Source: Nocardioides panzhihuensis (GTDB taxonomy: Bacteria > Actinomycetota > Actinomycetes > Propionibacteriales > Nocardioidaceae). Taken from it: 64,000 bases of DNA. The stretch lies in contig NZ_JACBZR010000001.1 of the NCBI RefSeq assembly GCF_013408335.1, forward strand, positions 2,914,001-2,978,000, given 5' to 3'. The notes below the pieces were generated by a model that saw only the letters and a list, made by a program, of their open reading frames with translations, was not told the origin of the DNA and did no database searches. The position numbers were made by a program, and so were the translations under genes. Below, in pieces: positions 1 to 64,000 of the stretch (the stretch's first letter is position 1; the number at the start of each line of letters is the position of its first letter).

Positions 1-587
1 ACTCGGTACGCGGCGGGGTGGTCGAGGACATCTACGTCCGTGACAACGCGGTGCCGCAGCAGGGTGGCCAGGCGGTCTGGGTCGACTTCCGCTACGAGGA
101 GGGCGACGCGGGCGACTTCACCCCGACCGTGCGGGACGTCTACATCGAGGACCTGCACAGCGTCGGGGGCACCCACGCGATCTTCCTGCGAGGCTACGCC
201 CGCTCTCCGATCACCAACATCAACATCCTGAACTCCTCCTTCTCCGGTGTCCGCACACCGATGCTGGCCGAGCACGTCCAAGGCCTGCGGCTGGTCAACA
301 CCACCATCAACGCCCAGCCCGCCGACGCGGTGGTCTGCCAGGGCACGGTGTGGCTCGGGATCCCCGAGAAGCTGGTCAGCTCCGGCGTCGAGGACCGGGT
401 GGCGGACGGCCAGTGGTGCCTGTCGGAGCAGTTCGCCGAGGAGCACGCCTGGTCCTCCCCCGGCCAGTTCCGTGCGTACGTCGCGGAGCGGACCGCTGCC
501 CTGCTGAAGGCCGGCGTGATCACCGAGGCGGAGAAGGAGGCCCTCCAGGAGGCCGCCTCGCGGACCGCCATCGGAGCTCGCCGATAA
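1..587 (+). CDS. GH28-like polygalacturonase, C-terminal part (5' end outside window)
   Basis: The frame is open from base 3 to the TAA at 585-587; the start lies before the window. The encoded part (about 194 residues) shows the short repeated beta-strand pattern of a right-handed parallel beta-helix, for example VRDVYIEDLHSV followed by INILNSSFSGV and LRLVNTTIN. This matches the last coils of glycoside hydrolase family 28, which cleaves pectin-type galacturonan linkages, usually outside the cell. The catalytic Asp residues of GH28 would lie upstream and cannot be checked. The last 60 residues leave the coil pattern and are rich in Glu and Ala. The gene faces the exporter on the other strand with a 24-bp gap. 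Another pectate-lyase-fold family is the main alternative. Confidence 0.7.
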   Translation, partial: SVRGGVVEDIYVRDNAVPQQGGQAVWVDFRYEEGDAGDFTPTVRDVYIEDLHSVGGTHAIFLRGYARSPITNINILNSSFSGVRTPMLAEHVQGLRLVNTTINAQPADAVVCQGTVWLGIPEKLVSSGVEDRVADGQWCLSEQFAEEHAWSSPGQFRAYVAERTAALLKAGVITEAEKEALQEAASRTAIGARR

Positions 588-611
588 CGCGGACCCGAGC
601 CCGCCACGTCA

Positions 612-1496
612 TCAGACGCTGGTGGGCTCGGGCTCCGGAGCTTCGACGGGCGCGCGCCTGACCTTGAGCACCGCGAAGGCGACGATGACAGCGGCGACGG
701 CGAAGAGCAGGCCGTACGCAGCCACCGACTCGGCCTCGAAGCTGCGCAGCAGCGTACGTCCGTTGGTGACCAGGATGATGCTGCCGACCAGGCCGCCGAG
801 GATGGGCAGCGAGAGGTGCTTGACGAGGTAGGCGGCGAACGGGGCGGCGATCACGCCACCGATGAGAAGCCCGCCGATGATCCGCCAGTCGAGCGCCTCC
901 CCTGCCAGACCGACGAGGAAGCCGACGCTCGCAGAGACGGTGGTGACGAACTCGGCGGTGGAGACCGAGCCGATCACCTTGCGCGGGTGCAGGGTGCCGC
1001 TGGAGATCAGCGTGGGCGTCGTGACCGGGCCCCAGCCACCGCCGCCGGTCGCGTCGATGAAGCCGCCGAACAGGCCCAGCGGAGCGAGCAGGCCGAGCCC
1101 CGGCCGGCGGCCCGGGATGAAGACCGGCGGCTTCCCGAAGACGAAGCGCGCGACGATGTAGAGACCCAGCAGGAGCAGGAGACCGGCCACCCACGGCGTG
1201 GCGCTCTCGGTGGAGAGACCGGAGAGGACCGTCGCGCCGACGAAGGCGCCGATACCACCGGGGATCGCGATCTTGCCCACGACCTTCCAGTCGACGTTCC
1301 CGAGCCGCCAGTGGGAGACGCCCGAGACGAACGTCGTGCCGACCTCGGCCAGGTGGACCGATGCTGACGCGACCGCAGGGGCGACGCCGGTGGCAACGAG
1401 CAGGGTGCTGGAGGTGACGCCGTAGGCCATGCCCAACGAGCCGTCTACGGCTTGGGCCGCTAGGCCTACGAGAGCAAAGATGATCAGCCGCTCCAT
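612..1496 (-). CDS. TauE/SafE family sulfite/sulfonate exporter-like membrane protein
   Basis: A 294-residue protein with about eight hydrophobic segments in two similar halves, the usual size and layout of the TauE/SafE (DUF81) family. The N-terminal pattern QAVDGSLGMAYGV and the later FIDATGGGGWGP are the paired Gly-rich signatures of the two halves. Characterised members move sulfite, sulfoacetate or related organosulfur anions across the cytoplasmic membrane; the substrate cannot be read here and no sulfur gene is adjacent. The ATG at 1496 is preceded by AGGAG at 1503-1507. The upstream region is AT-rich and holds its likely promoter. The gene stands alone and is convergent with the GH28 gene. 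Confidence 0.85.
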   Translation of the reverse strand: MERLIIFALVGLAAQAVDGSLGMAYGVTSSTLLVATGVAPAVASASVHLAEVGTTFVSGVSHWRLGNVDWKVVGKIAIPGGIGAFVGATVLSGLSTESATPWVAGLLLLLGLYIVARFVFGKPPVFIPGRRPGLGLLAPLGLFGGFIDATGGGGWGPVTTPTLISSGTLHPRKVIGSVSTAEFVTTVSASVGFLVGLAGEALDWRIIGGLLIGGVIAAPFAAYLVKHLSLPILGGLVGSIILVTNGRTLLRSFEAESVAAYGLLFAVAAVIVAFAVLKVRRAPVEAPEPEPTSV

Positions 1497-1530
1497 GCGG
1501 GACTCCTGGGGCGAGGGGGGGGTGGGATGG

Positions 1531-1556
1531 TAATGTAACTCTAATTACTATAGATA
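1531..1556 (-). promoter_or_regulatory. AT-rich promoter/operator region of the TauE gene
   Basis: This 26-bp stretch is strikingly AT-rich against its surroundings and lies 35-60 bp upstream of the TauE start. It contains the imperfect palindrome GTAACTCTAATTAC (1535-1548) next to TATAG-type sequence that could serve as a -10 element read leftwards. A GntR- or MarR-type repressor site is plausible, but no regulator gene is adjacent. Confidence 0.35.
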
Positions 1557-1602
1557 GTCTTTCTGGGGTTCTCTAATCGTCTCGGTGGGCGGGCGCATCG
1601 GT

Positions 1603-1796
1603 GGTCGAGCTTGTCGAGACCCGTCGCCTCCGCCGGTCGAGCCCGTCGAGACCCGTCGCCTCCGCCGGTCGAGCCGCCGGAGCCGCTAGGCGGAGGCGTG
1701 TCGAGACCAACACAGTCCCTCAGTGATCGAGCTTGTCGAGACCTGCCTCCCGCTGGTCGAGCCGCCGGAGCCGCTAGGCGGAGGCGTGTCGAGACC
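1603..1796. repeat. Cluster of five GGTCGAG...TCGAGACC interspersed repeats
   Basis: Five copies of a short element with GGTCGAG at one end and GTCGAGACC at the other occur within 200 bp. Three are 19 nt (1603-1621, 1635-1653, 1725-1743; core GGTCGAGCTTGTCGAGACC). Two are 42 nt, identical to each other, with a GC-rich insert containing its own inverted repeat (1667-1708 and 1755-1796). Further copies lie at 16376-16394 and, inverted, at 48556-48574. They are non-coding and flank gene ends and the HNH repeat. They look like a dispersed miniature repeat family of this genome. I see no other content in 1561-1800. Confidence 0.7.
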
Positions 1797-1875
1797 AACA
1801 CGGTTCTGGTCGGGGAAACCTCGCTGAGCGACTGTTACTTCGTTTCAGTGTTCGCCGCCGACCCTTCTTCGAGTG

Positions 1876-1966
1876 TTTCTCGATCAGCCGCCGCGTCAAG
1901 GACGGGCTTCGCCCGCCGCTTCGCGGTGGCCTTCGGCCATCCTTGACTCGGCACCTGATCAAGAAA
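1876..1966 (+). other. Branched multi-hairpin element upstream of HNH gene, copy A
   Basis: Outer stem: TTTCTCGATCAG (1876-1887) pairs with CTGATCAAGAAA (1955-1966), 11 of 12 pairs. Inner stem: GTCAAGGA (1895-1902) pairs with TCCTTGAC (1940-1947). Inside sit three perfect hairpins with a TTC loop: GGGC-TTC-GCCC (1904-1914), CCGC-TTC-GCGG (1916-1926) and TGGCC-TTC-GGCCA (1927-1939). The whole forms a four-way junction. The inverted copy keeps both stems but has different hairpin arms that still pair. The element lies about 120 bp upstream of a promoter whose transcript begins at the HNH start codon. It is therefore either a separate small RNA or a DNA structure. Confidence 0.6.
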
Positions 1967-2062
1967 GATTTCGCCATTATCGGGGCGGCGGCGAGGGTGT
2001 GGCGCGGGGTTCAGGTTGCTTGTTCGCTGACTGCGTAAATCGGTTCTGACCAGCAAAAACAG

Positions 2063-2099
2063 GTAGCGCTACGGTACTGTTCCGCATATAATGAGGCGT
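2063..2099 (+). promoter_or_regulatory. Leaderless promoter and GTAGCGCTAC palindrome of HNH gene A
   Basis: A perfect -10 hexamer TATAAT lies at 2087-2092, placing transcription start at about 2099-2100, the A of ATG 2100. The mRNA should be leaderless. The 10-bp palindrome GTAGCGCTAC (2063-2072) sits at the -35 position and resembles LacI-family operators in shape. The same arrangement is kept in the inverted copy at 48259-48295. Confidence 0.6.
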
Positions 2100-3398
2100 A
2101 TGAACGAGACCGTCGACCAGCTCCTCACCGGGCCGCCCCTGGGTGCGTCCGAAGGTGAGCTGGTCGACTGGATCAGCCGGCTCGAAGAAGTGAAGTGCAT
2201 CGCCGAGGCTGTTCAGGCAGAAGCGGCCGTACGCCTCGACGAAGCCACCCGCGCCCGGCAGGCCGAGGCCGGGATCCCTGCCCGCAAGCTCGGCGAAGGC
2301 GTGGCCTCGCAGATCGCGCTGGCGAGGCGGGTCTCACCTGCCAAGGGCGCCAAACTGCTGGGCCTGGCGAAGATCTTGATCACCGAGATGCCGCACACCT
2401 TCGCGTTGATGAAAGCGGGCCTGTTCTCGCAGTGGCAGGCCACCATCCTCGCCCGCGAAACCGCCTGCCTCTCGATGAAGGACCGCCGGGTCATCGACTA
2501 CGAACTCTGCGCTATCGGATCCGATGGTGAACCGCCTGCTGTGGTCACGATGGGGCTGCGGCAAATGGAGAACGCGGCCAAGAAACTCGCGATCACCCTG
2601 GACCAGGAGTCCGTCGTGGCCCGTGCATCGAACGCGGAGAAAGACCGTCGAGTCAGCGTGCGACCGGCACCGGACACGATGACCTGGCTGGGTGCGCTGC
2701 TGCCGGTCAAGGACGGCGTCGCCGTCTACGCCGCACTGGACCAGGCAGCCAAGGCCGCGCAGGCTGCTGGGGATGAACGGACGAGGGGTCAGGTCATGGC
2801 CGACACACTGGCCGACCGCGTCACCGGCCGCACCACCACCGACGGCGCCAAGCCTCGGATCGAGGTCAAGATCGTCATGACCGCCGACGCCCTCACCAAC
2901 GACAGCGACCAGCCCGCGATGGTCGAGGGCTACGGCCCCGTCCCCGCCGCATGGACCCGCGAAGCACTCGCCGACGCCGAGGTCTTCATCCGCAGGCTGT
3001 TCACCGACCCGGCCGGGCAGCTGGTCGCCATGGAATCCCGCTCCCGCAAAGCCCCCGACGGACTCGCCGAGTTCATCACCACCCGCGACGGCGGAATCTG
3101 CCGCACCAACGGCTGCGACGCCCCCATCCGCAACGTCGACCACGCCCAGCGCCACGCTGACGGCGGCAAGACCAGCGCCGCGAACCTCCAAGGGCTCTGC
3201 GAAAGATGCAATCAAGCGAAAGAAGCCCTCGGCTGGCAAGCCAGACCCAGACCCGACGGCAGCATCATCACCATCACACCGACGGGCCATATCTACGTGA
3301 GCCCACCACCCGACACCTGGCTTCCGGGCCCACCACCCCTCTCGCGGGGAGAGTTCGTGCTGCGCGATCTGCTCGTCGACCACACGCTCGCGGCCTGA
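2100..3398 (+). CDS. DUF222 / HNH endonuclease (13E12 repeat family), copy A
   Basis: A 432-residue protein with an N-terminal and central DUF222 domain (about residues 25-290) and a C-terminal HNH nuclease motif. The motif has a C-x4-C pair near 334-339, the Asp-His pair of NVDHAQRHADGG near 346, and C-x2-C in LCERCNQAKE near 366-369. HNH domains use one metal to cut DNA. This family fills the 13E12 repeats of mycobacteria and is multi-copy in Nocardioides; its biological role is unknown. I start at ATG 2100 rather than 2091 because a TATAAT overlaps the earlier ATG. The gene is about 91 percent identical to the copy ending at 46960. Confidence 0.9.
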   Translation: MNETVDQLLTGPPLGASEGELVDWISRLEEVKCIAEAVQAEAAVRLDEATRARQAEAGIPARKLGEGVASQIALARRVSPAKGAKLLGLAKILITEMPHTFALMKAGLFSQWQATILARETACLSMKDRRVIDYELCAIGSDGEPPAVVTMGLRQMENAAKKLAITLDQESVVARASNAEKDRRVSVRPAPDTMTWLGALLPVKDGVAVYAALDQAAKAAQAAGDERTRGQVMADTLADRVTGRTTTDGAKPRIEVKIVMTADALTNDSDQPAMVEGYGPVPAAWTREALADAEVFIRRLFTDPAGQLVAMESRSRKAPDGLAEFITTRDGGICRTNGCDAPIRNVDHAQRHADGGKTSAANLQGLCERCNQAKEALGWQARPRPDGSIITITPTGHIYVSPPPDTWLPGPPPLSRGEFVLRDLLVDHTLAA

Positions 3399-3433
3399 GA
3401 GTCGCGCTGTCGAAACCTTCTTCGGATCGGTGC

Positions 3434-3465
3434 TTGACCTTGACCCTGCGTCAGGGCTGCACGCT
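3434..3465 (+). promoter_or_regulatory. MerR-type promoter ahead of the DUF1048 gene
   Basis: A TTGACC hexamer at 3434-3439 is followed by the perfect dyad CCCTG-CGT-CAGGG (3444-3456) and a weak -10-like CACGCT at 3460-3465. The 20-bp spacer filled by a dyad is the hallmark of promoters that MerR-family activators untwist. No merR gene is adjacent, so the regulator would act from elsewhere. A short terminator hairpin for the HNH gene is the alternative, but no T run follows. Confidence 0.45.
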
Positions 3466-3521
3466 TCTTTCACGGCCCCAAACGGGACCAGGAACACAAA
3501 CACCGAACCAAGGAGCACGAC

Positions 3522-3854
3522 ATGAACAACGTCCTCACCCGCATGACCGCCGGCAAGAAGGACTGGAAGCGCATGGAGGCCCGCGCCGCCGAGCTGCCCT
3601 CCGACTACCGCACCGTCTACAGCAAGATGAAGAGCTACATGTGGCCCTTCACCGCCGGTGACGGGATGGACGTCGTCGCCATCCTGCGTGAGATTCTCGA
3701 TCTGTTCGAGACCGAGGCCGCGGCCGGTCGTAAGGTCATCGAGGTCACCGGGACCGACCTGGCCGCCTTCTGCGACGCGCGGCTGCCCAAGGAAGGTGCC
3801 TACCACATCAACCTGCGTGCCCACCTCAACGACGTCGCCTTGAAGCTCTCTTGA
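3522..3854 (+). CDS. DUF1048 family protein
   Basis: A 110-residue soluble protein with the DUF1048 pattern: an N-terminal GKKDWKRMEARAAELP, then SKMKSYMWPFTAGDGMD, then LFETEAAAGRKVIEVTG and DLAAFCD. Members of this family are small helical proteins of unknown function, often encoded beside PadR-type regulators. No such regulator is adjacent here. An AAGGAG-type ribosome site precedes ATG 3522. The MerR-like promoter at 3434-3465 suggests stress or ligand induction. It is monocistronic, lying between the HNH gene and a carrier gene. Confidence 0.8.
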   Translation: MNNVLTRMTAGKKDWKRMEARAAELPSDYRTVYSKMKSYMWPFTAGDGMDVVAILREILDLFETEAAAGRKVIEVTGTDLAAFCDARLPKEGAYHINLRAHLNDVALKLS

Positions 3855-3970
3855 GCGCGGTGAGCGGGAGCGTGGCGGATCCTCTATCGGCTCCAGAACA
3901 AATGTCTGGATAAGGCTATGGTTCGCCACCTCCGCGTGGTCCACTGTGACGCACGTCTCTTCTGGCTGCC

Positions 3971-6307
3971 CTAGCGGCAGCCCCGCATGCTGGAGGAACA
4001 CAAGTGAACGACTCGGCCCTGCTCTCGGTCGGCCTCCCCATCGCGTTGGCGATCATCATGTTCGGGCTGGGCCTGAGCCTGACTCCGAAAGACTTCCGCC
4101 GAGTCGTACGCACCCCGCGAGCCGTCATCGTGGCGCTCACCCTCCAGATCCTGGTGCTGCCGCTGATCGCGTTCGGGCTGATCCTGGTCGCGGACGTGGA
4201 CCCGCTGATCGCCGTCGGGATCATGCTGCTGGCCGCCTCGCCGGGCGGGACCACGGCCAACCTCTTCAGCCACCTCTTCCGCGGCGATGTCGCGCTCAAC
4301 GTCACTTTGACTGCGGTGAACTCGGTGCTCGCGGCGGTCTCCATCCCGCTGATCACCAACGCCGCGATCGTCTACTTCGATGCCGGCGACACCCTTGGCC
4401 TGCAGTTCGGCAAGGTCGTCCAGGTCATCGCGATCGTGCTCGTCCCCGTCGGCATCGGGATGCTCGTACGGAGCCGGTCCGAGACGTTCGCCGCCCGGGC
4501 GGACAAACCGGTCCGGATCTTCTCGATCGTCGTGCTGGTCATGGTCTCGGTCGGCGCGATCCTCGGCGAGCGGGACAACATCGCCGGCTACCTTCAGGAG
4601 GTCGGCGTCGTCGTGACGCTGTTCTGCTGCGCGAGCCTCTTCCTGGGCTACCTCGGGGCTCGGGTCTTCAAGCTCGGCCAGGCGCAGGCGATCGCGACCT
4701 CGATGGAGGTCGGGATCCACAACACCACCGTGGCCCTCACCATCGCCCTGAGCGTCCTCGACAACACGACCGTCGCCATCCCGGCCGCGGTCTACAGCAT
4801 CGTGATGTACGTCCTCGCCACGGCCTTCGGCTTCCTCATCACCCGCTCGCGCATCGCGCAGCCCGCCGCGACGTACGACGCGACCACCCGGCGATGAAGC
4901 CCGGCGCGGGAAGGAGTACCAGGCTCCGACCGCGCCGAGCACGAGGAGGAAGAGGCAGACCAGCGTGAAGGCAGCGGTGACGGCAGCGACACTGTCGGCC
5001 GGCACGTTCGCGGCGAGCACCGCCTCCCCCAGCCCTGGCGGCAGCAGAGCGGTGAGCAGCGTGAGGGCGATGGCAAGGCTGAGCACGTTGCCGGTGTTCT
5101 GCAGCATCAGACGCGTGGCGTTGACGACGCCGAGCGCATCCTCCGGGGCCCGCTCCAGCAGGACGGTCGCGTTGGTCCCGATGAACAGACCCGTCGCCAA
5201 CCCGACGATCGCGAGGGTCGCCATCACCAACCAGGTCTGCTCGAGGTGGATCGCGAGCGCCACCAGGGCGACGCCGCACGTGCCCACCACCGACCCGCCG
5301 GACATGATCTGGTGCGCCGTCCAGCGGCGGGACAGCCGACCGAGGGTCAGCGAGGCGAGGATCATCCCGACCGGCATCGGCAGCAGCATCAGTCCGGCCG
5401 TGCCAGGGGCAGCACCGACCACGCTCTGGAAGTAGAGACTGGCGAGCACGATCAGCGGGAACCGTCCGGCGCCGGTGAAGAAGCCGGCGAGGAAGAGCCT
5501 CCCCACCCGGCGGATGACCACGACGTCGACCACTGGCGCAGCGGCCCGCCGTTCGATGAGCAGCAGGACCGGGACCAGGAGAAACGATCCCACGATGCCG
5601 CCGATCACCAGGGGATGGCGCCAGCCGAGATCCGTCAGCGAGGTGATCCCGATCGTCAGCATGACGACGGCGATCATGATCACCAGGTTGCCGGGAAGAT
5701 CGAGACCGACGGCTCGCTTGTCCACAACCGGCCGCGGCAGCAGCAGGTGCCCAGCCGCCAGAGCGATCAGGCAGACCGGCACGTTGAGCCAGAACACCCA
5801 CTGCCACCCGACGTGGTCGACGATCAGGCCACCGAGCGTCGGCCCGATCAGGTTGGCTGTCGGGAACGAGGCGGCGTACAGGCCCATGGCGCCCCCCAGG
5901 GAGGCGCGTGGGAAGGCCTGATGGATGAGGGTGGCGCCGTTGCCGATGAGCACCGCACCACCGATGGCGGAGACCACACGGAGACCGATGAGCACCTCGA
6001 CGTTCGGAGCGAAACCGGCCAGGAGACTGGTCACCGAGAAGATGACCAAGCCACCGAGATAGAGCCCGCGCTGCCCCCAGACGTCGCTGAGGCGACCGAA
6101 GAGGAGCAGGCAGGCGGTGTTGGCGACCATGTAGGAGAGCAGCAGCCAGCTCCCTTCCGTGGAGCTCGCGTCGAACTCCCTGCTCAGTGTCGGCAGCGCG
6201 ACGTTCAGCGAGCTGGCGTTGAGCGCCATCACCGCGCTGACCAGGCAGACCACGATCAAGGTGGACCGCGCTGCGGCCGTCACCTCGGCGGGTTGGGACT
6301 CGCTCAT
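3971..6307 (-). CDS. DHA2-type MFS efflux transporter with run-on C-terminus
   Basis: The first 465 or so residues form a 14-helix drug:H+ antiporter-2 type transporter. They start MSESQPAE, carry GRLSDVWGQRG as the loop 2-3 motif A, and have the motif C region ASFPTANLIGPTLGG. The start ATG (6305-6307) has AGGAGG at 6312-6317. The transporter should end near 4890, but there is no stop codon there: the frame continues about 310 more codons, antisense to the carrier gene at 4004-4897, as Asp/Glu/Arg-rich low-complexity sequence up to 3971. A lost stop, a nearby frameshift or a true long overlap are all possible. The other two frames stop at 4839 and 4792. It is divergent from the ABC operon and shares its operator region. 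Confidence 0.75.
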   Translation of the reverse strand: MSESQPAEVTAAARSTLIVVCLVSAVMALNASSLNVALPTLSREFDASSTEGSWLLLSYMVANTACLLLFGRLSDVWGQRGLYLGGLVIFSVTSLLAGFAPNVEVLIGLRVVSAIGGAVLIGNGATLIHQAFPRASLGGAMGLYAASFPTANLIGPTLGGLIVDHVGWQWVFWLNVPVCLIALAAGHLLLPRPVVDKRAVGLDLPGNLVIMIAVVMLTIGITSLTDLGWRHPLVIGGIVGSFLLVPVLLLIERRAAAPVVDVVVIRRVGRLFLAGFFTGAGRFPLIVLASLYFQSVVGAAPGTAGLMLLPMPVGMILASLTLGRLSRRWTAHQIMSGGSVVGTCGVALVALAIHLEQTWLVMATLAIVGLATGLFIGTNATVLLERAPEDALGVVNATRLMLQNTGNVLSLAIALTLLTALLPPGLGEAVLAANVPADSVAAVTAAFTLVCLFLLVLGAVGAWYSFPRRASSPGGRVVRRGGLRDARAGDEEAEGRGEDVHHDAVDRGRDGDGRVVEDAQGDGEGHGGVVDPDLHRGRDRLRLAELEDPSPEVAQEEARAAEQRHDDADLLKVAGDVVPLAEDRADRDHDQHDDREDPDRFVRPGGERLGPAPYEHPDADGDEHDRDDLDDLAELQAKGVAGIEVDDRGVGDQRDGDRREHRVHRSQSDVERDIAAEEVAEEVGRGPARRGGQQHDPDGDQRVHVRDQDQPERDQRQHQDLEGERHDDGSRGAYDSAEVFRSQAQAQPEHDDRQRDGEADREQGRVVHLCSSSMRGCR
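4004..4897 (+). CDS. Bile acid:sodium symporter (BASS) family transporter
   Basis: A 297-residue membrane protein with nine or so hydrophobic helices and typical BASS features: FGLGLSLTPKDFRRVVRTPR near the N-terminus, LLAASPGGTTANLFSHLFRGDVALNV (the first crossover region, about residues 85-110) and SMEVGIHNTTVALTIA (second crossover, about 232-247). These two broken-helix regions carry the sodium and substrate sites in solved members. Bacterial BASS proteins take up pantoate, pyruvate, bile acids or other organic anions. Start is GTG 4004 with GGAGG eleven bases upstream. The gene lies wholly opposite the run-on end of the MFS frame; its clear family identity makes it the real gene on this stretch. 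Confidence 0.88.
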   Translation: MNDSALLSVGLPIALAIIMFGLGLSLTPKDFRRVVRTPRAVIVALTLQILVLPLIAFGLILVADVDPLIAVGIMLLAASPGGTTANLFSHLFRGDVALNVTLTAVNSVLAAVSIPLITNAAIVYFDAGDTLGLQFGKVVQVIAIVLVPVGIGMLVRSRSETFAARADKPVRIFSIVVLVMVSVGAILGERDNIAGYLQEVGVVVTLFCCASLFLGYLGARVFKLGQAQAIATSMEVGIHNTTVALTIALSVLDNTTVAIPAAVYSIVMYVLATAFGFLITRSRIAQPAATYDATTRR

Positions 6308-6417
6308 GCAACCTCCTGCGCCGTGCAGCACGGCGCCACGTGCGTCGTACGCCCCGGCACGACCGGTGCCGCACGAGGGCGTCCTGGAAAGAAAGTCCGA
6401 TATCCGGATTGTGACCC

Positions 6418-6473
6418 TTGACACACCCGTTCGGCGACCCAATGATGAATCCCATCCTAGAGCGTGATTCTAG
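6418..6473 (+). promoter_or_regulatory. Promoter and TetR-type operator of the ABC/catabolic operon
   Basis: TTGACA (6418-6423), a 17-bp spacer and AATGAT (6441-6446) form a good promoter read rightwards, with initiation near 6453. Just downstream lies CTAGA-GCGTGAT-TCTAG (6457-6473), an inverted repeat with a 7-bp spacer. The same half-sites, spacer length and right half of the spacer (TGAT) recur at 17142-17158 beside the TetR gene. A repressor bound here would block the ABC operon and could also affect the divergent MFS gene that starts at 6307. Confidence 0.65.
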
Positions 6474-6531
6474 ATTGAGCCACCAGCATCCGCGGCCGGC
6501 ACCGATCGCGGAACGAACGGGAGGGTCCGAT

Positions 6532-7554
6532 ATGAGAGCACCGACTGGGTCCGCGAATGAGCCGCTTCTGCGCATCGAGGACCTCCACGTGGAGTTTCGG
6601 ACCGGGGGTGGCACGGTCGAGGCGCTGAACGCCGTCGACCTCTGGATCGACGCCGGAGAGACCGTTGCCGTCGTCGGTGAGTCCGGGTCAGGAAAGAGCG
6701 TCACGGCGCTCGCCGTCCTCGGGCTGCTGGGCAACGGCCGAGTCAGCGGCGGTCGAATCACCTGGAACGGCAAGGACATCACCGGGGCCTCCAACAGTGA
6801 CATGCGCACCGTCCGGGGCAAGGAGATCTCGGTGATCTTCCAGGACCCGATGACCTCGCTCGACCCGCTCTTCACGATCGGCCATCAGCTCGTCGAGGCC
6901 TATCGGATCCACCACGACGTCTCGAAGCGGCAAGCACGCCGGCGCGCCGTCGAGCTGCTCGATCTCGTCGGTATCCCGGAGCCCGAGACCAAGGTCAAGG
7001 CATATCCCCACCAGCTCTCCGGTGGGCAGCGGCAGCGGGTCATGATCGCCGGCGCGCTCGCCTGCGACCCGCGCCTGCTCATCGCCGACGAACCCACCAC
7101 CGCCCTCGACGTGACCGTCGAGGCCCAGGTGCTCGCGCTGATCCGCGACCTCCAGGATCGGACCGGGGTCGGGCTGATGCTCATCACCCACGACATGGGC
7201 GTGGTCGCCGAGATGGCCGACCGGGTGGTCGTCTTCTACGCCGGGCAGGTCGTCGAGGCGGGCACCGCCGACGAGATCCTCGACCGGCCCCAGCACCCCT
7301 ACACCCGGGCGTTGCTCGATGCCATCCCGCGCCGCGACACCCCGCGCGACCAGGAGATGCCGGCGATCCCGGGCGCGGTCCCCGCGCTCAACGACATGCC
7401 CAGCGGCTGCCGCTTCGCCACCCGCTGCTCCGAGGCCGGCCCCGAGTGCGCAGAGCCCCAGCCGCTGCGCGCCCTCTACGGGCGACAGGTCCGCTGCTGG
7501 CGTCCCGACGAGGACCACGGTCTCCTCGAGCCGATGGCGGAGGTGGCCCGATGA
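6532..7554 (+). CDS. Peptide/nickel-type ABC transporter ATPase (DppD/OppD-like)
   Basis: A 340-residue ABC ATPase with Walker A GESGSGKS (about residue 60), signature LSGGQRQRV, Walker B LLIADEPT and H-loop ITHD. The C-terminal extension PSGCRFATRCSEAGPEC carries the Cys cluster of OppD/DppD-type subunits, which in some members binds Fe-S. It is one of two ATPases driving import of an oligopeptide-like or other solute. I start at ATG 6532 (GGGAGG six bases upstream); an in-frame ATG at 6418 would put the operator inside the gene. The last bases overlap the next start as ATGA. Confidence 0.92.
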   Translation: MRAPTGSANEPLLRIEDLHVEFRTGGGTVEALNAVDLWIDAGETVAVVGESGSGKSVTALAVLGLLGNGRVSGGRITWNGKDITGASNSDMRTVRGKEISVIFQDPMTSLDPLFTIGHQLVEAYRIHHDVSKRQARRRAVELLDLVGIPEPETKVKAYPHQLSGGQRQRVMIAGALACDPRLLIADEPTTALDVTVEAQVLALIRDLQDRTGVGLMLITHDMGVVAEMADRVVVFYAGQVVEAGTADEILDRPQHPYTRALLDAIPRRDTPRDQEMPAIPGAVPALNDMPSGCRFATRCSEAGPECAEPQPLRALYGRQVRCWRPDEDHGLLEPMAEVAR

Positions 7555-8552
7555 TCGTTCCCGACGCGGCTCCTCTCGTCGAGGCCCACGGACTCGTCAA
7601 GCACTTCGGCGACGGCAAGGGCCTCTTCACTCCCCAACGGCCACCCGTACGGGCCGTCGACGGGGTCTCCCTGACCATCAAGCGCGGCGAGACGCTCGGT
7701 CTGGTCGGCGAGTCGGGCTCGGGCAAGTCGACGCTCGGCCGCCTGATCCTTCGGCTGATCGAGCCGACCAGCGGCTCTGTCACCTTCGACGGCCAAGACA
7801 TCGCCGCACTGTCCAAGAGCAGGCTGACCCAGCTTCGCAAGCGCATGCAGCTCGTCTTCCAGGATCCGGTCAGCTCCTTCAACCCGCGGATGACCATCGC
7901 GCAGGTGCTGACCGAGCCCATGGTCGTCCACGGCATGGGCGACAGGGCCAGCCGCATCCGCCGCGCGAAGGAGCTGCTGGATCTGGTCGGGCTGCCCTCC
8001 TACGCACTGGAGCGCTACCCTCATCAGTTCTCCGGTGGGCAGGCTCAGCGCATCGGGATCGCCCGCGCCCTCTCGACCGACCCGGACCTGATCGTCTGCG
8101 ACGAGGCGGTCAGCGCCCTCGACGTCTCCGTCCAGGCGCAGGTGCTCAACCTGCTCAAGGAGGTCCAGCGCGAGCTCGGCCTCTCGTACCTCTTCATCGC
8201 CCACGACCTCAACGTGGTGCGCTACATCTCCGACCGCGTCTGCGTGATGTACCTCGGCAAGCTCGCCGAGGTCGCCCACGCCGACGACATCAGCGAGCGA
8301 CCGAGACATCCCTACTCGCAGGCGCTGATGGCGTCTATCCCCTCCCCCGACGCCCATCATCAGCTGCGGACGCCGCTCGCCGGTGAGATCCCCAGCCCGC
8401 GACGGCCGCCCTCTGGCTGCCGGTTCCACCCACGCTGCAGCCAGAGCATCGACGGCTGTGACCGCGACGAGCCGGAGCTGCTGACAATCGGCGCTCCGGG
8501 CGAGGCCAGCAGCGTCGCCTGCCACCTCTTCGACCCCACTCCCGCGAGGTGA
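7551..8552 (+). CDS. Peptide/nickel-type ABC transporter ATPase (DppF/OppF-like)
   Basis: A 333-residue second ATPase of the same importer. It has Walker A GESGSGKST, signature FSGGQAQRI (Phe in place of Leu), Walker B LIVCDEAVSALD and IAHD, then the OppF-type C-terminal segment GEIPSPRRPPSGCRFHPRC. The Asp-Glu-Ala in Walker B, rather than Asp-Glu-Pro, is common in OppF proteins. ATG 7551 overlaps the stop of the first ATPase (ATGA), so translation is coupled. The two ATPases would form a heterodimer under the two permeases encoded next. Confidence 0.92.
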   Translation: MIVPDAAPLVEAHGLVKHFGDGKGLFTPQRPPVRAVDGVSLTIKRGETLGLVGESGSGKSTLGRLILRLIEPTSGSVTFDGQDIAALSKSRLTQLRKRMQLVFQDPVSSFNPRMTIAQVLTEPMVVHGMGDRASRIRRAKELLDLVGLPSYALERYPHQFSGGQAQRIGIARALSTDPDLIVCDEAVSALDVSVQAQVLNLLKEVQRELGLSYLFIAHDLNVVRYISDRVCVMYLGKLAEVAHADDISERPRHPYSQALMASIPSPDAHHQLRTPLAGEIPSPRRPPSGCRFHPRCSQSIDGCDRDEPELLTIGAPGEASSVACHLFDPTPAR

Positions 8553-8556
8553 TCAT

Positions 8557-9519
8557 ATGCTTCTCTACGCCGGACGACGCCTGACCTACGGCCTGCTCGT
8601 GCTCGCCCTGGTCGCCACCCTGGTCTTCCTCATCATCCGACTGATCCCCGGCGACGTCGTCCGGCTCCAGCTGGCCGACGCACCCGGCGTCACCCAGGCC
8701 CAGATCGACCAACGCACTGCCGAGCTCGGCCTGGACGAGCCGGTCCTGATCCAGTTCGGCCACTTCGTGGGCGGGCTGCTCCAAGGCGATCTGGGCACCT
8801 CGTTCGACGACGGGCGTCCCGTGACGACCAAGATCCTCGAACGCCTGCCCGCCACCCTCGAGCTCGGCCTGCTGGCCATCCTCTTCGGCGTCCTGTTCGG
8901 AGTGCCGTTCGGCCTGATCTCGGCGATCCGCCACCACAGCTTCATCGACAACGTCATGCGCTTCCTGGCGGTCATCGGGATGTCGCTGCCGAACTTCTGG
9001 CTGGCGCTCCTGCTGATCACCTTCCTGGCTCTGTGGTTCGGCTGGTCCCCGCCCCTGGTCTATGCCTCTCCGACCGAGGACCTCAGCCAGAACCTCATCC
9101 ACATGCTGCTCCCGGCGATAGCCCTGGGCGCCGCGACGATGGCGAGCATCGCCCGGATGCTGCGGTCCTCGCTGCTGGAGGTGCTCGGCTCCAACTTCAT
9201 CCGGACCATCCGCTCCCGCGGAGCCTCCGAGCGCGTGGTCGTGCTCAAGCACGCCGGCCGCAGCTCGATGATCCCGGTCTTCACCGTGCTCGGCCTGCAG
9301 GTCGGCAGCATCCTCGGCGGCACCGTCATCCTCGAGCGGATCTTCGCCATCCCGGGAATGGGATCCCTGATCTTCGAGGCGGTCGGGCAGCGCGACTACC
9401 CGGTCATCCTCGGCTGCGTCATCTTCTATGGCGCGATCTTCATCTTCGTCAACGTCGTGGTCGACCTGCTCTACGCGGTCATCGACCCCCGGATCCGGTA
9501 CGAAGGAGCCTCCGCATGA
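8557..9519 (+). CDS. ABC transporter permease (DppB/OppB-like)
   Basis: A 320-residue integral membrane protein with six predicted helices. It opens YAGRRLTYGLLVLALVATLVF, has the conserved RLIPGDVV, and the EAA loop EVLGSNFIRTIRSRGASE (about residues 208-225) that docks on an ATPase. The region after helix 1 includes the extracytoplasmic segment typical of DppB. It lies 4 bp after the OppF-like gene and overlaps the next permease as ATGA. With the DppC-like protein it makes the channel of a type I peptide-family importer. Confidence 0.92.
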   Translation: MLLYAGRRLTYGLLVLALVATLVFLIIRLIPGDVVRLQLADAPGVTQAQIDQRTAELGLDEPVLIQFGHFVGGLLQGDLGTSFDDGRPVTTKILERLPATLELGLLAILFGVLFGVPFGLISAIRHHSFIDNVMRFLAVIGMSLPNFWLALLLITFLALWFGWSPPLVYASPTEDLSQNLIHMLLPAIALGAATMASIARMLRSSLLEVLGSNFIRTIRSRGASERVVVLKHAGRSSMIPVFTVLGLQVGSILGGTVILERIFAIPGMGSLIFEAVGQRDYPVILGCVIFYGAIFIFVNVVVDLLYAVIDPRIRYEGASA

Positions 9520-10403
9520 GCATCGCAATCTCCGGGACCGCGCGTGCTACCCGCCGGCCCAAGGCCCGCGGCGGCCTGATCCGGTTCGCCACGGAGCAGC
9601 CCCTCGGCGCCGTCGCCCTCTTCCTGATCACCCTCTTCGTGGTCGTCGCCGTCCTGGCACCCTGGATCGCTCCGTACGACCCGCTCGCCCAGGACCGGGT
9701 CAACCTCCTGACCGCTCCCGGGGTCGGCGGTCATCCCGCCGGCACCGACGAGCTCGGCCGCGACGTCCTGAGCCGGTCGCTCTACGGCGCCCGGACCTCG
9801 CTGCTGATCGCGGTCGCCACGCTCGCTCTCGGCGGCGTGATCGGGCTGCTCATCGGCGTCGTCTCGGGCTACTTCGGTGGCACCTGGATCGACTCCGTCC
9901 TGCAGCGCATCATGGACGCGCTGATGGCGATCCCCTCGATCGTGCTGCTGCTGTTCGTCGCCGCCCTCCTCGGGCCGAGCGTACGCAACACCGTGATCGC
10001 CCTGAGCCTGCTGGTGATCCCGTCGATCAACCGAGTCGCACGCGGCGAGATGCTCCGCATCCGCGAGGAGCCGTACGTCGAGGCCGCCCGCTCGGTCGGC
10101 TGCAGCACCCCGCGGATCCTGCTCCGGTACGGCCTTCCCAACCTGATGGCCCCGCTCTTCGTCATGGGCTCGCTGCTCTTCGCCGTCATCCTCATCGCCG
10201 AGTCCGCGCTCAGCTTCCTGGGCATCGGCACCCCTCCCCCCACACCGTCGTGGGGACGGATGCTCAGCGAAGGCCGCAGCCAGCTCGAGATCGCTCCGTG
10301 GATGACCGTCGTTCCCGGCCTGATCCTCTCCGTGTCCGTCCTGGCGTTCAACCTGCTCGGTGACGCCATGCGTGACTTCCTCGACCCCAAACAGCGCCGA
10401 TAG
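9516..10403 (+). CDS. ABC transporter permease (DppC/OppC-like)
   Basis: A 295-residue protein with the DppC hallmarks: a cytoplasmic N-terminal tail, a first helix ending APWIAPYDPLAQD, the motif GTDELGRDVLSRSLYGARTS, and an EAA loop REEPYVEAARSVGCSTPRI (about residues 180-200). The C-terminal LSFLGIGTPPPTPSWGRML is also diagnostic. Start ATG 9516 overlaps the DppB-like stop. Six helices are predicted. It is the second channel subunit, and the binding protein follows 24 bp downstream. Confidence 0.92.
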   Translation: MSIAISGTARATRRPKARGGLIRFATEQPLGAVALFLITLFVVVAVLAPWIAPYDPLAQDRVNLLTAPGVGGHPAGTDELGRDVLSRSLYGARTSLLIAVATLALGGVIGLLIGVVSGYFGGTWIDSVLQRIMDALMAIPSIVLLLFVAALLGPSVRNTVIALSLLVIPSINRVARGEMLRIREEPYVEAARSVGCSTPRILLRYGLPNLMAPLFVMGSLLFAVILIAESALSFLGIGTPPPTPSWGRMLSEGRSQLEIAPWMTVVPGLILSVSVLAFNLLGDAMRDFLDPKQRR

Positions 10404-10427
10404 CCCATCCCATCCAAGGAGTCCGTG

Positions 10428-12074
10428 ATGTCCCACCCCATGCTTCGCCTCAAGAGATCACCGGTCCGGACCGCCGGCGCGGCCGTGGCCGCCGCCTGCC
10501 TCGCCCTCACCGCCGCCTGCGGCGCGGGCACAGACACCTCCGGGAAAGGCAAGATCGTCGAGGATGCCGGGCCGCCCCAGGACGGCGGCATCCTGCACAC
10601 GGCGGCAACCACCGACGCGCCTTCGCTGGACATCCACAAAGAGGCGTCCTACATGACTCACGTCGCGGTCGGCACGGTCTACAGCCGACTGGTCGCGCCG
10701 AAGACCGGCAAGGACGTCGAGTACGGCTCGAGCGAGCTCGAGGGCGACCTGGCCGAAAAGTGGTCGAAGTCGGACGACCTGAAGACCTGGACCTTCAACC
10801 TCCGTCAGGGCGTCAAGTTCCACAACAAGCCGCCGGTCAACGGTCGCGAGCTCACCTCGGCAGACGTGAAGTGCACGGTGGACCGGATCAAGAGCCTGCC
10901 CGGGCACCAGCTCGGCCTGGTCGCCAACGTCTCCAAGCTGGAGACCCCCGACCCGTACACCGTGGTCTTCACGCTCGCATCGGCGAACACCGCCTTCGAC
11001 CAGACCATGGCCAACCCGTTCATGTCGATCCTCCCCTGCGAGGGCACCTCGGGTGAGTTCAGCTTCGCCGAGGAGGCCATCGGCACCGGCCCCTTCATGC
11101 TGAAGAGCTGGAAGCGCGACCAGGAGCGGGTCATGGAGAAGAACCCCGACTACTTCGTCGAGGGTCTCCCCCACCTGGACGGCATCCAGACCACCGTGCT
11201 CCCCGACGCCCAGGCACAGATCGCGGCGCTGCGCAGCGGCAAGCTCGAGATGATCTCCTCGCTCTCCACCGAGAAGCGCCAGGTCGAGCAGCTCCTCAGC
11301 CAGATCGACGGGCTCCAGCTGCGTACGGAGAAGGGCATCACCCAGACCCGGGTCTTCATGAACGCGGCCGAGGGGCCGTTCAGCAAGCTCGAGGTCCGTC
11401 GCGCGGTCGCGCACGCGATCGACAAGGAGGGGATGATCAAGGCTCTGCGCTCCGGTGGGAGCCTCACCGGTCCGATCACCCCGACGCTGTTCGGCTCGCT
11501 GCCCCAGGACGAGGTCGACGAGCTGTTGGAGTACGACCCTGAGAAGGCCAAGGAGCTGCTGGCCGAGGCCGGGTACCCGAACGGTTTCGAGGCCGACCTG
11601 GTCGCCACCGACGGCTACGGCGAGACGATCCTGCGCGAGGCCCAGTGGATCCAAGAGGACCTGGGCAAGATCGGCATCAAGCTCACCATCGACCAGCAGG
11701 ACTACGCCACCTACGTCAGCTCGACCTGGCCGGAGACGAAGTACGACATCATGTACGGCCTGCAGACCCCCATGCTGACGGCCGACGAGTACCTCACCTC
11801 GGAGTTCACCAGCACCGGGACGCGCAACTGGTCGCGGGTCAACGACCCCGAGCTCGACAAGATGGTCGCCGCCCAGCGCATCATCACCGACGAGGCCGAG
11901 CGGGAGAAGGCACTCCAGGACATCGAGCGCTACATCATGGAGAACGTCTCCACCCCGCTGCCGCTCTACGCCTACGACACCCAGACGCTGTACTCGGGCA
12001 AGGTCCACGGCTACCACCCGCACCCGGACTACTCCTCCCGCGAGCTCCAGAACGTCTGGATGGAGCAGGAGTGA
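10428..12074 (+). CDS. ABC transporter substrate-binding lipoprotein (family 5, DppA/OppA-like)
   Basis: A 548-residue secreted protein. The N-terminus has basic residues, a hydrophobic stretch and the lipobox LTAAC (Cys about residue 26), so it is a lipoprotein held on the outer face of the membrane. The mature part matches SBP family 5: LAEKWSKSDDLKTWTFNLRQGVKF near residue 110, and KLEVRRAVAHAIDKEG near 325. Family 5 proteins bind peptides, nickel-chelates, sugars or opines, so the ligand is open. ATG 10428 lies six bases after AAGGAG; a GTG three bases earlier is too close. Its stop overlaps the following GTG. Confidence 0.9.
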   Translation: MSHPMLRLKRSPVRTAGAAVAAACLALTAACGAGTDTSGKGKIVEDAGPPQDGGILHTAATTDAPSLDIHKEASYMTHVAVGTVYSRLVAPKTGKDVEYGSSELEGDLAEKWSKSDDLKTWTFNLRQGVKFHNKPPVNGRELTSADVKCTVDRIKSLPGHQLGLVANVSKLETPDPYTVVFTLASANTAFDQTMANPFMSILPCEGTSGEFSFAEEAIGTGPFMLKSWKRDQERVMEKNPDYFVEGLPHLDGIQTTVLPDAQAQIAALRSGKLEMISSLSTEKRQVEQLLSQIDGLQLRTEKGITQTRVFMNAAEGPFSKLEVRRAVAHAIDKEGMIKALRSGGSLTGPITPTLFGSLPQDEVDELLEYDPEKAKELLAEAGYPNGFEADLVATDGYGETILREAQWIQEDLGKIGIKLTIDQQDYATYVSSTWPETKYDIMYGLQTPMLTADEYLTSEFTSTGTRNWSRVNDPELDKMVAAQRIITDEAEREKALQDIERYIMENVSTPLPLYAYDTQTLYSGKVHGYHPHPDYSSRELQNVWMEQE

Positions 12075-12952
12075 GCAGCGGCCCTCCCGTCCAGAAGGAG
12101 TACCGTCGGGACGACTCGTGCCGCATCGAGGCGATGTGGGACGTCGGCGAGGCACCGCCGCGACCCGGGGAGCCGGTGGAGGTCGCCGCCGGCGTCCACC
12201 TCCTGCTCGCGCCGAACGCCAACCACTGGACGTACGAGGGCACCAACACCTGGATCGTCGTCGGGGACGGTCGGGCCGTGGTCATCGACCCCGGTCCGAC
12301 CGACCCCGGGCACCTGGACCGGATCGACGAGGTGGTCCGAGGAGCGGGCGCCCGCGTGGAGACGGTCCTCCTCAGCCACCATCACGGCGACCACTCCCAG
12401 GCTGCCAGTGCGGTCGCCGAGCGTTGGCAGGCCGCGATCAGACCACGGGTCCAGCAGGGGGTCATCCCCGACGGGACCCGGCTCGACCTGGGCCGGCGTA
12501 CGGAGATCCGCACCCTCTCCACCCCTGGGCACACCTCCGACGGCGTGAGCTTCTCGCTCGGCGACCGTCGCGTGATGCTCACCGGCGACACCGTCCTGGC
12601 CCGGTTCAACCCCTACATCTCGCATCCTGACGGCACGGTGGCTGACATCCTCGGCTCGATGGCCAGGATCGCCGACCTGGTCGACGACGACTGGATCCTG
12701 CTGCCGGGCCACGGGCCGGCGGTGCGCGAGCCGACCACCTACCTGCACGCGCGGATCGCCGACAGGCAGCGCCGGATCGACCAGATCGCCGGGCTGCTCG
12801 CCGACGGGGTGGCCCGCGAGCAGATCACCGACCACGTCTACGCCAAGGTCGACGACCAACGTCGTCCGGCCGCCCGGGCCTCGGTCGAGGCCATCCTCCA
12901 CTACCTCGACACTCGCGCCGTCCGGATGCGGGAGAAAGGCAGCACCGTATGA
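12071..12952 (+). CDS. Metallo-beta-lactamase-fold hydrolase (LACTB2-like)
   Basis: A 293-residue enzyme with the full metal set of the fold: HHHGDH (about residues 102-107), PGHTSDG, GDTVLA and LPGHGP. The extra C-terminal helices resemble LACTB2/CphA-like thioesterase or nuclease-type members of this superfamily. In this operon a thioesterase or acyl-hydrolase role on a CoA pathway intermediate is plausible; that is inference. GTG 12071 overlaps the stop of the binding-protein gene (GTGA), and the gene's own stop overlaps the next ATG, so it is firmly inside the operon. Confidence 0.85.
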   Translation: MSSGPPVQKEYRRDDSCRIEAMWDVGEAPPRPGEPVEVAAGVHLLLAPNANHWTYEGTNTWIVVGDGRAVVIDPGPTDPGHLDRIDEVVRGAGARVETVLLSHHHGDHSQAASAVAERWQAAIRPRVQQGVIPDGTRLDLGRRTEIRTLSTPGHTSDGVSFSLGDRRVMLTGDTVLARFNPYISHPDGTVADILGSMARIADLVDDDWILLPGHGPAVREPTTYLHARIADRQRRIDQIAGLLADGVAREQITDHVYAKVDDQRRPAARASVEAILHYLDTRAVRMREKGSTV

Positions 12953-13395
12953 CCACGAAGACCCCAGAGGTGTCTCCGGAGGCGCGGTTCGCGCCCCGGG
13001 CGACACCGGAGACCCAGCCCTACTGGGACGCCACCGCCGCCGGCCGGCTCGACCTGCCGAGGTGCAGACCGTGCGACCAGGTCTTCTTCTATCCGCGCTC
13101 GTCCTGCCCGCAGTGCGGCTCCATCGATCTCGAGTGGGTCACCTGCTCGGGCAAGGGGCTGCTGCACACCTACGTCGTCTCCCACCGCCCCGCGCCCGGC
13201 TTCCCGGTCCCGACGGTGATCGCCGTGGTCGAGCTCGAGGAGGGCCCTCGGATGATGACCAACCTCGTCGATGCGGACCCGGAGACGCTCGAGCTCGACA
13301 TGCCGGTCGAGGTCCGCTTCGAGCAACGTACGGGCGCTGCCGTGCCCGTCTTCGCCCCTGTACCCGAGAACGCCGGGAAGGAGGTGGCCCGATGA
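12949..13395 (+). CDS. DUF35 (Zn-ribbon + OB-fold) acyl-CoA-binding partner protein
   Basis: A 148-residue protein: a rubredoxin-like zinc ribbon with CRPCDQ and CPQCGS (C-x2-C pairs at about residues 38-41 and 52-55), then an OB-fold with VTCSGKGLLHTYVV. DUF35 proteins form complexes with thiolase-like enzymes and, as in the ChsH2/Ltp2 system of steroid side-chain degradation, deliver acyl-CoA to them. The next gene is such a thiolase, overlapping by ATGA, which supports a two-subunit complex. The Cys pairs are intact, so zinc binding is expected. Confidence 0.88.
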   Translation: MTTKTPEVSPEARFAPRATPETQPYWDATAAGRLDLPRCRPCDQVFFYPRSSCPQCGSIDLEWVTCSGKGLLHTYVVSHRPAPGFPVPTVIAVVELEEGPRMMTNLVDADPETLELDMPVEVRFEQRTGAAVPVFAPVPENAGKEVAR

Positions 13396-14534
13396 GTCGC
13401 GAAGTCGTCATCATGGGCGCGGCCGAGACCGACATCGGCAAGCTGCCCACCACCTCGACCCTCGAGCTGCACGTCGAGGGCGCGCGGCGGGCGCTCGCCG
13501 ACGCGAACCTGTCCAAGGACCAGGTCGACGGCATCGCGTCGGTCTCGGTCCCCGGCCCGATCCAGGTCTCGCACGCCCTCGGGATCACCCCGACCTACGT
13601 CGACGGCACCGGGGTCGGCGGCTCCTCCTTCCTCTTCCACGTACGTCACGCGACAGCGGCGATCAAGGCCGGCTACGCCGACGTCGTGCTGATCACCCAC
13701 GGTGAGTCCGGCCGGTCCCGGGTGGGCGCCCCGCCGTATCCGCGCGCCAACGACTCCGTGATGGCGCAGTTCGAGATGCCGTACGGCATCGTCGGTCCGC
13801 CGACCAGCTTCACCGTGCCCGCCCGCCGGTTCCTGCACGAGACCGACAACACCCTCGAGCAGCTCGCCGAGGTCGCGGTCGCGCAGCGGCGCTGGGCCTC
13901 CCGCAACCCGCGGGCGATGTTCCGGGACGAGGTCACCGTCGACGACGTCCTAGGCGCCAAGATGATCGCCGACCCGTTCACCCTGCTGATGTGCTGCCTG
14001 GTGACCGACGGCGGTGGAGCACTGGTCGTCGCCTCCCGCGAGTTCGCCGAGGCGCACGGCAGCGACAAGCCGCTGGTCCACATCCTCGGCACCGGCGAGG
14101 CGGCCACCACTCCGCTGATCTCGCAGATGGAGGACATGACCCGCTGCAAGCAGTTCACGCTGTCCAGCCAGGCGGCGTTCAAGGAGTCGGGCACCTCGCC
14201 CGCGGACATCGACCACCTGATGATCTACGACGCTTTCGCGCACGTCCCTCTCTACGGCCTCGAGGACATGGGCTTCGTCGGCCGGGGTGAGTCGGGGGCG
14301 TTCGTCGCCGATGGCCACACCTCACCCGGCGGACGGCTGCCCATGAACACCAACGGCGGCGGCATGTCCTACACCCACACCGGCATGTACGGGATGTTCG
14401 CGATCCAGGAGTCCGTACGCCAGCTGCGCGGCGAGGCCGCCGCGCAGGTCGACGACGTCAGCACCAGCCTGGTGCTCGGCAACGGCGGCATGTTCATGAG
14501 CGCGGCGACCCTGATCCTCGCCAACCAGCCCTGA
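13392..14534 (+). CDS. Thiolase-like lipid-transfer protein (SCP2/Ltp-type)
   Basis: A 380-residue thiolase-fold protein. It begins EVVIMGAAETDIGK, as SCP2-type thiolases do, with the late Gly-rich NTNGGGMSYTHTGMYG (about residues 316-331) and a C-terminal LGNGGMF. The usual N-terminal nucleophilic Cys region reads DGTGVGGSSFLF, with Ser where classical thiolases have Cys. This is the pattern of Ltp2-type aldolases that work with a DUF35 partner rather than of true thiolases. It probably carries out a C-C cleavage step. ATG 13392 overlaps the DUF35 stop; an earlier start in this frame would run back through that gene. Confidence 0.85.
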   Translation: MSREVVIMGAAETDIGKLPTTSTLELHVEGARRALADANLSKDQVDGIASVSVPGPIQVSHALGITPTYVDGTGVGGSSFLFHVRHATAAIKAGYADVVLITHGESGRSRVGAPPYPRANDSVMAQFEMPYGIVGPPTSFTVPARRFLHETDNTLEQLAEVAVAQRRWASRNPRAMFRDEVTVDDVLGAKMIADPFTLLMCCLVTDGGGALVVASREFAEAHGSDKPLVHILGTGEAATTPLISQMEDMTRCKQFTLSSQAAFKESGTSPADIDHLMIYDAFAHVPLYGLEDMGFVGRGESGAFVADGHTSPGGRLPMNTNGGGMSYTHTGMYGMFAIQESVRQLRGEAAAQVDDVSTSLVLGNGGMFMSAATLILANQP

Positions 14535-14566
14535 CCAGCCCTGACCAGCCCTGACCAGCACTGACC
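14521..14566 (+). repeat. 10-nt tandem repeat over the thiolase stop codon
   Basis: CTGACCAGCC is repeated at 14531-14540 and 14541-14550, then with one change at 14551-14560, and a partial unit follows to 14566; CCAACCAGCC precedes it. The thiolase TGA (14532-14534) lies in the first unit. Because 10 is not a multiple of 3, later units place further TGA codons in all three frames, giving fail-safe stops before the next gene at 14590. Replication slippage is the likely origin. Confidence 0.7.
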
Positions 14567-14589
14567 CCACCACCCGAAGGAGCAGACCC

Positions 14590-15504
14590 ATGGCAGACAC
14601 CGACCGACAGGTCGTCATCATCACCGGCGCCGGGCGTGGACTCGGCCGAGCCCACGCCCTCGAGTTCGCGCGGCGCGGAGCCGCAGTCGTGGTCAACGAC
14701 CTCGGTGCCGGCCTCGACGGCACCGGCAAGGCCGACGACCCCGCCCAGCAGGTGGTCGAGGAGGTACGCGCGCTCGGCGGTGAGGCGATCGCCAACGGCA
14801 GCGACATCAGCGACCCGGAGGGCGCGCAGAAGCTGTTCCAGGACGCCCTCAACGAGTGGGGCAAGGTCGACGTCCTGGTCAACAACGCCGGGATCCTGCG
14901 CGACCGGATGCTGGTCAACATGTCCATCGACGAGTGGGACGCCGTGGTCAAGGTCCACCTCCGCGGCACCTTCGCCCCGATGAGCGTGGCCGCCCAGCAC
15001 TGGCGCGAGCTCTCCAAGCAGGGCGAGGACGTCGATGCCCGGATCATCAACACCACGTCCTCCTCCGGTATCTACGGCAACCCCGGGCAGATCAACTACG
15101 GCGCCGCCAAGGCGGGTATCGCGGCGATGACCGTGATCGCCGCCCAGGAGCTGCGCCGCTACGGCATCACGGTCAACGCGATCGCCCCGGCCGCACTGAC
15201 CCGGATGACGGAGAATCTCAACCCCAACCGGCCGCAGGTGGCCGACGGCGAGTGGAACCCGGGCGCGCCCGAGAACGTCTCCCCTGTCGTGGCCTGGCTG
15301 GCCTCGCCGTCGGCGCGCGAGGTGACCGGTCGCGTCTTCAACGTCCGTGGCGGGCACGTGAGCGTGGCCGAGGGCTGGGTCGCCGGCCCGACGGAGGAGA
15401 AGGACGGGCCGTGGACCGTCGAGGAGCTCGACGTGGTGCTCCCCAGCATGATCGCGGAGGCCCGGGCGAACTCGCTCACCAGCGGAAGGACGCCCGAGGC
15501 ATGA
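14590..15504 (+). CDS. SDR-family 3-hydroxyacyl-CoA dehydrogenase (MFE-2-like)
   Basis: A 304-residue short-chain dehydrogenase. It has the dinucleotide motif TGAGRGLGRAHA, then VVVNDLGAG, NNAG at about 98-101, the catalytic Ser in NTTSSSG and YGAAKAG with the Tyr-x3-Lys pair (about residues 173-177). The opening resembles the (3R)-hydroxyacyl-CoA dehydrogenase domain of peroxisomal multifunctional enzyme 2, an enzyme also used in bacterial sterol side-chain oxidation. The next gene encodes a hydratase-2-type MaoC protein, so the pair would supply hydration and oxidation of an enoyl-CoA. The tail after residue 270 is longer than in simple FabG proteins. Confidence 0.88.
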   Translation: MADTDRQVVIITGAGRGLGRAHALEFARRGAAVVVNDLGAGLDGTGKADDPAQQVVEEVRALGGEAIANGSDISDPEGAQKLFQDALNEWGKVDVLVNNAGILRDRMLVNMSIDEWDAVVKVHLRGTFAPMSVAAQHWRELSKQGEDVDARIINTTSSSGIYGNPGQINYGAAKAGIAAMTVIAAQELRRYGITVNAIAPAALTRMTENLNPNRPQVADGEWNPGAPENVSPVVAWLASPSAREVTGRVFNVRGGHVSVAEGWVAGPTEEKDGPWTVEELDVVLPSMIAEARANSLTSGRTPEA

Positions 15505-16361
15505 GTCTCGACCAGTCCGTCGTCGGCGTGCGCTCCGAGCCCGAGGAGCGATCCTGGACCAGCGCCGACACGCTGCTCTACGCCCTCGGTGCCGGCGCCG
15601 GGCACGACGACCCGCTGACCGACCTGGCCTACACCACGGAGCACGGCGACGACGCGTGCCCGGAGCAGAAGGTGCTGCCGACCTTCGGGGTGATGGTCAC
15701 GTGGGGTGCCAGACGTGGCGGCAGGAGGATGGGCGACTTCAACCCCGCCATGCTGGTCCACGCCGAGCAGGAGGTCGTCCTGCACCGCCCCCTGACCGCG
15801 GAAGGGACCGTCTCGCTCACCTCCCAGGTGACCGGCATGTACGACAAGGGATCAGGAGCCCTGGTCACGAGCCAGGCCGAGGCGGTCGACCCGGCAACGG
15901 GCGAGCCCGTCGTGACCACCCGCAGCTCGGTCTTCATCCGGGGTGAGGGCGGGTTCGGCGGCGATCCTGGCCCGAAGGTGGCCTCCCCGATCCCGGGTCG
16001 TGATCCCGACGACCTGGCGACGATGCCGACCTGGCCCGGCCAGGCTCTGCTCTACCGTCTCAGCGGCGACCGCAACCCGCTCCACTCGGACCCACGCTTC
16101 TCCGCGCGGGGAGGCTTCGAGCGCCCCATCCTGCACGGGCTCTGCACCTACGGAGTCACCGGCCGAGCGCTGGTCCGCACGATCACCGAAGGCGACGGGG
16201 ACCGGCTGGCGACGATGAGCGGACGCTTCTCCGCACCGGTCCTTCCCGGGGAGACCCTTCAGGTCGCGATGTGGCGCGTCGACGACACCACGACCGCCTT
16301 CCAGACCCGAAAGGAGGACGGCACCGTGGTCATCGACCGTGGCCTGGCCACCTGGCGCTGA
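15501..16361 (+). CDS. MaoC-type enoyl-CoA hydratase 2 (double hot-dog)
   Basis: A 286-residue protein of two hot-dog repeats. The C-terminal half carries the hydratase 2 motif YRLSGDRNPLHSDP (about residues 187-200), with the catalytic Asp and His, followed by GFERPILHGLCTYG. It hydrates trans-2-enoyl-CoA to (3R)-hydroxyacyl-CoA, which the SDR encoded just upstream would oxidise. ATG 15501 overlaps the SDR stop (ATGA). It closes the operon begun at 6532. A GGTCGAG-type repeat follows, then the convergent TetR gene. Confidence 0.9.
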   Translation: MSLDQSVVGVRSEPEERSWTSADTLLYALGAGAGHDDPLTDLAYTTEHGDDACPEQKVLPTFGVMVTWGARRGGRRMGDFNPAMLVHAEQEVVLHRPLTAEGTVSLTSQVTGMYDKGSGALVTSQAEAVDPATGEPVVTTRSSVFIRGEGGFGGDPGPKVASPIPGRDPDDLATMPTWPGQALLYRLSGDRNPLHSDPRFSARGGFERPILHGLCTYGVTGRALVRTITEGDGDRLATMSGRFSAPVLPGETLQVAMWRVDDTTTAFQTRKEDGTVVIDRGLATWR

Positions 16362-16375
16362 TCGTCGGCGCCGGT

Positions 16376-16394
16376 GGTCGAGCTCGTCGAGACC
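16376..16394. repeat. GGTCGAG...TCGAGACC interspersed repeat between convergent genes
   Basis: A single 19-nt copy, GGTCGAGCTCGTCGAGACC, fills most of the 40-bp gap between the MaoC stop and the TetR stop. Its position between gene ends suggests it also acts as a weak hairpin barrier to read-through. Same family as the cluster at 1603-1796. Confidence 0.6.
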
Positions 16395-16401
16395 CGCGGC
16401 C

Positions 16402-17046
16402 CTACTCGGAGGGCTGCGGCGCGCCCTCGGCGATCTCTCCGGCGAAGAGGCGCTGGGCCAGCGCGATCGCGTGCCGGGCGACCCGCCTCGCCTGGCGCTT
16501 CGTCTCGCACCCGGCCGTCATCCGAGCCGCCTCACCGATGAGAGCGGTCAGGATCGCGCCGAGCAGCTTGTCCTCGTCGCTGCCACCGAGACCGAGGACC
16601 TGCAGGTTGCGGCGGATCCACTCGGTGTTGCGGCGTCGGCGCATCACCTCGAACCCTGGAGGGCCGTCACCGGCGTAGAACACCGGCAGCAGCTCACGGT
16701 CCTCCCAGACCGCATCGAGGTAGGCCAGCGCCCCGGCCTCGAACTGGTCCAGCGGCGACTCGACCCCGCTCTTGCGGAGCTTCGCCACGCTCGCAGCCGC
16801 TGCGGCGGCGAGCCGGCCGACGTACTCGTCCCACAGCGCGAGGTAGAGCTGTTCCTTGCCGCCGAAGTGGTGGTAGACGCTGCCGACGCTGGAGTCCGCG
16901 CGGGCGACGACGTCGGAGACGCTGGCCACGGTGTAGCCCTTTTCGGCGAAGACCTCGCGAGAAGCGTCCAAGAGCTGACGGCGCGTCTCCTCGGTCTTGG
17001 CCCAACGACGCCCTCCGGGGCTCTGTGGTTCGACCTCTAGCGACAT
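16402..17046 (-). CDS. TetR family repressor of the catabolic regulon
   Basis: A 214-residue regulator with an N-terminal TetR helix-turn-helix: TRRQLLDASREVFAEKGY, then VSDVVARADSSVGSVYHHFGGKEQLY (about residues 42-67). The C-terminal ligand domain contains Cys and Arg residues suited to an acyl-CoA-type effector, but the ligand is not readable. It is divergent from the acyl-CoA dehydrogenase, with CTAGA-N7-TCTAG between them, and the same site recurs before the ABC operon at 6457-6473. I infer that it represses both operons until an acyl-CoA intermediate accumulates. Confidence 0.88.
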   Translation of the reverse strand: MSLEVEPQSPGGRRWAKTEETRRQLLDASREVFAEKGYTVASVSDVVARADSSVGSVYHHFGGKEQLYLALWDEYVGRLAAAAAASVAKLRKSGVESPLDQFEAGALAYLDAVWEDRELLPVFYAGDGPPGFEVMRRRRNTEWIRRNLQVLGLGGSDEDKLLGAILTALIGEAARMTAGCETKRQARRVARHAIALAQRLFAGEIAEGAPQPSE

Positions 17047-17141
17047 CGTTCACTCCTCGTCATCCTGCGGGATCTTCTCAGAATATGCGCAATTCCTCTT
17101 GACGACGAACCGCGACTGCGTGACGCTTCTCATAGTTCATT

Positions 17142-17158
17142 CTAGAAAATGATTCTAG
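17142..17158 (+). promoter_or_regulatory. TetR-type operator upstream of acyl-CoA dehydrogenase
   Basis: CTAGA-AAATGAT-TCTAG, extended on both sides to TTCTAGAA boxes, lies 28 bp before ATG 17186 and 96 bp from the divergent TetR start. It has the same half-sites and 7-bp spacer as 6457-6473, with the spacer ending TGAT in both. A TTGACG at 17099-17104 may be the -35 element; the -10 is unclear. Confidence 0.65.
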
Positions 17159-17185
17159 AAACTCACTCTAACTGAAGGAGCGGGC

Positions 17186-18358
17186 ATGATCGACTTCGCG
17201 CTGGGAGAAGAGCATCGAGCGGTCAAGGAGGCGGTTCGCCAGTTCATCACCAAAGAGGTGATGCCACTGGAGGACCAGGTTCTCCTCAACGAGCGGAACG
17301 GCCGGCCGGCCCTCGAGCCGGGCCAGCTCAAGGACCTTCAGGCAAAGGCCCGCAAGTACGGCTACTGGGGCATCAACACCCCGGAGGAGTACGGCGGGAT
17401 GGCCGCGGGAGCCGTCATGTCGGCGATCATCGCGGGTGAGGCCGGCCGCACCTTCGTGCCGTTCCGCTTCGGCGGCAGCGCGGACAACATCCTCTACGCC
17501 GGCACCGAGGCGCAGAAGCAGGAGTACCTCATCCCGACGATCGAGGGTGAGCGCCGCAGCTGCTTCGCCATCACCGAGCCCGGCGCCGGCTCCGACGCCC
17601 GCAACATCCGGACCAAGGCGGTCCGGGACGGCGACGACTGGGTGATCAACGGCGAGAAGACCTTCATCACCAACGGCAACGAGGCCGACTTCGTCATGGT
17701 CTTCGCCGTCACCGACCCTTCGATGGGCGCCGACGGTGGCGTCACCTGCTTCCTGGTCGACCGGGCCATGGGCTGGGAGTCCACGCCCATCCCGACCATG
17801 GGCGAGTGGGGCCCGGGTGCGCTGAGCTTCCAGGACGTCCGGGTCCCGAACGACCACATCCTCGGCGAGGAGGGCAAGGGCTTCGAGCTGGCGATGCAGT
17901 GGATCGGCAACGGCCGCTTCATGATCCCGGCCGGCGCCATCGGTGCCGCCGAGCGCATGCTCGAGATGGCCATCGAGCACGCCAACAACCGGCAGTCGAT
18001 GGGTCAGCCGATCGCCAACTACCAGTTCATCCAGGGCCACATCGCCGACAGCGCCGTCGAGCTGGAGGCCGCCCGCTGGCTGACCCTGCACGCCGCCTGG
18101 CAGGTCGAGAACAAGATGGACGCCCGGCACACCTCGTCCATCGCGAAGCTCTACGGCACCAACATGGCCAACCGGGTCGTCGACCGCGTCCTCCAGATCC
18201 ACGGCGGCATGGGCTACACCAAGGAGCTTCCCCTGGAGCGCTGGTACCGGGAGCTGCGTCTGCTCCGCATCTTCGAGGGCACCGACGAGATCCAGCGCCG
18301 TACGATCGCCCGAAACCTGCTCAAGGGCCACATCAAGGTGGGAGCGTCGTTGGCATGA
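17186..18358 (+). CDS. Acyl-CoA dehydrogenase
   Basis: A 390-residue FAD enzyme of the acyl-CoA dehydrogenase family at standard length. It shows CFAITEPGAGSDARNIRT (about residues 129-146, substrate/FAD loop), the W-x-INGEKTFITN strand, and the C-terminal QIHGGMGYTKELPLERWYRE and RIFEGTDEIQR, where the Glu of EGT is the catalytic base of short- and medium-chain types. It would form the enoyl-CoA that the MaoC/SDR pair uses next. GAAGGAG precedes ATG 17186. Its stop overlaps the start of a 28-codon ORF that leads into the CoA ligase gene. Confidence 0.92.
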   Translation: MIDFALGEEHRAVKEAVRQFITKEVMPLEDQVLLNERNGRPALEPGQLKDLQAKARKYGYWGINTPEEYGGMAAGAVMSAIIAGEAGRTFVPFRFGGSADNILYAGTEAQKQEYLIPTIEGERRSCFAITEPGAGSDARNIRTKAVRDGDDWVINGEKTFITNGNEADFVMVFAVTDPSMGADGGVTCFLVDRAMGWESTPIPTMGEWGPGALSFQDVRVPNDHILGEEGKGFELAMQWIGNGRFMIPAGAIGAAERMLEMAIEHANNRQSMGQPIANYQFIQGHIADSAVELEAARWLTLHAAWQVENKMDARHTSSIAKLYGTNMANRVVDRVLQIHGGMGYTKELPLERWYRELRLLRIFEGTDEIQRRTIARNLLKGHIKVGASLA

Positions 18359-18441
18359 GCGAGCGCAAGCGAGCGACCATCGGATACTTCAGGGCGCCAC
18401 GTCCGTATTCTGGCGCCTGCGCTACGGAGGTGGCGCCATGA
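18355..18441 (+). CDS. 28-residue coupling/leader ORF
   Basis: ATG 18355 overlaps the acyl-CoA dehydrogenase stop (ATGA), and its own TGA (18439-18441) overlaps the ATG of the CoA ligase (18438). It thus bridges the two genes exactly. The peptide begins MSERKRATIGYF and resembles nothing I know. The stretch also holds GGCGCCA at 18393-18399 and two copies of its complement, TGGCGCC, at 18411-18417 and 18431-18437; the second abuts the ligase ATG. Translation of this ORF could decide which hairpin forms. Chance overlap is possible. Confidence 0.4.
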   Translation: MSERKRATIGYFRAPRPYSGACATEVAP

Positions 18442-20561
18442 GCATCCTCGACGCCGATCGACTGCAGGAGTTCTTCCGCCCGAAGTCGGTCGCCCTCGTC
18501 GGGGCGACCGACAAGTCGGGCTGGTCCGCGAGCACCTACAACAACCTTCTCCAGCACGGCTTCGCCGGTGACGTGCACCTGGTGAACCCCAAGACGCCAG
18601 TCGTCCACGGCGTCGAGACCCACCGCAGCCTCTCCGACATCCCCGGGCCGGTCGACCTGGCCTACGTCATGACGCCGATCGAGGTCGTGCCGCGCGTCCT
18701 GGAGGAGGGCGCGGTCCGCGGCATCCGGAACTACGTCATCCTCACCGCCGGCTACGGCGAGATCGGTGGTGAGGGCGCGGTCCGCGAGCAGGAGGTCGCC
18801 GACATCGCCCGGCGGCACGACCTCATCGTTCTCGGTCCCAACGGGAACGGGTTCATCAATGCGGCCGACTCGATCACCCCCTACGGGTTGCCGATCCCCC
18901 CGCCACTCCTGGGCGGTTCGGTCGGCGTCGTGCTGCAGAGCGGTGCGTTGGCCAGCAACGTGCTGGCCTTCGCCCAGGCACGCAACATCGGGATCTCGCT
19001 GCTGGTCTCGATGGGCAACGAGACCGCGATGTCGGTGACCGATGTGATGAACGCGCTGGTCGAATCCCCCAAGACGAAGGTGATCGCGCTCTTCCTGGAG
19101 AGCATCCGGCACCCGGAGGAGTTCGCCGACATCGCCCGGCGGGCCCTGGCGGCGGGCAAACCGATCGTGGCTCTCAAGATCGGTCGAAGCGTCAAGGCGT
19201 CTCGGACGGCTCAGGCCCACACCGGCGCGCTGGTGGGCGACGACAAGACCGTCGACGCCGCCTTCCGCCAGCTCGGGGTGATCCGCGTGGGCTCGTTGGA
19301 GGACCTGATGGTCACCGCCGGCATGCTCGCCGAGACCGGTCCCCTCCCCGGCAACCGGATCGGCGTCGTCACCCCCTCGGGCGGCGCCTCCGAGATCATC
19401 TCCGACCGTGCCGAGGACGAGGGGCTCGAGCTGCCGGAGTTCGCCGAGGCGACCACGACAGCGCTGCGGAGCGTACTGCCGCCGTTCGCCACACCGAACA
19501 ACCCGCTCGACGTCACCGGCTACGTGCTGCTCGACCGCCAGCTCATGGCGAAGTCACTCGACGTGGTGGCTGCCGATCCTGGTGTCGACGTCATCATGCT
19601 GCTGCAGGACATGCCCCGGGCGACGCCGGACTTCGACCTGGCGGTCGAGACGTATCGCCACACAGCGGGGGTGATCAGGTCCTCACCGAAGCCGGTGGTG
19701 ATCGTCGGCAACGTCCTGGTCGACGTGAGCGAGACCGGGCGGGCCCTGCGTGAGGCGGCGAGCTATCCGCAGATCGCGGGCGGCATCGAGCACGGCATGA
19801 CCGCACTGGGCCACGCAGTTCGCTGGTCGCAGACCTACCGGCGCCACCAGGCGGGCACGGACGGACCGGTCTCGGTCGAGGTGAAGGTGCCGGACGGGCT
19901 GCCGGCCCGTGCCGGGACCTGGACCGAGCGTCATGCCGCCGGATTCCTGGCCGCGAACGGCATCCCGATGGTGCTGTCCCGGGTCGCCACCTCCCCCGAC
20001 GAGGCCGCCCGTCTCGCCGAGGAGGTCGGCTTCCCTGTGGTACTCAAGGCGGCGGCCGACGACCTGGAGCACAAGAGCGACCTCGGCGGCGTGGAGCTCG
20101 GCCTGCAGGACGCGGAGTCGGTCCGTGCCGCAGCAGCGCGGATCGCCGACTCCCTGGCTAAGGCGGGCCACGACGGCACCACGACGATCGTCCAGCCGAT
20201 GCGCTCGGGTGGCACGGAGCTGCTCGTCGGTGTCGTCCGCGACCCGTCCTGGGGGCTCACGCTGGCGGTGGCCATGGGCGGAATCTGGGTCGAGATCCTC
20301 GGTGACTCCCAGCTCCGGCTGCTGCCGATCTCGGAGACCGATGCCCGGCAGGCGCTCGAGTCGCTACGCAGCGCCGCCGTGCTCCGGGGCGCACGCGGCC
20401 AGGCTCCGGTCGATCTGGAGGCGCTCGCCGGTGTGGTGGCGAGGCTCGGCGCGATCGCGGTCGCGCTCGGCGACGATCTCGAGTCGCTCGAGGTCAACCC
20501 GCTGCTGGTCTCCGGCGAGCGGATCGAGGCGCTGGACGCGCTCATCACCTGGCGCGCCTGA
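18438..20561 (+). CDS. ADP-forming acyl-CoA synthetase (acetate-CoA ligase family)
   Basis: A 707-residue fused NDP-forming CoA ligase. It has an N-terminal CoA-binding Rossmann domain (FRPKSVALVGATDKSGWSAS), two succinyl-CoA-synthetase-like domains with the phosphohistidine region QAHTGALVGDD (about 255-265), and a C-terminal ATP-grasp domain from about residue 490 (GFPVVLKAAADDLEHKSDLG). It joins CoA to a carboxylic acid using ATP, giving ADP and phosphate. In this regulon it would activate the imported substrate. GGAGG lies eight bases before ATG 18438 inside potential hairpins. A strong terminator follows. Confidence 0.9.
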   Translation: MSILDADRLQEFFRPKSVALVGATDKSGWSASTYNNLLQHGFAGDVHLVNPKTPVVHGVETHRSLSDIPGPVDLAYVMTPIEVVPRVLEEGAVRGIRNYVILTAGYGEIGGEGAVREQEVADIARRHDLIVLGPNGNGFINAADSITPYGLPIPPPLLGGSVGVVLQSGALASNVLAFAQARNIGISLLVSMGNETAMSVTDVMNALVESPKTKVIALFLESIRHPEEFADIARRALAAGKPIVALKIGRSVKASRTAQAHTGALVGDDKTVDAAFRQLGVIRVGSLEDLMVTAGMLAETGPLPGNRIGVVTPSGGASEIISDRAEDEGLELPEFAEATTTALRSVLPPFATPNNPLDVTGYVLLDRQLMAKSLDVVAADPGVDVIMLLQDMPRATPDFDLAVETYRHTAGVIRSSPKPVVIVGNVLVDVSETGRALREAASYPQIAGGIEHGMTALGHAVRWSQTYRRHQAGTDGPVSVEVKVPDGLPARAGTWTERHAAGFLAANGIPMVLSRVATSPDEAARLAEEVGFPVVLKAAADDLEHKSDLGGVELGLQDAESVRAAAARIADSLAKAGHDGTTTIVQPMRSGGTELLVGVVRDPSWGLTLAVAMGGIWVEILGDSQLRLLPISETDARQALESLRSAAVLRGARGQAPVDLEALAGVVARLGAIAVALGDDLESLEVNPLLVSGERIEALDALITWRA

Positions 20562-20567
20562 CCTGGT

Positions 20568-20607
20568 CACCGCGGCCCGAGAGGCGAAAGCCCCTCGGGC
20601 CGCGGTG
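20568..20607 (+). terminator. Strong terminator hairpin after the CoA ligase gene
   Basis: A 17-position arm (20568-20584) pairs with 20591-20607 with one mismatch, around the hexaloop CGAAAG; the core is CGCGGCCCGAG with its complement. No T tract follows, as is usual in actinobacteria. It marks the end of the acyl-CoA dehydrogenase operon. Confidence 0.75.
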
Positions 20608-20675
20608 TCCGTCCGGCGACGGGCAGCCGGCGTCCGCTAGGTTTTCCCTCACCTATTGGCCGATGAGGAGCTCCG

Positions 20676-21197
20676 ATGCCCACACCCGCGATGCGTACGG
20701 CCAGGATGCTGGTGCTCACGTTCATGTCCATGTTGGTGGTTCTGGGGGTCGTCGTCGCCCTCAGCGTTCCCGAGGCCGACCTGACGCTGCCATCGGCGTA
20801 CGTCATCGGCGGGCAGGTCGCGGCCGGGGTCGTGATCTTCGTGCTCTGCTCGACGATCGGGTTCCGGGCGGTGCCGATCACGCCGGGGACGGACTCCGAC
20901 AAGGCGACGCGCGAGGGCCTGCAGCGACAGCAGACCTCGATGTTCCTGCGGCTCGTCCTCAGCGAGATCGTCGCGCTGGTCTCGCTCGCCCTGGCCTTCG
21001 TCCTGACCGAGGGCCAGCTGATGACGTACGTCATCGGCGGGCTCATCTCGCTGGCCCTGATGGCCTTCTTCGCCTACCCCTCGACCCGCAACATCCGCCG
21101 GGTGGAGGCCAGCCTCGACAGCGCGGGTGCGCGGTCGAGGCTGGCGGAGGCGTTCGGTGTGGGTGAAGGTCCGGCGAGCACCTACAACGTGCTCTAG
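20676..21197 (+). CDS. Four-helix membrane protein of unknown function
   Basis: A 173-residue protein with four clear membrane segments: MLVLTFMSMLVVLGVVVAL (about 11-29), YVIGGQVAAGVVIFVLC (about 42-58), LVLSEIVALVSLALAFVLT (about 92-110) and YVIGGLISLALMAFFAY (about 117-133). A soluble 40-residue tail follows. YVIGG occurs at the start of helices 2 and 4, suggesting an internal duplication of a two-helix unit. I do not recognise the family. Its TAG stop shares the palindromic bases CTAG (21194-21197) with the stop of the convergent oxidoreductase gene. Confidence 0.75.
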   Translation: MPTPAMRTARMLVLTFMSMLVVLGVVVALSVPEADLTLPSAYVIGGQVAAGVVIFVLCSTIGFRAVPITPGTDSDKATREGLQRQQTSMFLRLVLSEIVALVSLALAFVLTEGQLMTYVIGGLISLALMAFFAYPSTRNIRRVEASLDSAGARSRLAEAFGVGEGPASTYNVL

Positions 21198-24100
21198 ACG
21201 TTCAGGTCGATCCCCTCGGCGGCGAGCGCCTCGCGGTAGGCCTCGACGTTGCGCATCTTCACGTTCTCGTAGCCCCGCACCATGTCCGGGAGCTCCGCCA
21301 GGCGGACGGTCCGGGCGTAGTTCTCGTCGGTCAGGTCCGCGGCGAGGTCGGTGACCAGCGCCGAGTAGTGCGCGAGCAGGGCGCGCTCGGTGCGGCGTAC
21401 GTGGGCCTGACCGAACGGGTCGAGGATTGTGCCGCGAAGGAACTTCATGGTCGCCAGGAGGCGGAGCATGAAGTGCGAGCGCGGACCGAAGGTCATCTTG
21501 CGGCCCTTCAGGAGCGCCCCGAAGACCGGCGGGGAGAGCTTGAAGCTGATCTTGCCCTGGACCTCGGCACGGACACCGTCCAAGGCGGCCGGCGCAGTGA
21601 GCAGCCGGGCGACCTCGTACTCGTCCTTGTAGGCGGTGAGCTTGAACAGGTAGCGGGCGACCGCCTCGGAGAAGCGGGTCTCGGCGGTCACCGCACGCTC
21701 GGCGTTCCAGATCCGGTCGACGAGCTCGACGTAGCGGCGAGCGGTCTCCTGGTTCTGGAAGGCGACGAGCTTCGGGGCACGGAACTCGACGAGCCGGCGC
21801 ACCTCACCGTCGAGCTTCGCGTCGTCAAGAGCCGGCACGACGATCTCCTCGACCGGCGCGGTGGACGTGCCGGTGACCTTGGCGAACTCGTCAGGCGCAG
21901 CCACGGAGGCACGGCCCCAGCGGAAGGCGGCCACGTTGGCGCTGACCGCGACACCGTTGATGCCGATGGCCTCCTCGATCGCCTCGGCCGGGATCGGGAG
22001 CGCACCGGCCTGGTAGGCGGCGCCGACCAGCAGGAAGTTGGCCGCGGCGGTGTTGCCGAAGAGCGTCTCCGCGGCGGTGAGCGCGTCGAAGGCGCGCAGC
22101 GAGGAGGTCGCGCCGTTCACGCGGGTGAGCAGCTCGTCGTCGGCCGGGTAGGAGATGTCCTTGTCGTAGACCATCGGCCCGGTCGGCGTCTTGCTGGTCG
22201 ACACGACCGCTCGGGTGCGCTCCGGGTCGCCGTAGGCGAGGTTCTTGCCCTCGGCCAGGGTGAGGAGGTCGAAGCCGAGCAGCGCGTCCGCCGAACCCGG
22301 GGTGACCCGGTTGGAGGGGTCGATCGCACCCGGACCGAACCGCAGGTGAGCGGTCACCGGACCGGCCTTCTGGCTCATCCCGACCTGGTCGAGCGACTCC
22401 ACGCCGAAGCCGGCACGCAGCGCCGCGGTTGCGAGCACCTGGTTGACGGTGACGATGCCGGTGCCGCCGATGCCGGCCATGAAGACGCCGTAGGTCCGCT
22501 CCAGGTCGGCGTAGCCGGGGTCCGCCACCTCGGGCGGCGCCGGCGTCGACTTCTTCGCCTTCTTGACCGTCGGGTCGGTCTCGACCGCCATGAACGAGGG
22601 GCACTCCCCTTCGACACAGGTGTAGTCGGTGTTGCACGAGGTCTGGTCGATGCGGGTCTTGCGGCCCAGCTCGGTCTCGACCGGCTGCACGGAGAGGCAG
22701 TTGGACTTCACGCCGCAGTCGCCGCAGCCCTCGCACACGGCCTCGTTGATCACGATCTTGGTGTTGCGGGCCTCGATGGTGCCGCGCTTGCGCTGGCGGC
22801 GCGCGTCGGCGGCGCAGTGCTGGTCGTAGATCAGCACGGTCACGCCCTCGATCTCGCGCAGCTCGTGCTGGGCGTCGTCGAGGCGGTCGCGGTGCCACAG
22901 GCGTACGCCTGCGGGGAAGCTGCTGCGGCGGTAGCGCTTCGGCTCGTCGGCGACCACGATGATCGCCTTGACGCCCTCGTTCATCAGCTTGTGGGTCAGC
23001 TGCGCCATCGTGACCTCACCCTGTCGCTTCTGGGCACCGGTCATCGCGACGACGTCGTTGTGCAGCAGCTTGTAGGTGATGTTGACGTCCGCCGCGACGC
23101 ACGCCTGGATGGCCAGCTGCGCGGAGTGGAAGAAGGTGCCGTCACCGACGTTCTGGAAGGTGTGGCCGGCGTGGCTGTAGGGCGCCTGCCCGATCCACTG
23201 CGAGCCCTCGCCACCCATCTGGGTGATGCCGACGACCGCGCTGTCCTCACGCTGCGAGGCGGTCACCAGCGTGTGGCAGCCGATGCCGCCGCCACCGATC
23301 GAGCCCTCGGGCAGCGCGGTGGAGCGGTTGTGCGGGCAGCCCGAGCAGAAGTACGGGGTGCGCGAGGTCGAGAGCAGCGGCAGGTCGATCCGGGTCGGCC
23401 CGGCGGACTTCAGCTCGGCGCGGCCCTTCAGCGCACGACGCAGCGGCGCGAGCAGGCGGCCGGCGGTCAGCTCACCGTCCAGCGGCACCAGCGGGACCCC
23501 GGCACGGTCCTTCTTGCCGACGATGACGGGCGCGGACGGCTCGCCGTAGAGGATCTCGCGGATGCCCTGCTCGATGAAGGAGGTCTTGTCCTCGACGACG
23601 ATGATCTCCTCGAGCCCGTCGGCGAACGTCGACACGATGGTCGGCTCGACCGGCCACATCATGCCCAGGCGCAGCACCCGGATGCCGGCGGCCATCAGGG
23701 CGTCGTGGTCGAGGCCGAGGTCCAGCAGGCCCTGTCGCATCGAGTCGTAGCACGAGCCGGCGGCGACGATGCCGACCTTGGCGTTCGGCGCCTTGACCTC
23801 GATCCGGTTGAGCCGGTTCTCGGCGGCGTACGCCTTCACGACGTTCATCCGGGGGCCGTAGAGCTTCGCCTCGGCGCCGACGATCCGGTCGGGGAAGAGC
23901 TCGATCTTGGTCGGCTCGTAGGTGTAGGGGACGCCCTGCCACTCGGTCTTCGGCATGACCGGGTCGATGACGCCGATCTCCGGGTTGACCACCCAGGCGC
24001 CGTCGGCGACGTCGGCGACGATCTTGAGCGCGACCACACAGCCGGAGGCGCGGGAGAGGGCGATGCCCTCCATCCCGTACTCCACGATCTCGGAGGCGTT

Positions 24101-24646
24101 GCGCGGAAAGAGCACGGGGATGCCGAGCGAGGCCAGGGTGCGCTCGCTGACCGCAGGCACCGTGGACGACTTCGCGGCCGGGTCGTCGCCGACCAGCATC
24201 AGCATGCCGCCGGCGGGGTGGGCGCCGTACATGTTGGCGTGTCGCATCGCGTCCAGCGCGCGGTCGACTCCGGGACCCTTGCCGTACCAGACCCCGGTCA
24301 CGCCGTCGTAGCGCTCGGTGTCGAGCGTGACGGCCGACTGCGAGCCCCATACGGCGGTGGCGGCGAGCTCCTCGTTGAGACCGGGCACGACTGTGATGTC
24401 GGCGTCGGCCATCTCCTTCGGCAGCCCCAGGAGCAGCTGGTCGAGGCCGCCGAGCGGGCTGCCCGGGTAGCCGGAGATGAAGGTGCCGGTCCGCATGCCA
24501 CGGCGCTGGTCCAGGGCGCGCTGCTCGACGAGCATCCGCGCGATCGCCTGGATTCCGGTCAGCAGCACGGGGCCGGCTCCGACGCGGTATCGGTCGGCCA
24601 GGTCGTACGCCTCGAACGAGGTCCCGGGCTCGAACACTGCGGTCAT
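21194..24646 (-). CDS. Fused indolepyruvate ferredoxin oxidoreductase (2-oxoacid:ferredoxin oxidoreductase)
   Basis: A 1150-residue fusion of the alpha and gamma parts of an indolepyruvate-type ferredoxin oxidoreductase. The pyrimidine-binding region opens FISGYPGSPLGGLDQ. The thiamine-diphosphate part carries CSGCPHNRST and GGGIGCHTLV. A ferredoxin-like Cys cluster CEGCGDCGVKSNC sits near residue 640, and the gamma part begins GIGGTGIVTVNQVLATAA at about 720. It oxidatively decarboxylates aryl- or branched-chain 2-oxoacids to acyl-CoA, reducing ferredoxin. It is monocistronic, starting at ATG 24646, and convergent with the four-helix membrane protein. A role in amino-acid catabolism fits the GABA genes upstream. 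Confidence 0.9.
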   Translation of the reverse strand: MTAVFEPGTSFEAYDLADRYRVGAGPVLLTGIQAIARMLVEQRALDQRRGMRTGTFISGYPGSPLGGLDQLLLGLPKEMADADITVVPGLNEELAATAVWGSQSAVTLDTERYDGVTGVWYGKGPGVDRALDAMRHANMYGAHPAGGMLMLVGDDPAAKSSTVPAVSERTLASLGIPVLFPRNASEIVEYGMEGIALSRASGCVVALKIVADVADGAWVVNPEIGVIDPVMPKTEWQGVPYTYEPTKIELFPDRIVGAEAKLYGPRMNVVKAYAAENRLNRIEVKAPNAKVGIVAAGSCYDSMRQGLLDLGLDHDALMAAGIRVLRLGMMWPVEPTIVSTFADGLEEIIVVEDKTSFIEQGIREILYGEPSAPVIVGKKDRAGVPLVPLDGELTAGRLLAPLRRALKGRAELKSAGPTRIDLPLLSTSRTPYFCSGCPHNRSTALPEGSIGGGGIGCHTLVTASQREDSAVVGITQMGGEGSQWIGQAPYSHAGHTFQNVGDGTFFHSAQLAIQACVAADVNITYKLLHNDVVAMTGAQKRQGEVTMAQLTHKLMNEGVKAIIVVADEPKRYRRSSFPAGVRLWHRDRLDDAQHELREIEGVTVLIYDQHCAADARRQRKRGTIEARNTKIVINEAVCEGCGDCGVKSNCLSVQPVETELGRKTRIDQTSCNTDYTCVEGECPSFMAVETDPTVKKAKKSTPAPPEVADPGYADLERTYGVFMAGIGGTGIVTVNQVLATAALRAGFGVESLDQVGMSQKAGPVTAHLRFGPGAIDPSNRVTPGSADALLGFDLLTLAEGKNLAYGDPERTRAVVSTSKTPTGPMVYDKDISYPADDELLTRVNGATSSLRAFDALTAAETLFGNTAAANFLLVGAAYQAGALPIPAEAIEEAIGINGVAVSANVAAFRWGRASVAAPDEFAKVTGTSTAPVEEIVVPALDDAKLDGEVRRLVEFRAPKLVAFQNQETARRYVELVDRIWNAERAVTAETRFSEAVARYLFKLTAYKDEYEVARLLTAPAALDGVRAEVQGKISFKLSPPVFGALLKGRKMTFGPRSHFMLRLLATMKFLRGTILDPFGQAHVRRTERALLAHYSALVTDLAADLTDENYARTVRLAELPDMVRGYENVKMRNVEAYREALAAEGIDLNV

Positions 24647-24817
24647 AAGGGTGACTCCTCAATCTGCCGGGCGGCACTGGTGGTCCGTCTGGAGTGTTTG
24701 CGGGACCGCCGGGTGAGGCAGTCCCGAGTGACCACACTGCATGGTGTGCGGGTGGTCTGAGTCACATCATCGGGGATGGAGTCGGCGTGATGCCAATCAC
24801 GAGACGACTCCCCCGAC

Positions 24818-26293
24818 TCACCAGGCGACGCTGAGGTACTGCGTCTCCAGGTACTCCTCCAGCCCGGCCCGCGCGCCCTCGCGCCCGATACCGCTCTGCT
24901 TCACCCCTCCGAACGGCGCCGACGGGTCGGAGACCAGACCGCGGTTGACCCCCACCATCCCGGCGTCGATCCGCTCGGCCACGTGCAGCGCCTCGCCCAT
25001 CTCGCCGTAGACGTACGCCGCCAGGCCGAACTCGGTGTCGTTGACCGCGGCCAGCAGTTCCTCGGTCTCGTTCCAGACCACGATCGGGGCCACCGGCCCG
25101 AAGATCTCCTCGCGCAGCAGCGGCGAGTCCGCCGGTACGCCGGTCAGGACCGTCGGCGCGTAGAAGTAGCCCTCCGTGGTGGGGACCTCGGCGCGGTGGG
25201 CGATCACGGCCCCCGCGGCCACGGCGTCGTCGACGAGGCCGGTGACCGTGGCGTACGCCTTCTCGGAGATGAGCGGGCCGATGTCGCTGCCCTGCTCGGC
25301 GGGCCCGACCCGGAGCTTCTCCACGGCGGCGCCGAGCCGGGCGGTGAACTCCTCGACGACGTCGGCGTGCACGTAGAACCGGTTGGCGGCGGTGCAGGCC
25401 TGTCCCCCGTTGCGGAACTTGGCGACCATCGCGCCCTCGACGGCCGCCGTCACGTCGGCGCTCGAGGTCACCACGAACGGCGCGTTGCCGCCGAGCTCCA
25501 TCGAGGTGTTGACGACCCGGTCGGCGGCCTGACGCAGCAGGATGCGGCCGACGCCGGTCGAGCCGGTGAAGGAGATCTTGCGGACCCGCTGGTCGGTGAG
25601 CCAGGTGCTGACGATCCCGGCTGCGTCGCGACCGGGGACCACGTTGACGACGCCGTCGGGGACACCGGCCTCGGCGATCAGCCGGGCGACCGCGAGCGCC
25701 GTCAGCGGCGTCTCGGCGGCGGGCTTGAGCACGACGGTGCAGCCCGCGGCGAGCGCCGGGGCGATCTTGCGGGTGGCCATCGCGGCGGGGAAGTTCCACG
25801 GCGTCACCAGAGCGGCCACGCCGACGGGCTTGTGGGTGACGATGGTGCGGGTGCCGCCGGCCGGCGAGGGACCGAAGTCGCCGTGCGGGCGCACGGCCTC
25901 CTCGGCGTACCAGCGGAAGAACTCGGCGGCGTAGGCCACCTCGCCGCGCGCGTCGGTGAGGGACTTGCCGTTCTCGAGCGCGATCAGTGCGGCGAGGTCG
26001 TCGACGTCGCGCAGCATCAGCTCACGCACCCGGCTGAGCAGGTCGCTGCGGGTCCGCGGCGGCAGCGCCGACCACGCGGGCAGCGCCTCAGCGGCAGCGT
26101 CGACTGCTGCGGTCGCGTCCTCGGTGGTGCCGTCGGCGACAGCGGCGACGTGCTCGCGGGTGGCGGGGTTCTCCACCGTGAAGACGCCGGCGGCACCCGG
26201 TCGCCACCGGCCGCCGACGAGGACGCCACTGCCAGGCTCGAGGGCCTCGAGGTAGCTGGGCTGGGTGTTCATGGGCTGGGTGCTCGTGGTCAC
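24818..26293 (-). CDS. gabD: NAD(P)-dependent succinate-semialdehyde dehydrogenase
   Basis: A 491-residue aldehyde dehydrogenase. It shows TPWNFPAAMATRKIAPALAAG, FTGSTGVGR, the catalytic Glu in MELGGNAPFVV and the catalytic Cys in NGGQACTAANRFYVH (about residue 297). GQACTAANR with a nearby FGPVAP is the succinate-semialdehyde dehydrogenase pattern. It oxidises succinic semialdehyde to succinate, and such enzymes often also accept 4-aminobutanal, which this locus needs. GTG 26293 overlaps the gabT stop (GTGA) with GGAGGAG just upstream, so I prefer it to the ATG seven codons later. Confidence 0.88.
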   Translation of the reverse strand: MTTSTQPMNTQPSYLEALEPGSGVLVGGRWRPGAAGVFTVENPATREHVAAVADGTTEDATAAVDAAAEALPAWSALPPRTRSDLLSRVRELMLRDVDDLAALIALENGKSLTDARGEVAYAAEFFRWYAEEAVRPHGDFGPSPAGGTRTIVTHKPVGVAALVTPWNFPAAMATRKIAPALAAGCTVVLKPAAETPLTALAVARLIAEAGVPDGVVNVVPGRDAAGIVSTWLTDQRVRKISFTGSTGVGRILLRQAADRVVNTSMELGGNAPFVVTSSADVTAAVEGAMVAKFRNGGQACTAANRFYVHADVVEEFTARLGAAVEKLRVGPAEQGSDIGPLISEKAYATVTGLVDDAVAAGAVIAHRAEVPTTEGYFYAPTVLTGVPADSPLLREEIFGPVAPIVVWNETEELLAAVNDTEFGLAAYVYGEMGEALHVAERIDAGMVGVNRGLVSDPSAPFGGVKQSGIGREGARAGLEEYLETQYLSVAW

Positions 26294-27627
26294 TTGGACT
26301 CCTCCAGTGCGGTCGCGAGTACGTCGAGGGCCTCGTCGAGCAGCTCGTCGGAGATGCTCAGCGGCGGCAGGAAGCGGATGACGTTGCCCCAGGTGCCACA
26401 GGTCAGGGCGATGACGCCCTGGCTGTGAGCGTAGGCGGCGACGGCCTTGGCGGTCGCACCGTCGGGGTCGCCCGTGGCCGGGTCGACGAACTCGGCGGCG
26501 ATCATCGCGCCCCGGCCGCGTACGTCGCCGATGCGCGGGTCCCCGGCCTGCAGGTCGCGGAGCCGCCCGAGGAGGCGCTCCTCGATCTGCCGGGCCCGGG
26601 TGAGCAGGTCCTCGGCCTCGATGGTCTCGATCACGGCCAGCGCGGCGGCGCAGGCGAGCGGGTTGCCGCCGTAGGTGCCGCCCAGGCCGCTGGGGTGGAC
26701 AGCGTCCATGACGTCGGCGCGGCCGGTCACCGCGGAGAGCGGCAGACCGCCGGCGATGCCCTTCGCGCTGACCACCATGTCCGGGACGACGTCGTCGTGC
26801 TCGACAGCGAACCAGGTGCCGGTGCGGCCGAAGCCGGACTGCACCTCGTCGGCCACGAAGAGCACGTCGTTGGCCCGGCACCACTCCGCCAGCGCGGCGA
26901 GGAACCCGGGCGCCGGGACGATGAAGCCGCCCTCACCCTGAACCGGCTCGATCACGACGGCTGCGAGGTTCTCGGCACCGACCTGCGTCTCGATCTGCGA
27001 CGTCGCCCGGGCGGCCGCCAGCTTGCCGTCGATCTCGGGCGCGTCCCGGAACGGGTAGGACATCGGCGCCCGGTAGACCTCTGCGGCGAACGGTCCGAAG
27101 CCATGCTTGTAGGGCATGTTCTTCGCCGTCATCGCCATGGTGAGGTTGGTGCGGCCGTGGTAGGCGTGGTCGAAGACCACGACCGCGTCCTTGCCGGTGA
27201 ACGAGCGGGCGATCTTGACCGCGTTCTCGACGGCCTCGGAGCCGGAGTTGAACAGCGCGGTGCGCTTCTCGTGGTCGCCGGGGGTGAGCCGGGCGAGCTG
27301 CTCGGCGACGGCCACGTAGCCCTCGTAGGGCGTGACCATGAAGCAGGTGTGGGTGAAGGCCGCCACCTGCTCGGTGACCGCTTCGACGACGCGGGCGGCA
27401 CTGGAGCCGACCGTGGTCACCGCGATGCCCGAGCCCAGGTCGATGAAGCGGTTGCCGTCCACGTCCTCGACGATCCCGCCCGCGGCGCGGGCGGCGAAGA
27501 CGGGCATCGTCGTGCCCACGCCCTGGCTCACGGCCGCGGCCTTGCGGCGCATGAGCTCCTGGGAGCGGGGGCCGGGGAGCGGCGTACGCAGGAGGCGGGA
27601 CTGTTCGAGGGGCGAGAGCTCGGTCAT
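26290..27627 (-). CDS. gabT: 4-aminobutyrate aminotransferase
   Basis: A 445-residue class-III aminotransferase. It contains NSGSEAVENAVKIAR, DHAYHGRTN, FVADEVQSGFGRTG with the PLP-contacting Asp, and the Schiff-base Lys in VSAKGIAGGLPLSAV (about residue 290). Sequence length and motifs match bacterial GabT, which moves the amino group of GABA to 2-oxoglutarate and yields succinic semialdehyde for GabD. ATG 27627 is chosen because the frame upstream runs into the divergent LysR promoter region. It overlaps gabD by four bases. Confidence 0.88.
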   Translation of the reverse strand: MTELSPLEQSRLLRTPLPGPRSQELMRRKAAAVSQGVGTTMPVFAARAAGGIVEDVDGNRFIDLGSGIAVTTVGSSAARVVEAVTEQVAAFTHTCFMVTPYEGYVAVAEQLARLTPGDHEKRTALFNSGSEAVENAVKIARSFTGKDAVVVFDHAYHGRTNLTMAMTAKNMPYKHGFGPFAAEVYRAPMSYPFRDAPEIDGKLAAARATSQIETQVGAENLAAVVIEPVQGEGGFIVPAPGFLAALAEWCRANDVLFVADEVQSGFGRTGTWFAVEHDDVVPDMVVSAKGIAGGLPLSAVTGRADVMDAVHPSGLGGTYGGNPLACAAALAVIETIEAEDLLTRARQIEERLLGRLRDLQAGDPRIGDVRGRGAMIAAEFVDPATGDPDGATAKAVAAYAHSQGVIALTCGTWGNVIRFLPPLSISDELLDEALDVLATALEESK

Positions 27628-27692
27628 GGGAACAGCATGGGCCTCGGCGACACATGTCGTCCAAGACCTTTTGGCTACTAAGATCATGCCTC

Positions 27693-28589
27693 ATGAGCAT
27701 GGATCTGCGGCTGCTGCGCTACTTCGTCGCCACCGCCGACGCGGGCTCCGCGACCCGCGCCGCGGAGCTGCTGCACGTGACCCAGCCGGTGCTGTCGCGG
27801 CAGCTGCGCCAGCTCGAGGCCAACCTGGGCGTGCCGCTGTTCGCCCGCGAGGGGCGGCGGCTGCGGCTCACCCGGACGGCCATGGACCTCCTCCCCCGCG
27901 CCCGCGACCTGCTCGCCCACGCCGACGACCTCGAGCGCGCCGTCGGCCTGCTCGCCTCCGGCCGGCTCGACGAGCTGCACCTCGCCGTGCCGTCCACGAC
28001 GCTCACCGACGTGCTCGCGCCGTTCCTGGCGACGCTCGGGCCGGACGACCCGGTCGCGATGGTCCGCGAGCTCGATCCGCGCGGTGCGGTCGCCGCGGTC
28101 CGCGCGGGCGCCGACCTGGCGATCGTCACCCGGCCGCCGGGGCGTTCGCTGACCTCGCGCGCCCTTGCCGTGCTGCCGGTGTGGGCCTATGTCCGCCCCG
28201 ACGACCCGTGGGCGGGTCGGGGGTCCGTGGACGTACGCGACCTGGTGACCCGGCCGCTCGTCCTGCTCACCGAGGACCTACGGCCCCGGCCGCTCCTGGA
28301 CGCAGCGGTCGAGGACGCCGCCGTGGGCTACGGCGACGTCCTCGAGGTGTCCAACGCCCAGGTCGCACTGGCGCTCGCGGCCTCGGGCCGCGGCGTCGCG
28401 ATCGTCTCCGACGACCCGCGCTTCGGCCTGGTGCCGCTGCACATCGAGGCGCCGGCCGGGCGGGTGCGGATCAGGCTGTACGCGGCATGGGACCCGCACC
28501 ACCACGCCGCCGAGGCCCTCTCAGCCCTGGCCGACCGGCTCTCGGCGTTCTGCGTCGAGAGCTACGGCGCGGAGGTCGCCGCCCGCTGA
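27693..28589 (+). CDS. LysR family regulator of the gab operon
   Basis: A 298-residue LysR-type regulator. The N-terminal winged HTH reads LRLLRYFVATADAGSATRAA, then LHVTQPVLSRQLRQLEANLG (about residues 28-47), followed by an effector domain beginning LHLAVPSTTLTDVLAPFL. It is divergent from gabT across only 65 bp, the classic arrangement of LysR regulators and their targets. An inducer such as GABA or succinic semialdehyde is expected but not shown. ATG 27693 is used; another ATG lies two codons later. Its 3' end overlaps the convergent amine oxidase gene by 69 bp. Confidence 0.87.
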   Translation: MSMDLRLLRYFVATADAGSATRAAELLHVTQPVLSRQLRQLEANLGVPLFAREGRRLRLTRTAMDLLPRARDLLAHADDLERAVGLLASGRLDELHLAVPSTTLTDVLAPFLATLGPDDPVAMVRELDPRGAVAAVRAGADLAIVTRPPGRSLTSRALAVLPVWAYVRPDDPWAGRGSVDVRDLVTRPLVLLTEDLRPRPLLDAAVEDAAVGYGDVLEVSNAQVALALAASGRGVAIVSDDPRFGLVPLHIEAPAGRVRIRLYAAWDPHHHAAEALSALADRLSAFCVESYGAEVAAR

Positions 28590-29966
28590 CCTGGTGGCGC
28601 CCAGCGGCCTCAGCCCGCCGTCGAGGATCGCCCGGGCGATCTCCTCGCCCACCCGGACGCCGCCGTCGACGTGCTGGAAGCCGTGCCCGGCCACATCGCT
28701 GCTGCCGAACTCGATCGGGCCGAGCGGCTCGCGCAGCGCCGCGCCCCACCTGGTCAGGCCGCCGAGGTCGAAGCTGGTCCCGTACGCCCCGCCCGTGAGC
28801 TCCTGGTGCTGCCAGTCGCTCTCGACGTAGGTGATCGGCTCGAGCGCCGCGTCCCCGAAGTACGTCGCCAGCGACCCGAGCACCTGCCGGCGCCGCTCCT
28901 CGTCGGGGAGCCGGCCGATCGCGTCCGCGCGCTCGTCGGAGACGAAGCCGACCAGCGTCCCGCGCTGCTCGCCCTCGGGGGTGTTGTCGTAGACCTCGTG
29001 GACCAGCTCCCAGGGCGCGAAGCCTGTCCCGCTGAGGCCCTCGGCGCGCCAGAACGGCGTCTCGTACTGCGCCTGCACCTTGATGACCAGCCCGAACGAC
29101 TGGTGCTCGCGGGCCATCCGGTGCTCCGCCGGAAGCTCGGGGCTGAACCGGATCCGCCTGACCAGGGTCGGCGGCACGGCGAGGACCAGCCGACGCGCAG
29201 CGTGGATCTCTGCGCCGACGTGGACGACGGCACCGTCCTCGTCCCACTCGACCAGGGTGACGTCCTGGCCGAGCCGGACCCGGTCCCCCAGCCGCTCGGC
29301 CAGAGTCAGCGGCACCCGCTGCAAGCCGCCGACGACGCGGCGGTCGAGGATCACGTCGGCGTCGACGAGGTTGCTGAACGACCCCGCGCTGGCGGCCATC
29401 TGCACCGCCTGGAGCGCGGAGAAGGCATGGGCGGGCTTCGTCAGCATCGCCGGACCGATGTAGAGGGCGATGTTGTCGACCGCCACCGGGTCGTCGCACT
29501 GCCGCTCGAGCCAGGCACGGAACGAGACGCTGTCGAGGTGGGCGGCATCGTCGAGGTCCCACGGCCGGGCCGGATCCATCGCCGCCGCGAGCTCGTCGAG
29601 CGTCTTGGTCAGCTGCCCGATCGCCGCCAGCGTGGACTCCCCGAGCGGCAGCTCTTCCCCGAAGCGATGTGCGGCACCGGCCTTGTCGACATAGAGCGAC
29701 TCGCCCTCGCGGAACCGCGGGTAGGTCGGCAGCCTGAGCTCGTCGAGGATCCCGATCAGGGCGTCCTGGTCCGGCGAGACCCACTGGCCGCCGATCTCGA
29801 AGTCGGCCTCCGCCCCGGGTGCGCCGTGCGCCTCGGTGCGCAGCCGGCCGCCGACGCGGTCGCGCGCCTCCAGGACGAGCACGTCCTTGCCTGCCTGGGC
29901 GAGTCGCCAGGCCGCGGTCAGGCCGGTCACCCCGGCGCCGACCACGATCACGTCGTGGGTGGTCAT
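28521..29966 (-). CDS. Flavin monoamine oxidase (putrescine oxidase-like)
   Basis: A 481-residue FAD amine oxidase. It has the N-terminal Rossmann motif VIVVGAGVTGLTAAWRLAQAG, the LEARDRVGGR fingerprint, GGQWVSPDQD and the C-terminal GHGFQHVDGGVRVGEEIA that covers the flavin. Actinobacterial relatives oxidise putrescine to 4-aminobutanal, releasing hydrogen peroxide and ammonia. Placed beside an agmatinase-family gene and gabTD, putrescine oxidase is the best guess; tyramine or another amine is possible. ATG 29966 lies one base after the agmatinase stop. Confidence 0.83.
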   Translation of the reverse strand: MTTHDVIVVGAGVTGLTAAWRLAQAGKDVLVLEARDRVGGRLRTEAHGAPGAEADFEIGGQWVSPDQDALIGILDELRLPTYPRFREGESLYVDKAGAAHRFGEELPLGESTLAAIGQLTKTLDELAAAMDPARPWDLDDAAHLDSVSFRAWLERQCDDPVAVDNIALYIGPAMLTKPAHAFSALQAVQMAASAGSFSNLVDADVILDRRVVGGLQRVPLTLAERLGDRVRLGQDVTLVEWDEDGAVVHVGAEIHAARRLVLAVPPTLVRRIRFSPELPAEHRMAREHQSFGLVIKVQAQYETPFWRAEGLSGTGFAPWELVHEVYDNTPEGEQRGTLVGFVSDERADAIGRLPDEERRRQVLGSLATYFGDAALEPITYVESDWQHQELTGGAYGTSFDLGGLTRWGAALREPLGPIEFGSSDVAGHGFQHVDGGVRVGEEIARAILDGGLRPLGATRSAGGDLRAVALDAERREPVGQG

Positions 29967-29967
29967 G

Positions 29968-31032
29968 TCAGTTCTCCTGGATGTCGGGTTCATTGAGTCG
30001 CCGGTCGGGGCGCTGGTCGGGGCGCTGGGCCAGCAACGGCAGGCTCGGGTCCCAGCGGGTCCCGTCGGCCTGGTCGCGCCTGCGGCGGGCGATGCCGGAG
30101 AGCGCCTCGAGGACGACCCGGTTGGCGAGGAACGAGGTGATGTCGGCGTGGTCGTAGGGCGGGGAGACCTCGACGACGTCGATCCCGACCACCGGCAGCT
30201 CGTAGGCGATCCGGCGGACCGCGTCGAGGAGCTGACGGGCGGTGAGGCCGCCCGGCTCCGGAGTGCCGGTGCCGGGCGCGTGCCCGGGGTCGCAGACGTC
30301 GATGTCGACCGAGAGGAAGACGCCGTCGCACTCGTCGGTGGCGATCGTGAAGGCCTCGGTGAGGCACTCCTCCAGCCCGCGGTGCACGATCTCGGTCATC
30401 TCGTAGGACCGCATGCCCTGCTCGGCCATCCAGTCGAGCGTCTCGGGCTCGGGCCAGTAGCCGCGCAGCCCCATCTGCAGGAACCGGTCGCCGCGCAGCG
30501 CACCCGACTCGATGAGCCGCCGCATCGGCTGGCCGTGCCCGACGAGCGAGCCGAACTCGATGTCCCCGGTGTCGGCGTGGGCATCGAAGTGGATCATCGA
30601 CACCCGTCCCTGACCGAGGTGCTGGGCGACGCCGGCGGCGTCGGGCCAGGCGATCGTGTGGTCGCCGCCCAGCACCAGCGGGATGGCGCCGTTGCTCGTC
30701 ACGGCGTGGACCGCCTCCTGGAGGTCACGCACCGAGCGCTCCGCGTCGCCGGAGTACATCTCGACGTCGCCGGCGTCGAGCACTTTCAGGTCCCGCAGCG
30801 CGTCGACGCGCATCGCGAGCGAGGGCCGCGAGCCGTCGTGGGGCAGGTAACAGGTCTGCCGGATGAACTGCGGGCCGAACCGGGTGCCCGACCGGTGTGA
30901 CGTGCCTCCGTCGAAGGGGGCGCCGAGAATGACCACGTCGGCACCCTCGTACGTCGTGGGGTCGGCCCAGTCACACCGGTCGACACCCAGGAAGGTGATG
31001 TCAGGGCCGAACTGGGTTCCGTAGCGAGCCAT
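29968..31032 (-). CDS. speB: Agmatinase / guanidinobutyrase (ureohydrolase family)
   Basis: A 354-residue ureohydrolase with all manganese-binding motifs: GGDHT (about residues 133-137), HFDAHADT (about 156-163) and SVDIDVCDPGHAPGTGTPEPGG (Asp residues near 243-245). It hydrolyses agmatine to putrescine plus urea, or 4-guanidinobutyrate to GABA plus urea; sequence alone does not decide. Both products feed the neighbouring genes. ATG 31032 is used, since the longer frame would run through the promoter side of the next gene. It lies 59 bp after the permease gene and just before the amine oxidase, in one operon. Confidence 0.82.
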   Translation of the reverse strand: MARYGTQFGPDITFLGVDRCDWADPTTYEGADVVILGAPFDGGTSHRSGTRFGPQFIRQTCYLPHDGSRPSLAMRVDALRDLKVLDAGDVEMYSGDAERSVRDLQEAVHAVTSNGAIPLVLGGDHTIAWPDAAGVAQHLGQGRVSMIHFDAHADTGDIEFGSLVGHGQPMRRLIESGALRGDRFLQMGLRGYWPEPETLDWMAEQGMRSYEMTEIVHRGLEECLTEAFTIATDECDGVFLSVDIDVCDPGHAPGTGTPEPGGLTARQLLDAVRRIAYELPVVGIDVVEVSPPYDHADITSFLANRVVLEALSGIARRRRDQADGTRWDPSLPLLAQRPDQRPDRRLNEPDIQEN

Positions 31033-31090
31033 GTCGTTCTTCTCTCTCGTTCGATTCTCGTGGTGGACAGCTGCGCCCATTCCTCAGGGC

Positions 31091-32479
31091 TCAATCCTCG
31101 GTCGGTTCGACGACGAGGAACCGCTCGCCGGGCCGGCGGGCGAGGAACAGGTGGTAGTAGATGAGGGCGGCGACCACGACGCCGGCCGTGATCAGGATGT
31201 CCAGAAGCGCGGAGCCGGCCAGCGCGTAGCCGATCGCGCCGATGACGATCAGCGGCGGCAGCGGCCACAACGGCATCCGCCAGCCCTGGGCTGCCGGCCC
31301 CCGGCGGCGGGCACGGAGCGCGGCGATCGCGACGACGACGTACATCGTGGAGATGACCACCGAGGTGACCCCGAGCAGCGCCTCGATCTCGACGGCGCCG
31401 GCGAGGATGGCTCCCGGGATGCCGATCACGAGGGTGGCCAGCCACGGGGTGGCGTAGCGGGGGTGCAGCCTGGTGAGGACGCCGTTGATCGGTGTCGGCC
31501 AGGAGCGGTCGCGCGCGGAGGCGTAGACGACCCGGGCGTTCTGCAGCACCATCACGATGACGGCGTTGAGGATGGCGATGGCGATGGCGACGTTCACCGC
31601 GACGGCGACGCGATCGCCGCCCCACGCGGCCACCCACTGGGAGAAATTACCGGAGGCGAGGTCGCTGAGGTCGTCGACCGCGAGGACCGTGGTGACGGTC
31701 GGGACGAGGATGACGAGGCCGCCCAGTCCGAGGGTCCAGAAGATCACGCGGGCGACGTTGCGGCGCGGGTCGACGATCTCCTCGGACAGGTAGACGGTGG
31801 TGCCGAATCCGCTGACCAGGAACGTGCTCACCGCGAGGCCAGAAATGAGGATCGCCAGGGTGAACGGCTCCAGGCCGTTCTCACCGATGACGTGCGGGGA
31901 GACCAGCTCGCCGGGGCCGCGCTGGATGTGGCCGAGACCGAGGACGGTGACGACCACGGCGGCGATCATCTCGAGCGCGAGGAAGGTGCCGGTGACGACC
32001 GCGTTGGCCTTGATGTTGAGGATGGCCGTGGCGGTCGAGAGGAGCATCACGATCGCGCCGGTCGCGGCCCGCGGGAGCTCCACGAGATCGGCCAGGTAGT
32101 CGGCGGTGCCGAGGGCGAAGATCGGCGGGATGAGCCAGAGCAGCACCCCCGCGAGCGAGAACGTCAGCCAGCCCATCGACTTGCCGAGGGTCTGGGTGAC
32201 CATCGCGTACTCCCCGCCGGAGCTGGCGGTGCGGGTGCCCAGCTCGGCGTAGCAGGCGGCGATCGCGACCGAGACCGCGAAGCCGGCCACGACCGCCAGC
32301 ACCGCACCGCTCCCCTGCATCGCGAACAGCTCGGGGACGATGATGAACAGGCTCGATGCGGGCGTGATGCACGACAGCACGAGGAGGATCGCTGCGCCGG
32401 GCCCGAGCACCCGCGCGAGCTTGCGCCGATCCGGCGCCGGCGTCACCTCGTCCGGGCCCACCTGCATGGATTCGATCAT
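31091..32479 (-). CDS. APC-superfamily amino acid/polyamine permease
   Basis: A 462-residue permease with about twelve membrane helices. The first helix region LGPGAAILLVLSCITPASSLF contains the broken-helix Gly motif, followed by YAELGTRTASSGGEYAMV, typical of amino-acid/polyamine APC transporters. It heads the polyamine operon and probably imports putrescine, agmatine or GABA. AAGGAG stands nine bases before ATG 32479. The upstream region holds two nested palindromes that are likely bound by the divergent TetR protein. Confidence 0.87.
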   Translation of the reverse strand: MIESMQVGPDEVTPAPDRRKLARVLGPGAAILLVLSCITPASSLFIIVPELFAMQGSGAVLAVVAGFAVSVAIAACYAELGTRTASSGGEYAMVTQTLGKSMGWLTFSLAGVLLWLIPPIFALGTADYLADLVELPRAATGAIVMLLSTATAILNIKANAVVTGTFLALEMIAAVVVTVLGLGHIQRGPGELVSPHVIGENGLEPFTLAILISGLAVSTFLVSGFGTTVYLSEEIVDPRRNVARVIFWTLGLGGLVILVPTVTTVLAVDDLSDLASGNFSQWVAAWGGDRVAVAVNVAIAIAILNAVIVMVLQNARVVYASARDRSWPTPINGVLTRLHPRYATPWLATLVIGIPGAILAGAVEIEALLGVTSVVISTMYVVVAIAALRARRRGPAAQGWRMPLWPLPPLIVIGAIGYALAGSALLDILITAGVVVAALIYYHLFLARRPGERFLVVEPTED

Positions 32480-32510
32480 CGCGGTCTCCTTGGGGATGAG
32501 GGTACAGCGA

Positions 32511-32549
32511 GTTTTGAACGCCGTACAAAACTTTGAACGGTGTTCAAAG
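32511..32549. promoter_or_regulatory. Two adjacent palindromic operators between permease and TetR genes
   Basis: A perfect 19-bp palindrome CTTTGAACGGTGTTCAAAG occupies 32531-32549. A second inverted repeat, GTTTTG-N9-CAAAAC, occupies 32511-32531 and contains a TTTGAACG like that in the first. The region is 31-70 bp upstream of the permease ATG and 75 bp upstream of the TetR GTG. Autoregulation plus control of the polyamine operon is the natural reading. Confidence 0.65.
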
Positions 32550-32624
32550 TGACTCAGATCACCGCTAGAGTCAAGGGGGCAGACCGAAGATTTTGCGAAG
32601 CGAGCACGAGGGGACACTGGTGAA

Positions 32625-33221
32625 GTGACGCGCACACGCTCCAACCGCCGCCTGGAACGACCGCGAGAGCAGGTGCTCGCGACCACCCTGGAGATGGTTG
32701 CGGAGGAGGGGCTCGCCAAGGTCACGATGGCGTCCCTCGCCGCTCGGCTCGGCACCAGCGGCGGCCACCTCCTCTACTACTTCGGCACCCGCAACGGCCT
32801 GCTTCTGGAGACCCTGCGGTGGAGCGAGAGCGAGTACGCCGCGCAGCGGGCACCAATCCTGGAGAAGGTCGAGCAGGACGGATCCGGGGGCGTCGACGCG
32901 CTGCTCTCCTTCACCGCCGTCTACCTCGCCCTCGACGAGCGTGACCCCCGCTGGCTCCTGTGGCTCGAGCTGTGGGCCCGTGCGCCGTACGACGGCGAGC
33001 TCGCCGCCGCGCAGCGCGCGATGGACGACGAGTGGCACGCCGACCTGGTCCGGCTCTTCGCCGCCGCCCTCCCCCAGGTGCCTGAGCGCGAGGCGGTCTC
33101 CGAGCGCCTGCGGGCGATGTGGGACGGCTTCAGCATCGGCATCGTCACCGGCGGCGGCACCGCCCTGCGCGACCACGCCCTCGAGCACACCCGCGCCGCC
33201 GTCACCGGACACGAGGGGTAG
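32625..33221 (+). CDS. TetR family regulator of the polyamine operon
   Basis: A 198-residue TetR protein. The HTH covers TMASLAARLGTSGGHLLYYFGTRNGLLLETL (about residues 34-64); the C-terminal domain resembles the BetI/TetR_C_6 type (YLALDERDPRWLLWLELWARA). It is divergent from the permease, with strong palindromes between. Start is GTG 32625; the ribosome site is weak. Relatives sense amines or betaine-like ligands, which suits the operon, but the ligand here is inferred. Confidence 0.85.
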   Translation: MTRTRSNRRLERPREQVLATTLEMVAEEGLAKVTMASLAARLGTSGGHLLYYFGTRNGLLLETLRWSESEYAAQRAPILEKVEQDGSGGVDALLSFTAVYLALDERDPRWLLWLELWARAPYDGELAAAQRAMDDEWHADLVRLFAAALPQVPEREAVSERLRAMWDGFSIGIVTGGGTALRDHALEHTRAAVTGHEG

Positions 33222-33234
33222 CGGGCACTAGGCC

Positions 33235-33975
33235 TCAGTCTTCCAGGACGTACCGCAGATATCTCGCCGGGTCCGCCAGGAACCGTCTGGTCAGGGCGAC
33301 CGGTTCGGCGTCGTCGTAGGCGACCTGCTCGATGCGCCCCTCGTCGTCGAACTGCAGGATCCTCGCGCCGGGCACCGAGAGCAGGATCGGAGAGTGCGTG
33401 GCGATGATGAACTGGGATCGCTCGTCGGCGAGCTCGACGATGCGTGCGACCAGCGCCAGACAGCCCTTCACCGAGAGCGCAGCCTCGGGCTCGTCGAGGA
33501 TGTAGAGACCGCCGGGCCAGAACCGGTTCATCACCAGGTCGAGGAACGACTCCCCGTGTGAGCGCTCGTGGGGCGAGACCCCGCCGTAGGCGTCCGAAGT
33601 GTCCAGGCCGAGGCTCTCCATCTCGGTGGCGACGTTGTAGAACGACTCCGCCCGCAGGAAGAAGCCGGTGCGCGGTCGCTTCAGTCCGCGCTCGATCACG
33701 ATGTGGTCCGCAAGGGACGACTCGGTCGCACGGGTGGCGAAGCGGAACGAGATGGAACCGCCCTCGGCGTTGAACCCGGACGCGACCGCTATCGCCTCGA
33801 TGATCGTGGACTTTCCGGTCCCGTTGTCGCCGACGAGGAACGTCACCCGTTGGTCGAAGTCGATGCCTTCCCCGCCGGCCAGCTCCCGGACCGCGGGCAG
33901 AGTGAACGGATACCGACCGGTGTCATGCCTGGGGTCGAGCGTGATCCGAGCGACGTAGCGCTCGTCGAACCGCAC
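33235..33975 (-). CDS. Small AAA/ABC-type predicted ATPase
   Basis: A 246-residue ATPase of the single-domain RecF/SMC-like group (COG3910-like). It has Walker A VGDNGTGKST (about residues 48-57), a short insert without coiled coil, the signature-like SHGESFLDL, Walker B GGLYILDEPEAALS (about 155-168) and ATHSPIL. Start is GTG 33975, three bases after the marR stop, so it may be co-transcribed. Its function is unknown; members occur as stand-alone housekeeping or stress genes. I see no partner nuclease, so there is no sign of an OLD/Gabija-type defence system. Confidence 0.85.
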   Translation of the reverse strand: MRFDERYVARITLDPRHDTGRYPFTLPAVRELAGGEGIDFDQRVTFLVGDNGTGKSTIIEAIAVASGFNAEGGSISFRFATRATESSLADHIVIERGLKRPRTGFFLRAESFYNVATEMESLGLDTSDAYGGVSPHERSHGESFLDLVMNRFWPGGLYILDEPEAALSVKGCLALVARIVELADERSQFIIATHSPILLSVPGARILQFDDEGRIEQVAYDDAEPVALTRRFLADPARYLRYVLED

Positions 33976-33978
33976 GCC

Positions 33979-34470
33979 TCAGCACACCTTCGGGTCGATG
34001 GGCGGCCTCTTCACGCCGGTCGGGTCGAGCCGTTCGAGCATGGTCCCGGCGATCTCGGCCAGCTGGCTCACCTGGTCGGGGCTCAGCGAGTCGAAGACGT
34101 ACTCGCGCACGGCGTCCACGTGACCGGGAGCGGAGGCGGCCATCTTCTCGTGGCCGGTCTCGGTGAGTCGTACGTTGGTAGCCCGGCGGTCGCCAGGACA
34201 GGTGAGCCGCTCGATGAGGCCACGGTCCGCCAAGCGCTTGACCACGTTGGAGAGCCTGGGCAGCGTCGCGTTGGTGTAGCCCGCCAGCTCGGTCATCCGC
34301 AGGGTCCGGTCGGGAGCCTCGGAGAGCATGGCCAGCACGCCGTAGTCGAAGTGGGTCAGACCGGCGTCGCGGCGCAGCTGGGAGTCGAGGGCGCCGGGGA
34401 GCAGCTCGAGGACGGCGATCAGGCGGACCCACGCCGCACGCTCCTCCGGCGACAGCCAGTTGCCCTCCAC
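33979..34470 (-). CDS. MarR family regulator
   Basis: A 163-residue winged-helix regulator: LTHFDYGVLAMLSEAPDRTL, then MTELAGYTNATLPRLSNVVKRLADRGLIER (recognition helix and wing start, about residues 57-86), and DRRATNVRLTETG for the wing. It is divergent from a class III dioxygenase gene, the common pairing in which MarR represses the dioxygenase until a phenolic or oxidant ligand binds. I use GTG 34470 (VEGNWLSPEE); the frame is open further upstream but that part resembles no MarR N-terminus. Confidence 0.83.
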   Translation of the reverse strand: MEGNWLSPEERAAWVRLIAVLELLPGALDSQLRRDAGLTHFDYGVLAMLSEAPDRTLRMTELAGYTNATLPRLSNVVKRLADRGLIERLTCPGDRRATNVRLTETGHEKMAASAPGHVDAVREYVFDSLSPDQVSQLAEIAGTMLERLDPTGVKRPPIDPKVC

Positions 34471-34493
34471 GCCACGGAGTGTGCCGCAGAAAG

Positions 34494-34545
34494 TTGCCCG
34501 GAACAAACAAACGTCGCCTAGAGTTAGTTCAAGCAACAACCATTG
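34494..34545 (+). promoter_or_regulatory. Promoter/operator of the dioxygenase gene
   Basis: TTGCCC (34494-34499), a 19-bp spacer and TAGAGT (34519-34524) suggest a promoter read rightwards. Immediately downstream GTTAGTTCAAGCAACAAC (34523-34540) is an imperfect inverted repeat of the TTGCTTGAACTA type often bound by MarR regulators. It sits between the divergent marR and dioxygenase genes. Confidence 0.45.
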
Positions 34546-34568
34546 AGCACCGTCGCAGGAGACCGATC

Positions 34569-35480
34569 ATGAGCACCGCACCTCAGAGCACGACCGCCGC
34601 CGCGGACGCCCGTCTCCCCCGGACGCATCCGTTCGCCCAGCACTTGCGAGCCGTCGAGGCACGCGAGGCGACCGACCCACATCGCGCCTGGACGTCGGCG
34701 GACGGCCCGCTACCGAGCCTCTACCTGTCCCACGGCGGCGGCCCGCTGCCCCTGCAGAGCCCCGAGTGGCTCGACCCGCTGCACACCTGGGCCCGCTCGT
34801 TGCCCCGTCCCAAGGCCATCCTGGTCATCTCCGCGCACTGGGAGTCGGCGCCCCTCTCGATCAGCGCGACCCGTCCTGACGAGCTGGTCTACGACTTCGG
34901 CGGCTTCGACCCGATCTACCACTCGGTGCGCTACGACACTCCGGACGCCGGCGAGCTCGCTCGCACCACCGCGGCGCTGATGCCCGACACCGAGACCGCT
35001 CACCAGCACACCCGCCGCGGCCTCGACCACGGAGCCTGGGTGCCGCTGAAGATCATGTACCCGGCTGCCGACATCCCGGTCGTCCAGCTCTCCCTGCCCA
35101 CCGAGGACCCCGACAGGCTGCTCGCGCTCGGCGAGCGTCTGCGGCCGCTGCGGGAGGAGGGCGTGCTCGTGGTCGGCTCGGGCCACATGACCCACGGGCT
35201 GCCGTTCATCACCCGCGAGATGATGACCGAGAACAAGCCGGCCGGCTGGTCCGCCGACTTCGACGCCTGGGCCGCCGACGCCCTTGATCGCGGCGACGTC
35301 GCCGAGCTGGCCAGGTTCCGCACCGCCGCCCCCGGGATGCCGTACGCCCATCCGACCGTCGAGCACTTCACCCCGCTCTTCGTCACCCTGGGCGCGGCCA
35401 CCGACCCGACCGCTCCGGTCACCACGACGCTGGACGGCTACGGCCTAGGCCTCTCCCGCCGCTCCTTCCAAGCCGCCTGA
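34569..35480 (+). CDS. Class III extradiol dioxygenase (DODA/YgiD-like)
   Basis: A 303-residue LigB-fold protein. SLYLSHGGGPLPL contains the first metal His, ISAHWES the second (about residue 94), GLDHGAW a conserved active-site His, and GSGHMTH another (about residue 206). Length and motifs match the DOPA 4,5-dioxygenase family, including bacterial YgiD. It opens catechol-type rings next to the hydroxyls using a divalent metal and oxygen. The N-terminal 40 residues are an actinobacterial extension. A 21-nt repeat array begins right after the stop. Confidence 0.85.
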   Translation: MSTAPQSTTAAADARLPRTHPFAQHLRAVEAREATDPHRAWTSADGPLPSLYLSHGGGPLPLQSPEWLDPLHTWARSLPRPKAILVISAHWESAPLSISATRPDELVYDFGGFDPIYHSVRYDTPDAGELARTTAALMPDTETAHQHTRRGLDHGAWVPLKIMYPAADIPVVQLSLPTEDPDRLLALGERLRPLREEGVLVVGSGHMTHGLPFITREMMTENKPAGWSADFDAWAADALDRGDVAELARFRTAAPGMPYAHPTVEHFTPLFVTLGAATDPTAPVTTTLDGYGLGLSRRSFQAA

Positions 35481-35630
35481 CCCCGAGACGTCAGTTTCTG
35501 ACGCCGAAAGGTCAGTTCGCGAAGCTGAGAAGTCGATTTCTGACGCCGAAGAGTCAGTCCCTCGCCTCCGGGAATCGACCTCTCGCGGTCAAGAACCGAC
35601 CTCTCGGCGTCAAGAACCGACCTCTCGCGG
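35481..35630. repeat. Head-to-head array of 21-nt repeats between convergent genes
   Basis: Four direct 21-nt units (35481-35501, 35502-35522, 35523-35543, 35544-35564; pattern around GCCGAAAGGTCAGTTTCTGA) are followed by three or four units in the opposite orientation (35565-35630; on the minus strand around GCCGAGAGGTCGGTTCTTGA). The array forms a large imperfect inverted repeat between the dioxygenase and epimerase genes and can act as a two-way terminator. The last inverted units run into the epimerase gene and supply its final codons and TGA (35610-35612). Confidence 0.75.
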
Positions 35631-36830
35631 GGGCTCCTGGGGCTGGCGGAGTTGTACGGAGAGGACTGGCGCGAGCGGCAGGCGGGCCAGCAGCAGGGCC
35701 TGGTAGGCGTGGTAGACGTCCGGTTTGCCGTGCCAGACCACGTGCGAGGGGCGGTTGTGCTCGTCCAGCTCGTGATGCCAGTTGCCGTGCTCGCGGTCGA
35801 CGAGGTGGGTCTCGATGTACGCCTCGAAGCGCTGTCGCCAGTCGTCGTAGGTCGTCTCACCGGTCCGGGTGTGCAGCGCGCCGGCGGCGGCCAGCGCCTC
35901 CGCGGCCACCCAGTGCAGCCGCAGCCGGGTGACCGGCTTGCCGTCCCAGGAGGTCGTGTAGACGAAGCCGGTCTCGCCGTCGGCGGACCAGCCGACCTCG
36001 ACAGCACGGGCGAAGAGCGCCCGGGCGTCCTCGACCAGCCACGACGGAGGCTGCGGCAGCGAGGCGTCCAGGTGGAGCAGCAGCCGCGACCACTCCAGCA
36101 GGTGCCCCGGGGTGCAGCCGTAGGGCCGGAACGGATCACCCGGCCGGTCGGCGTTGTAGTCGAGCAGCGGCGACCAGGAGAGGTCGAAGTGCTCGGGCAG
36201 GTCATAGCCGTGCGAGCGGGCGACATCGTGGATCAGGTGCTCGGCGATCGCCAGCGCCCGCTGGTGCCAAGCGCCGTCGCCGGTGACATCACCCGCGGCC
36301 AGGAACGCCTCCACCGTGTGCATGCTGGAGTTGGCCCCGCGGTAGGCCTCCCCCGATCCGAGATCGCGCTCGAGGCTGTCGACCACGCGGCCGGAGTCGT
36401 CGAGGAAGTGCTGCTGCATCACTCCCAGCGCTTCGTCGAGCAGCGCGTCGGCCCCGGGCACCCCGGCCGCGACCCCGCTGCTCGCCGCCAGGATCACGAA
36501 GGCGTGCGCGTAGGCCTCCTTGAGGGTGTCGATCGGCTCGCCGTCCGTCGAGACCGAGGCGTACCAACCGCCGAGCTCGTCGTCGCGCAGCGCGCCCGAC
36601 ATCGCCCGGATGCCGTGGGCCGCGAGCTCGGCGGCCTCGGAGCCCGGCAGATCCCCGCGCAGGTGCGCGAGCGCGAAGACGTGGGTCATCCGGGCGGTGA
36701 TCCAGGTGTGCACCGGCTCGGCCGGGTCCGGGTGACCGGACTCGTCCAGCCACCAGAAACCGGCGGGCGAGGCCGCCGACGGCCGGGCGAACCCGGCCAG
36801 CCGGCGGCACTCGGCGTCCGCGTCGATCAT
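35610..36830 (-). CDS. AGE family epimerase/isomerase
   Basis: A 406-residue protein of the N-acylglucosamine 2-epimerase family, an (alpha/alpha)6 barrel. Conserved active-site elements include THVFALAHLRGD, WYASVSTDGEPIDTLKEAYAHAF (about residues 92-114), RGANSSMHTVEAFLAAGD, PGHLLEWSRLLLHL and WHHELDEHNRPSHVVWHGKPDVYHAYQ near the end, with several catalytic His. Members interconvert mannose, fructose and glucose, epimerise cellobiose, or isomerise sulfoquinovose. The YASVSTDGEP region favours a simple aldose isomerase; the substrate is unproven. ATG 36830 overlaps the permease stop, and it is the last gene of the sugar operon. Confidence 0.87.
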   Translation of the reverse strand: MIDADAECRRLAGFARPSAASPAGFWWLDESGHPDPAEPVHTWITARMTHVFALAHLRGDLPGSEAAELAAHGIRAMSGALRDDELGGWYASVSTDGEPIDTLKEAYAHAFVILAASSGVAAGVPGADALLDEALGVMQQHFLDDSGRVVDSLERDLGSGEAYRGANSSMHTVEAFLAAGDVTGDGAWHQRALAIAEHLIHDVARSHGYDLPEHFDLSWSPLLDYNADRPGDPFRPYGCTPGHLLEWSRLLLHLDASLPQPPSWLVEDARALFARAVEVGWSADGETGFVYTTSWDGKPVTRLRLHWVAAEALAAAGALHTRTGETTYDDWRQRFEAYIETHLVDREHGNWHHELDEHNRPSHVVWHGKPDVYHAYQALLLARLPLAPVLSVQLRQPQEPPREVGS

Positions 36831-37699
36831 CCCTTGACCGAACCTGCCATCAGCCCGCCCACGAAGTAGCGGCCGAGCAGGATGTAGATGATCAGCGTCG
36901 GGACGGACGCGATCAGCGCGCCCGCCATGCTGGCGGAGTAGTCCTGCAGCTGACCGCTCGCCAGGAAGTTGAGCGCGATCGTGACCGGCCCGTTCTGCGA
37001 GGTCGAGAAGAAGAGCGCGAACAGGTAGTCGTTCCACGCCGAGGTGAACTGCCACATCAGCACCACCACGAACGCCGGCGCCGAGATCGGCAGGATGATC
37101 GAGGCGTACGTCCGCAGCATGCCGGCGCCGTCGACCCGAGCCGCCTCGACGAGCTCGACCGGGACCCCGGCGTAGTAGTTGCGGAAGATCAGCGTGGTGA
37201 TCGGCAGGCCGTAGACGACGTGCAGCACGATCAGGCTCGGGACGCCCGAGGGGACGCCCAGGTTGCCCATCAGCTGGACCAGCGGCACCATCACGGCCTG
37301 GTAGGGGATGAACATCCCGAACAGGATCAGCGTGAACACCACGTCAGCGCCCGGGAAGCGCCACTTGGAGAGCACGAACCCGTTCATCGAGCCGAGCACC
37401 GAGGAGATGATCGAGGCCGGGATGACCATCGCGAACGTACGCCCCAGGGCCGGCCCGAGCTGCTCCCAGGCACGTACCCAGCCGGCGGTCTCCCAGGACT
37501 CGGGAAGCTTCCAGGCGTTGGTGGGGGTGGCGTCGCCGATCCCCTTGAAGCTGGTGACGAACAGGACGTACGCCGGGAGCAGGACGACCAGCGCGAAACC
37601 GATCAGCAGGACGTACTTGATCGTGCGGGCGACTCCGCGGGAACGCTGTCCGGGGACCCGGGAGGCGACAGCGGCCGGGATGGCTTCGGTCGTCGTCAT
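36827..37699 (-). CDS. Sugar ABC transporter permease (MalG-like)
   Basis: A 290-residue permease with six helices. The EAA loop EAARVDGAGMLRTYASIILP (about residues 186-205) lies between helices 4 and 5, and VVLLPAYVLFVTSF marks helix 1, as in CUT1-family MalG proteins. It pairs with the MalF-like protein to import a mono- or oligosaccharide. No ATPase is encoded in the operon; CUT1 systems of actinobacteria usually share an MsiK-type ATPase encoded elsewhere. It overlaps both neighbours by four bases. Confidence 0.9.
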   Translation of the reverse strand: MTTTEAIPAAVASRVPGQRSRGVARTIKYVLLIGFALVVLLPAYVLFVTSFKGIGDATPTNAWKLPESWETAGWVRAWEQLGPALGRTFAMVIPASIISSVLGSMNGFVLSKWRFPGADVVFTLILFGMFIPYQAVMVPLVQLMGNLGVPSGVPSLIVLHVVYGLPITTLIFRNYYAGVPVELVEAARVDGAGMLRTYASIILPISAPAFVVVLMWQFTSAWNDYLFALFFSTSQNGPVTIALNFLASGQLQDYSASMAGALIASVPTLIIYILLGRYFVGGLMAGSVKG

Positions 37700-38655
37700 T
37701 GGCGACGCTCCTGACGATAGGTGGAGACGAGGTAGGGCACGATCAGGATGGCCACGATCAGGAGCAGGACCGTCCCGATGGCGGCCGACCTGGCGTAGTC
37801 ACCGCGGGTGAACTCGACCCACATCTGGGTGGCCGGCACCTGGGTCGTGTAGTTGGTCTGGCCCGCGATCGCCATGATCAGGTCGAAGACCTTCAACGAC
37901 ATGTGCCCGATGATGATGATCGCCGAGAGGGCGACCGGACTCAGCTGCGGGAAGATGACGTGCCGGTAGAGCTGCCACTCCGAGGCGCCGTCGATCCGAG
38001 CCGCTTCGCGAAGCTCCTCGGGGATCCCGCGGAAGCCGGCCAGGAAGAGCGCCATCACGTAGCCGCTGAGCTGCCAGATCGCCGGGACGGCGATCGCGAG
38101 GATGCCCCAGCGCTCGTTGGTCCACCACGGGTTCTGCAGGAAGTCGAGGTGAAGCGTCTCGAAGAGCCGGTTCAGGCCGGAGGCACGGTCGCCCTCGGCG
38201 TTGTTGAGCAGCCAGCGCCAAACCACACCCGAGGCGACGAACGAGACCGCCATCGGGAACAGGTAGATCGCCCGGAAGAGCGACTCGCCTCGGGCCTTGC
38301 GCTCGAGCAGCCATGCCCACAGAAACCCGAGGGACAGCGTGCCGACGAGGAACGTCGCGGTGTAGAGCAACAGGTTGCGCAGGGAGTAGATGAAGTCGTC
38401 GTCGGTGAACAGGTCGCGGTAGTTGTCCAGCCCCGCGAAGCCCTGCGACGGCCCGATGTTGTGCCGGTCCTGCAGGGAGGTGTGGATGTTGGATCCGATG
38501 AGGCCGTAGACGAAGACGCCGATGACGATGACGGTCGGCAGGATCAGGAGTACGGGCGCGACCCACCCGCGACCGCCGGGGCGGCGGCCCCTGGGGCGTC
38601 TGGGCCGCTGGGACCGTCCGGGTCGCTTGACGGCGCTGGGCACCGTGGAGGACAT
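37696..38655 (-). CDS. Sugar ABC transporter permease (MalF-like)
   Basis: A 319-residue CUT1 permease. A very basic 30-residue N-terminus (RPGRSQRPRRPRGRRPGG) precedes helix 1 (VLLILPTVIVIGVFVYGLI). The EAA loop reads LREAARIDGASEWQLYRHVIFP (about residues 212-233). The loop after helix 1 (GFAGLDNYRDLF) is typical of the family. It is separated from the binding-protein gene by 101 bp containing a strong stem-loop, and overlaps the MalG-like gene (ATGA). Confidence 0.9.
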   Translation of the reverse strand: MSSTVPSAVKRPGRSQRPRRPRGRRPGGRGWVAPVLLILPTVIVIGVFVYGLIGSNIHTSLQDRHNIGPSQGFAGLDNYRDLFTDDDFIYSLRNLLLYTATFLVGTLSLGFLWAWLLERKARGESLFRAIYLFPMAVSFVASGVVWRWLLNNAEGDRASGLNRLFETLHLDFLQNPWWTNERWGILAIAVPAIWQLSGYVMALFLAGFRGIPEELREAARIDGASEWQLYRHVIFPQLSPVALSAIIIIGHMSLKVFDLIMAIAGQTNYTTQVPATQMWVEFTRGDYARSAAIGTVLLLIVAILIVPYLVSTYRQERRQ

Positions 38656-38680
38656 GTGTCCGTCCTTTCACAAAGGGCGG

Positions 38681-38721
38681 CCGAGGAGCTGCGGCGGATG
38701 CTGCCTGCCGCAGCCCCTCGG
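38681..38721 (-). terminator. Intercistronic stem-loop after the sugar-binding protein gene
   Basis: CCGAGG-A-GCTGCGGC (38681-38695) pairs with GCCGCAGC-C-CCTCGG (38707-38721): 14 pairs and one mismatch around an 11-nt loop. Position directly after the binding-protein gene and before the permeases suggests partial termination or 3'-end protection. That would raise binding protein over permease, as known for malE-type genes. Confidence 0.65.
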
Positions 38722-38756
38722 ACCGGGTGGGTCATCGGGCTCGAAGGAGCCCTGGG

Positions 38757-40028
38757 TCACTCGGGCTTGTTGTCCTCGGCGGCCTCGACGAGGCCCTCCT
38801 GGAGCTCGGCGACGTCGTTGTTGCTGCCGAACTTCGCGACGGCGGCGGTGATGTCGGTCAGCCAGTTGACCGAGGTCGCTGCACCGTGAGCGAGCGAGGA
38901 GACGATCTCGTCCTCGCCCCACGACTTGATCGCGGTCTGCTGGTACTCGTTGAAGTCGGCCGTGTCGGCCGTGGTGCTGGCCGGGATCGAGCCCTTCGCC
39001 TTGTTGAAGGCCACCTGGCCCTCGTCGCTGGCGATGGTCTCGAGCCAGGCCTCGGTGCCGGCCGGGTTGGGGCCGTCGACCGGCTTGGTGAACGAGTCGG
39101 CCAGGAAGTCGAAGACGCCGTCGGTGCCCGGGACCGGGGTCGCGGTGTAGTCGGTGCCGAGTGTCTTCTTCTGCTCCTGGAAGGCCGCCTCGGCCCAGTC
39201 ACCCATGACGTTGAACGCGGCCTGGCCGTCGATGACCAGCTGGGTCGCGTCCGGCCAGTCGAGTCCCTGGCGGTCGGTGTTGGTCAGCGAGAGGAGCGTG
39301 CTGTACTTCGCCAGCGCGGCCTCGACCTCGCTGCCGCTCCAGTCCGTGGTGCCGTCCCAGAGACCGTTGTACGCCTCAGCGCCGAGGTCGGCGAGGAGCA
39401 CGCTCTCGAGCAGGTGGACCTGCGTCCAGTCGGTCGCGATCGAGAGCGGGATGATGCCCTCGGCCTTGATCTTCTTCAGGTCGGCGATCCAGGCGTCGAG
39501 CGAGTCGTAGGTCTTGCCGGCATCGATGCCGGCCTTCTCCAGGACGGCCGGGTTGGCCCAGAGCACGTTGGCGCGGTGGATGTTCGAGGGGACGGAGTAG
39601 ATGCCGCCGTCCTGCTTCAGTCGCTCGAGGAGACCCTCGGGGAAGCGCTCGTTCCAGCCCTTCTCCTCGTAGAGGTCGGTGAGGTCCTCGATCTGGCCGG
39701 CGTTGATGTAGTCGGTCAGCTCGGCACCCGCGTGCGCCTGGAAGGTGGCCGGCGGCTCACCGTTCTGCAGGCGGGACTGGAGCACGTTCTTCGCGTCGCT
39801 GCCGGCGCCACCGGCGACGGCCCCGTTGACGAACTTCAGATCGGGGTTCTGGTCGTCGAACACCTTGACCAGGGCGTCGAGCCCGGCCTTCTCACTACCC
39901 TCGGCCCACCAGGTGAAGACCTCCACCTCGTCGGTGCTGCCGCTCTCGCTGTCGCTCCCGCAGGCGGAGACCGCCAGCAGGCTCAGGGCGGCCAGGCCGG
40001 CGGCCAGGGCCTTACGCGTTGCGTTCAT
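38757..40028 (-). CDS. Sugar ABC transporter substrate-binding lipoprotein
   Basis: A 423-residue family 1 solute-binding protein. The signal peptide MNATRKALAAGLAALSLLAV ends in the lipobox AVSAC (Cys 23). The mature protein has the family opening VEVFTWWAEGSEKAGLDALV and Trp/Asp-rich ligand contacts such as ATDWTQVHLLES and NVMGDWAEAAF. Close relatives bind glucose/mannose-type sugars (GtsA/ThuE-like), which agrees with the AGE epimerase in the operon; the ligand is still a guess. It heads the operon, and the ROK regulator is divergent across 168 bp. Confidence 0.88.
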   Translation of the reverse strand: MNATRKALAAGLAALSLLAVSACGSDSESGSTDEVEVFTWWAEGSEKAGLDALVKVFDDQNPDLKFVNGAVAGGAGSDAKNVLQSRLQNGEPPATFQAHAGAELTDYINAGQIEDLTDLYEEKGWNERFPEGLLERLKQDGGIYSVPSNIHRANVLWANPAVLEKAGIDAGKTYDSLDAWIADLKKIKAEGIIPLSIATDWTQVHLLESVLLADLGAEAYNGLWDGTTDWSGSEVEAALAKYSTLLSLTNTDRQGLDWPDATQLVIDGQAAFNVMGDWAEAAFQEQKKTLGTDYTATPVPGTDGVFDFLADSFTKPVDGPNPAGTEAWLETIASDEGQVAFNKAKGSIPASTTADTADFNEYQQTAIKSWGEDEIVSSLAHGAATSVNWLTDITAAVAKFGSNNDVAELQEGLVEAAEDNKPE

Positions 40029-40161
40029 CTTTGATCCTCCGGTTGCGCGACCGCTACGTCGGTGAGTGATCTGGGTTACTCCCGGCCGCGTGCCGGGACA
40101 ACGTACGCCTCTCCTTTCTGCCTAGTCAACGCATAACGCAGGACGTTTCCAACCTGATATC

Positions 40162-40179
40162 TGTCGCAATTCGACATAA
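40162..40179 (+). promoter_or_regulatory. ROK operator overlapping a -10 element
   Basis: TGTCG-CAATT-CGACA (40162-40176) is a perfect palindrome with a 5-bp centre, overlapping CATAAT (40174-40179), a likely -10 for the ROK gene starting at 40197. It lies in the 168-bp gap between the divergent ROK gene and sugar operon, suggesting autorepression. Confidence 0.55.
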
Positions 40180-40196
40180 TCACCTACAGTCTCGGC

Positions 40197-41369
40197 ATGA
40201 CCACTCCGGAGTCGCGGCTGCGTGTCGCCAATCGCTCCCAGGTTCTAGATCTCCTGGGACGGTCGGCGCCGGTCAGCCGCGCCGAGCTCGCCCAGCGCAC
40301 CGGACTGTCTCGCAGCACGGTGTCGAGCATCGTCCAAGAGCTGCTCGCCTCCGAGCAGATCGTCGAGACCACCGGCGCCGCCCTGCCCCGCGGGGGCGGG
40401 CGGCCGCCGTCGCTCCTCACCGTCAACGGCGCTCCCGGCACGCTCGTCGGCGTCGACATCGGCCACCGGCACGTCCGGGTCGCGGTCGCCGACCTGGCAG
40501 CGAAGCCCCTGGCCGAGCACGAGATCCGGCTCGACGCCGACAACTCCCCCATCGAGACCATCGACCGGGCCGCGGCGCTCGTGCGCGAGTGCCTGGCGAC
40601 GGCCGGCATCGACCCCAGGACGGACCGGGTCCTCGGCGTCGGCATGGGGATCCCAGGCCCGGTCGACCCGCACAGCGGGATCGTCGTCTCCCCCATCCTG
40701 GCCAACTGGATCGACCTGACTCCGGGTGACGAGCTGGCCCGCCGCCTCGGCATGCCTGTGCACGTCGAGAACGACGCCAATCTCGGCGCGCTCGCCGAGG
40801 TCGCGCACGGCGCCGCGCGCGACGTCGACGACGTCATCTACGTCAAGGCCTCCAGCGGCATCGGAGCCGGGCTGATCCTGGCGGGCGAGCTCTTCCGGGG
40901 CGTCACCGGGATCGCGGGCGAGATCGGCCACGTACGTTTCGATGAGAACGGCCCGATCTGCCGGTGCGGCAACCGCGGCTGCCTGGAGAAGGCGTTCGGC
41001 GGGTCCAGGCTCGTCGAGCTGCTGCAGCCCGCCTACGCCGAGACGCTGAGCGTCGAGCGGCTCCTCGAGCTCGCCCAGGAGGGCGACATCCGGGTCAACC
41101 GGATCCTCGACGACGCCGGCCGTGCCGTCGGCCGCGTGCTGGCCGATCTCTGCAACCACCTCAACCCGGCGCTGATCGTCGTGGGCGACACGATGCGGGA
41201 CTCGGAGTCCTTCGTCCTCGGGATCAAGGACTCCATCGACCGTTTCACCCAACCCGACACCGCCGCGGCGCTCGACGTGGTGCCGAGCGAGCTCGGCGAG
41301 AACGCGGGCGTCATGGGCGCGCTCGTCATGGCGAACTCGGCCGCTCCGGCACGGGCGGGAACAATATGA
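40197..41369 (+). CDS. ROK family transcriptional repressor
   Basis: A 390-residue regulator. An N-terminal winged HTH (RSQVLDLLGRSAPVSRAELAQRTGLSRSTVSSIVQELL, about residues 13-48) precedes a ROK kinase-like domain. The domain has VGVDIGHRHVRVAVAD, the glucose-binding ENDAN, and the zinc-binding CRCGNRGCLE (Cys residues near 261-268). Such proteins repress sugar operons and respond to the sugar or its phosphate. It is divergent from the sugar ABC operon. The stop overlaps an ATG that is in frame with the OYE gene. Confidence 0.9.
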   Translation: MTTPESRLRVANRSQVLDLLGRSAPVSRAELAQRTGLSRSTVSSIVQELLASEQIVETTGAALPRGGGRPPSLLTVNGAPGTLVGVDIGHRHVRVAVADLAAKPLAEHEIRLDADNSPIETIDRAAALVRECLATAGIDPRTDRVLGVGMGIPGPVDPHSGIVVSPILANWIDLTPGDELARRLGMPVHVENDANLGALAEVAHGAARDVDDVIYVKASSGIGAGLILAGELFRGVTGIAGEIGHVRFDENGPICRCGNRGCLEKAFGGSRLVELLQPAYAETLSVERLLELAQEGDIRVNRILDDAGRAVGRVLADLCNHLNPALIVVGDTMRDSESFVLGIKDSIDRFTQPDTAAALDVVPSELGENAGVMGALVMANSAAPARAGTI

Positions 41370-41374
41370 GCAAC

Positions 41375-41388
41375 CGCTCAGTTGAGCG
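41375..41388 (+). promoter_or_regulatory. TetR-type palindrome before the Old Yellow Enzyme gene
   Basis: CGCTCA-GT-TGAGCG is a perfect 14-bp palindrome lying five bases before ATG 41393. This sequence type is a common TetR operator. Its position argues that the OYE gene has its own control, independent of the ROK gene. No TetR gene is adjacent. Confidence 0.5.
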
Positions 41389-41392
41389 ACAC

Positions 41393-42484
41393 ATGACTTC
41401 ACTCTTCTCACCGTTGAGCCTGGGTTCGACGACCCTCCCCAACCGAGTCCTGATGGCACCGCTGACCCGGATGCGCGCCAGCCAGCCCGGTGACGTACCC
41501 AACACGCTGATGGCCGACTACTACCGGCAGCGCGCCTCGGCGGGCCTGATCGTCTCCGAGGGCACCCAGATCTCGCCGCAGGGCAAGGGCTACATGGACA
41601 CCCCGGGCATCTACTCGACCGAGCAGGTCGAGGGGTGGCGACAGGTCACCGACGTCGTGCACGAGGCCGGCGGACGGATCGCGGCGCAGCTGTGGCACAC
41701 CGGCCGGGTCTCCCACGAGTCCTTCCACGACGGCGGCCTCCCGGTGAGCGCCTCCGCGCTCCCCTATCGCAACCGCACGACCGTACGCGGCGAGGACGGC
41801 ACCCCGACCCGGGTCAGCTGCCCCACTCCGCGCGCCCTGGAGACCGAGGAGATCGCGGGCGTGGTCGACGACTACCGTCGCGCCACCCGCAACGCCCGCG
41901 AGGCTGGCTTCGACATGGTCGAGGTCCACGCCGCCCACGGCTACCTGCTGCACCAGTTCTCCAGCGCGAGCAGCAACGAGCGCACCGACCCCTACGGCGG
42001 CTCCCTGGAGAACCGTGCCCGCCTCACCCTCGAGGTGCTGGACGCGGTCGTAGCGGAGTGGGACCCCGAGCACGTCGCCATCCGGATCTCCCCGATCGGC
42101 TCGTTCAACGGTGTCGAGGACCCCGAAGGCGCCGAGATGGGCCTCTACCTCGCCACCGAGATCGGCAAGCGCGGCATCGCGTTCCTGCACCTGTCCGAGC
42201 CCGACTGGGCCGGCGGCCCGGAGCTGAGCGACGACTACCGCAAGCAGCTGCGCACCGCACACCCCGGTCCGATCGTGGCCGCGGGCGCCTACACCTCGGA
42301 GAAGGCCGAAAGGCTCCTCGGGGCCGACCTGATCGACGCGGCCGCCTTCGGGCGCACCTTCATCGCCAACCCGGACCTGCCCCGGCGCCTGCAGGAGCAG
42401 CTGCCCCTCAACGAGCAGAACCCGGCGACCTTCTACGGCGGCGGCGAGGCCGGTTACACCGACTACCCGGAGTGGAGCGCCTGA
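41393..42484 (+). CDS. Old Yellow Enzyme family FMN ene-reductase (NemA-like)
   Basis: A 363-residue TIM-barrel flavoprotein. It has NRVLMAPLTRMRA (FMN contacts), WHTGRVSH with the paired His region, VEVHAAHGYLLHQF (His-x2-His near 175-178), RTDPYGGSLENRARL and AFGRTFIANPDLPRRL at the end. These are the classic OYE/NemA elements. It reduces activated C=C bonds or nitro compounds with NADPH. I start at ATG 41393 because a TetR-like palindrome occupies the preceding bases. An in-frame ATG at 41366, overlapping the ROK stop, would add nine residues. Confidence 0.9.
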   Translation: MTSLFSPLSLGSTTLPNRVLMAPLTRMRASQPGDVPNTLMADYYRQRASAGLIVSEGTQISPQGKGYMDTPGIYSTEQVEGWRQVTDVVHEAGGRIAAQLWHTGRVSHESFHDGGLPVSASALPYRNRTTVRGEDGTPTRVSCPTPRALETEEIAGVVDDYRRATRNAREAGFDMVEVHAAHGYLLHQFSSASSNERTDPYGGSLENRARLTLEVLDAVVAEWDPEHVAIRISPIGSFNGVEDPEGAEMGLYLATEIGKRGIAFLHLSEPDWAGGPELSDDYRKQLRTAHPGPIVAAGAYTSEKAERLLGADLIDAAAFGRTFIANPDLPRRLQEQLPLNEQNPATFYGGGEAGYTDYPEWSA

Positions 42485-42536
42485 GTTCATTCCGGGCTCA
42501 CCCGAACCCCGCATCTCGCGGCCGGTCATTCGGCGG

Positions 42537-43715
42537 TTACTGGAGACGTGTCTGGATCACCGCGTGGGTCCCGTCGGTGCGCCAGCCAGGTTCGTGCGCT
42601 TCCAGGCGTGCGAGGCGATCTTCAGGGATACCAACGGCCAGGTCGGACTTCAGTGTCCGTAGCGCCACCAGCGGCGCTGGGAAGTGCTCGACGAGGTCGG
42701 AGAAGCTCGAGGTGGGCGGCCAGCGTCGGTCGCCGACAAGTCGACGATAGTTGAGGTCGCCCTTGATGATCACGAGCTCGGACTCCTCGAGCGCACCGGC
42801 GAGGCCGGCGGGGATGTCGTGGAAGGTCAGCGGGCTACACCAGAACGCGTGGGCTTGGACCGCGATCCGCCCGTCGGTGATCGCAGCCGCAAGTCGTGCT
42901 GCCATGGCGGCCACCGCGCCGGTGTGCCCGCCGAGGTGGCCGAGGATCGTGAGCAGATCATGGACGGTGGCGTCAGAGACGAAGTAGGGCTGCGGCTTCA
43001 GGTGCAGGACCACTCGCGCCGCCCGACGTGTGCTCAAGAGCCGGTCGATGAGCAGCAGATCGGCGACGAGCTCACGGCCGGCGTTGTCTGCGATCAGATC
43101 CACCCTGCCCGCGTCGTGCCCACTCAGATGGGACCAGACCTCGTCGGCGTCGTCGACGATGAGATCGTCGACCTGCGCGGCGTCGGCCGATTGCGGCTTG
43201 GAGAGCCGGAACCCGAGGTCGGATCGATTGCCCCACAACGACGCGAGCAGAGCACTGTGCAGCCCCTCCTCTTCTGGGGCTGTGACGATGCCCGCGACCT
43301 GGTCCAGGTCCCGGTCCAGCTCGCCCGAGATGAGTTCAGCATCCTTCTGCGACTTGAACGGGTCGACACCAGCCCACGGACCGTCGCCGAAGTAGCCGGT
43401 GGCCTGCAACAGAAGCCGGTAGAAGTACGACTCCGCCCACAGGAACGGGACCTCGAGCCAAGGGCGACCGACGTACGGGGCCACCCAGGCCTCCCATGCG
43501 CTTCGGTCCGCGGACGGCTCGGTGAAGGGCGGCACAACGTCCCGGATCGCCCCACCGAGCTGGTCGAGATTGCGCTGGACCGCCGGCGGGTACGGGAGGC
43601 TCGATCGCACCTTCGCGATCAACTCGGGGTGACGTCGAGTCAGCACACCGTTGCCGAAGGAGTCGGGCTCCTTGGAGTCGATCTCCTCGGCGGTCATGCT
43701 CTGGCCGGTTCGCAT
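42537..43715 (-). CDS. DUF89 / ARMT1-like damage-control phosphatase
   Basis: A 392-residue DUF89-family protein. It contains FLWAESYFYRLLLQATGYF early on, the metal/phosphate-binding RVDLIADNAGRELVADLLLID (about residues 205-225), HLKPQPYFVSDAT, and ELVIIKGDLNYRRLVGDRRW (about 333-352). Eukaryotic ARMT1 and plant relatives are metal-dependent phosphatases that remove damaged phosphometabolites such as sugar phosphates. It is monocistronic, with AAGGA before ATG 43715. It is convergent with the OYE gene and divergent from the purine permease. Confidence 0.82.
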   Translation of the reverse strand: MRTGQSMTAEEIDSKEPDSFGNGVLTRRHPELIAKVRSSLPYPPAVQRNLDQLGGAIRDVVPPFTEPSADRSAWEAWVAPYVGRPWLEVPFLWAESYFYRLLLQATGYFGDGPWAGVDPFKSQKDAELISGELDRDLDQVAGIVTAPEEEGLHSALLASLWGNRSDLGFRLSKPQSADAAQVDDLIVDDADEVWSHLSGHDAGRVDLIADNAGRELVADLLLIDRLLSTRRAARVVLHLKPQPYFVSDATVHDLLTILGHLGGHTGAVAAMAARLAAAITDGRIAVQAHAFWCSPLTFHDIPAGLAGALEESELVIIKGDLNYRRLVGDRRWPPTSSFSDLVEHFPAPLVALRTLKSDLAVGIPEDRLARLEAHEPGWRTDGTHAVIQTRLQ

Positions 43716-43858
43716 CGTCGGGTCCTTCCGTCTCGGTCGAAGGTAGCGCACCGGCTGCTCACGTCCGACCGCAGAAGGAACCTCGGCCTCGAACGACGTG
43801 GAGCTGGCAGTGGCCGGGAGGTGAAGGCCCAGCGGCTCACATCTGCGATGATTCGGCC

Positions 43859-45319
43859 GTGAGCATCTCGACCCCGTCACGTACCAATGTCGTTGATCGG
43901 TTCTTCCAGATCAGTGCCCGCGGATCCACGGTCGGCCGCGAGGTCCGGGGCGGCGTGGTCACGTTCGTCACGATGGCCTACATCGTGGCGCTGAACCCGT
44001 TGATCCTGGGCTTCGCGGAAGACGTCAACGGTGACCTGCTCGGCGGCAACGGCGGCGACAACATCGCCGCGATCGCGGCCGGGACGGCGCTGGTGGCGGG
44101 CGTGATGACCATCCTGATGGGTCTTGTCGCCAACTACCCGATGGCGCTGGCCACCGGACTCGGGCTCAACGCGTTCGTCGCGTTCTCGATCGCGGGGCAG
44201 ATGACCTGGGCCGATGCCATGGGGCTGGTGGTGATCGAGGGGCTGGTGATCCTCGTGCTGGTCCTGACCGGCTTCCGGGAGGCCGTCTTCCACGCCGTGC
44301 CGCGCGAACTCAAGACCGCGATCTCGGTCGGGATCGGCCTGTTCATCGCGGTGATCGGCTTCGTGGACGCTGGGTTCGTACGCCGCATCCCCGACGCCGC
44401 GAACACCACGGTCCCGGTGCAGCTGGGCCCGGCCGGGCAGCTCGCGGGCTGGCCGGTGCTGGTCTTCGTCATCGGTCTCGCCCTGGTCATCACCCTGTGG
44501 GTGCGCAAGGTGCGTGGCGCGATCCTGATCTCGATCGCCGTGACCACGGTCCTGGCCATCATCGTCGAGGCGATCGCCAAGCTCGGCGCGAGCAGCGCCG
44601 AGAACCCGACGGGATGGTCGCTCAACGTCCCGGCGCTGCCGGACAAGATCGTCGACTGGCCCTCCTTCGCCACGCTGGGCGAGTTCAATCTGCTCGGCTC
44701 CTTCGAGAACGTCGGCATCGTGACCGCGGTGCTGCTGATCTTCACGCTCATGCTCGCCGACTTCTTCGACACGATGGGCACGATGACCGCGATCGGCTCC
44801 GAGGCCGGGCTGCTGCAGAAGGACGGCACCCCGCCGCGTACGCGCTCGATCCTGGTCGTCGACTCGCTGGCCGCCGCGGCCGGCGGTGCCGGCGGTGTCT
44901 CCTCCAACACCTCCTATGTCGAGTCCGCCTCTGGCGTCGGTGAGGGCGCCCGCACCGGCCTGGCCGCGGTCGTCACCGGTGTGCTCTTCCTGCTCACCAC
45001 CTTCCTGGCTCCCCTCGTCACCGTCATCCCGTCGGAGGCGGCGGTGCCCGCCCTGGTGCTGGTCGGCTTCTTGATGATGCAGCAGGTCAAGGACATCAAC
45101 TGGAGCGATCCGGGCATCGCCATCCCGGCGTTCCTGACGATCGTGCTGATGCCGTTCACCTACTCGATCTCGGTCGGCATCGGTGCCGGCTTCCTCGCCT
45201 ACGTGCTCATCAAGATCGTCCGCGGCGAGGCGAAGAAGCTGCACCCGCTGATGTGGCTGGTGGCGGTGCTGTTCGCCGTCTACTTCGCGATCCACCCGAT
45301 CTCGAGCTGGCTGGGCTGA
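43859..45319 (+). CDS. NCS2/AzgA family purine (adenine/guanine/hypoxanthine) permease
   Basis: A 486-residue transporter with about 13 helices. It opens GREVRGGVVTFVTMAYIVALNP, has the key LATGLGLNAFVAFSIAGQM, then MLADFFDTMGTMTAIGSEAGLL (about residues 298-319) and SSNTSYVESASGVGEGARTG (about 342-361). These match AzgA/PbuG permeases for adenine, guanine and hypoxanthine rather than the uracil/xanthine branch. Start is GTG 43859. It is monocistronic, and the LLM oxidoreductase is convergent. Confidence 0.9.
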   Translation: MSISTPSRTNVVDRFFQISARGSTVGREVRGGVVTFVTMAYIVALNPLILGFAEDVNGDLLGGNGGDNIAAIAAGTALVAGVMTILMGLVANYPMALATGLGLNAFVAFSIAGQMTWADAMGLVVIEGLVILVLVLTGFREAVFHAVPRELKTAISVGIGLFIAVIGFVDAGFVRRIPDAANTTVPVQLGPAGQLAGWPVLVFVIGLALVITLWVRKVRGAILISIAVTTVLAIIVEAIAKLGASSAENPTGWSLNVPALPDKIVDWPSFATLGEFNLLGSFENVGIVTAVLLIFTLMLADFFDTMGTMTAIGSEAGLLQKDGTPPRTRSILVVDSLAAAAGGAGGVSSNTSYVESASGVGEGARTGLAAVVTGVLFLLTTFLAPLVTVIPSEAAVPALVLVGFLMMQQVKDINWSDPGIAIPAFLTIVLMPFTYSISVGIGAGFLAYVLIKIVRGEAKKLHPLMWLVAVLFAVYFAIHPISSWLG

Positions 45320-45344
45320 CGGTTGCGGGCAGATGCTGGACCGT

Positions 45345-46370
45345 TCAGCCCAGCATGTCCTTGACGAGCGGTACGACCCGGGTGCCGTAGAGCTCGATCG
45401 AGCCCATCAGGTCCTCGTGGCGCACACGGCCCTGGTCGTACTTCAGGTCGAACCGGTCGACGCCGAGCACCTTGATGGTGCCGGCCAGCTTCCGGGCGAC
45501 CGTCTCGGGCGAACCGACATAGAGCGACCCGCCCTCGATCTCGCGCTCGAAGTCGCCGGCCGCCGGCGGCGGCCAGCCACGCTCGCGACCGATCTGGGTA
45601 CGCATGGCCAGCCAGCCTTCGTAGACCGTCTCACGGGCCTGCTCGTCGGTCTCCGCGACGAACCCGGGTGAGTGGACGGCGACGCGTCGGCGCGGGACGC
45701 CGAACTCGTCCTGGGCGCGCTCGAAGAGGTCGATGTAGGGCGCGAACCGGTCGGCGGGCCCGCCGATGATGGCCAGGAAGAGGCCGAGGCCGTGACGGGC
45801 GGTGCGCACGACCGACTCCGGGCTCCCGCCGACCCCGACCCACGCGGTCAGACCGTTCTCGGTGCGGGGGAAGACCTCCTGGTCGGTGAGCGCCGCGCGG
45901 GTGCGACCCTCCCAGGTGACCTTCTCCTCCTTCATGAGGGCGGTGAGCAGCTCGAGCCGCTCCTCGAAGAGCTCCTCGTAGTCGGCGAGGTCGAAGCCGA
46001 ACAACGGGAACGACTCGGTGAACGACCCGCGCCCGGCCACGATCTCCGCGCGACCGTTGGAGACCGCGTCGAGGGTGGCGAACCGCTCGTAGACCCGCAC
46101 CGGGTCATCGGAGCTCAGCACGGTCACGGCGGAGCCGAGCCGCAGCCGCTCGGTCCGGGCCGCCACCGCGGCGAGCACCATCTCCGGGCTGGAGACCGCG
46201 AAGTCGCGGCGGTGGTGCTCCCCCACGCCGAAGAAGTCGAGCCCGACCCGATCGGCGAGCACACCCTCGTCGACGATGTTGCGGATCACCTGCGCATGGT
46301 GCTGCGGCTTGCCCTCGGCGTCGTGGGTGACCCCACCGAAGGTGTCCAGTCCGAACTCGATCTCAGTCAT
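45345..46370 (-). CDS. LLM class flavin-dependent oxidoreductase
   Basis: A 341-residue luciferase-like TIM barrel. It has DFFGVGEHHRRDFAVSSPE (about residues 45-63), RLRLGSAVTVLSSDDPVRVYE, GRAEIVAGRGSFTESFPLFG (about 105-124) and WVGVGGSPESVVRTARHGL. These fit the two-component FMNH2-type or CE1758 family monooxygenases. The substrate is unknown. Its stop codon lies within the small hairpin TGCTGG...CCAGCA (45334-45355), a likely terminator shared with the purine permease. ATG 46370 is used. Confidence 0.85.
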   Translation of the reverse strand: MTEIEFGLDTFGGVTHDAEGKPQHHAQVIRNIVDEGVLADRVGLDFFGVGEHHRRDFAVSSPEMVLAAVAARTERLRLGSAVTVLSSDDPVRVYERFATLDAVSNGRAEIVAGRGSFTESFPLFGFDLADYEELFEERLELLTALMKEEKVTWEGRTRAALTDQEVFPRTENGLTAWVGVGGSPESVVRTARHGLGLFLAIIGGPADRFAPYIDLFERAQDEFGVPRRRVAVHSPGFVAETDEQARETVYEGWLAMRTQIGRERGWPPPAAGDFEREIEGGSLYVGSPETVARKLAGTIKVLGVDRFDLKYDQGRVRHEDLMGSIELYGTRVVPLVKDMLG

Positions 46371-46448
46371 GTCGGTTGAAACCTCAACCAGTCGTGGCGC
46401 ATTCCCAGGGCTGTGTCGGGATCGCCTCCTAGCGGCCGCGCCGATCCG

Positions 46449-46479
46449 TTGACTTCGAGTGCGCTCCAACTCCTAGCGT
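46449..46479 (+). promoter_or_regulatory. Promoter for the CMD-like gene, probably leaderless
   Basis: TTGACT (46449-46454), a 19-bp spacer and TAGCGT (46474-46479) lie so that transcription would start at or one base before ATG 46487. Confidence 0.5.
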
Positions 46480-46486
46480 GCGCAGC

Positions 46487-46909
46487 ATGACCTTCGAGAA
46501 CCCTTCCCAGGACCCCACCTCCCGCGCAGTTCGCCAAGACCACGGTCGTGAGATCCTCGACGCGATCGACGGTGAGGCCGGTGCCCGAGTCATCGACGCC
46601 CTCGCCGACATCGCCCCGGAGCTGGGGCACCAGATCGTCGCCTGGGGGTTCGGCGAGATCTATGCCCGCCCCGGCCTGGAGCCGCGGGACCGTCAGCTCG
46701 TCACTCTCGGCATGCTCACCGCCCTGGGTGGCTGCGAACCCCAGCTCGAGGTGCACATCAACGCAGCCCTCAACGTAGGACTGACGCCCGAACAGATCAT
46801 CGAGGCCTTCCTCCACTCCGCGGTCTACTGCGGCTTCCCCCGCGCCCTGAACGCCACCTTCACAGCCAAGAAGGTTTTCGCCGAACGCGGTCTGCTCCCC
46901 CTCAGCTGA
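46487..46909 (+). CDS. Carboxymuconolactone decarboxylase family protein
   Basis: A 140-residue all-helical protein of the CMD/AhpD superfamily. It has APELGHQIVAWGFGEIYARPGLEPRDRQLVTLGMLTA (about residues 39-75), then CEPQLEVHINAALNVGLTPEQIIEA and YCGFPRALNA. The pattern matches single-domain 4-carboxymuconolactone decarboxylase-like proteins. The C-x2-C pair of AhpD-type peroxidase partners is absent, so a decarboxylase or lactonase-like role is more likely. No protocatechuate genes are nearby. It is divergent from the LLM oxidoreductase. Confidence 0.85.
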   Translation: MTFENPSQDPTSRAVRQDHGREILDAIDGEAGARVIDALADIAPELGHQIVAWGFGEIYARPGLEPRDRQLVTLGMLTALGGCEPQLEVHINAALNVGLTPEQIIEAFLHSAVYCGFPRALNATFTAKKVFAERGLLPLS

Positions 46910-46959
46910 TCTCGGAGCGCTCTCTTCTCCGCTCTCTTCTCCGCTCACGCCGACGTGGT

Positions 46960-48258
46960 TCAGGCCGCGAGCCTGTGGTCGAGGAGTACGTCGCGCAGCA
47001 CGAACTCGGCCCGGGACAGTGGCGGCGCGTCTGGTTGCCAGGTGTCGGGTGGTGGACTCACATAGGTGTGGCCGGTGGGTGTGATGGTGATGATGCTGCC
47101 GTCGGGTGCAGGTCTGGCTTGCCAGCCGAGGGCTTCCTTGGCTTGATTGCATCTTTCGCACAAGCCTTGAAGATTCGCGGCCTTGGTTTCGCCTCCGTCT
47201 GCGTGGCGCTGGGCGTGGTCGATGTTGCGGATGGGTGCGTCGCAGCCGTTGGTGCGGCAGATCCCGCCGTCGCGGGTGGTGATGAACTCGGCCAGGCCGT
47301 CGGGGGCTTTGCGGGAGCGAGACTCCATCGCCACTAGCTGTCCGGCCGGGTCGGTGAACAGGCGGCGGACGAAGACCTCGGCGTCGTTGAGTGCTTCACG
47401 GGCCCATGCTGCAGGGACGGGGCCATAGCCTTCGACCACGGCCGGCTCGTCACTGTCGTTGGTGAGGGCGTCGGCGGTCATCACGATCTTGACCTCGATC
47501 CGAGGCTTGGCGCCGTCGGTGGTGGTGCGGCCGGTGACGCGGTCGACGAGGGTGTCGGCCATGACCTGACCCCTCGTTCGTTCATCCCCAGCAGCCTGGG
47601 CAGCCTTGGCTGCCTGGTCGAGTGCAGCGTAGACGGCGACGCCGTCCTTGATCGGTAACAGGACACCGAGCCAGGTCATCGTGTCCGGTGCCGGCCGGAC
47701 GCTGACCCGGCGGTCCTTCTCCGCGTTCGCGGCTCGCTTGACGACGGATTCCTGGTCGAGGGTGATCGCGAGTGTCTTGGCCGCGTTCTCGAGCTGTCGC
47801 AGCCCCATGGTCACCGCCGCAGGCGGTTCGCCGTCGGGGTCGAGGGCGCAGAGCTGGTAGTCGATGACTCGGCGGTCGTCTAGTGAGAGGCAGGCGGTCT
47901 CGCGGGCGAGGATGGTGGCTTGCCACTGCGAGAACAGGCCCGCTTTCATCAACGCGAAGGTGTGGGGCATCTCGGCGACCAAGATCTTCGCCAGCCCGAG
48001 CAGTTTGGCGCCCTTGGCCGGTGAGACCCGCCGGGCGAGCGCGATCTGGGAGGCGACGCCTTCGCTCAGCTTGCGGGAAGGGACCCCGGCCTCGGCCTGG
48101 CGTGCCCGGGTGGCTTCCTCGAGGCGTACGGCTGCTTCTGCTTGCACGGCCTCAGCGACGCACTTGATCTCTTCGAGCCGAGCGATCCAGTCGACGAGCT
48201 CGCCCTCGGACGCACCCAGGGGCGGCCCGGTGAGGAGCTGGTCGACGGTCTCGTTCAT
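46960..48258 (-). CDS. DUF222 / HNH endonuclease (13E12 repeat family), copy B
   Basis: A 432-residue protein, about 91 percent identical by eye to copy A; most changes are conservative. All HNH residues are kept: CRTNGC, NIDHAQRHADGG and LCERCNQAKE. Changes cluster in the linker around residues 95-175 and in the last 30 residues, so both copies look functional rather than decaying. ATG 48258 follows a perfect TATAAT (reverse strand, 48266-48271) by seven bases, giving a leaderless message as in copy A. Downstream it converges with the CMD-like gene. Confidence 0.9.
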   Translation of the reverse strand: MNETVDQLLTGPPLGASEGELVDWIARLEEIKCVAEAVQAEAAVRLEEATRARQAEAGVPSRKLSEGVASQIALARRVSPAKGAKLLGLAKILVAEMPHTFALMKAGLFSQWQATILARETACLSLDDRRVIDYQLCALDPDGEPPAAVTMGLRQLENAAKTLAITLDQESVVKRAANAEKDRRVSVRPAPDTMTWLGVLLPIKDGVAVYAALDQAAKAAQAAGDERTRGQVMADTLVDRVTGRTTTDGAKPRIEVKIVMTADALTNDSDEPAVVEGYGPVPAAWAREALNDAEVFVRRLFTDPAGQLVAMESRSRKAPDGLAEFITTRDGGICRTNGCDAPIRNIDHAQRHADGGETKAANLQGLCERCNQAKEALGWQARPAPDGSIITITPTGHTYVSPPPDTWQPDAPPLSRAEFVLRDVLLDHRLAA

Positions 48259-48295
48259 ACGCCTCATTATATGCGGAACAGTACCGTAGCGCTAC
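48259..48295 (-). promoter_or_regulatory. Leaderless promoter and GTAGCGCTAC palindrome of HNH gene B
   Basis: Same arrangement as copy A: TATAAT on the minus strand at 48266-48271 and the palindrome GTAGCGCTAC at 48286-48295. Both copies are identical across this block, including the flanking CAGG and CGGTACTGTTCCGCA. Confidence 0.6.
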
Positions 48296-48391
48296 CTGTT
48301 TTTGCTGGTCAGACCCGATTTGCGCAGTCCGTGAACAAGTACCCTGGACCCCGCGCCACACTCTCGCCGCCGCCCCGATAATGGCGAAATC

Positions 48392-48484
48392 TTTCTCGAT
48401 CAGGTGCCGAGTCAAGGACCGCGAAGCGGCCGGCGAAGCCGGCGGGCCGAAGGCCCGTCCTTGACGCGGCGACTGATCGAGAAA
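48392..48484 (-). other. Branched multi-hairpin element upstream of HNH gene, copy B
   Basis: On the minus strand TTTCTCGATCAG (48473-48484) pairs perfectly with CTGATCGAGAAA (48392-48403). GTCAAGGA pairs with TCCTTGAC inside it. Between them lie GGGCC-TTC-GGCCC, CCGGC-TTC-GCCGG and CCGC-TTC-GCGG. Compared with copy A both stems are kept, and the outer one lacks A's single mismatch. The first two hairpins are longer and the third is different, but all arms stay complementary. The rest of 48259-48581 is the conserved spacer of the repeat and contains no gene. Confidence 0.6.
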
Positions 48485-48555
48485 CACTCGAAGAAAGGGT
48501 CGGCGGCGAACCCCGCAACGAAGAAACGGTCGCTTAGCGAGGTTTCCTCAAGGGA

Positions 48556-48574
48556 GGTCTCGACAAGCTCGACC
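48556..48574. repeat. GGTCGAG...TCGAGACC interspersed repeat
   Basis: One 19-nt copy in reverse orientation (GGTCTCGACAAGCTCGACC) just outside copy B of the HNH repeat and directly after the Asp23 gene stop (48582). It may act as that gene's terminator. Confidence 0.6.
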
Positions 48575-48581
48575 CCCGAAG

Positions 48582-50474
48582 TCAGTCGATGTGGAAGTCG
48601 CTCACGTTGACATCCACAGCCACCACGTCGATGTCGAAGTAGTCCTCGACCGCCTCGATCACCTTGGTGCGGATGGTGACAGCGTTGGCCTTGACCTGGG
48701 TGCCGTAGGTGATCACGTAGGACACGGTGATGTTGGCGACATCGTCGGCGATGTCGACCACGGTGCCCTCGTCGTCGATGGCGTGTACGCCCTCGACCTT
48801 GGCCACGATGTGGTGGACCAGGCGCTCGACGAGACCCTCGCTCACGGTCGACTTGCCGCGCTCCTCGCGGGCGGCACGGGCGGCGCGCAGGACACCGGTC
48901 AGAGTCGAGTCGGCGGTCGGCTCCGGCTCGACGACCGGCTCCGGCGCGAAGCCGGGCGCGGGGGTCTCGGACACGATCTCCTCGGTCACGGTGTCGACGG
49001 CGTCGGCGACCTCATCGGCGGGCGCCTCGGTGGCGTCCTCGGTCGGCGCCTCGGTGGCGTCCTCGGTCGGCGCCTCGTCGACGATCACCTCGGTGTCGTC
49101 GACCTCGACCTCGGTCTCGGTCTCCATGGGCGCCTCCTCGACCACGTCGGTCGGTTCGCCAGCCGTCTCGGCCTCCTCGACCTCCTCGGCAGGCTCGTCA
49201 ACAGCCTCAACGGTCATGTCGGCGTCCTCGGCCTCCACTTCGGTCGCCTCATCGGCCTCGGGAGCCAGGACGACGTCCTCGGTCTCCATCAGCGTCTCCT
49301 CGACGACAGCAGCCTCCTCGGCCGGCGCCTCGTCCTCGACGACGTCGACGATCTCCGCGTCGCCCTCGACCGACTCGGCCACGTCAGCAGCCTCGTCGAC
49401 AACCTCGTCGGCCGGCTCGGCGTCGAGCTCCTCCGACTCGGCCAGGTCGGCCGACTCGACCGTCTCCTCGGGCTCGACGTCGGCCAGCTCGTCCTCCGCC
49501 TCACCGACGGTCTCCTCGGTCACCTCGGCGTCGGCCTCGACCGTTCCGGTCGCGTCGGCCGACGCGAAGGAATCGATGACCTCGACCTCGGACGACTCAC
49601 CCTCGTCCGCGGTCACCGCGGCATCCTCAACCTCGGTCGGCTCCTCGGCAGCGACCTCCTCGTCGAGCGCCGCACCCTCCGGCTCGACGACGGTCTCCAC
49701 GACCTCGTCGGACTCGATCGCGTCGGCGGGCACGAAGGTGTCCTCGGCGTCGACCTCGACCCCGTCAGGCTCGGTGATCTCAGCGACGTCCTCGGTCGCA
49801 CCTTCGACGGCAACGTCCTCGGCAACGACCTCGTCCGCGGCGTCCGTCACCTCGGCGTCCGTCACCTCGGCGTCCGTCACCTCGGCGTCCGTCACCTCGG
49901 CGTCCGTCACCTCGGCGTCGATCGCGTCGACAACGGCCTCGGTCTCCGGCGCCTCGTCGACCGCCGTCTCCTCGACAGCGGGCTCCTCGGCAGTGGGCTC
50001 CTCGACAACGGGCTCCTCGACCTCCTCGGTGGTCTTGGCGACGGCGGCTTCGGCGTCGACGCCCTCGAGCGGCGCCTCGTCTACAGCCTCGACGGGCTCG
50101 GTCACGGCGACCTCACCGACGACGTCGCTGTCCACCTCGCCACTGATCTCGACCGTCTCGACGGCGAGCTCGGCCACCTCGGCAGCCGGGGCCTCCTCGG
50201 TGTCGGTGACGACGTGCTGGGGGTCGGAGAGCGGGTCGACCGCGGGGGCCTCGGAGATGGGCTCGATGACGGGCTCGGCGGTGGCCTCAGCAACCGGCTC
50301 GACGACCGGTTCGGCGACCGGCGAAGCCGGGGGCTCGGTGACGTACACGCTGGCCTCGGGGGCAGCCAGGCTCTCGCCGTAGCCGGGGGCGGAGACGTCG
50401 GTCGACTCGCCCTCCCCGGCCTTCGGCTGCTCGTTCTTGTGACGGTTGAAGATGCCGCTGATGAAGTCGGACAT
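48582..50474 (-). CDS. Asp23/Gls24 family protein with very long acidic N-terminal region
   Basis: A 630-residue protein. The last 90 residues, from TVSEGLVERLVHHIVAKVEG through VSYVITYGTQVKANAVTIRT to FDIDVVAVDVNVSDFHID, form an Asp23/Gls24 domain, a small fold linked to envelope stress and membrane organisation. The preceding 500 or so residues are almost only Glu, Asp, Ala, Val, Thr and Pro, clearly disordered and highly negative. They include a perfect five-unit repeat (AEVTD, about residues 185-210) and a doubled APTEDATE. Usual Asp23 proteins have 100-200 residues. There is no signal peptide, so a cytoplasmic acidic brush is likely. The N-terminus MSDFISGIFNRHKNEQP is amphipathic. Confidence 0.8.
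   Translation of the reverse strand: MSDFISGIFNRHKNEQPKAGEGESTDVSAPGYGESLAAPEASVYVTEPPASPVAEPVVEPVAEATAEPVIEPISEAPAVDPLSDPQHVVTDTEEAPAAEVAELAVETVEISGEVDSDVVGEVAVTEPVEAVDEAPLEGVDAEAAVAKTTEEVEEPVVEEPTAEEPAVEETAVDEAPETEAVVDAIDAEVTDAEVTDAEVTDAEVTDAEVTDAADEVVAEDVAVEGATEDVAEITEPDGVEVDAEDTFVPADAIESDEVVETVVEPEGAALDEEVAAEEPTEVEDAAVTADEGESSEVEVIDSFASADATGTVEADAEVTEETVGEAEDELADVEPEETVESADLAESEELDAEPADEVVDEAADVAESVEGDAEIVDVVEDEAPAEEAAVVEETLMETEDVVLAPEADEATEVEAEDADMTVEAVDEPAEEVEEAETAGEPTDVVEEAPMETETEVEVDDTEVIVDEAPTEDATEAPTEDATEAPADEVADAVDTVTEEIVSETPAPGFAPEPVVEPEPTADSTLTGVLRAARAAREERGKSTVSEGLVERLVHHIVAKVEGVHAIDDEGTVVDIADDVANITVSYVITYGTQVKANAVTIRTKVIEAVEDYFDIDVVAVDVNVSDFHID
49846..49920 (-). repeat. Five perfect 15-nt tandem repeats inside the Asp23 gene
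   Basis: The unit GTCACCTCGGCGTCC (plus strand) occurs five times without interruption at 49846-49920, with a single change in the last base. It encodes AEVTD on the minus strand. The near-identity at nucleotide level implies recent slippage expansion; length variation between strains is likely. Confidence 0.85.
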
Positions 50475-50742
50475 GGCTTCGCATTCCTTCGAGTGAGGGG
50501 AGGGTTGTTGGTCGAGCGCTCACAACTGGGCGTGATGCTAGGGCTGGCACGCAGTGAGTCGGGTCACGTGTCTTTGATTCCCTTGTCTTGTACCCCAACG
50601 GAGTCCGGGATGAGGAGTGCCTGTGTCAAACCTTCCGGGGACATTCGCCCACCGTTCAGCCAACGTCGGAGACCCACCGGAGCACGCGCTGTAGAACGAC
50701 GGAGGAGCACGTACGTCACGACAGAAAGCCCGGGGAGAGACG

Positions 50743-51447
50743 ATGAATCCACTGCTTCTCCCACTGGTCGCCGCACAGGCCGCGTACGTCAACCGGATCA
50801 TCGGAAAAGAGCCTCGCCCGGAGGGTCCGACGAAGGGTTTCGTGCCGTGGCCGGCGGCCGAGGACGGATCCAGCCCGCTGCGGCTGCTGGTGATCGGCGA
50901 TTCGTCCGCGTCGGGGCGTGGCGCGCCCACGCACGACCTCGCCTTCGCTGGTTCGATGGCGCGCGCGATCGCGCAGCGGACCGAGGGTCCGGTCGAGTGG
51001 CGGGCGTTCGGGAAGTACGGCGCGACCAGCGAGCGGATCCGGCACGGAATCCTGACGAAGGTCACCGGCGAGTGGGACCTCGCCGTGCTCCTGGTCGGCG
51101 TCAACGACATCCTGGCGCGCCGCTCGGTCGAGGCCTGGACACGCGATCTGACCGCGATCGTCGAGACCCTCCAGGAGCACGCCGCGCACACCGTGCTCCC
51201 AGGGATCCCTGAGTTCGACGCGTTCCCGTCACTCCCCCGCACGCTGCGGCGCTACCTCGCCGAGCGCGGGAAGGTGCTCGACGTGGCAGCGCGTCTGGTC
51301 TGCGCCGGACGTACGTCGGTGCAGTGGGTGAGCTCCGCCGACCTCGGTCCCGCGGAGCCGTCCTTCTTCGCCGCCGACGGCTTTCACGCCTCGCCGGCGG
51401 GCTATGAGCGCTGGGCCCAGGCGATCTGCGACCACCTCGACCTGTGA
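50743..51447 (+). CDS. SGNH/GDSL hydrolase family protein
   Basis: A 234-residue esterase-fold protein. Block I is LLVIGDSSASGRG (Ser near 53), the Gly block is FGKYGATS, block III is LLVGVNDILARRS (GxND) and block V is ADGFHASPAGY (Asp-x2-His). All four SGNH catalytic elements are present. The first 20 residues (LLLPLVAAQAAYVNRI) are mildly hydrophobic, a possible membrane anchor without a cleavage site. Family members act as esterases or lysophospholipases. It is divergent from the Asp23 gene; the 268 bp between them holds no gene. Confidence 0.87.
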   Translation: MNPLLLPLVAAQAAYVNRIIGKEPRPEGPTKGFVPWPAAEDGSSPLRLLVIGDSSASGRGAPTHDLAFAGSMARAIAQRTEGPVEWRAFGKYGATSERIRHGILTKVTGEWDLAVLLVGVNDILARRSVEAWTRDLTAIVETLQEHAAHTVLPGIPEFDAFPSLPRTLRRYLAERGKVLDVAARLVCAGRTSVQWVSSADLGPAEPSFFAADGFHASPAGYERWAQAICDHLDL

Positions 51448-51463
51448 CCGACCGACACCGATG

Positions 51464-51778
51464 TCACGGCACCACGAGCTGTGCGAGCGGCACATGGTGC
51501 TGGCCCGCATGGACGTCGCGGTCGCGCAGCGAACCCTGCGAGAAGGGGCGCGGGTAGGAGATCTTCACGACGTTGAGCGACGGGATCCGGAAGATCTGGA
51601 CCGACCCGGCGTCGACCCGGTAGAGATCGGCGACGACGGTCTCGTCCAGGAACGTCTCGTCGGCGGCGATCCGGTAGCCGTCGGCGTCGCGCATGAACAG
51701 CTCCATCGTGATCCAGAACGGCCCGGCGTTCTTGGAGCGGACCTCGATCGCGAGGTCCCCCAGGGTGGTCTCAGCCAT
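51464..51778 (-). CDS. DUF4387 family protein
   Basis: A 104-residue protein with the DUF4387 pattern: LGDLAIEVRSKNAGPFWITMELFM, then RVDAGSVQIFRIPSLNVVKISYPRP and the closing RDVHAGQHHVPLA. This small family is nearly always encoded directly after an AtuA/DUF1446 protein and probably forms a subunit with it. Here it overlaps the AtuA gene by eight bases. No enzymatic residue can be assigned with confidence. Confidence 0.88.
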   Translation of the reverse strand: MAETTLGDLAIEVRSKNAGPFWITMELFMRDADGYRIAADETFLDETVVADLYRVDAGSVQIFRIPSLNVVKISYPRPFSQGSLRDRDVHAGQHHVPLAQLVVP

Positions 51779-53153
51779 GGTGCTTCTCTCCCATCTCGGT
51801 GCGGAACATCGCGGTCGGTGTCAGGCTGTCGACGGCGTGGTTGAGGACGAACTCGTACGCGGCCCCTCGCTCGACCTCCGCGGGCGAGCCTGGGAACGCC
51901 AGGCTGGGCAGGTAGTCCATGTCCTGGGCCGGCAGGTGCAGCATCAACGGGTTGGCGACCTTGGCGACCGCGGTGGCCAAGGCCTGGTCGGCGGCGCGGA
52001 CGAGCAGCATCACCCCGACCTCGCGCGGCGGCTCGGTGGATGGGTCCAGGTCGCCGAGGACGGCGTTGTAGCCGTAGAGGCGCAGGTCGTAGGCGTAGTC
52101 CTCGCCGGTCAGGCCGAGGGTCTGCTCGACCCGGTGGGTGAGGACGGCATGCATCAGCGAGGCCCAGCCCTCGATGTCCGCGAGGATCAGCGGGTCTCGG
52201 ATCGCGGAGAACGACATCGTCTCGTAGCCGGTGATCCGGGCGCCCTCGAGCTTGATGGTGTGCTGCTCCGCGTGGTGGAACAACGACCCCTCGACACGCA
52301 CCCGGCGCTCGTCGAGCGCCGTGTAGACGGCGTCACGCACATCCAGAGTGCCGTCCGGCTCCCGCATCTGAAACGGGTTCGCCGTCTCGTACAGCATGTG
52401 GGCGGCCACCGAGATCGGCGTGCACGCGGCACTCTCGTCGAGCGGCTCGATCGTGAATCCGGTCCGATCGATGGTCGCGAAGACTCCGCCCGTCCTCGGG
52501 TTGGTCGTGCACTGGCCGCCGCACTCGACGATCTTGGCCGCATGCCAGGTCGGCCCGGCGGGCATCCCCTTCAGCAACGCGTACGCTGCGGCGTTGGCCG
52601 TGTCGGTGGCCCGCCCGGCCAAGACCACCTGAGCCCCGGACGAGAGCGCTTCGGCGATCGGCTCGTGACCCATCATGGCGACGATATGGGTGCAGTCCTC
52701 GAGGGTCGCGACGTCCAGGTCGCCCAGCGGCGGCAGCGGACGGATCCGGCCGGCCTCGAGCGGGTTCTTCAGGTCGGCCGCGCGCTGCTCGCTGTAGATC
52801 CGCGCGACCTTCATCGACAGACCCTCCTCGGCGAGCAGGTCGGCGACGATCCCGGCAACCCAGTCGACACCGTCGTCGGTGCCGCTCGTGCCGCAGGAGC
52901 CGACGATGAGCGGGATCCCGGCCCCGGCCGCTGCCCGGAGCAGCAGCCGCAGGTCACGAGAGACCGCCGCAGCCGTCGTCTTCGGCTTCGAGGCCCCCAG
53001 GTAGTGAGGGCCCGAGTCGGTGGAGCCACCGTCGACGGCGATCACGTCTGCCCCCAACGCGATCCCGCGGGTGATCGTCTCCTCCGGGAATCCGGCACCC
53101 AGCATCCCGCTGGGCACCATGATGCTGACGGATTCAACGTTGTCGCTGGTCAT
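51771..53153 (-). CDS. AtuA-like (DUF1446) acyclic terpene utilisation family protein
   Basis: A 460-residue protein. It has SIMVPSGMLGAGFPEETITRG at the start, VIAVDGGSTDSGPHYLG (about residues 37-53), PLIVGSCGTSGTDDGVDW (about 80-97) and LAGRATDTANAAAYALLKG. These match the DUF1446 family whose best-known member is AtuA of Pseudomonas citronellol degradation. The true reaction is unknown. With the DUF4387 protein, the MFS carrier and GntR it looks like an organic-acid catabolic unit. ATG 53153 overlaps the stop of a 39-codon ORF (ATGA). Confidence 0.85.
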   Translation of the reverse strand: MTSDNVESVSIMVPSGMLGAGFPEETITRGIALGADVIAVDGGSTDSGPHYLGASKPKTTAAAVSRDLRLLLRAAAGAGIPLIVGSCGTSGTDDGVDWVAGIVADLLAEEGLSMKVARIYSEQRAADLKNPLEAGRIRPLPPLGDLDVATLEDCTHIVAMMGHEPIAEALSSGAQVVLAGRATDTANAAAYALLKGMPAGPTWHAAKIVECGGQCTTNPRTGGVFATIDRTGFTIEPLDESAACTPISVAAHMLYETANPFQMREPDGTLDVRDAVYTALDERRVRVEGSLFHHAEQHTIKLEGARITGYETMSFSAIRDPLILADIEGWASLMHAVLTHRVEQTLGLTGEDYAYDLRLYGYNAVLGDLDPSTEPPREVGVMLLVRAADQALATAVAKVANPLMLHLPAQDMDYLPSLAFPGSPAEVERGAAYEFVLNHAVDSLTPTAMFRTEMGEKHHG

Positions 53154-53269
53154 CTGCTGTTTCTCTCCTCGATCAGGTGGGCGTTGACGGCAAGTTCCGG
53201 TAGGCCCGCGAGCGCGTCGAGCGCGACTCCGGACCGCACATGGTCGGTCGTGATCAGGATCCGCGCCAT
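53150..53269 (-). CDS. 39-residue ORF, possible remnant of a 2-hydroxyacid dehydrogenase
   Basis: The frame starts at ATG 53269, five bases after the MFS stop, and ends in TGA overlapping the AtuA start (ATGA). Its peptide begins MARILITTDHVRSGVALDAL. This resembles the first strand and helix of D-2-hydroxyacid (phosphoglycerate-type) dehydrogenases, some of which are encoded in AtuA/DUF4387 clusters. The rest of such an enzyme is missing. It could be a deletion remnant kept because it couples translation, or a genuine small protein. Confidence 0.45.
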   Translation of the reverse strand: MARILITTDHVRSGVALDALAGLPELAVNAHLIEERNSR

Positions 53270-53274
53270 CGCCC

Positions 53275-54558
53275 TCACACCACCCTCTCGGCGTCGCCGC
53301 GCCGCTGGCTGCGGTCGATCCACACCACGATCGCGACCGCGACCGCCGCGACGACCGCGATGTCGAGCAGCATCGTCGGCCAGCCCAGGATGTCGACCGC
53401 TCCGCCGATCAGGGCCGGACCGAGGAAGGCACCGCTCTGCCACGCCACCGCATAGAGCGCGGCGTACGTCCCGAAGACCCGCGCCGACGGCGCCAGGTTC
53501 CACAGCACGACGACGGCGTTGACCAGGAAGGCCGAGGCACCGGCTGCGCCGATGCAGAGCGCCACGACGGTGCCTGTCGGAGTCTGCACCACCGTGCCGA
53601 GGACCATGGCGGACGCGAAGACCGTCATGCCGCCGATCATCGTGCGCAGCCGGCCGAAGCGCTCGGCGAGCAGCGCCGACGGGTAGGCGGCGAGCAGGAA
53701 CGCGACCCCGCTCGGCAGGGTGAGCCCGCCCGCATCGCCGCGCGACATCCCGAGGGTCTCCATGCCGTAGGGCGTGACCAGAGCACGGGAGCCGGCCCAA
53801 GCGCTACCGAAGACCAAGATGGCCACCATCAGCAGCAGCCGGCTGCGGTCGGTGTCTCGCACGATCTCCCAGATCGTGTCGCGGATGCGCGCCTGCCCGA
53901 CCGGAGTCGACTCCTCCGCGACATCCTCGGCCACGGCTGCCCGGTAGCCGGACGAGGAGCTGTCGCGGATCGAGAGGCACAGCACGGTCACCGAGACGAG
54001 GGTGATCAGCGCGATCACCGCAAAGGCGAGGTGCGGGTGGTCGTCGACCAGCAGGATGCTGACCACGGCCGCGACGATGACGGTGAGGCTGGAGGCGATC
54101 TTGACCGCGGCGTTGGCGCGGCTGCGGCGCTCGGGGGCGATGAAATCGGGCACCAGCGCCTCGCCGATCGGCTTGAACGAGTTCGACACCAGCGCGAACG
54201 CGACGATGACGGCGATGAGCAGCGGAAGCGTGTCCGCCGTGTGCGGCAGGATCACGAACAGCACCGCCGCCAGGGGCATGCCGACGGCGAGGTAGGGCAT
54301 CCGCCGGCCCCACCGTGTCCGGGTCCGGTCCGACCGGTTGGCCATCCAAGGCTGGATGAAGATGCCGAGCAGGTTGTCCATGCCCATGATGAACCCGACC
54401 AGTGCGGCGCTGGCCAGGTGCTCGCGCAGCAGCGGTGGCACCTGGCTGTCGTAGAAGTTCCACATCGACTCCTGCGCGAAGACCGCAAGCGCGACGAGAA
54501 GGGTGATCCGGCGAGGCCCGAGCTGCCGTGGCGGTGCGATGGGGATGGTGGTGCTCAC
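53275..54558 (-). CDS. MFS transporter (GPH/SLC45-like)
   Basis: A 427-residue twelve-helix carrier. The loop 2-3 region reads PWMANRSDRTRTRWGRRMPYL (about residues 70-90), the extended form seen in the GPH/sucrose-carrier branch. The mid-protein loop (about 200-235) is cytoplasmic, and the second half has LLAERFGRLRTM. Substrate unknown; from context an organic acid or glycoside processed by the AtuA-like enzyme. It heads the operon and is divergent from GntR, with a strong palindrome between the genes. Confidence 0.87.
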   Translation of the reverse strand: MSTTIPIAPPRQLGPRRITLLVALAVFAQESMWNFYDSQVPPLLREHLASAALVGFIMGMDNLLGIFIQPWMANRSDRTRTRWGRRMPYLAVGMPLAAVLFVILPHTADTLPLLIAVIVAFALVSNSFKPIGEALVPDFIAPERRSRANAAVKIASSLTVIVAAVVSILLVDDHPHLAFAVIALITLVSVTVLCLSIRDSSSSGYRAAVAEDVAEESTPVGQARIRDTIWEIVRDTDRSRLLLMVAILVFGSAWAGSRALVTPYGMETLGMSRGDAGGLTLPSGVAFLLAAYPSALLAERFGRLRTMIGGMTVFASAMVLGTVVQTPTGTVVALCIGAAGASAFLVNAVVVLWNLAPSARVFGTYAALYAVAWQSGAFLGPALIGGAVDILGWPTMLLDIAVVAAVAVAIVVWIDRSQRRGDAERVV

Positions 54559-54636
54559 GAAACGGACCTCCGTGGTCTCTGCCTGGACTCTGCGCGACTC
54601 GCATGGCTTCTGAGGGCTGTGGCGGCGCTCACAGTA

Positions 54637-54692
54637 GTTTTGCTACAGCAAAACAGTCAAGAGGTGGCAGACCCGGAGAACTGGCCTAGGAT
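54637..54692 (+). promoter_or_regulatory. GntR operator palindrome and leaderless gntR promoter
   Basis: GTTTTGCT-AC-AGCAAAAC (54637-54654) is a perfect 18-bp palindrome midway between the divergent MFS and GntR genes. TAGGAT at 54687-54692 is a likely -10 whose start point falls on the GntR ATG (54700), giving a leaderless message. The palindrome is 30 bp upstream of that -10 and 79 bp from the MFS start, suited to control of both directions. Confidence 0.65.
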
Positions 54693-54699
54693 CTCGATC

Positions 54700-55413
54700 A
54701 TGTCGATCTCCTCCCCCGAGAGCACTCCGGAGACCACGACCGTCGCCGAGCGCGTCTATCAGGCCCTACGCAGCCAGATCGGCTCCGGCGAGCTCGAGCC
54801 CGGATCCAAGGTGACCGAGCGAGGCATGGCCGAGCGCATGGGCGTGAGCCCCACCCCGGTCCGCGAGGCGATCCGACGACTCGAGCTCGACGGCCTGGTG
54901 GAGCGAGTGGGGCCGCGTACGACCCTGGTGGCCCGGATCGAGGAGGACGCGAGCCACGACCTGGCCGAGGTCGAGGTCGCGCTGCGGGGCCTCGCCGCCC
55001 GGTTCGCCGCGAGGCACGTGACCCCCGCCGAGCTCGACGAGCTCGACCGGCTGCTCGACGAGGCCGACGACCTGGTGGTTCTGATGCGGGCGCGACACCG
55101 CGACGGCAAGCCGGTGGAGAAGCACGCCGATCGCTTCCTCGACGTCCTCGGCCGCTTCAACGACCAGGTCAACGCAGCTGCCCACAACCCGGTGCTGCTA
55201 CGCCTCCTGGAGCAGTCCCGCTCGCTCACACCGTCACAGCAACGAGAGATCACCCGCTCACACCTCCTCGCCGGCGACGAGTTCGGCGCCGACCGCTACA
55301 CCGAGCACCGAGCCCTCGTGGTCGCCCTGCGCAACCGGGACGCCGTCGAAGCCGAGCGCATCGTCACCGAGCACGCCGCACGCGGCCTCCTCGACCTGCG
55401 GCGCGAGATCTAG
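54700..55413 (+). CDS. GntR family (FCD-type) regulator
   Basis: A 237-residue regulator. The winged HTH covers VAERVYQALRSQIGSGELEPGSKVTERGMAERMGVSPTPVREAIRRLELDGLVER (about residues 15-68), and an FCD-type all-helical ligand domain follows. FCD members bind small carboxylates through a metal or Arg site, which suits an organic-acid locus. The stop TAG shares its G with the GTG start of the AEC carrier, so the two are coupled. It probably represses the divergent MFS-AtuA-DUF4387 operon. Confidence 0.88.
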   Translation: MSISSPESTPETTTVAERVYQALRSQIGSGELEPGSKVTERGMAERMGVSPTPVREAIRRLELDGLVERVGPRTTLVARIEEDASHDLAEVEVALRGLAARFAARHVTPAELDELDRLLDEADDLVVLMRARHRDGKPVEKHADRFLDVLGRFNDQVNAAAHNPVLLRLLEQSRSLTPSQQREITRSHLLAGDEFGADRYTEHRALVVALRNRDAVEAERIVTEHAARGLLDLRREI

Positions 55414-56333
55414 TGGCAGGGGTCTTCACCGGCTTCGCAACGATCAGCGTCCTCATCGCGCTGGGCGCCCTGCTCGCCCAGCTGCGGGTCCTCGACGAGC
55501 GCGGGCAACGGACAGTGTCGACCGTCGCGTTCTACGTCGCCAGCCCGGCGCTGCTGATCACGGTCATGGACGACAGCGATCTCGGTTTCGTGCTCTCCGG
55601 CAACCTGGTCGCGGTCGCGAGCGGCGTGCTGGTCGCCGCCACGCTCGTGGCCACCGTCGAGACGCTGCGCCGCCGCGGACTGGGCAACACGGTCGTCGCG
55701 GTCCTGTGCGGCTCCTACGCCAACGCCGGCAACCTCGGGCTGCCGATCGCGGCGTACGTCCTCGGTGACCCGGTCCTGGTCGCGCCGACGCTGCTGCTTC
55801 AGATGCTGGTGCTCCAGCCGCTGGCGCTGATGTTGCTCGACGTCGACGCAAGCACCACGAGGCTGTCGTTCTGGGCCGTGGTCCGCCGCCCACTGACCAA
55901 TCCGATCACCGTCGCCTCCGCGATAGGCGTGGCCCTCTCGGTGAGCGACGTCGACCTGCCCGAGGTGGTCTTGGCGCCCCTGGAGCTGGTGGCCGGGATG
56001 GCCGTCCCGTCGATGCTGATCGCCTACGGCGTCGCGCTCCGGCTCGGCCCGCTGCCCGGACGCGGTGTCCCGGCGCTCGACCTGGCGGCCGTGGTCGCGA
56101 CCAAGCAAGTGGTGCAGCCCGTCGCGGCGTATCTCGTCGGGCGGTTCGTGCTCGGGCTGGACGCCGAGGCGCTGCTGGCCGTGACCGTGCTGTCCGCGCT
56201 GCCGACCGCCCAGAACGTGTTCGTCGTCGCGCAACGCTATGACCGTGCCACCCTGCTGGCCCGAGACGTCATCTTCGTCAGCACGCTGGCCACGGTGCCG
56301 GCGATCCTGCTGGTCGTCCTGCTGCTCACCTAG
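55413..56333 (+). CDS. AEC (auxin efflux carrier) family transporter
   Basis: A 306-residue membrane protein with about ten helices in two halves. Typical AEC elements are LRVLDERGQRTVSTVAFYVASPALLI (about residues 22-47), GSYANAGNLGLPIAAYVLGD (about 100-119) and LSALPTAQNVFVVAQRYD near the end. Bacterial AEC proteins carry malonate, malate or similar organic acids. Coupled to gntR and divergent from a second carrier, it may export or import the same acid that the locus processes. GTG 55413 overlaps the gntR stop. Confidence 0.85.
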   Translation: MAGVFTGFATISVLIALGALLAQLRVLDERGQRTVSTVAFYVASPALLITVMDDSDLGFVLSGNLVAVASGVLVAATLVATVETLRRRGLGNTVVAVLCGSYANAGNLGLPIAAYVLGDPVLVAPTLLLQMLVLQPLALMLLDVDASTTRLSFWAVVRRPLTNPITVASAIGVALSVSDVDLPEVVLAPLELVAGMAVPSMLIAYGVALRLGPLPGRGVPALDLAAVVATKQVVQPVAAYLVGRFVLGLDAEALLAVTVLSALPTAQNVFVVAQRYDRATLLARDVIFVSTLATVPAILLVVLLLT

Positions 56334-56383
56334 CGCACCCGACGAAAGTCCCTTGCGAGCGCACTTCTTCCGGCGTACCCTCG

Positions 56384-56393
56384 CGATATATCG
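56384..56393 (+). promoter_or_regulatory. CGATATATCG palindrome upstream of DUF1707 gene
   Basis: A perfect 10-bp AT-centred palindrome in GC-rich surroundings, 44 bp before ATG 56438. PadR-type repressors bind ATAT-centred sites of this kind. No PadR gene is adjacent. Confidence 0.35.
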
Positions 56394-56437
56394 GGACACT
56401 ACGCCGACAGTCGATCGGCCGCACATAGGGAGACGAC

Positions 56438-56872
56438 ATGAGCAACCTCGACAACCTGCGGGTGAGCGAGGCCGACCGAGAGGAGGCTTCGGCGAGGCTC
56501 GCCGAGCACTACTCGACCGGCCGCCTCTCCGGCGACGACTACTACGAGCGCCTGGATGCGGTCTGGTCAGCTCGGGTGGGATCCGACCTGGAGATGCTCT
56601 TCACCGACCTGCCCAGAACCGTGCCGCAGCCGCCCCAAGCCGCCCGCCGCCCACGCCGGAACCGTCCGCGGGCCCTCCCGCTGGTCGCCTGCTTCCTGCT
56701 CGTGGCATTCGGGCTGATCGCGATGGGCGTGCCGTGGTGGATCTTCGCCGCGATCGGCGGCGGGGCGCTCCTGTTTCACAACAAGCACAGCCACGAGAAG
56801 CACCACCGTCACCACCACGCGATGACACCCGCCTGCCAGCACGTCCACGGCCGACCGGGAGCCCAGCGGTAG
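56438..56872 (+). CDS. DUF1707 domain membrane protein
   Basis: A 144-residue protein. The N-terminal DUF1707 (SHOCT-like) domain reads LRVSEADREEASARLAEHYSTGRLSGDDYYERLDAVWSAR (about residues 7-46). A Pro/Arg-rich linker and two hydrophobic segments (LPLVACFLLVAFGLIAMGV and WWIFAAIGGGALLF, about 85-117) follow. The tail is very His-rich (HSHEKHHRHHHAM), a possible metal-binding strip. Such proteins are common in actinobacteria and their function is unknown. AGGGAGACG precedes ATG 56438. It is convergent with the GH13 gene. Confidence 0.83.
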   Translation: MSNLDNLRVSEADREEASARLAEHYSTGRLSGDDYYERLDAVWSARVGSDLEMLFTDLPRTVPQPPQAARRPRRNRPRALPLVACFLLVAFGLIAMGVPWWIFAAIGGGALLFHNKHSHEKHHRHHHAMTPACQHVHGRPGAQR

Positions 56873-56877
56873 GAGGG

Positions 56878-58605
56878 TCACTCGGCGGGAGCGAGGATCC
56901 AGACCGCGGCGTCGGTCGGCAGGTCGCCCACGACCGGATCGCCGCTGTACATCACGATCTCGCCCTCGGGCAGCGGCGTCGGCTCCATCCCGCAGTTGAG
57001 GACGACGACCAGCTCGCGCCTCGCGCCCTCGGAACCACCGACCCCGCCGCGACGGAACGAGACGACGCCCTCGGGGGCGTCCAGGATCTCGACATCCTCG
57101 TCGGCCCCGAGCGCATACGTACGTCGCGCCGACAGCGCCGCCCGGTAGAACTCCAGCGTGGAGTCCTTGACCCCGTTCTGAGCCGCCACGGTCAGGTCCA
57201 CCCACTCGGCCGGCTGCGGCAGCCACGGCTGCATCGGCAGCTCCTCCTCGGGCACCTGGCTGAACCCGAAGGGCGGCTCGAAGCCGCTCCACGGCAGCGG
57301 CACCCGGCAGCCGTCACGACCACCTTCGCCGGTCTCCGACCACGGGTCCTCCTGATACTCAGGCGGCAGATAGACCTGCGGCAGACCGAGCTCCTCGCCC
57401 TGGTAGAGGTACGCGGACCCCGGCAGCGCCAGCATCGTCAGCGTCGCCGCGCGCGCCCGGTGCAGCGCCTGGAGCCCGTCACCGTAGCGTGAGCGGTGGC
57501 GTACGACGTCGTGGTTCGACAGGACCCAGGTCGGCGCCGCCCGCGACGGGCCGAGGGCCTTCAACGTCGACCCGATGACCTCGGTGAACGCCTCGGCAGA
57601 CCACTGCGCCTGCAGCCAGGAGAAGTTGAACGCCTGGTTGAACTCGTCGGCGCGTACGTAGCGTCGCAGCTCCGCCGGGCCGGGGGTCCAGGCCTCGGCG
57701 ACCATCATCCGGTCGCCGTCGAAGGAGTCGATCAGCCTGCGCCAGTCGCGATAGATCTCGTGGACGCCCGGGTTGTCCCACATCGGCGCATCGGTGACGC
57801 CCCGCTGGTACATCACCGCGGCGTCGGAGGTGAGCGCGAGGCCCTCGGGGACGACCTGGTCGCGAAGGTCCTTGAAGAGCCCGTGGGCGATGTCGACCCG
57901 GAACCCGTCCACGCCCCGCTCGAGCCAGAAGGTGAGGATCTTGGTGAACTCAGCGACGACCTCGGGGTTGTGCCAGTTGAGATCGGGCTGGTCGTCGTCG
58001 AAGAGGTGGAGATACCACTGCCCGCCCTCCGCGCTTCGCGCGGTCACTCCCTCGCTCGGCGCGAGCGGACGAGCAAGCTCGCCGCTCGACCTCGCTCCGG
58101 TCGTCTCGACCCGCGTCCAGGCGGGGCCGCCGAAGACCGAGCGCCAGTTGGTCGGCGGCTCCTCGCCGTTCTCGCCTCGGCCGTCGCGGAAGATGTAGCG
58201 GTCTCGCGCCGCGGATCCCGGCTCCGCGGCGAGCGCTTCGGCGAACCAAGGGTGAGCCGACGAGGTGTGGTTGGGCACCAGGTCGACGATCACCTTCAGC
58301 CCCACCTCATGAGCCCTGGCGAACAGGCTGTCGGCGTCCTCGAGGGTGCCGAAGATCGGGTCGACGTCACAGTAGTCGGCGACGTCGTAGCCGTGGTCGT
58401 TCTGCGGCGAGGTGTAGAACGGGCAGATCCAGACCGCATCGACACCCAGCGCGGCGAGATAGCCCAGATGGTCGGTGATGCCCTGCAGATCGCCGAGCCC
58501 GTCGCCGTTGGAGTCCGCGAACGATCGCGGGTAGATCTGATATGCGACGGCCTCGCGCCACCATGGCTGGTCCACGTGTCCCACTCTCGTCGGTTGGCTA
58601 CCCAT
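56878..58605 (-). CDS. GH13 alpha-glucosidase / oligo-1,6-glucosidase-like enzyme
   Basis: A 575-residue family 13 hydrolase. WWREAVAYQIYPRSFADSNGDGLGDL opens the barrel. DLVPNHTSS is region I and GFRVDIAHGL region II, with the nucleophile Asp near 238. VAEAW is region III (acid/base Glu), and LSNHDVVRH is region IV (Asp near 345). It releases glucose from maltose- or isomaltose-type oligosaccharides, probably in the cytoplasm as there is no signal peptide. Residues 167-193, between PAWTRV and GGQWYLHLF, are an unusual in-frame insertion derived from an intergenic-type repeat. A leaderless promoter points to ATG 58605. Confidence 0.9.
   Translation of the reverse strand: MGSQPTRVGHVDQPWWREAVAYQIYPRSFADSNGDGLGDLQGITDHLGYLAALGVDAVWICPFYTSPQNDHGYDVADYCDVDPIFGTLEDADSLFARAHEVGLKVIVDLVPNHTSSAHPWFAEALAAEPGSAARDRYIFRDGRGENGEEPPTNWRSVFGGPAWTRVETTGARSSGELARPLAPSEGVTARSAEGGQWYLHLFDDDQPDLNWHNPEVVAEFTKILTFWLERGVDGFRVDIAHGLFKDLRDQVVPEGLALTSDAAVMYQRGVTDAPMWDNPGVHEIYRDWRRLIDSFDGDRMMVAEAWTPGPAELRRYVRADEFNQAFNFSWLQAQWSAEAFTEVIGSTLKALGPSRAAPTWVLSNHDVVRHRSRYGDGLQALHRARAATLTMLALPGSAYLYQGEELGLPQVYLPPEYQEDPWSETGEGGRDGCRVPLPWSGFEPPFGFSQVPEEELPMQPWLPQPAEWVDLTVAAQNGVKDSTLEFYRAALSARRTYALGADEDVEILDAPEGVVSFRRGGVGGSEGARRELVVVLNCGMEPTPLPEGEIVMYSGDPVVGDLPTDAAVWILAPAE
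58027..58107. repeat. 27-codon repeat-derived insertion inside the GH13 gene
   Basis: This 81-nt stretch breaks the conserved PAWTRV-GGQWYLHLF junction of the family. It contains GGTCGAGACGACC-like ends and the perfect hairpin CCGCGC-TTC-GCGCGG (58029-58043), the same TTC-loop hairpin type seen in the HNH-associated elements and at 59180-59190. It is in frame and has no stop. Confidence 0.6.
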
Positions 58606-58642
58606 ACCCCGATCTTGTCGATGCGATGCTCGGGATTGTCAA
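58606..58642 (-). promoter_or_regulatory. Leaderless promoter of the GH13 gene
   Basis: On the minus strand TTGACA (58637-58642), a 19-bp spacer and CAAGAT (58612-58617) place transcription start at ATG 58605 itself, which supports that start codon. Confidence 0.55.
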
Positions 58643-58731
58643 TCCGCACGGTCCGAGCCCTGCCGGCCGCGCCGGATCCGACGCCTGAAACGCCGAGAAG
58701 AGGGGGCTGCCCGAAGTCGGTCTTTGGCATG

Positions 58732-58892
58732 TACGCTTATGAGCGTTGAAGGAGGCGTCCCCACGCGCTTCACGGTTGCTCGGTGACCGTTCGCGCAGCA
58801 CTTGGTCTTCCGCGGAAGCAGAAATCAGGACTCGTGGATTCAACGCCCAAAGGGCGGCACGGAGTCGCCCTGTTTACACAAGGATTAGATTC
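58732..58892 (+). promoter_or_regulatory. Promoter and long 5' leader of the cold-shock gene
   Basis: A TACGCT/CTTATG -10-like region (58732-58741) is followed by about 150 bases without a gene before ATG 58893. Long structured leaders are the norm for csp genes and often act in temperature-dependent translation. The leader ends ACAAGGATTAGATTC with AAGGA as ribosome site. I could not identify a convincing -35. Confidence 0.4.
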
Positions 58893-59096
58893 ATGACTCA
58901 GGGAACCGTGAAGTGGTTCAACGGCGACAAGGGCTTCGGCTTCATCGCCCAGGACGACGGGGGCGACGACGTCTTCGTGCACTTCTCCGCGATCCAGACC
59001 CAGGGCTACAAGTCCCTGGACGAGAACCAGCGCGTCGAGTTCGACGTCACCCAGGGCCCGAAGGGCCCGCAGGCCGAAAACGTCCGTCCGGTCTGA
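58893..59096 (+). CDS. Cold-shock protein (CspA family)
   Basis: A 67-residue single cold-shock domain: [20 protein letters not shown] (RNP1 KGFGFI at about 14-19), [10 protein letters not shown] (RNP2) and the closing [10 protein letters not shown]. It binds single-stranded RNA or DNA as a chaperone. The reading frame is open further upstream, but the AAGGA site and family length fix the start at 58893. It is monocistronic; a repeat and a terminator hairpin follow. Confidence 0.95.
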
Positions 59097-59140
59097 CTTT
59101 CGAGCCTGCGCCGCAGCGAGGAACGAGCTGCGGCGCAACG

Positions 59141-59200
59141 CGAGAAGGTCGAGCGAGCGCAGCGGCTGAGCTTGCGAAGCCGCGAAGCGGGTCGAGACCC
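59141..59200. repeat. GGTCGAGCG...GGTCGAGACC composite repeat after the csp gene
   Basis: A 60-nt element begins AAGGTCGAGCGAGCGCAGCGG and ends GGTCGAGACC. It contains GAGCTTGCGAAGC and the hairpin CCGC-GAA-GCGG (59180-59190), the reverse complement of the middle hairpin of the HNH copy A element. It shares ends with the short repeats elsewhere in the window and is non-coding. Confidence 0.55.
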
Positions 59201-59215
59201 AAGCGACTGCAACGA

Positions 59216-59249
59216 CAACCCCGTTCCTGCTCCGGCAGGGGCGGGGTTG
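59216..59249. terminator. Terminator hairpin between csp and YbaK genes
   Basis: CAACCCCG-TT-CCTGC (59216-59230) pairs with GCAGG-GG-CGGGGTTG (59235-59249) across a TCCG loop: 13 pairs with one internal loop. It can serve both convergent genes. Confidence 0.75.
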
Positions 59250-59264
59250 CCCTCGTAAACGGCG

Positions 59265-59747
59265 TCATGACGGCTCGGGAAGCCTGGTGACGTCGACCCA
59301 GCCCCGGGCCTCGCTGATCGTCTCGAGGTCGCCGAGGGTGAGCGCGATCGTCGTGTTGGCACCGCCGGCGGCGGGATAGACCATGTCGAAGCGCTTCAGG
59401 GAGGCGTCGAGCCAGACCTCTGCGGTCGGCGGGTTGCCGAAGGGGCAGACGCCCCCGATCGCGTGTCCGGTCATGGGCTCCACGTCCTCGGCCGCGAGCA
59501 TCCGTGCCTTGGTGCCGAAGTGGGCCTTGAACTTCGCGTTGGCGATCTTGGCGTCACCGGCCGCGACGACGAGGATCGCGGCAGAGCGGTCCTCGGTGTA
59601 GAGACTGATGGTCTTGGCGATCTCCGCAGGCGAGACGCCGAGCGCAGCCGCGGCGAGCTCGACGGTCGCCTTGGAGTCCTCCGACTCGATGATCTCCCCA
59701 CCGCGTCCGAATCGGTCCAGGTGGGCTCGGGCCAGCTCGATCGACAT
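59265..59747 (-). CDS. YbaK/EbsC family aminoacyl-tRNA deacylase-like protein
   Basis: A 160-residue YbaK-fold protein. It has ALGVSPAEIAKTISLYTEDRSAAILVVAAGDAKIANAKF (about residues 36-73, with the conserved Lys of IAKT), TGHAIGGVCPFGNPP (the GGVCPFG substrate loop, about 93-107) and DMVYPAAGGANTTIALT. These match Cys-tRNAPro/Ala-tRNAPro deacylases that act in trans for proofreading. The mischarged substrate cannot be told from sequence. It is 9 bp from the next gene upstream and may be co-transcribed with it. Confidence 0.88.
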   Translation of the reverse strand: MSIELARAHLDRFGRGGEIIESEDSKATVELAAAALGVSPAEIAKTISLYTEDRSAAILVVAAGDAKIANAKFKAHFGTKARMLAAEDVEPMTGHAIGGVCPFGNPPTAEVWLDASLKRFDMVYPAAGGANTTIALTLGDLETISEARGWVDVTRLPEPS

Positions 59748-59756
59748 GCTCCCAGC

Positions 59757-60455
59757 CTAGTGGCGCGTCCCACCACCGAAGGAGTCGGTGACCGCTCGGT
59801 CGGCGAAGATGCGGTACTCCATCGGGGACGGCGATCCGAACGGCGAGCTCGGCACCGCGCCGCACGCGATGATCAGGTTCCCCGAGCGGCGACCCTTCAT
59901 CGTCGCCGGCTCGACGCCGATGACCATGTCACCGAGGTCTCGGGCAGCCGCGACGAAGTCCCGCACCCGCGCGAACGGCGCGCGGTCGACCAGGTTGGCG
60001 ACGAAGACTCCGGAGGGGGCGAGCACGCGGCGTACGTCCTCGACGAAGGCGGCGGAGGTGAGCTCGGCCGGAGTGTGTCCACCGTCGAAGGCATCGAGGA
60101 CCACCATGTCGGCGAAGCCGTCGCGGACGCCACCGATACCGCTCTTGCCGTCGACGGGGCGCACCTTGATCCCGCTGCGCGGCGGTAGCGGCGCCTCGCG
60201 GCGTACGCGTTCGATGATCTCGACCGACGGCTCGAGCACGATCTGGGAAGAGCGTGGACGGGTCGCGTGGACGTAGCGCGGCAGCGTCATCGCGGCTCCG
60301 CCGACGTGCAACACCCGCACTGGCCCTGGCGGCAGACGGTCGATAACATCGCCGACACGCCTCATGTAGTCGAAGACGAGGCGGGTGGGGTCGCCCAGAT
60401 CGACGGCCGACTGCTGCATGTCGTCGAGCTCGAGCACATATACATCACTGGGCAT
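59757..60455 (-). CDS. Spermidine synthase-like SAM-fold protein
   Basis: A 232-residue Rossmann-fold protein. It has VRVLHVGGAAMTLPRYVHATRP (motif I position, about residues 46-67), IVLEPSVEIIERVRREAPLP, then FADMVVLDAFDGGHTPAELTS (about 114-134). The VLDAFDG is the spermidine synthase-type motif. The N-terminal tetramerisation strand of true SpeE is short here, and many actinobacterial homologues are not proven polyamine enzymes; a general methyltransferase is possible. It sits directly upstream of the YbaK gene. Confidence 0.72.
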   Translation of the reverse strand: MPSDVYVLELDDMQQSAVDLGDPTRLVFDYMRRVGDVIDRLPPGPVRVLHVGGAAMTLPRYVHATRPRSSQIVLEPSVEIIERVRREAPLPPRSGIKVRPVDGKSGIGGVRDGFADMVVLDAFDGGHTPAELTSAAFVEDVRRVLAPSGVFVANLVDRAPFARVRDFVAAARDLGDMVIGVEPATMKGRRSGNLIIACGAVPSSPFGSPSPMEYRIFADRAVTDSFGGGTRH

Positions 60456-60645
60456 AGCTGAGATACCCTACCCCGGCGTGGAAATGGGGGACTTGTTCCT
60501 CTATTGTGACCTGCGCTACAGCGGAACGATAGCCCGTTACGACCACCCAACGAGATACCCCCCGGGGCATTTTCCACGTCTCCAGATCCACTTCCGCCGA
60601 TCCCCCACACCCGAGCCGGCGAGGAACGAGAGGAAGTCAGACAGC

Positions 60646-61836
60646 GTGACAACCATCGAAGAAGTCACGATCGGGGCGTTCAGCCAACCCCTGGTCGGGA
60701 TGTCGTTCATCATCTCCGTTCTCGGCTCATGGGTCGGTCTGACCTGTGCGAGCCGCGCCCGCCGCGTGGACGGTGGCACCGGGTCCTGGCTCTGGCTCTT
60801 CGGTGCGGCGGCCTCCATCGGCGGCGGCGCGATCTGGTCGATGCACTTCATCGGCATGCTGGCCTTCGACAGCCACGTGGCGTACGCCCTGGACGTCGGC
60901 ACCACGCTGATCTCGCTGGTGGTCGCCATCGCCGCTGCGATGGTCGGCATGCTGATCGCGACGGCGCTCCGCGGTAACGCGGGCTACATCGTCGGTGGTC
61001 TGGTCACCGGGGCCGGCGTGGGAGCGATGCACTACACCGGCATGTACGCCATGGACATGAGCGCCAAGATGGTCTGGAAGCCGACGATCGTCGTCATCTC
61101 CATCGTCATCGCGCTGGTTGCCTCGGCGCTCGCGCTCTTCTTCGCCTTCAACGTCACCACGCGGCTCATGCGCGTGGGCGCTGCCCTCATCATGGGCATC
61201 GGTGTGTGCGTCATGCACTACACCGGCATGCTCGCCCTCGAGATCCACAGCTCGCCCGACGACAAGCTCGGGCACGTGAGCGGCGCCGACCCGGTCTATC
61301 TGGCGATGCCGATCTTCGCGATCTCCGCCGGCATGCTGATCGTGATCGGCTTCGGCACCATGTTCGCGGGCATCAACGACGACCTCGAAGACCCCTGGAC
61401 CCCGGAGCAGCGGGCCCGCGCCGAGGCCGGTTCACCTCAGATGATGGCGCAGGGGCCAGCCATGGGGCAGCCGGCCGTCCCCGGCCAGCCGCACGACCTG
61501 CTCCAGCAGCCCCGGCAGCCGCTGCAGCGGCTCCCCACGCGCCAGCCGGCCGCCTCCGGCAGCCCGCAGGCGGGTCAGCCCGTCGGCGAAGGCATCGGCA
61601 ACATGTTCGCCCAGCGCCCCCAGCGGCCCACCCAGCGGCCCACCCAGCTGCGACCGCAGAACGGACGCTGGACGCCTCGGCCCTACGCCCAGCAGGCCTC
61701 CGAGAGCCTCTCGGAGCCACAGCCGGACCTGTTCAGCCGCCAAACCGGCCAGCCCGGCGGCGAGGCCGGCAACGAGCCGCAGCCGCGGCCGCAGCGCCCT
61801 CCAGGCTGGCTGCCGCCGCGCAACAACAACCTGTAG
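60646..61836 (+). CDS. MHYT-domain integral membrane sensor-like protein
   Basis: A 396-residue membrane protein with about seven helices forming an MHYT domain. Three motifs are visible: SMHFIGM (about 65-71), AMHYTGM (127-133) and VMHYTGM (189-195). The Met and His residues are proposed to bind copper and sense oxygen, CO or NO. Most MHYT proteins continue into GGDEF/EAL or kinase domains; here residues 243-396 are only a Pro/Gln/Arg-rich disordered tail. The partner would be separate. GTG 60646 with AGGAAG upstream is used. Confidence 0.85.
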   Translation: MTTIEEVTIGAFSQPLVGMSFIISVLGSWVGLTCASRARRVDGGTGSWLWLFGAAASIGGGAIWSMHFIGMLAFDSHVAYALDVGTTLISLVVAIAAAMVGMLIATALRGNAGYIVGGLVTGAGVGAMHYTGMYAMDMSAKMVWKPTIVVISIVIALVASALALFFAFNVTTRLMRVGAALIMGIGVCVMHYTGMLALEIHSSPDDKLGHVSGADPVYLAMPIFAISAGMLIVIGFGTMFAGINDDLEDPWTPEQRARAEAGSPQMMAQGPAMGQPAVPGQPHDLLQQPRQPLQRLPTRQPAASGSPQAGQPVGEGIGNMFAQRPQRPTQRPTQLRPQNGRWTPRPYAQQASESLSEPQPDLFSRQTGQPGGEAGNEPQPRPQRPPGWLPPRNNNL

Positions 61837-61841
61837 ACGCG

Positions 61842-61874
61842 CGTCGGGGTAGGGGCGGACGCCCTACCCCGACG
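61842..61874. terminator. Two-way terminator hairpin between MHYT and glnE genes
   Basis: CGTCGGGGTAGGG (61842-61854) pairs perfectly over 13 bp with CCCTACCCCGACG (61862-61874) around a 7-nt loop. It sits between the two convergent stops. Confidence 0.85.
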
Positions 61875-61889
61875 AGGTCGTCTTCCGGC

Positions 61890-64000
61890 TCACTCCCAGA
61901 AGACGCGCTCGACCACGCCATGGGCGAGCCGGGTCATCCGCAGGTAGTCGTTGACCAGCTCGTCGGTGGCGCCAGCCGGGTAGCCGAGGATGGCCGCCAC
62001 GGCCTGCTGCTCGACCGGCCCCGCGGGCAGGGAGTCCGCCGGGCGCCCGCGAGCGAGGGTGACGGCGTTGCGCACCCGGCTCACCATCCGCCACGCATCG
62101 ATGAGGGTCTCGGCGTCGTCCGCCTCGATCAACGAGGCGTCGCGGGCAGCCTGCAGTGCCTCGACGGTGCGTGGTGTGCGCAGCCCCGGGACGGCATAGG
62201 CGTGCCGCATCTGCAGCAGCTGGGCGGTCCACTCGATGTCGGCGAGGCCGCCACGCCCGAGCTTGAGATGGGTGTTGGGGTCGGCGCCGCGCGGTAGCCG
62301 CTCATGGTCGACGCGGCCCTTGATGCGACGCACCTCGATGATGTCGTCCTCGCTGAGCCCGCCCTCGGGATAGCGCAGCGGGTCGATCATCTCGATGAAC
62401 GCCTCGCGCACCTTCGGATCGCCGACGACCGCGTCCGCGCGTAGCAGCGCCTGCGACTCCCAGATGCCCGACCACTTGGCGTAGTAGGCGGCGTACGCAG
62501 GGAGGGTCCGCACCAGCGCCCCCTGCCGTCCCTCGGGGCGCAGGTCCGCGTCGATCTCCAGAGGCGGGTCGGCACCGGGGAGAGCGAGCAGCCGGCGAAG
62601 GTCGGCGATGACCTTGAGCGCGAACTGGGTCGCCTCTCCAGGATCCACGCCTTCGACCGGCTGATGGACCAAGAGCACGTCGGCGTCCGAGGCGTAGGAG
62701 AGCTCGAACCCGCCGTAGCGGCCCATCGCGACGATGGCGATCCGCGTCGGCGGCCCGTCTATCCCGCGCCGGGCGACCTCGTCGGCCACGACCGTGCGCA
62801 ACGACGCCTCGAGGGTGGCATCGGTCAGCCTGGACAGGGCGGCGCCGATCGTGTCGATCCCGGCTTCGCCCAGGAGCTCGGCGGCCGAGATCCGGAACAG
62901 CTCGCGCCGACGGATGGCCCGGATGTGGCGTACGGCCTCCTCCGCCGAGGTGGTGGTGCGTCGACGCGCAGCGCGGGCGACCATCTCGTCGGTCAGTGCC
63001 TCCGCCGACAGCGGCGCCAGGTCGTGTCCCAGCAGGCGCAGGGCCTCGGGCTCTCGTTCGAGCAGCGCGGTGGTGTAGCGAGAGGTGGACAGGATCGTGG
63101 CGAAGTGCTGCGCGACCGAGCCCTCGTCGCGCAGGGAGCGCAGATACCAGGGCGTGACCCCGAGCGCGTCGGAGATACGGCGGAACCCGAAGAGCCCGGC
63201 GTCGGGATCGGAACCCTCGGAGAGCCATTGCAGCATCACCGGCAGCAGCGCGCGCTGCAGCGCAGCCCGGCGGGACACGCCCGTCGTGAGTGCTTCCAGG
63301 TGTCGCAGCGCCGCCTTGGGATCGGCGTAGCCCAGCGCGGTCAGCCGCTCCTCGGCGGCCTTCGTCGACAGGTGGACCTGCCCCGACGGGATCCGGGCGA
63401 CCGCGTCGAGGAGCGGGCGGTAGAAGAGCTTCTCGTGGAGGCGGCGTACCTCGATCCGTTGGTGGCCCCACTCCTTCTTCAACCGCACCACCGGATCGCG
63501 AAGGTAGCCCAGCGAGCGCGCGAGCCAGCGAAGCGACGCCTCGTCGTCGGGGACGACGTGGGTGCGCCGGAGCCGGCGGAGCTGAAGCCGGTGCTCCATC
63601 CGTCGCAGGAACGCGTACGCCTCGTGCATGGCCTCGCCGTCCTCACGGCCGACGTAGCCGGCGCGGGTCAGCGCAGCGAGCGCGGAGAGCGTGGTCGGCT
63701 CGCGGATCCCGGTGTCAGCGCGGCCGTGGACCAGTTGCAGCAGCTGGACGGCGAACTCCACATCCCGCAGCCCGCCGGCACCGAGCTTGAGCTCACGGTC
63801 GGCCTCCTTGGACGGGATGTGAGCGATGACCCGGCGTCGCATCGCCTGGGTGTCGGTGACGAAGCCGTCACGATCGGCGGCCTTCCAGACGAACGGGTTG
63901 ACCGCGTCGACATATGCCTGGCCCAGCTCGAGGTCGCCGGCGGCCGGACGGGCCTTGAGCAGCGCCTGGAACTCCCAGGTGCTCGCCCATCGCTCGTAGT
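61890..64000 (-). CDS. glnE: Bifunctional glutamine synthetase adenylyltransferase/deadenylase, C-terminal part
   Basis: The frame is open from the right window edge to 61890; about 703 codons of a protein normally near 1000 residues are present. The N-terminal side shows the end of the first nucleotidyltransferase domain (YERWASTWEFQALLKARP, then LKLGAGGLRDVEFAVQLLQL). The second domain has GRYGGFELSYASDADVLLVHQP with the metal-binding Asp pair. It is followed by EIDADLRPEGRQGALVRTLP and LKLGRGGLADIEWTAQLLQM. GlnE adds and removes AMP on glutamine synthetase in response to nitrogen state. The 5' part lies beyond the window. Confidence 0.95.
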   Translation of the reverse strand, partial: YERWASTWEFQALLKARPAAGDLELGQAYVDAVNPFVWKAADRDGFVTDTQAMRRRVIAHIPSKEADRELKLGAGGLRDVEFAVQLLQLVHGRADTGIREPTTLSALAALTRAGYVGREDGEAMHEAYAFLRRMEHRLQLRRLRRTHVVPDDEASLRWLARSLGYLRDPVVRLKKEWGHQRIEVRRLHEKLFYRPLLDAVARIPSGQVHLSTKAAEERLTALGYADPKAALRHLEALTTGVSRRAALQRALLPVMLQWLSEGSDPDAGLFGFRRISDALGVTPWYLRSLRDEGSVAQHFATILSTSRYTTALLEREPEALRLLGHDLAPLSAEALTDEMVARAARRRTTTSAEEAVRHIRAIRRRELFRISAAELLGEAGIDTIGAALSRLTDATLEASLRTVVADEVARRGIDGPPTRIAIVAMGRYGGFELSYASDADVLLVHQPVEGVDPGEATQFALKVIADLRRLLALPGADPPLEIDADLRPEGRQGALVRTLPAYAAYYAKWSGIWESQALLRADAVVGDPKVREAFIEMIDPLRYPEGGLSEDDIIEVRRIKGRVDHERLPRGADPNTHLKLGRGGLADIEWTAQLLQMRHAYAVPGLRTPRTVEALQAARDASLIEADDAETLIDAWRMVSRVRNAVTLARGRPADSLPAGPVEQQAVAAILGYPAGATDELVNDYLRMTRLAHGVVERVFWE

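Follow-up and report, generated by a model that had tools for sequence, protein, structure and literature searches.

Cloverleaf-forming DNA at the edges of DUF222/HNH gene units in Nocardioides: a probable structured end of a mobile element

A three-armed, cloverleaf-like fold of about 140 nt stands at one or both ends of units that carry a DUF222/HNH gene in Nocardioides. The fold varies in a compensatory manner, has a single orientation at the unit ends, and belongs to units that are present in one species and absent from another; the copies group by genome and not by site. With moderate confidence, we propose that the cloverleaf forms a structured DNA terminus of a mobile unit that carries this gene, and that it is probably used by the nuclease of this unit. 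Because the fold appears to be kept foldable by matched mutations at one or both gene ends, the comparison of sequences suggests an undescribed kind of mobile DNA. In the open-access literature searched, we found nothing on cloverleaf or palindromic ends of DUF222/13E12 elements. What is new here is the end structure of a mobile repeat family, while a new class of element depends on the action of the enzyme.

The analysed stretch, called the window, comprises 64,000 nucleotides of the 6.3 Mb genome of N. panzhihuensis (G000:C1:2914001-2978000). The original prediction described a cloverleaf in two copies, and both are present. However, one outer stem is less regular than had been stated, and two further stems, an outermost one and a 4-bp stem between the outer and inner stems, had been overlooked. 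The features are as follows.

1854..1992, + strand: cloverleaf copy A, full extent, read from the outside into the unit; the whole model is matched, as in the other 140 rows
1854..1864, + strand: outermost stem of copy A, 5′ arm, GCCGCCGACCC; pairs with 1982-1992 at 10 of 11 positions
1982..1992, + strand: outermost stem of copy A, 3′ arm, GGGGCGGCGGC; partner of 1854-1864
1876..1887, + strand: outer stem of copy A, 5′ arm, TTTCTCGATCAG; pairs with 1955-1966 at 11 of 12 positions
1955..1966, + strand: outer stem of copy A, 3′ arm, CTGATCAAGAAA; partner of 1876-1887
1895..1902, + strand: inner stem of copy A, 5′ arm, GTCAAGGA; pairs with 1940-1947
1940..1947, + strand: inner stem of copy A, 3′ arm, TCCTTGAC; partner of 1895-1902
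1903..1915, + strand: hairpin 1 of copy A, CGGGC-TTC-GCCCG; the loop on the bottom strand is GAA
1916..1926, + strand: hairpin 2 of copy A, CCGC-TTC-GCGG, from the hairpin parse
1927..1939, + strand: hairpin 3 of copy A, TGGCC-TTC-GGCCA, from the hairpin parse
2091..3398, + strand: DUF222/HNH gene, copy A, 435-aa open reading frame, recognised by Pfam
3522..3854, + strand: DUF1048 gene, common, whole or mostly, to the L089 and L094 copies
46960..48267, - strand: DUF222/HNH gene, copy B, 435-aa open reading frame, recognised by Pfam
48366..48507, - strand: cloverleaf copy B, of which the previously reported 48392-48484 is the inner part

In the outer stem of copy A, A1961 stands opposite C1881; the stem of copy B is perfect. 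When both strands of both copies were folded as RNA, the z values against dinucleotide shuffles were -5.5, -6.6, -7.8 and -7.3, and none of 200 shuffles was as stable. The three hairpins are present in the RNA minimum-energy fold of copy B and absent on either strand of copy A, and with DNA parameters they form on both strands of copy A. An Rfam scan of the window at the gathering threshold matched no family. A UUCG tetraloop RNA was rejected by sequence reasoning: given these arms, the UUC triplet is out of the tetraloop register.

The pattern GTCAAGGA-N15..45-TCCTTGAC occurs at 27 places in the genome, against one for the backward control, and a 266-base query gave 50 genome matches, some of them as inverted pairs flanking DUF222 genes. 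From this genome 37 regions were taken, chosen by element and gene matches: 31 with a cloverleaf and six DUF222 loci without one. Of the 41 copies that were aligned, 27 served to build a model, R1. The 14 copies left outside the build (in six the second hairpin is shorter, four contain a 24-nt insert, and the other four include L083 and L093, in which the first hairpin is unpaired) all re-enter the counts below. R1 detects 43 cloverleaves at 31 loci; an insertion interrupts two of the 43. Thus, both HNH repeats of the window do carry the element, as had been claimed, but these two were an undercount.

Pfam DUF222 gives 34 matches in this genome, which correspond to 33 genes after joining of two pieces. 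A correctly oriented cloverleaf lies within 4 kb of 27 of the 33 genes (upstream of 26, and on both sides, inverted, of 11); six genes are without one. Viewed from the cloverleaf, 38 of 43 are within 4 kb of a Pfam DUF222 gene, and the remaining five are at four loci that lack such a gene. The cloverleaf loci L077, L083, L100 and L101, which show no DUF222 match nearby, contain internal palindromes such as GAACGAATTTTCGTTC and are possibly non-autonomous derivatives. When three of them were compared with MITEs, which are short, gene-less units with the same ends, L077 (484 nt) and L100 showed a single full cloverleaf, and L083 a second, interrupted one.

Under strict filters, R1 was applied to 58 genomes, the own genome included. 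It matched G000, G001 (N. albertanoniae), G015 (N. turkmenicus KC13) and G011, gave a single match each in G009 and G056, and gave none in 52. Among 396 genomes drawn from the phylum, again with strict filters and with few candidates scored per genome, the own genome alone was matched. As the own-genome regions had been chosen by element and gene matches, the association was assessed on a second set as well. A pattern search, queried with ten full-unit proteins and able to reach close relatives, yielded 72 loci in GTDB genomes, all from Nocardioides. Among the best 150 cloverleaf matches at these loci, an upstream cloverleaf was found at 53 of the 58 loci that offered more than 450 nt of upstream sequence, at a median of 215 nt from the match (the five others are L291, L304, L305, L313 and L338). 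By the same count, an inverted downstream cloverleaf was found at 28 of 66 loci with more than 1 kb downstream, and cloverleaves on both sides at 17 of 52 loci with room on both sides. None of these best 150 matches had the wrong orientation relative to the gene. The predicted link to DUF222/HNH genes is therefore borne out both in the own genome and in other Nocardioides.

A general link to 13E12 repeats was not seen. Besides the six own genes without a cloverleaf and the 396-genome draw, inverted repeats on two sides were found at none of 30 DUF222 loci, taken one per relative from 30 of the 58 genomes, in a test that detected three of three positive controls and to which single-ended units are invisible. 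DUF222 itself is present in 55 of the 58 related genomes, with up to 33 in one. These Pfam counts are lower bounds: for N. albertanoniae Pfam reports four, although DUF222-homologous genes fill 15 units there.

We then considered whether pairing is retained while the sequence changes. The covariation set held 100 loci: 31 from the own genome, 15 from N. albertanoniae and 54 of the 72 pattern-search loci, picked for having matches. With a threshold at which reverse-strand matches drop out, 141 cloverleaf matches were obtained in 99 loci. In the alignment, which was fitted to R1, 95.5% of 6187 cells are paired. Double changes occur in 17 of 45 pairs, against 7.9 in shuffles, and this number was reached in 0 of 500 shuffles; the double-change cells number 206 against 47.6. 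Four of five covariation measures were never met in the 500 shuffles, whereas the number of further pair types was ordinary (56 of 500). When the partners were slid by one to three columns as a control, only 2-7 pairs showed a double change. The signal is distributed unevenly. Helix 2 (the outer stem) has a double change in seven of eight modelled pairs, while helix 1 (the outermost stem), with 92.7% of cells paired, is nearly invariant and offers little covariation to judge. Three of the modelled pairs fail to form in many rows: 8-173 in 95, 51-129 in 31 and 52-128 in 47. These results support the selected fold that had been read from the two window copies.

Because the pair counts rest on an alignment fitted to the model, the hairpins were also parsed without it. 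This parse found a recognisable core in 140 of 141 cloverleaves, 63 of them distinct. Of the 63 distinct cores, 55 fold into three perfect hairpins, each with a loop of 3-4 nt (of the eight that fail, three are unparsable); none of 1260 letter-shuffled cores does so. Change at a single site is illustrated by hairpin 1, which is CGGGC-TTC-GCCCG in window copy A and CGCCC-TTC-GGGCG in the unit that occupies this site in N. turkmenicus. Within the clade examined, the stems are conserved and covary, and the fold is associated with HNH genes.

Selection is not the sole process that can give such changes. Template switching at quasi-palindromes keeps arms matched and is another source of compensatory change. 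The cloverleaves might then be passive, functionless palindromes whose arms are held in perfect match by hairpin-templated mutation together with gene conversion, and the clustering of copies by genome, described below, would suit this. Against it speak the loops, of which 169 of 180 retain T and C at their edges although any of the four bases can stand in the middle, the constant orientation relative to the gene in the best 150 matches, and the occurrence of the fold in the units of several species. We give passive palindromes the smallest probability of the explanations considered.

The loops are informative about the nature of the folded molecule. Among the 180 loops of 60 parsed distinct cores, the 169 regular ones read C(TNC)G or C(TNNC)G; the 11 that deviate comprise five broken first hairpins and six others. 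On the complementary strand, the same loops read C(GNA)G or C(GNNA)G. GNA and GNNA loops closed by at least two G-C pairs are described as forming extraordinarily stable DNA mini-hairpins (PMC4686876). Because the complementary-strand loops are of this DNA mini-hairpin type, folded DNA is favoured over RNA. The bottom strand is the more stable one in 106 of 139 sequences by DNA parameters (by a mean of 2.3 kcal/mol) and in 79 of 139 by RNA parameters, which lends modest further backing to a DNA fold, as G-T pairs also contribute to the difference. The loop rule is thus a case in which the drift of the sequence itself marks DNA, not RNA, as the working fold, and of the two options originally put forward, the DNA structure is the one that it supports.

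The other option, a separate small RNA, has lost ground. Read as RNA, the element would act as an insulator or as a terminator in both directions, or would be a structured RNA of its own. The great stability of both strands accords with this, and many D-end flanks start shortly after the stop codon of a neighbouring gene, as judged by eye. In contrast, the fold is inverted at both ends of many units, the bottom-strand loops follow the rule given above with five of eight tetraloop types on that strand not being GNRA, no Rfam family matches, and no T-run was seen by eye after the fold. An RNA element is therefore very unlikely in our estimation.

Structured DNA at a unit end, the reading we prefer, is best seen in the simplest full units. 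These consist of a cloverleaf, a DUF222/HNH gene and an inverted cloverleaf, and measure about 1.8-2.0 kb. Nine are present in N. albertanoniae (1831-1981 nt), and in the own genome L084 (1906 nt) and L106 (1935 nt) are examples. Full units have a sharp outer edge, and by eye the likeness of the two ends extends about 20 nt outside the cloverleaf. The terminal inverted repeats of full units are absent in units of the window type, which have a single cloverleaf upstream of the gene and REP-like palindromes outside it; no second structured end was found in the regions examined. Together with the two-sided counts given above (17 of 52 loci, 11 of 33 own-genome genes), this speaks against the unit-end reading. 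In the window itself, REP-like palindrome arrays of the form GGTCGAG..GTCGAGACC occupy 1602..1796, outside the cloverleaf, and similar arrays stand beside many own-genome units. L091 was compared with ten other window-type copies. In five of them the similarity stops no more than 2 nt from the stop codon, in two (L076 and L085) 10-16 nt from it, and in one (L095) inside the gene; in two it continues into or through a DUF1048 gene.

Longer units of the own genome also contain transposase genes, of IS110 type in five and of integrase-core (rve) type in three. At L081, L082, L087, L096 and L102, an IS110-family gene follows an early-ending beta DUF222 frame, which in L081 was seen to stop in the HNH motif. 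The gene is absent from the same-site N. albertanoniae units L180 and L183, which are too short to hold it, and this suggests repeated insertion at one target. In L083 (2988-4355) and L103 (2916-4283), a second IS110-type element interrupts the cloverleaf, and its position in the model is the same in both. The rve transposase gene encodes 484 aa and occurs in both orientations (L078, 2717-4174; L080, 2740-4194; L103, 4472-5926).

These genes raise the question of whether a host enzyme, for example a DDE or IS110 transposase, moves the units in trans with DUF222/HNH as a passenger. The presence of such genes in these units, the IS110 elements inside two cloverleaves and the gene-less cloverleaf loci are in keeping with this. 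However, no known transposase was seen to be common to all units: IS110 and rve genes are confined to some own-genome units, rve in either orientation, the nine N. albertanoniae units of 1.8-2.0 kb are too small for such an insert, and no Y1 transposase is found in the three host genomes. We judge mobilisation in trans to be improbable.

Presence and absence of units between species bear directly on mobility. The N. albertanoniae unit L179 is absent from G000, G011 and G015, where the flanking genes adjoin. The window-type unit L086 is absent from N. turkmenicus, with 12 nt between the flanks, and from N. albus, with 7 nt between the flanks and 45 nt past the stop codon also missing; MAG-46 has the unit. 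L104 is absent from G015, G011 and G001. The L079 site is empty in G001 (N. albertanoniae) and elsewhere holds other sequence, of about 840-860 nt in G015 and G011 or 137-211 nt in MAG-46 and N. albus. In L079, L086 and L104, REP-like palindromes belong to the segment that the empty sites lack. Neither a target-site duplication nor an exact cut position could be read at the four empty sites (L179, L079, L086 and L104), whose flanks are about 74-97% alike. As inferred from these alignments, insertion would be the simplest reading of presence and absence at the four sites, with loss in the relatives as the alternative. Most units are old: when 30 flank matches in N. albus and MAG-46 were inspected, a cloverleaf or a DUF222 gene was reached from 26 and neither from the other four.

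Several further sites were rejected as clean empty sites. At window site A, which is occupied in N. turkmenicus, the absence in N. albertanoniae extends to window position 4901 and includes two further genes; at window site B, other sequence is present in that species. The flanks of L181 are separated by 7.5 kb in G000 and by 9 kb in G011, and lie on two contigs in G015. L085 is not clean, and at L078 in N. albus the cloverleaf is absent and the other flank aligned poorly. It should also be mentioned that at L360 (G001 C1:3111600-3114000), L358 and L359, sites that hold DUF222 units in the own genome have other genes in relatives. By reading alone these are P450-like and methyltransferase-like, as if the sites resembled insertion hotspots.

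Copies cluster by genome. In all 12 same-site comparisons (10 sites, two species each; site identity for L185, L188 and L189 rests on one flank), the gene is 65-80% like its same-site partner versus 86-97% like a copy in its own genome, and in seven of the 12 the other subfamily occupies the site. This pattern reflects gene conversion, homing or repeated replacement. M. tuberculosis REP13E12 regions are described as gene-conversion hotspots (PMC13061034), and the clustering seen here agrees with that description.

The same observations fit homing only, in which the cloverleaf is a cut site for copy-to-copy gene conversion and not a transposon end, and insertions arise by rare illegitimate recombination. 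Besides the clustering and the exchange of subfamily at a site, the single cloverleaf of window-type units, the ending of similarity at the stop codon in five of ten compared copies and the REP13E12 gene conversion described in PMC13061034 are in its favour. What it leaves unexplained are the inverted cloverleaves of full units with their sharp outer edge and the similarity of the ends beyond it, together with the four units at sites that are empty in relatives. We regard homing only as unlikely.

The candidate enzyme follows from the gene content. DUF222/HNH is the only long gene recognised in the simplest units. Both window genes and the alpha genes of L084, L088, L106 and L193 exceed the Pfam cut-offs for DUF222 and HNH; the beta genes of L177, L181 and L183 have only a sub-threshold HNH match and no DUF222 match in Pfam, and are homologous to the alpha genes. 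The Y1 transposase domain (PF01797) was found in none of the three host genomes, whereas five of 14 control genomes matched. Enzymes that cleave branched DNA, for example T4 endonuclease VII, are found among the HNH-type folds. We therefore propose the HNH protein as the cloverleaf enzyme. In a profile search against solved structures, all matches (McrA, a maturase, IscB and a Cas9; best E 0.0035) fell in the HNH part, and the AlphaFold model was poor (mean pLDDT 59.8) and too weak for a structure search.

A possible cycle can be outlined. The working form would be the strand complementary to the outside-to-inside reading, either as single-stranded DNA or as the arm of a cruciform. Its three arms would be capped by the extra-stable GNA/GNNA loops, and its 3′ end would face outside at both ends of the unit. 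The HNH nuclease of the unit may recognise the folded or extruded cloverleaf and cut or nick there. The unit might then be copied when the break is repaired against another copy or, less often, when it inserts at a new site, in a homing-like or transposition-like cycle. If so, the units would constitute a new class of mobile element, in which a DUF222/HNH nuclease mobilises cloverleaf ends that are single-stranded, folded and capped by GNA loops; this stronger claim is tentative, and we think it somewhat likelier to be wrong than right. Should the nuclease act on the cloverleaf, the HNH enzymes would count among those that mobilise DNA by way of folded strands. According to PMC13061034, REP13E12 regions have no defined biological function. 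With the cloverleaf, a defined candidate substrate lies next to the gene, a folded DNA whose sequence is known, and the question of function becomes a simple assay.

The units share single features with several known systems. The 13E12/REP13E12 repeats have the same protein family, are multicopy and undergo frequent gene conversion (PMC13061034), but in the literature searched no structured end is mentioned for them, and the 30 DUF222 loci of relatives are without two-sided inverted repeats. The analogy to REP palindromes and RAYT proteins that had been drawn is useful as logic, since palindromes are associated with a single nuclease gene and short gene-less derivatives exist; it fails for the enzyme, as PF01797 is absent from the three host genomes, and here a three-armed fold of about 140 nt ends a gene-carrying unit. 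Membership in REP/RAYT or IS200/IS605 was rejected on the lack of a Y1 match in those genomes. The ends of IS200/IS605 elements are hairpins that act as folded single strands, and this is the likeness; in contrast to these elements, no Y1 TnpA match was found in the three genomes, and the ends of full units are inverted and similar. In the integron attC site, the substrate is the folded bottom strand of an imperfect palindrome, as may apply here, but the cloverleaf has three arms. In AAV-type terminal repeats, each end of a short unit has a stem that encloses smaller palindromes; the likeness is one of shape only, and proteins and lifestyle are unrelated.

Some variants of the fold were also observed. 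At L299, L298 and L312 (N. luteus and N. albus), two or three cloverleaves stand in tandem at one unit end. The 24-nt insert carries a TCGA-GCTTG-TCGA mini-palindrome in the inner stem, like an extra arm, and is found at the downstream ends of L078, L088, L103 and L106; an insert at the same place in N. turkmenicus L192 and L193 extends it to two species. In the window, a tandem repeat of GGCGTCCGTCACCTC was seen by eye at about 49840-49920, within the long gene at 48582-50474, which has an Asp23 match under the Pfam cut-off.
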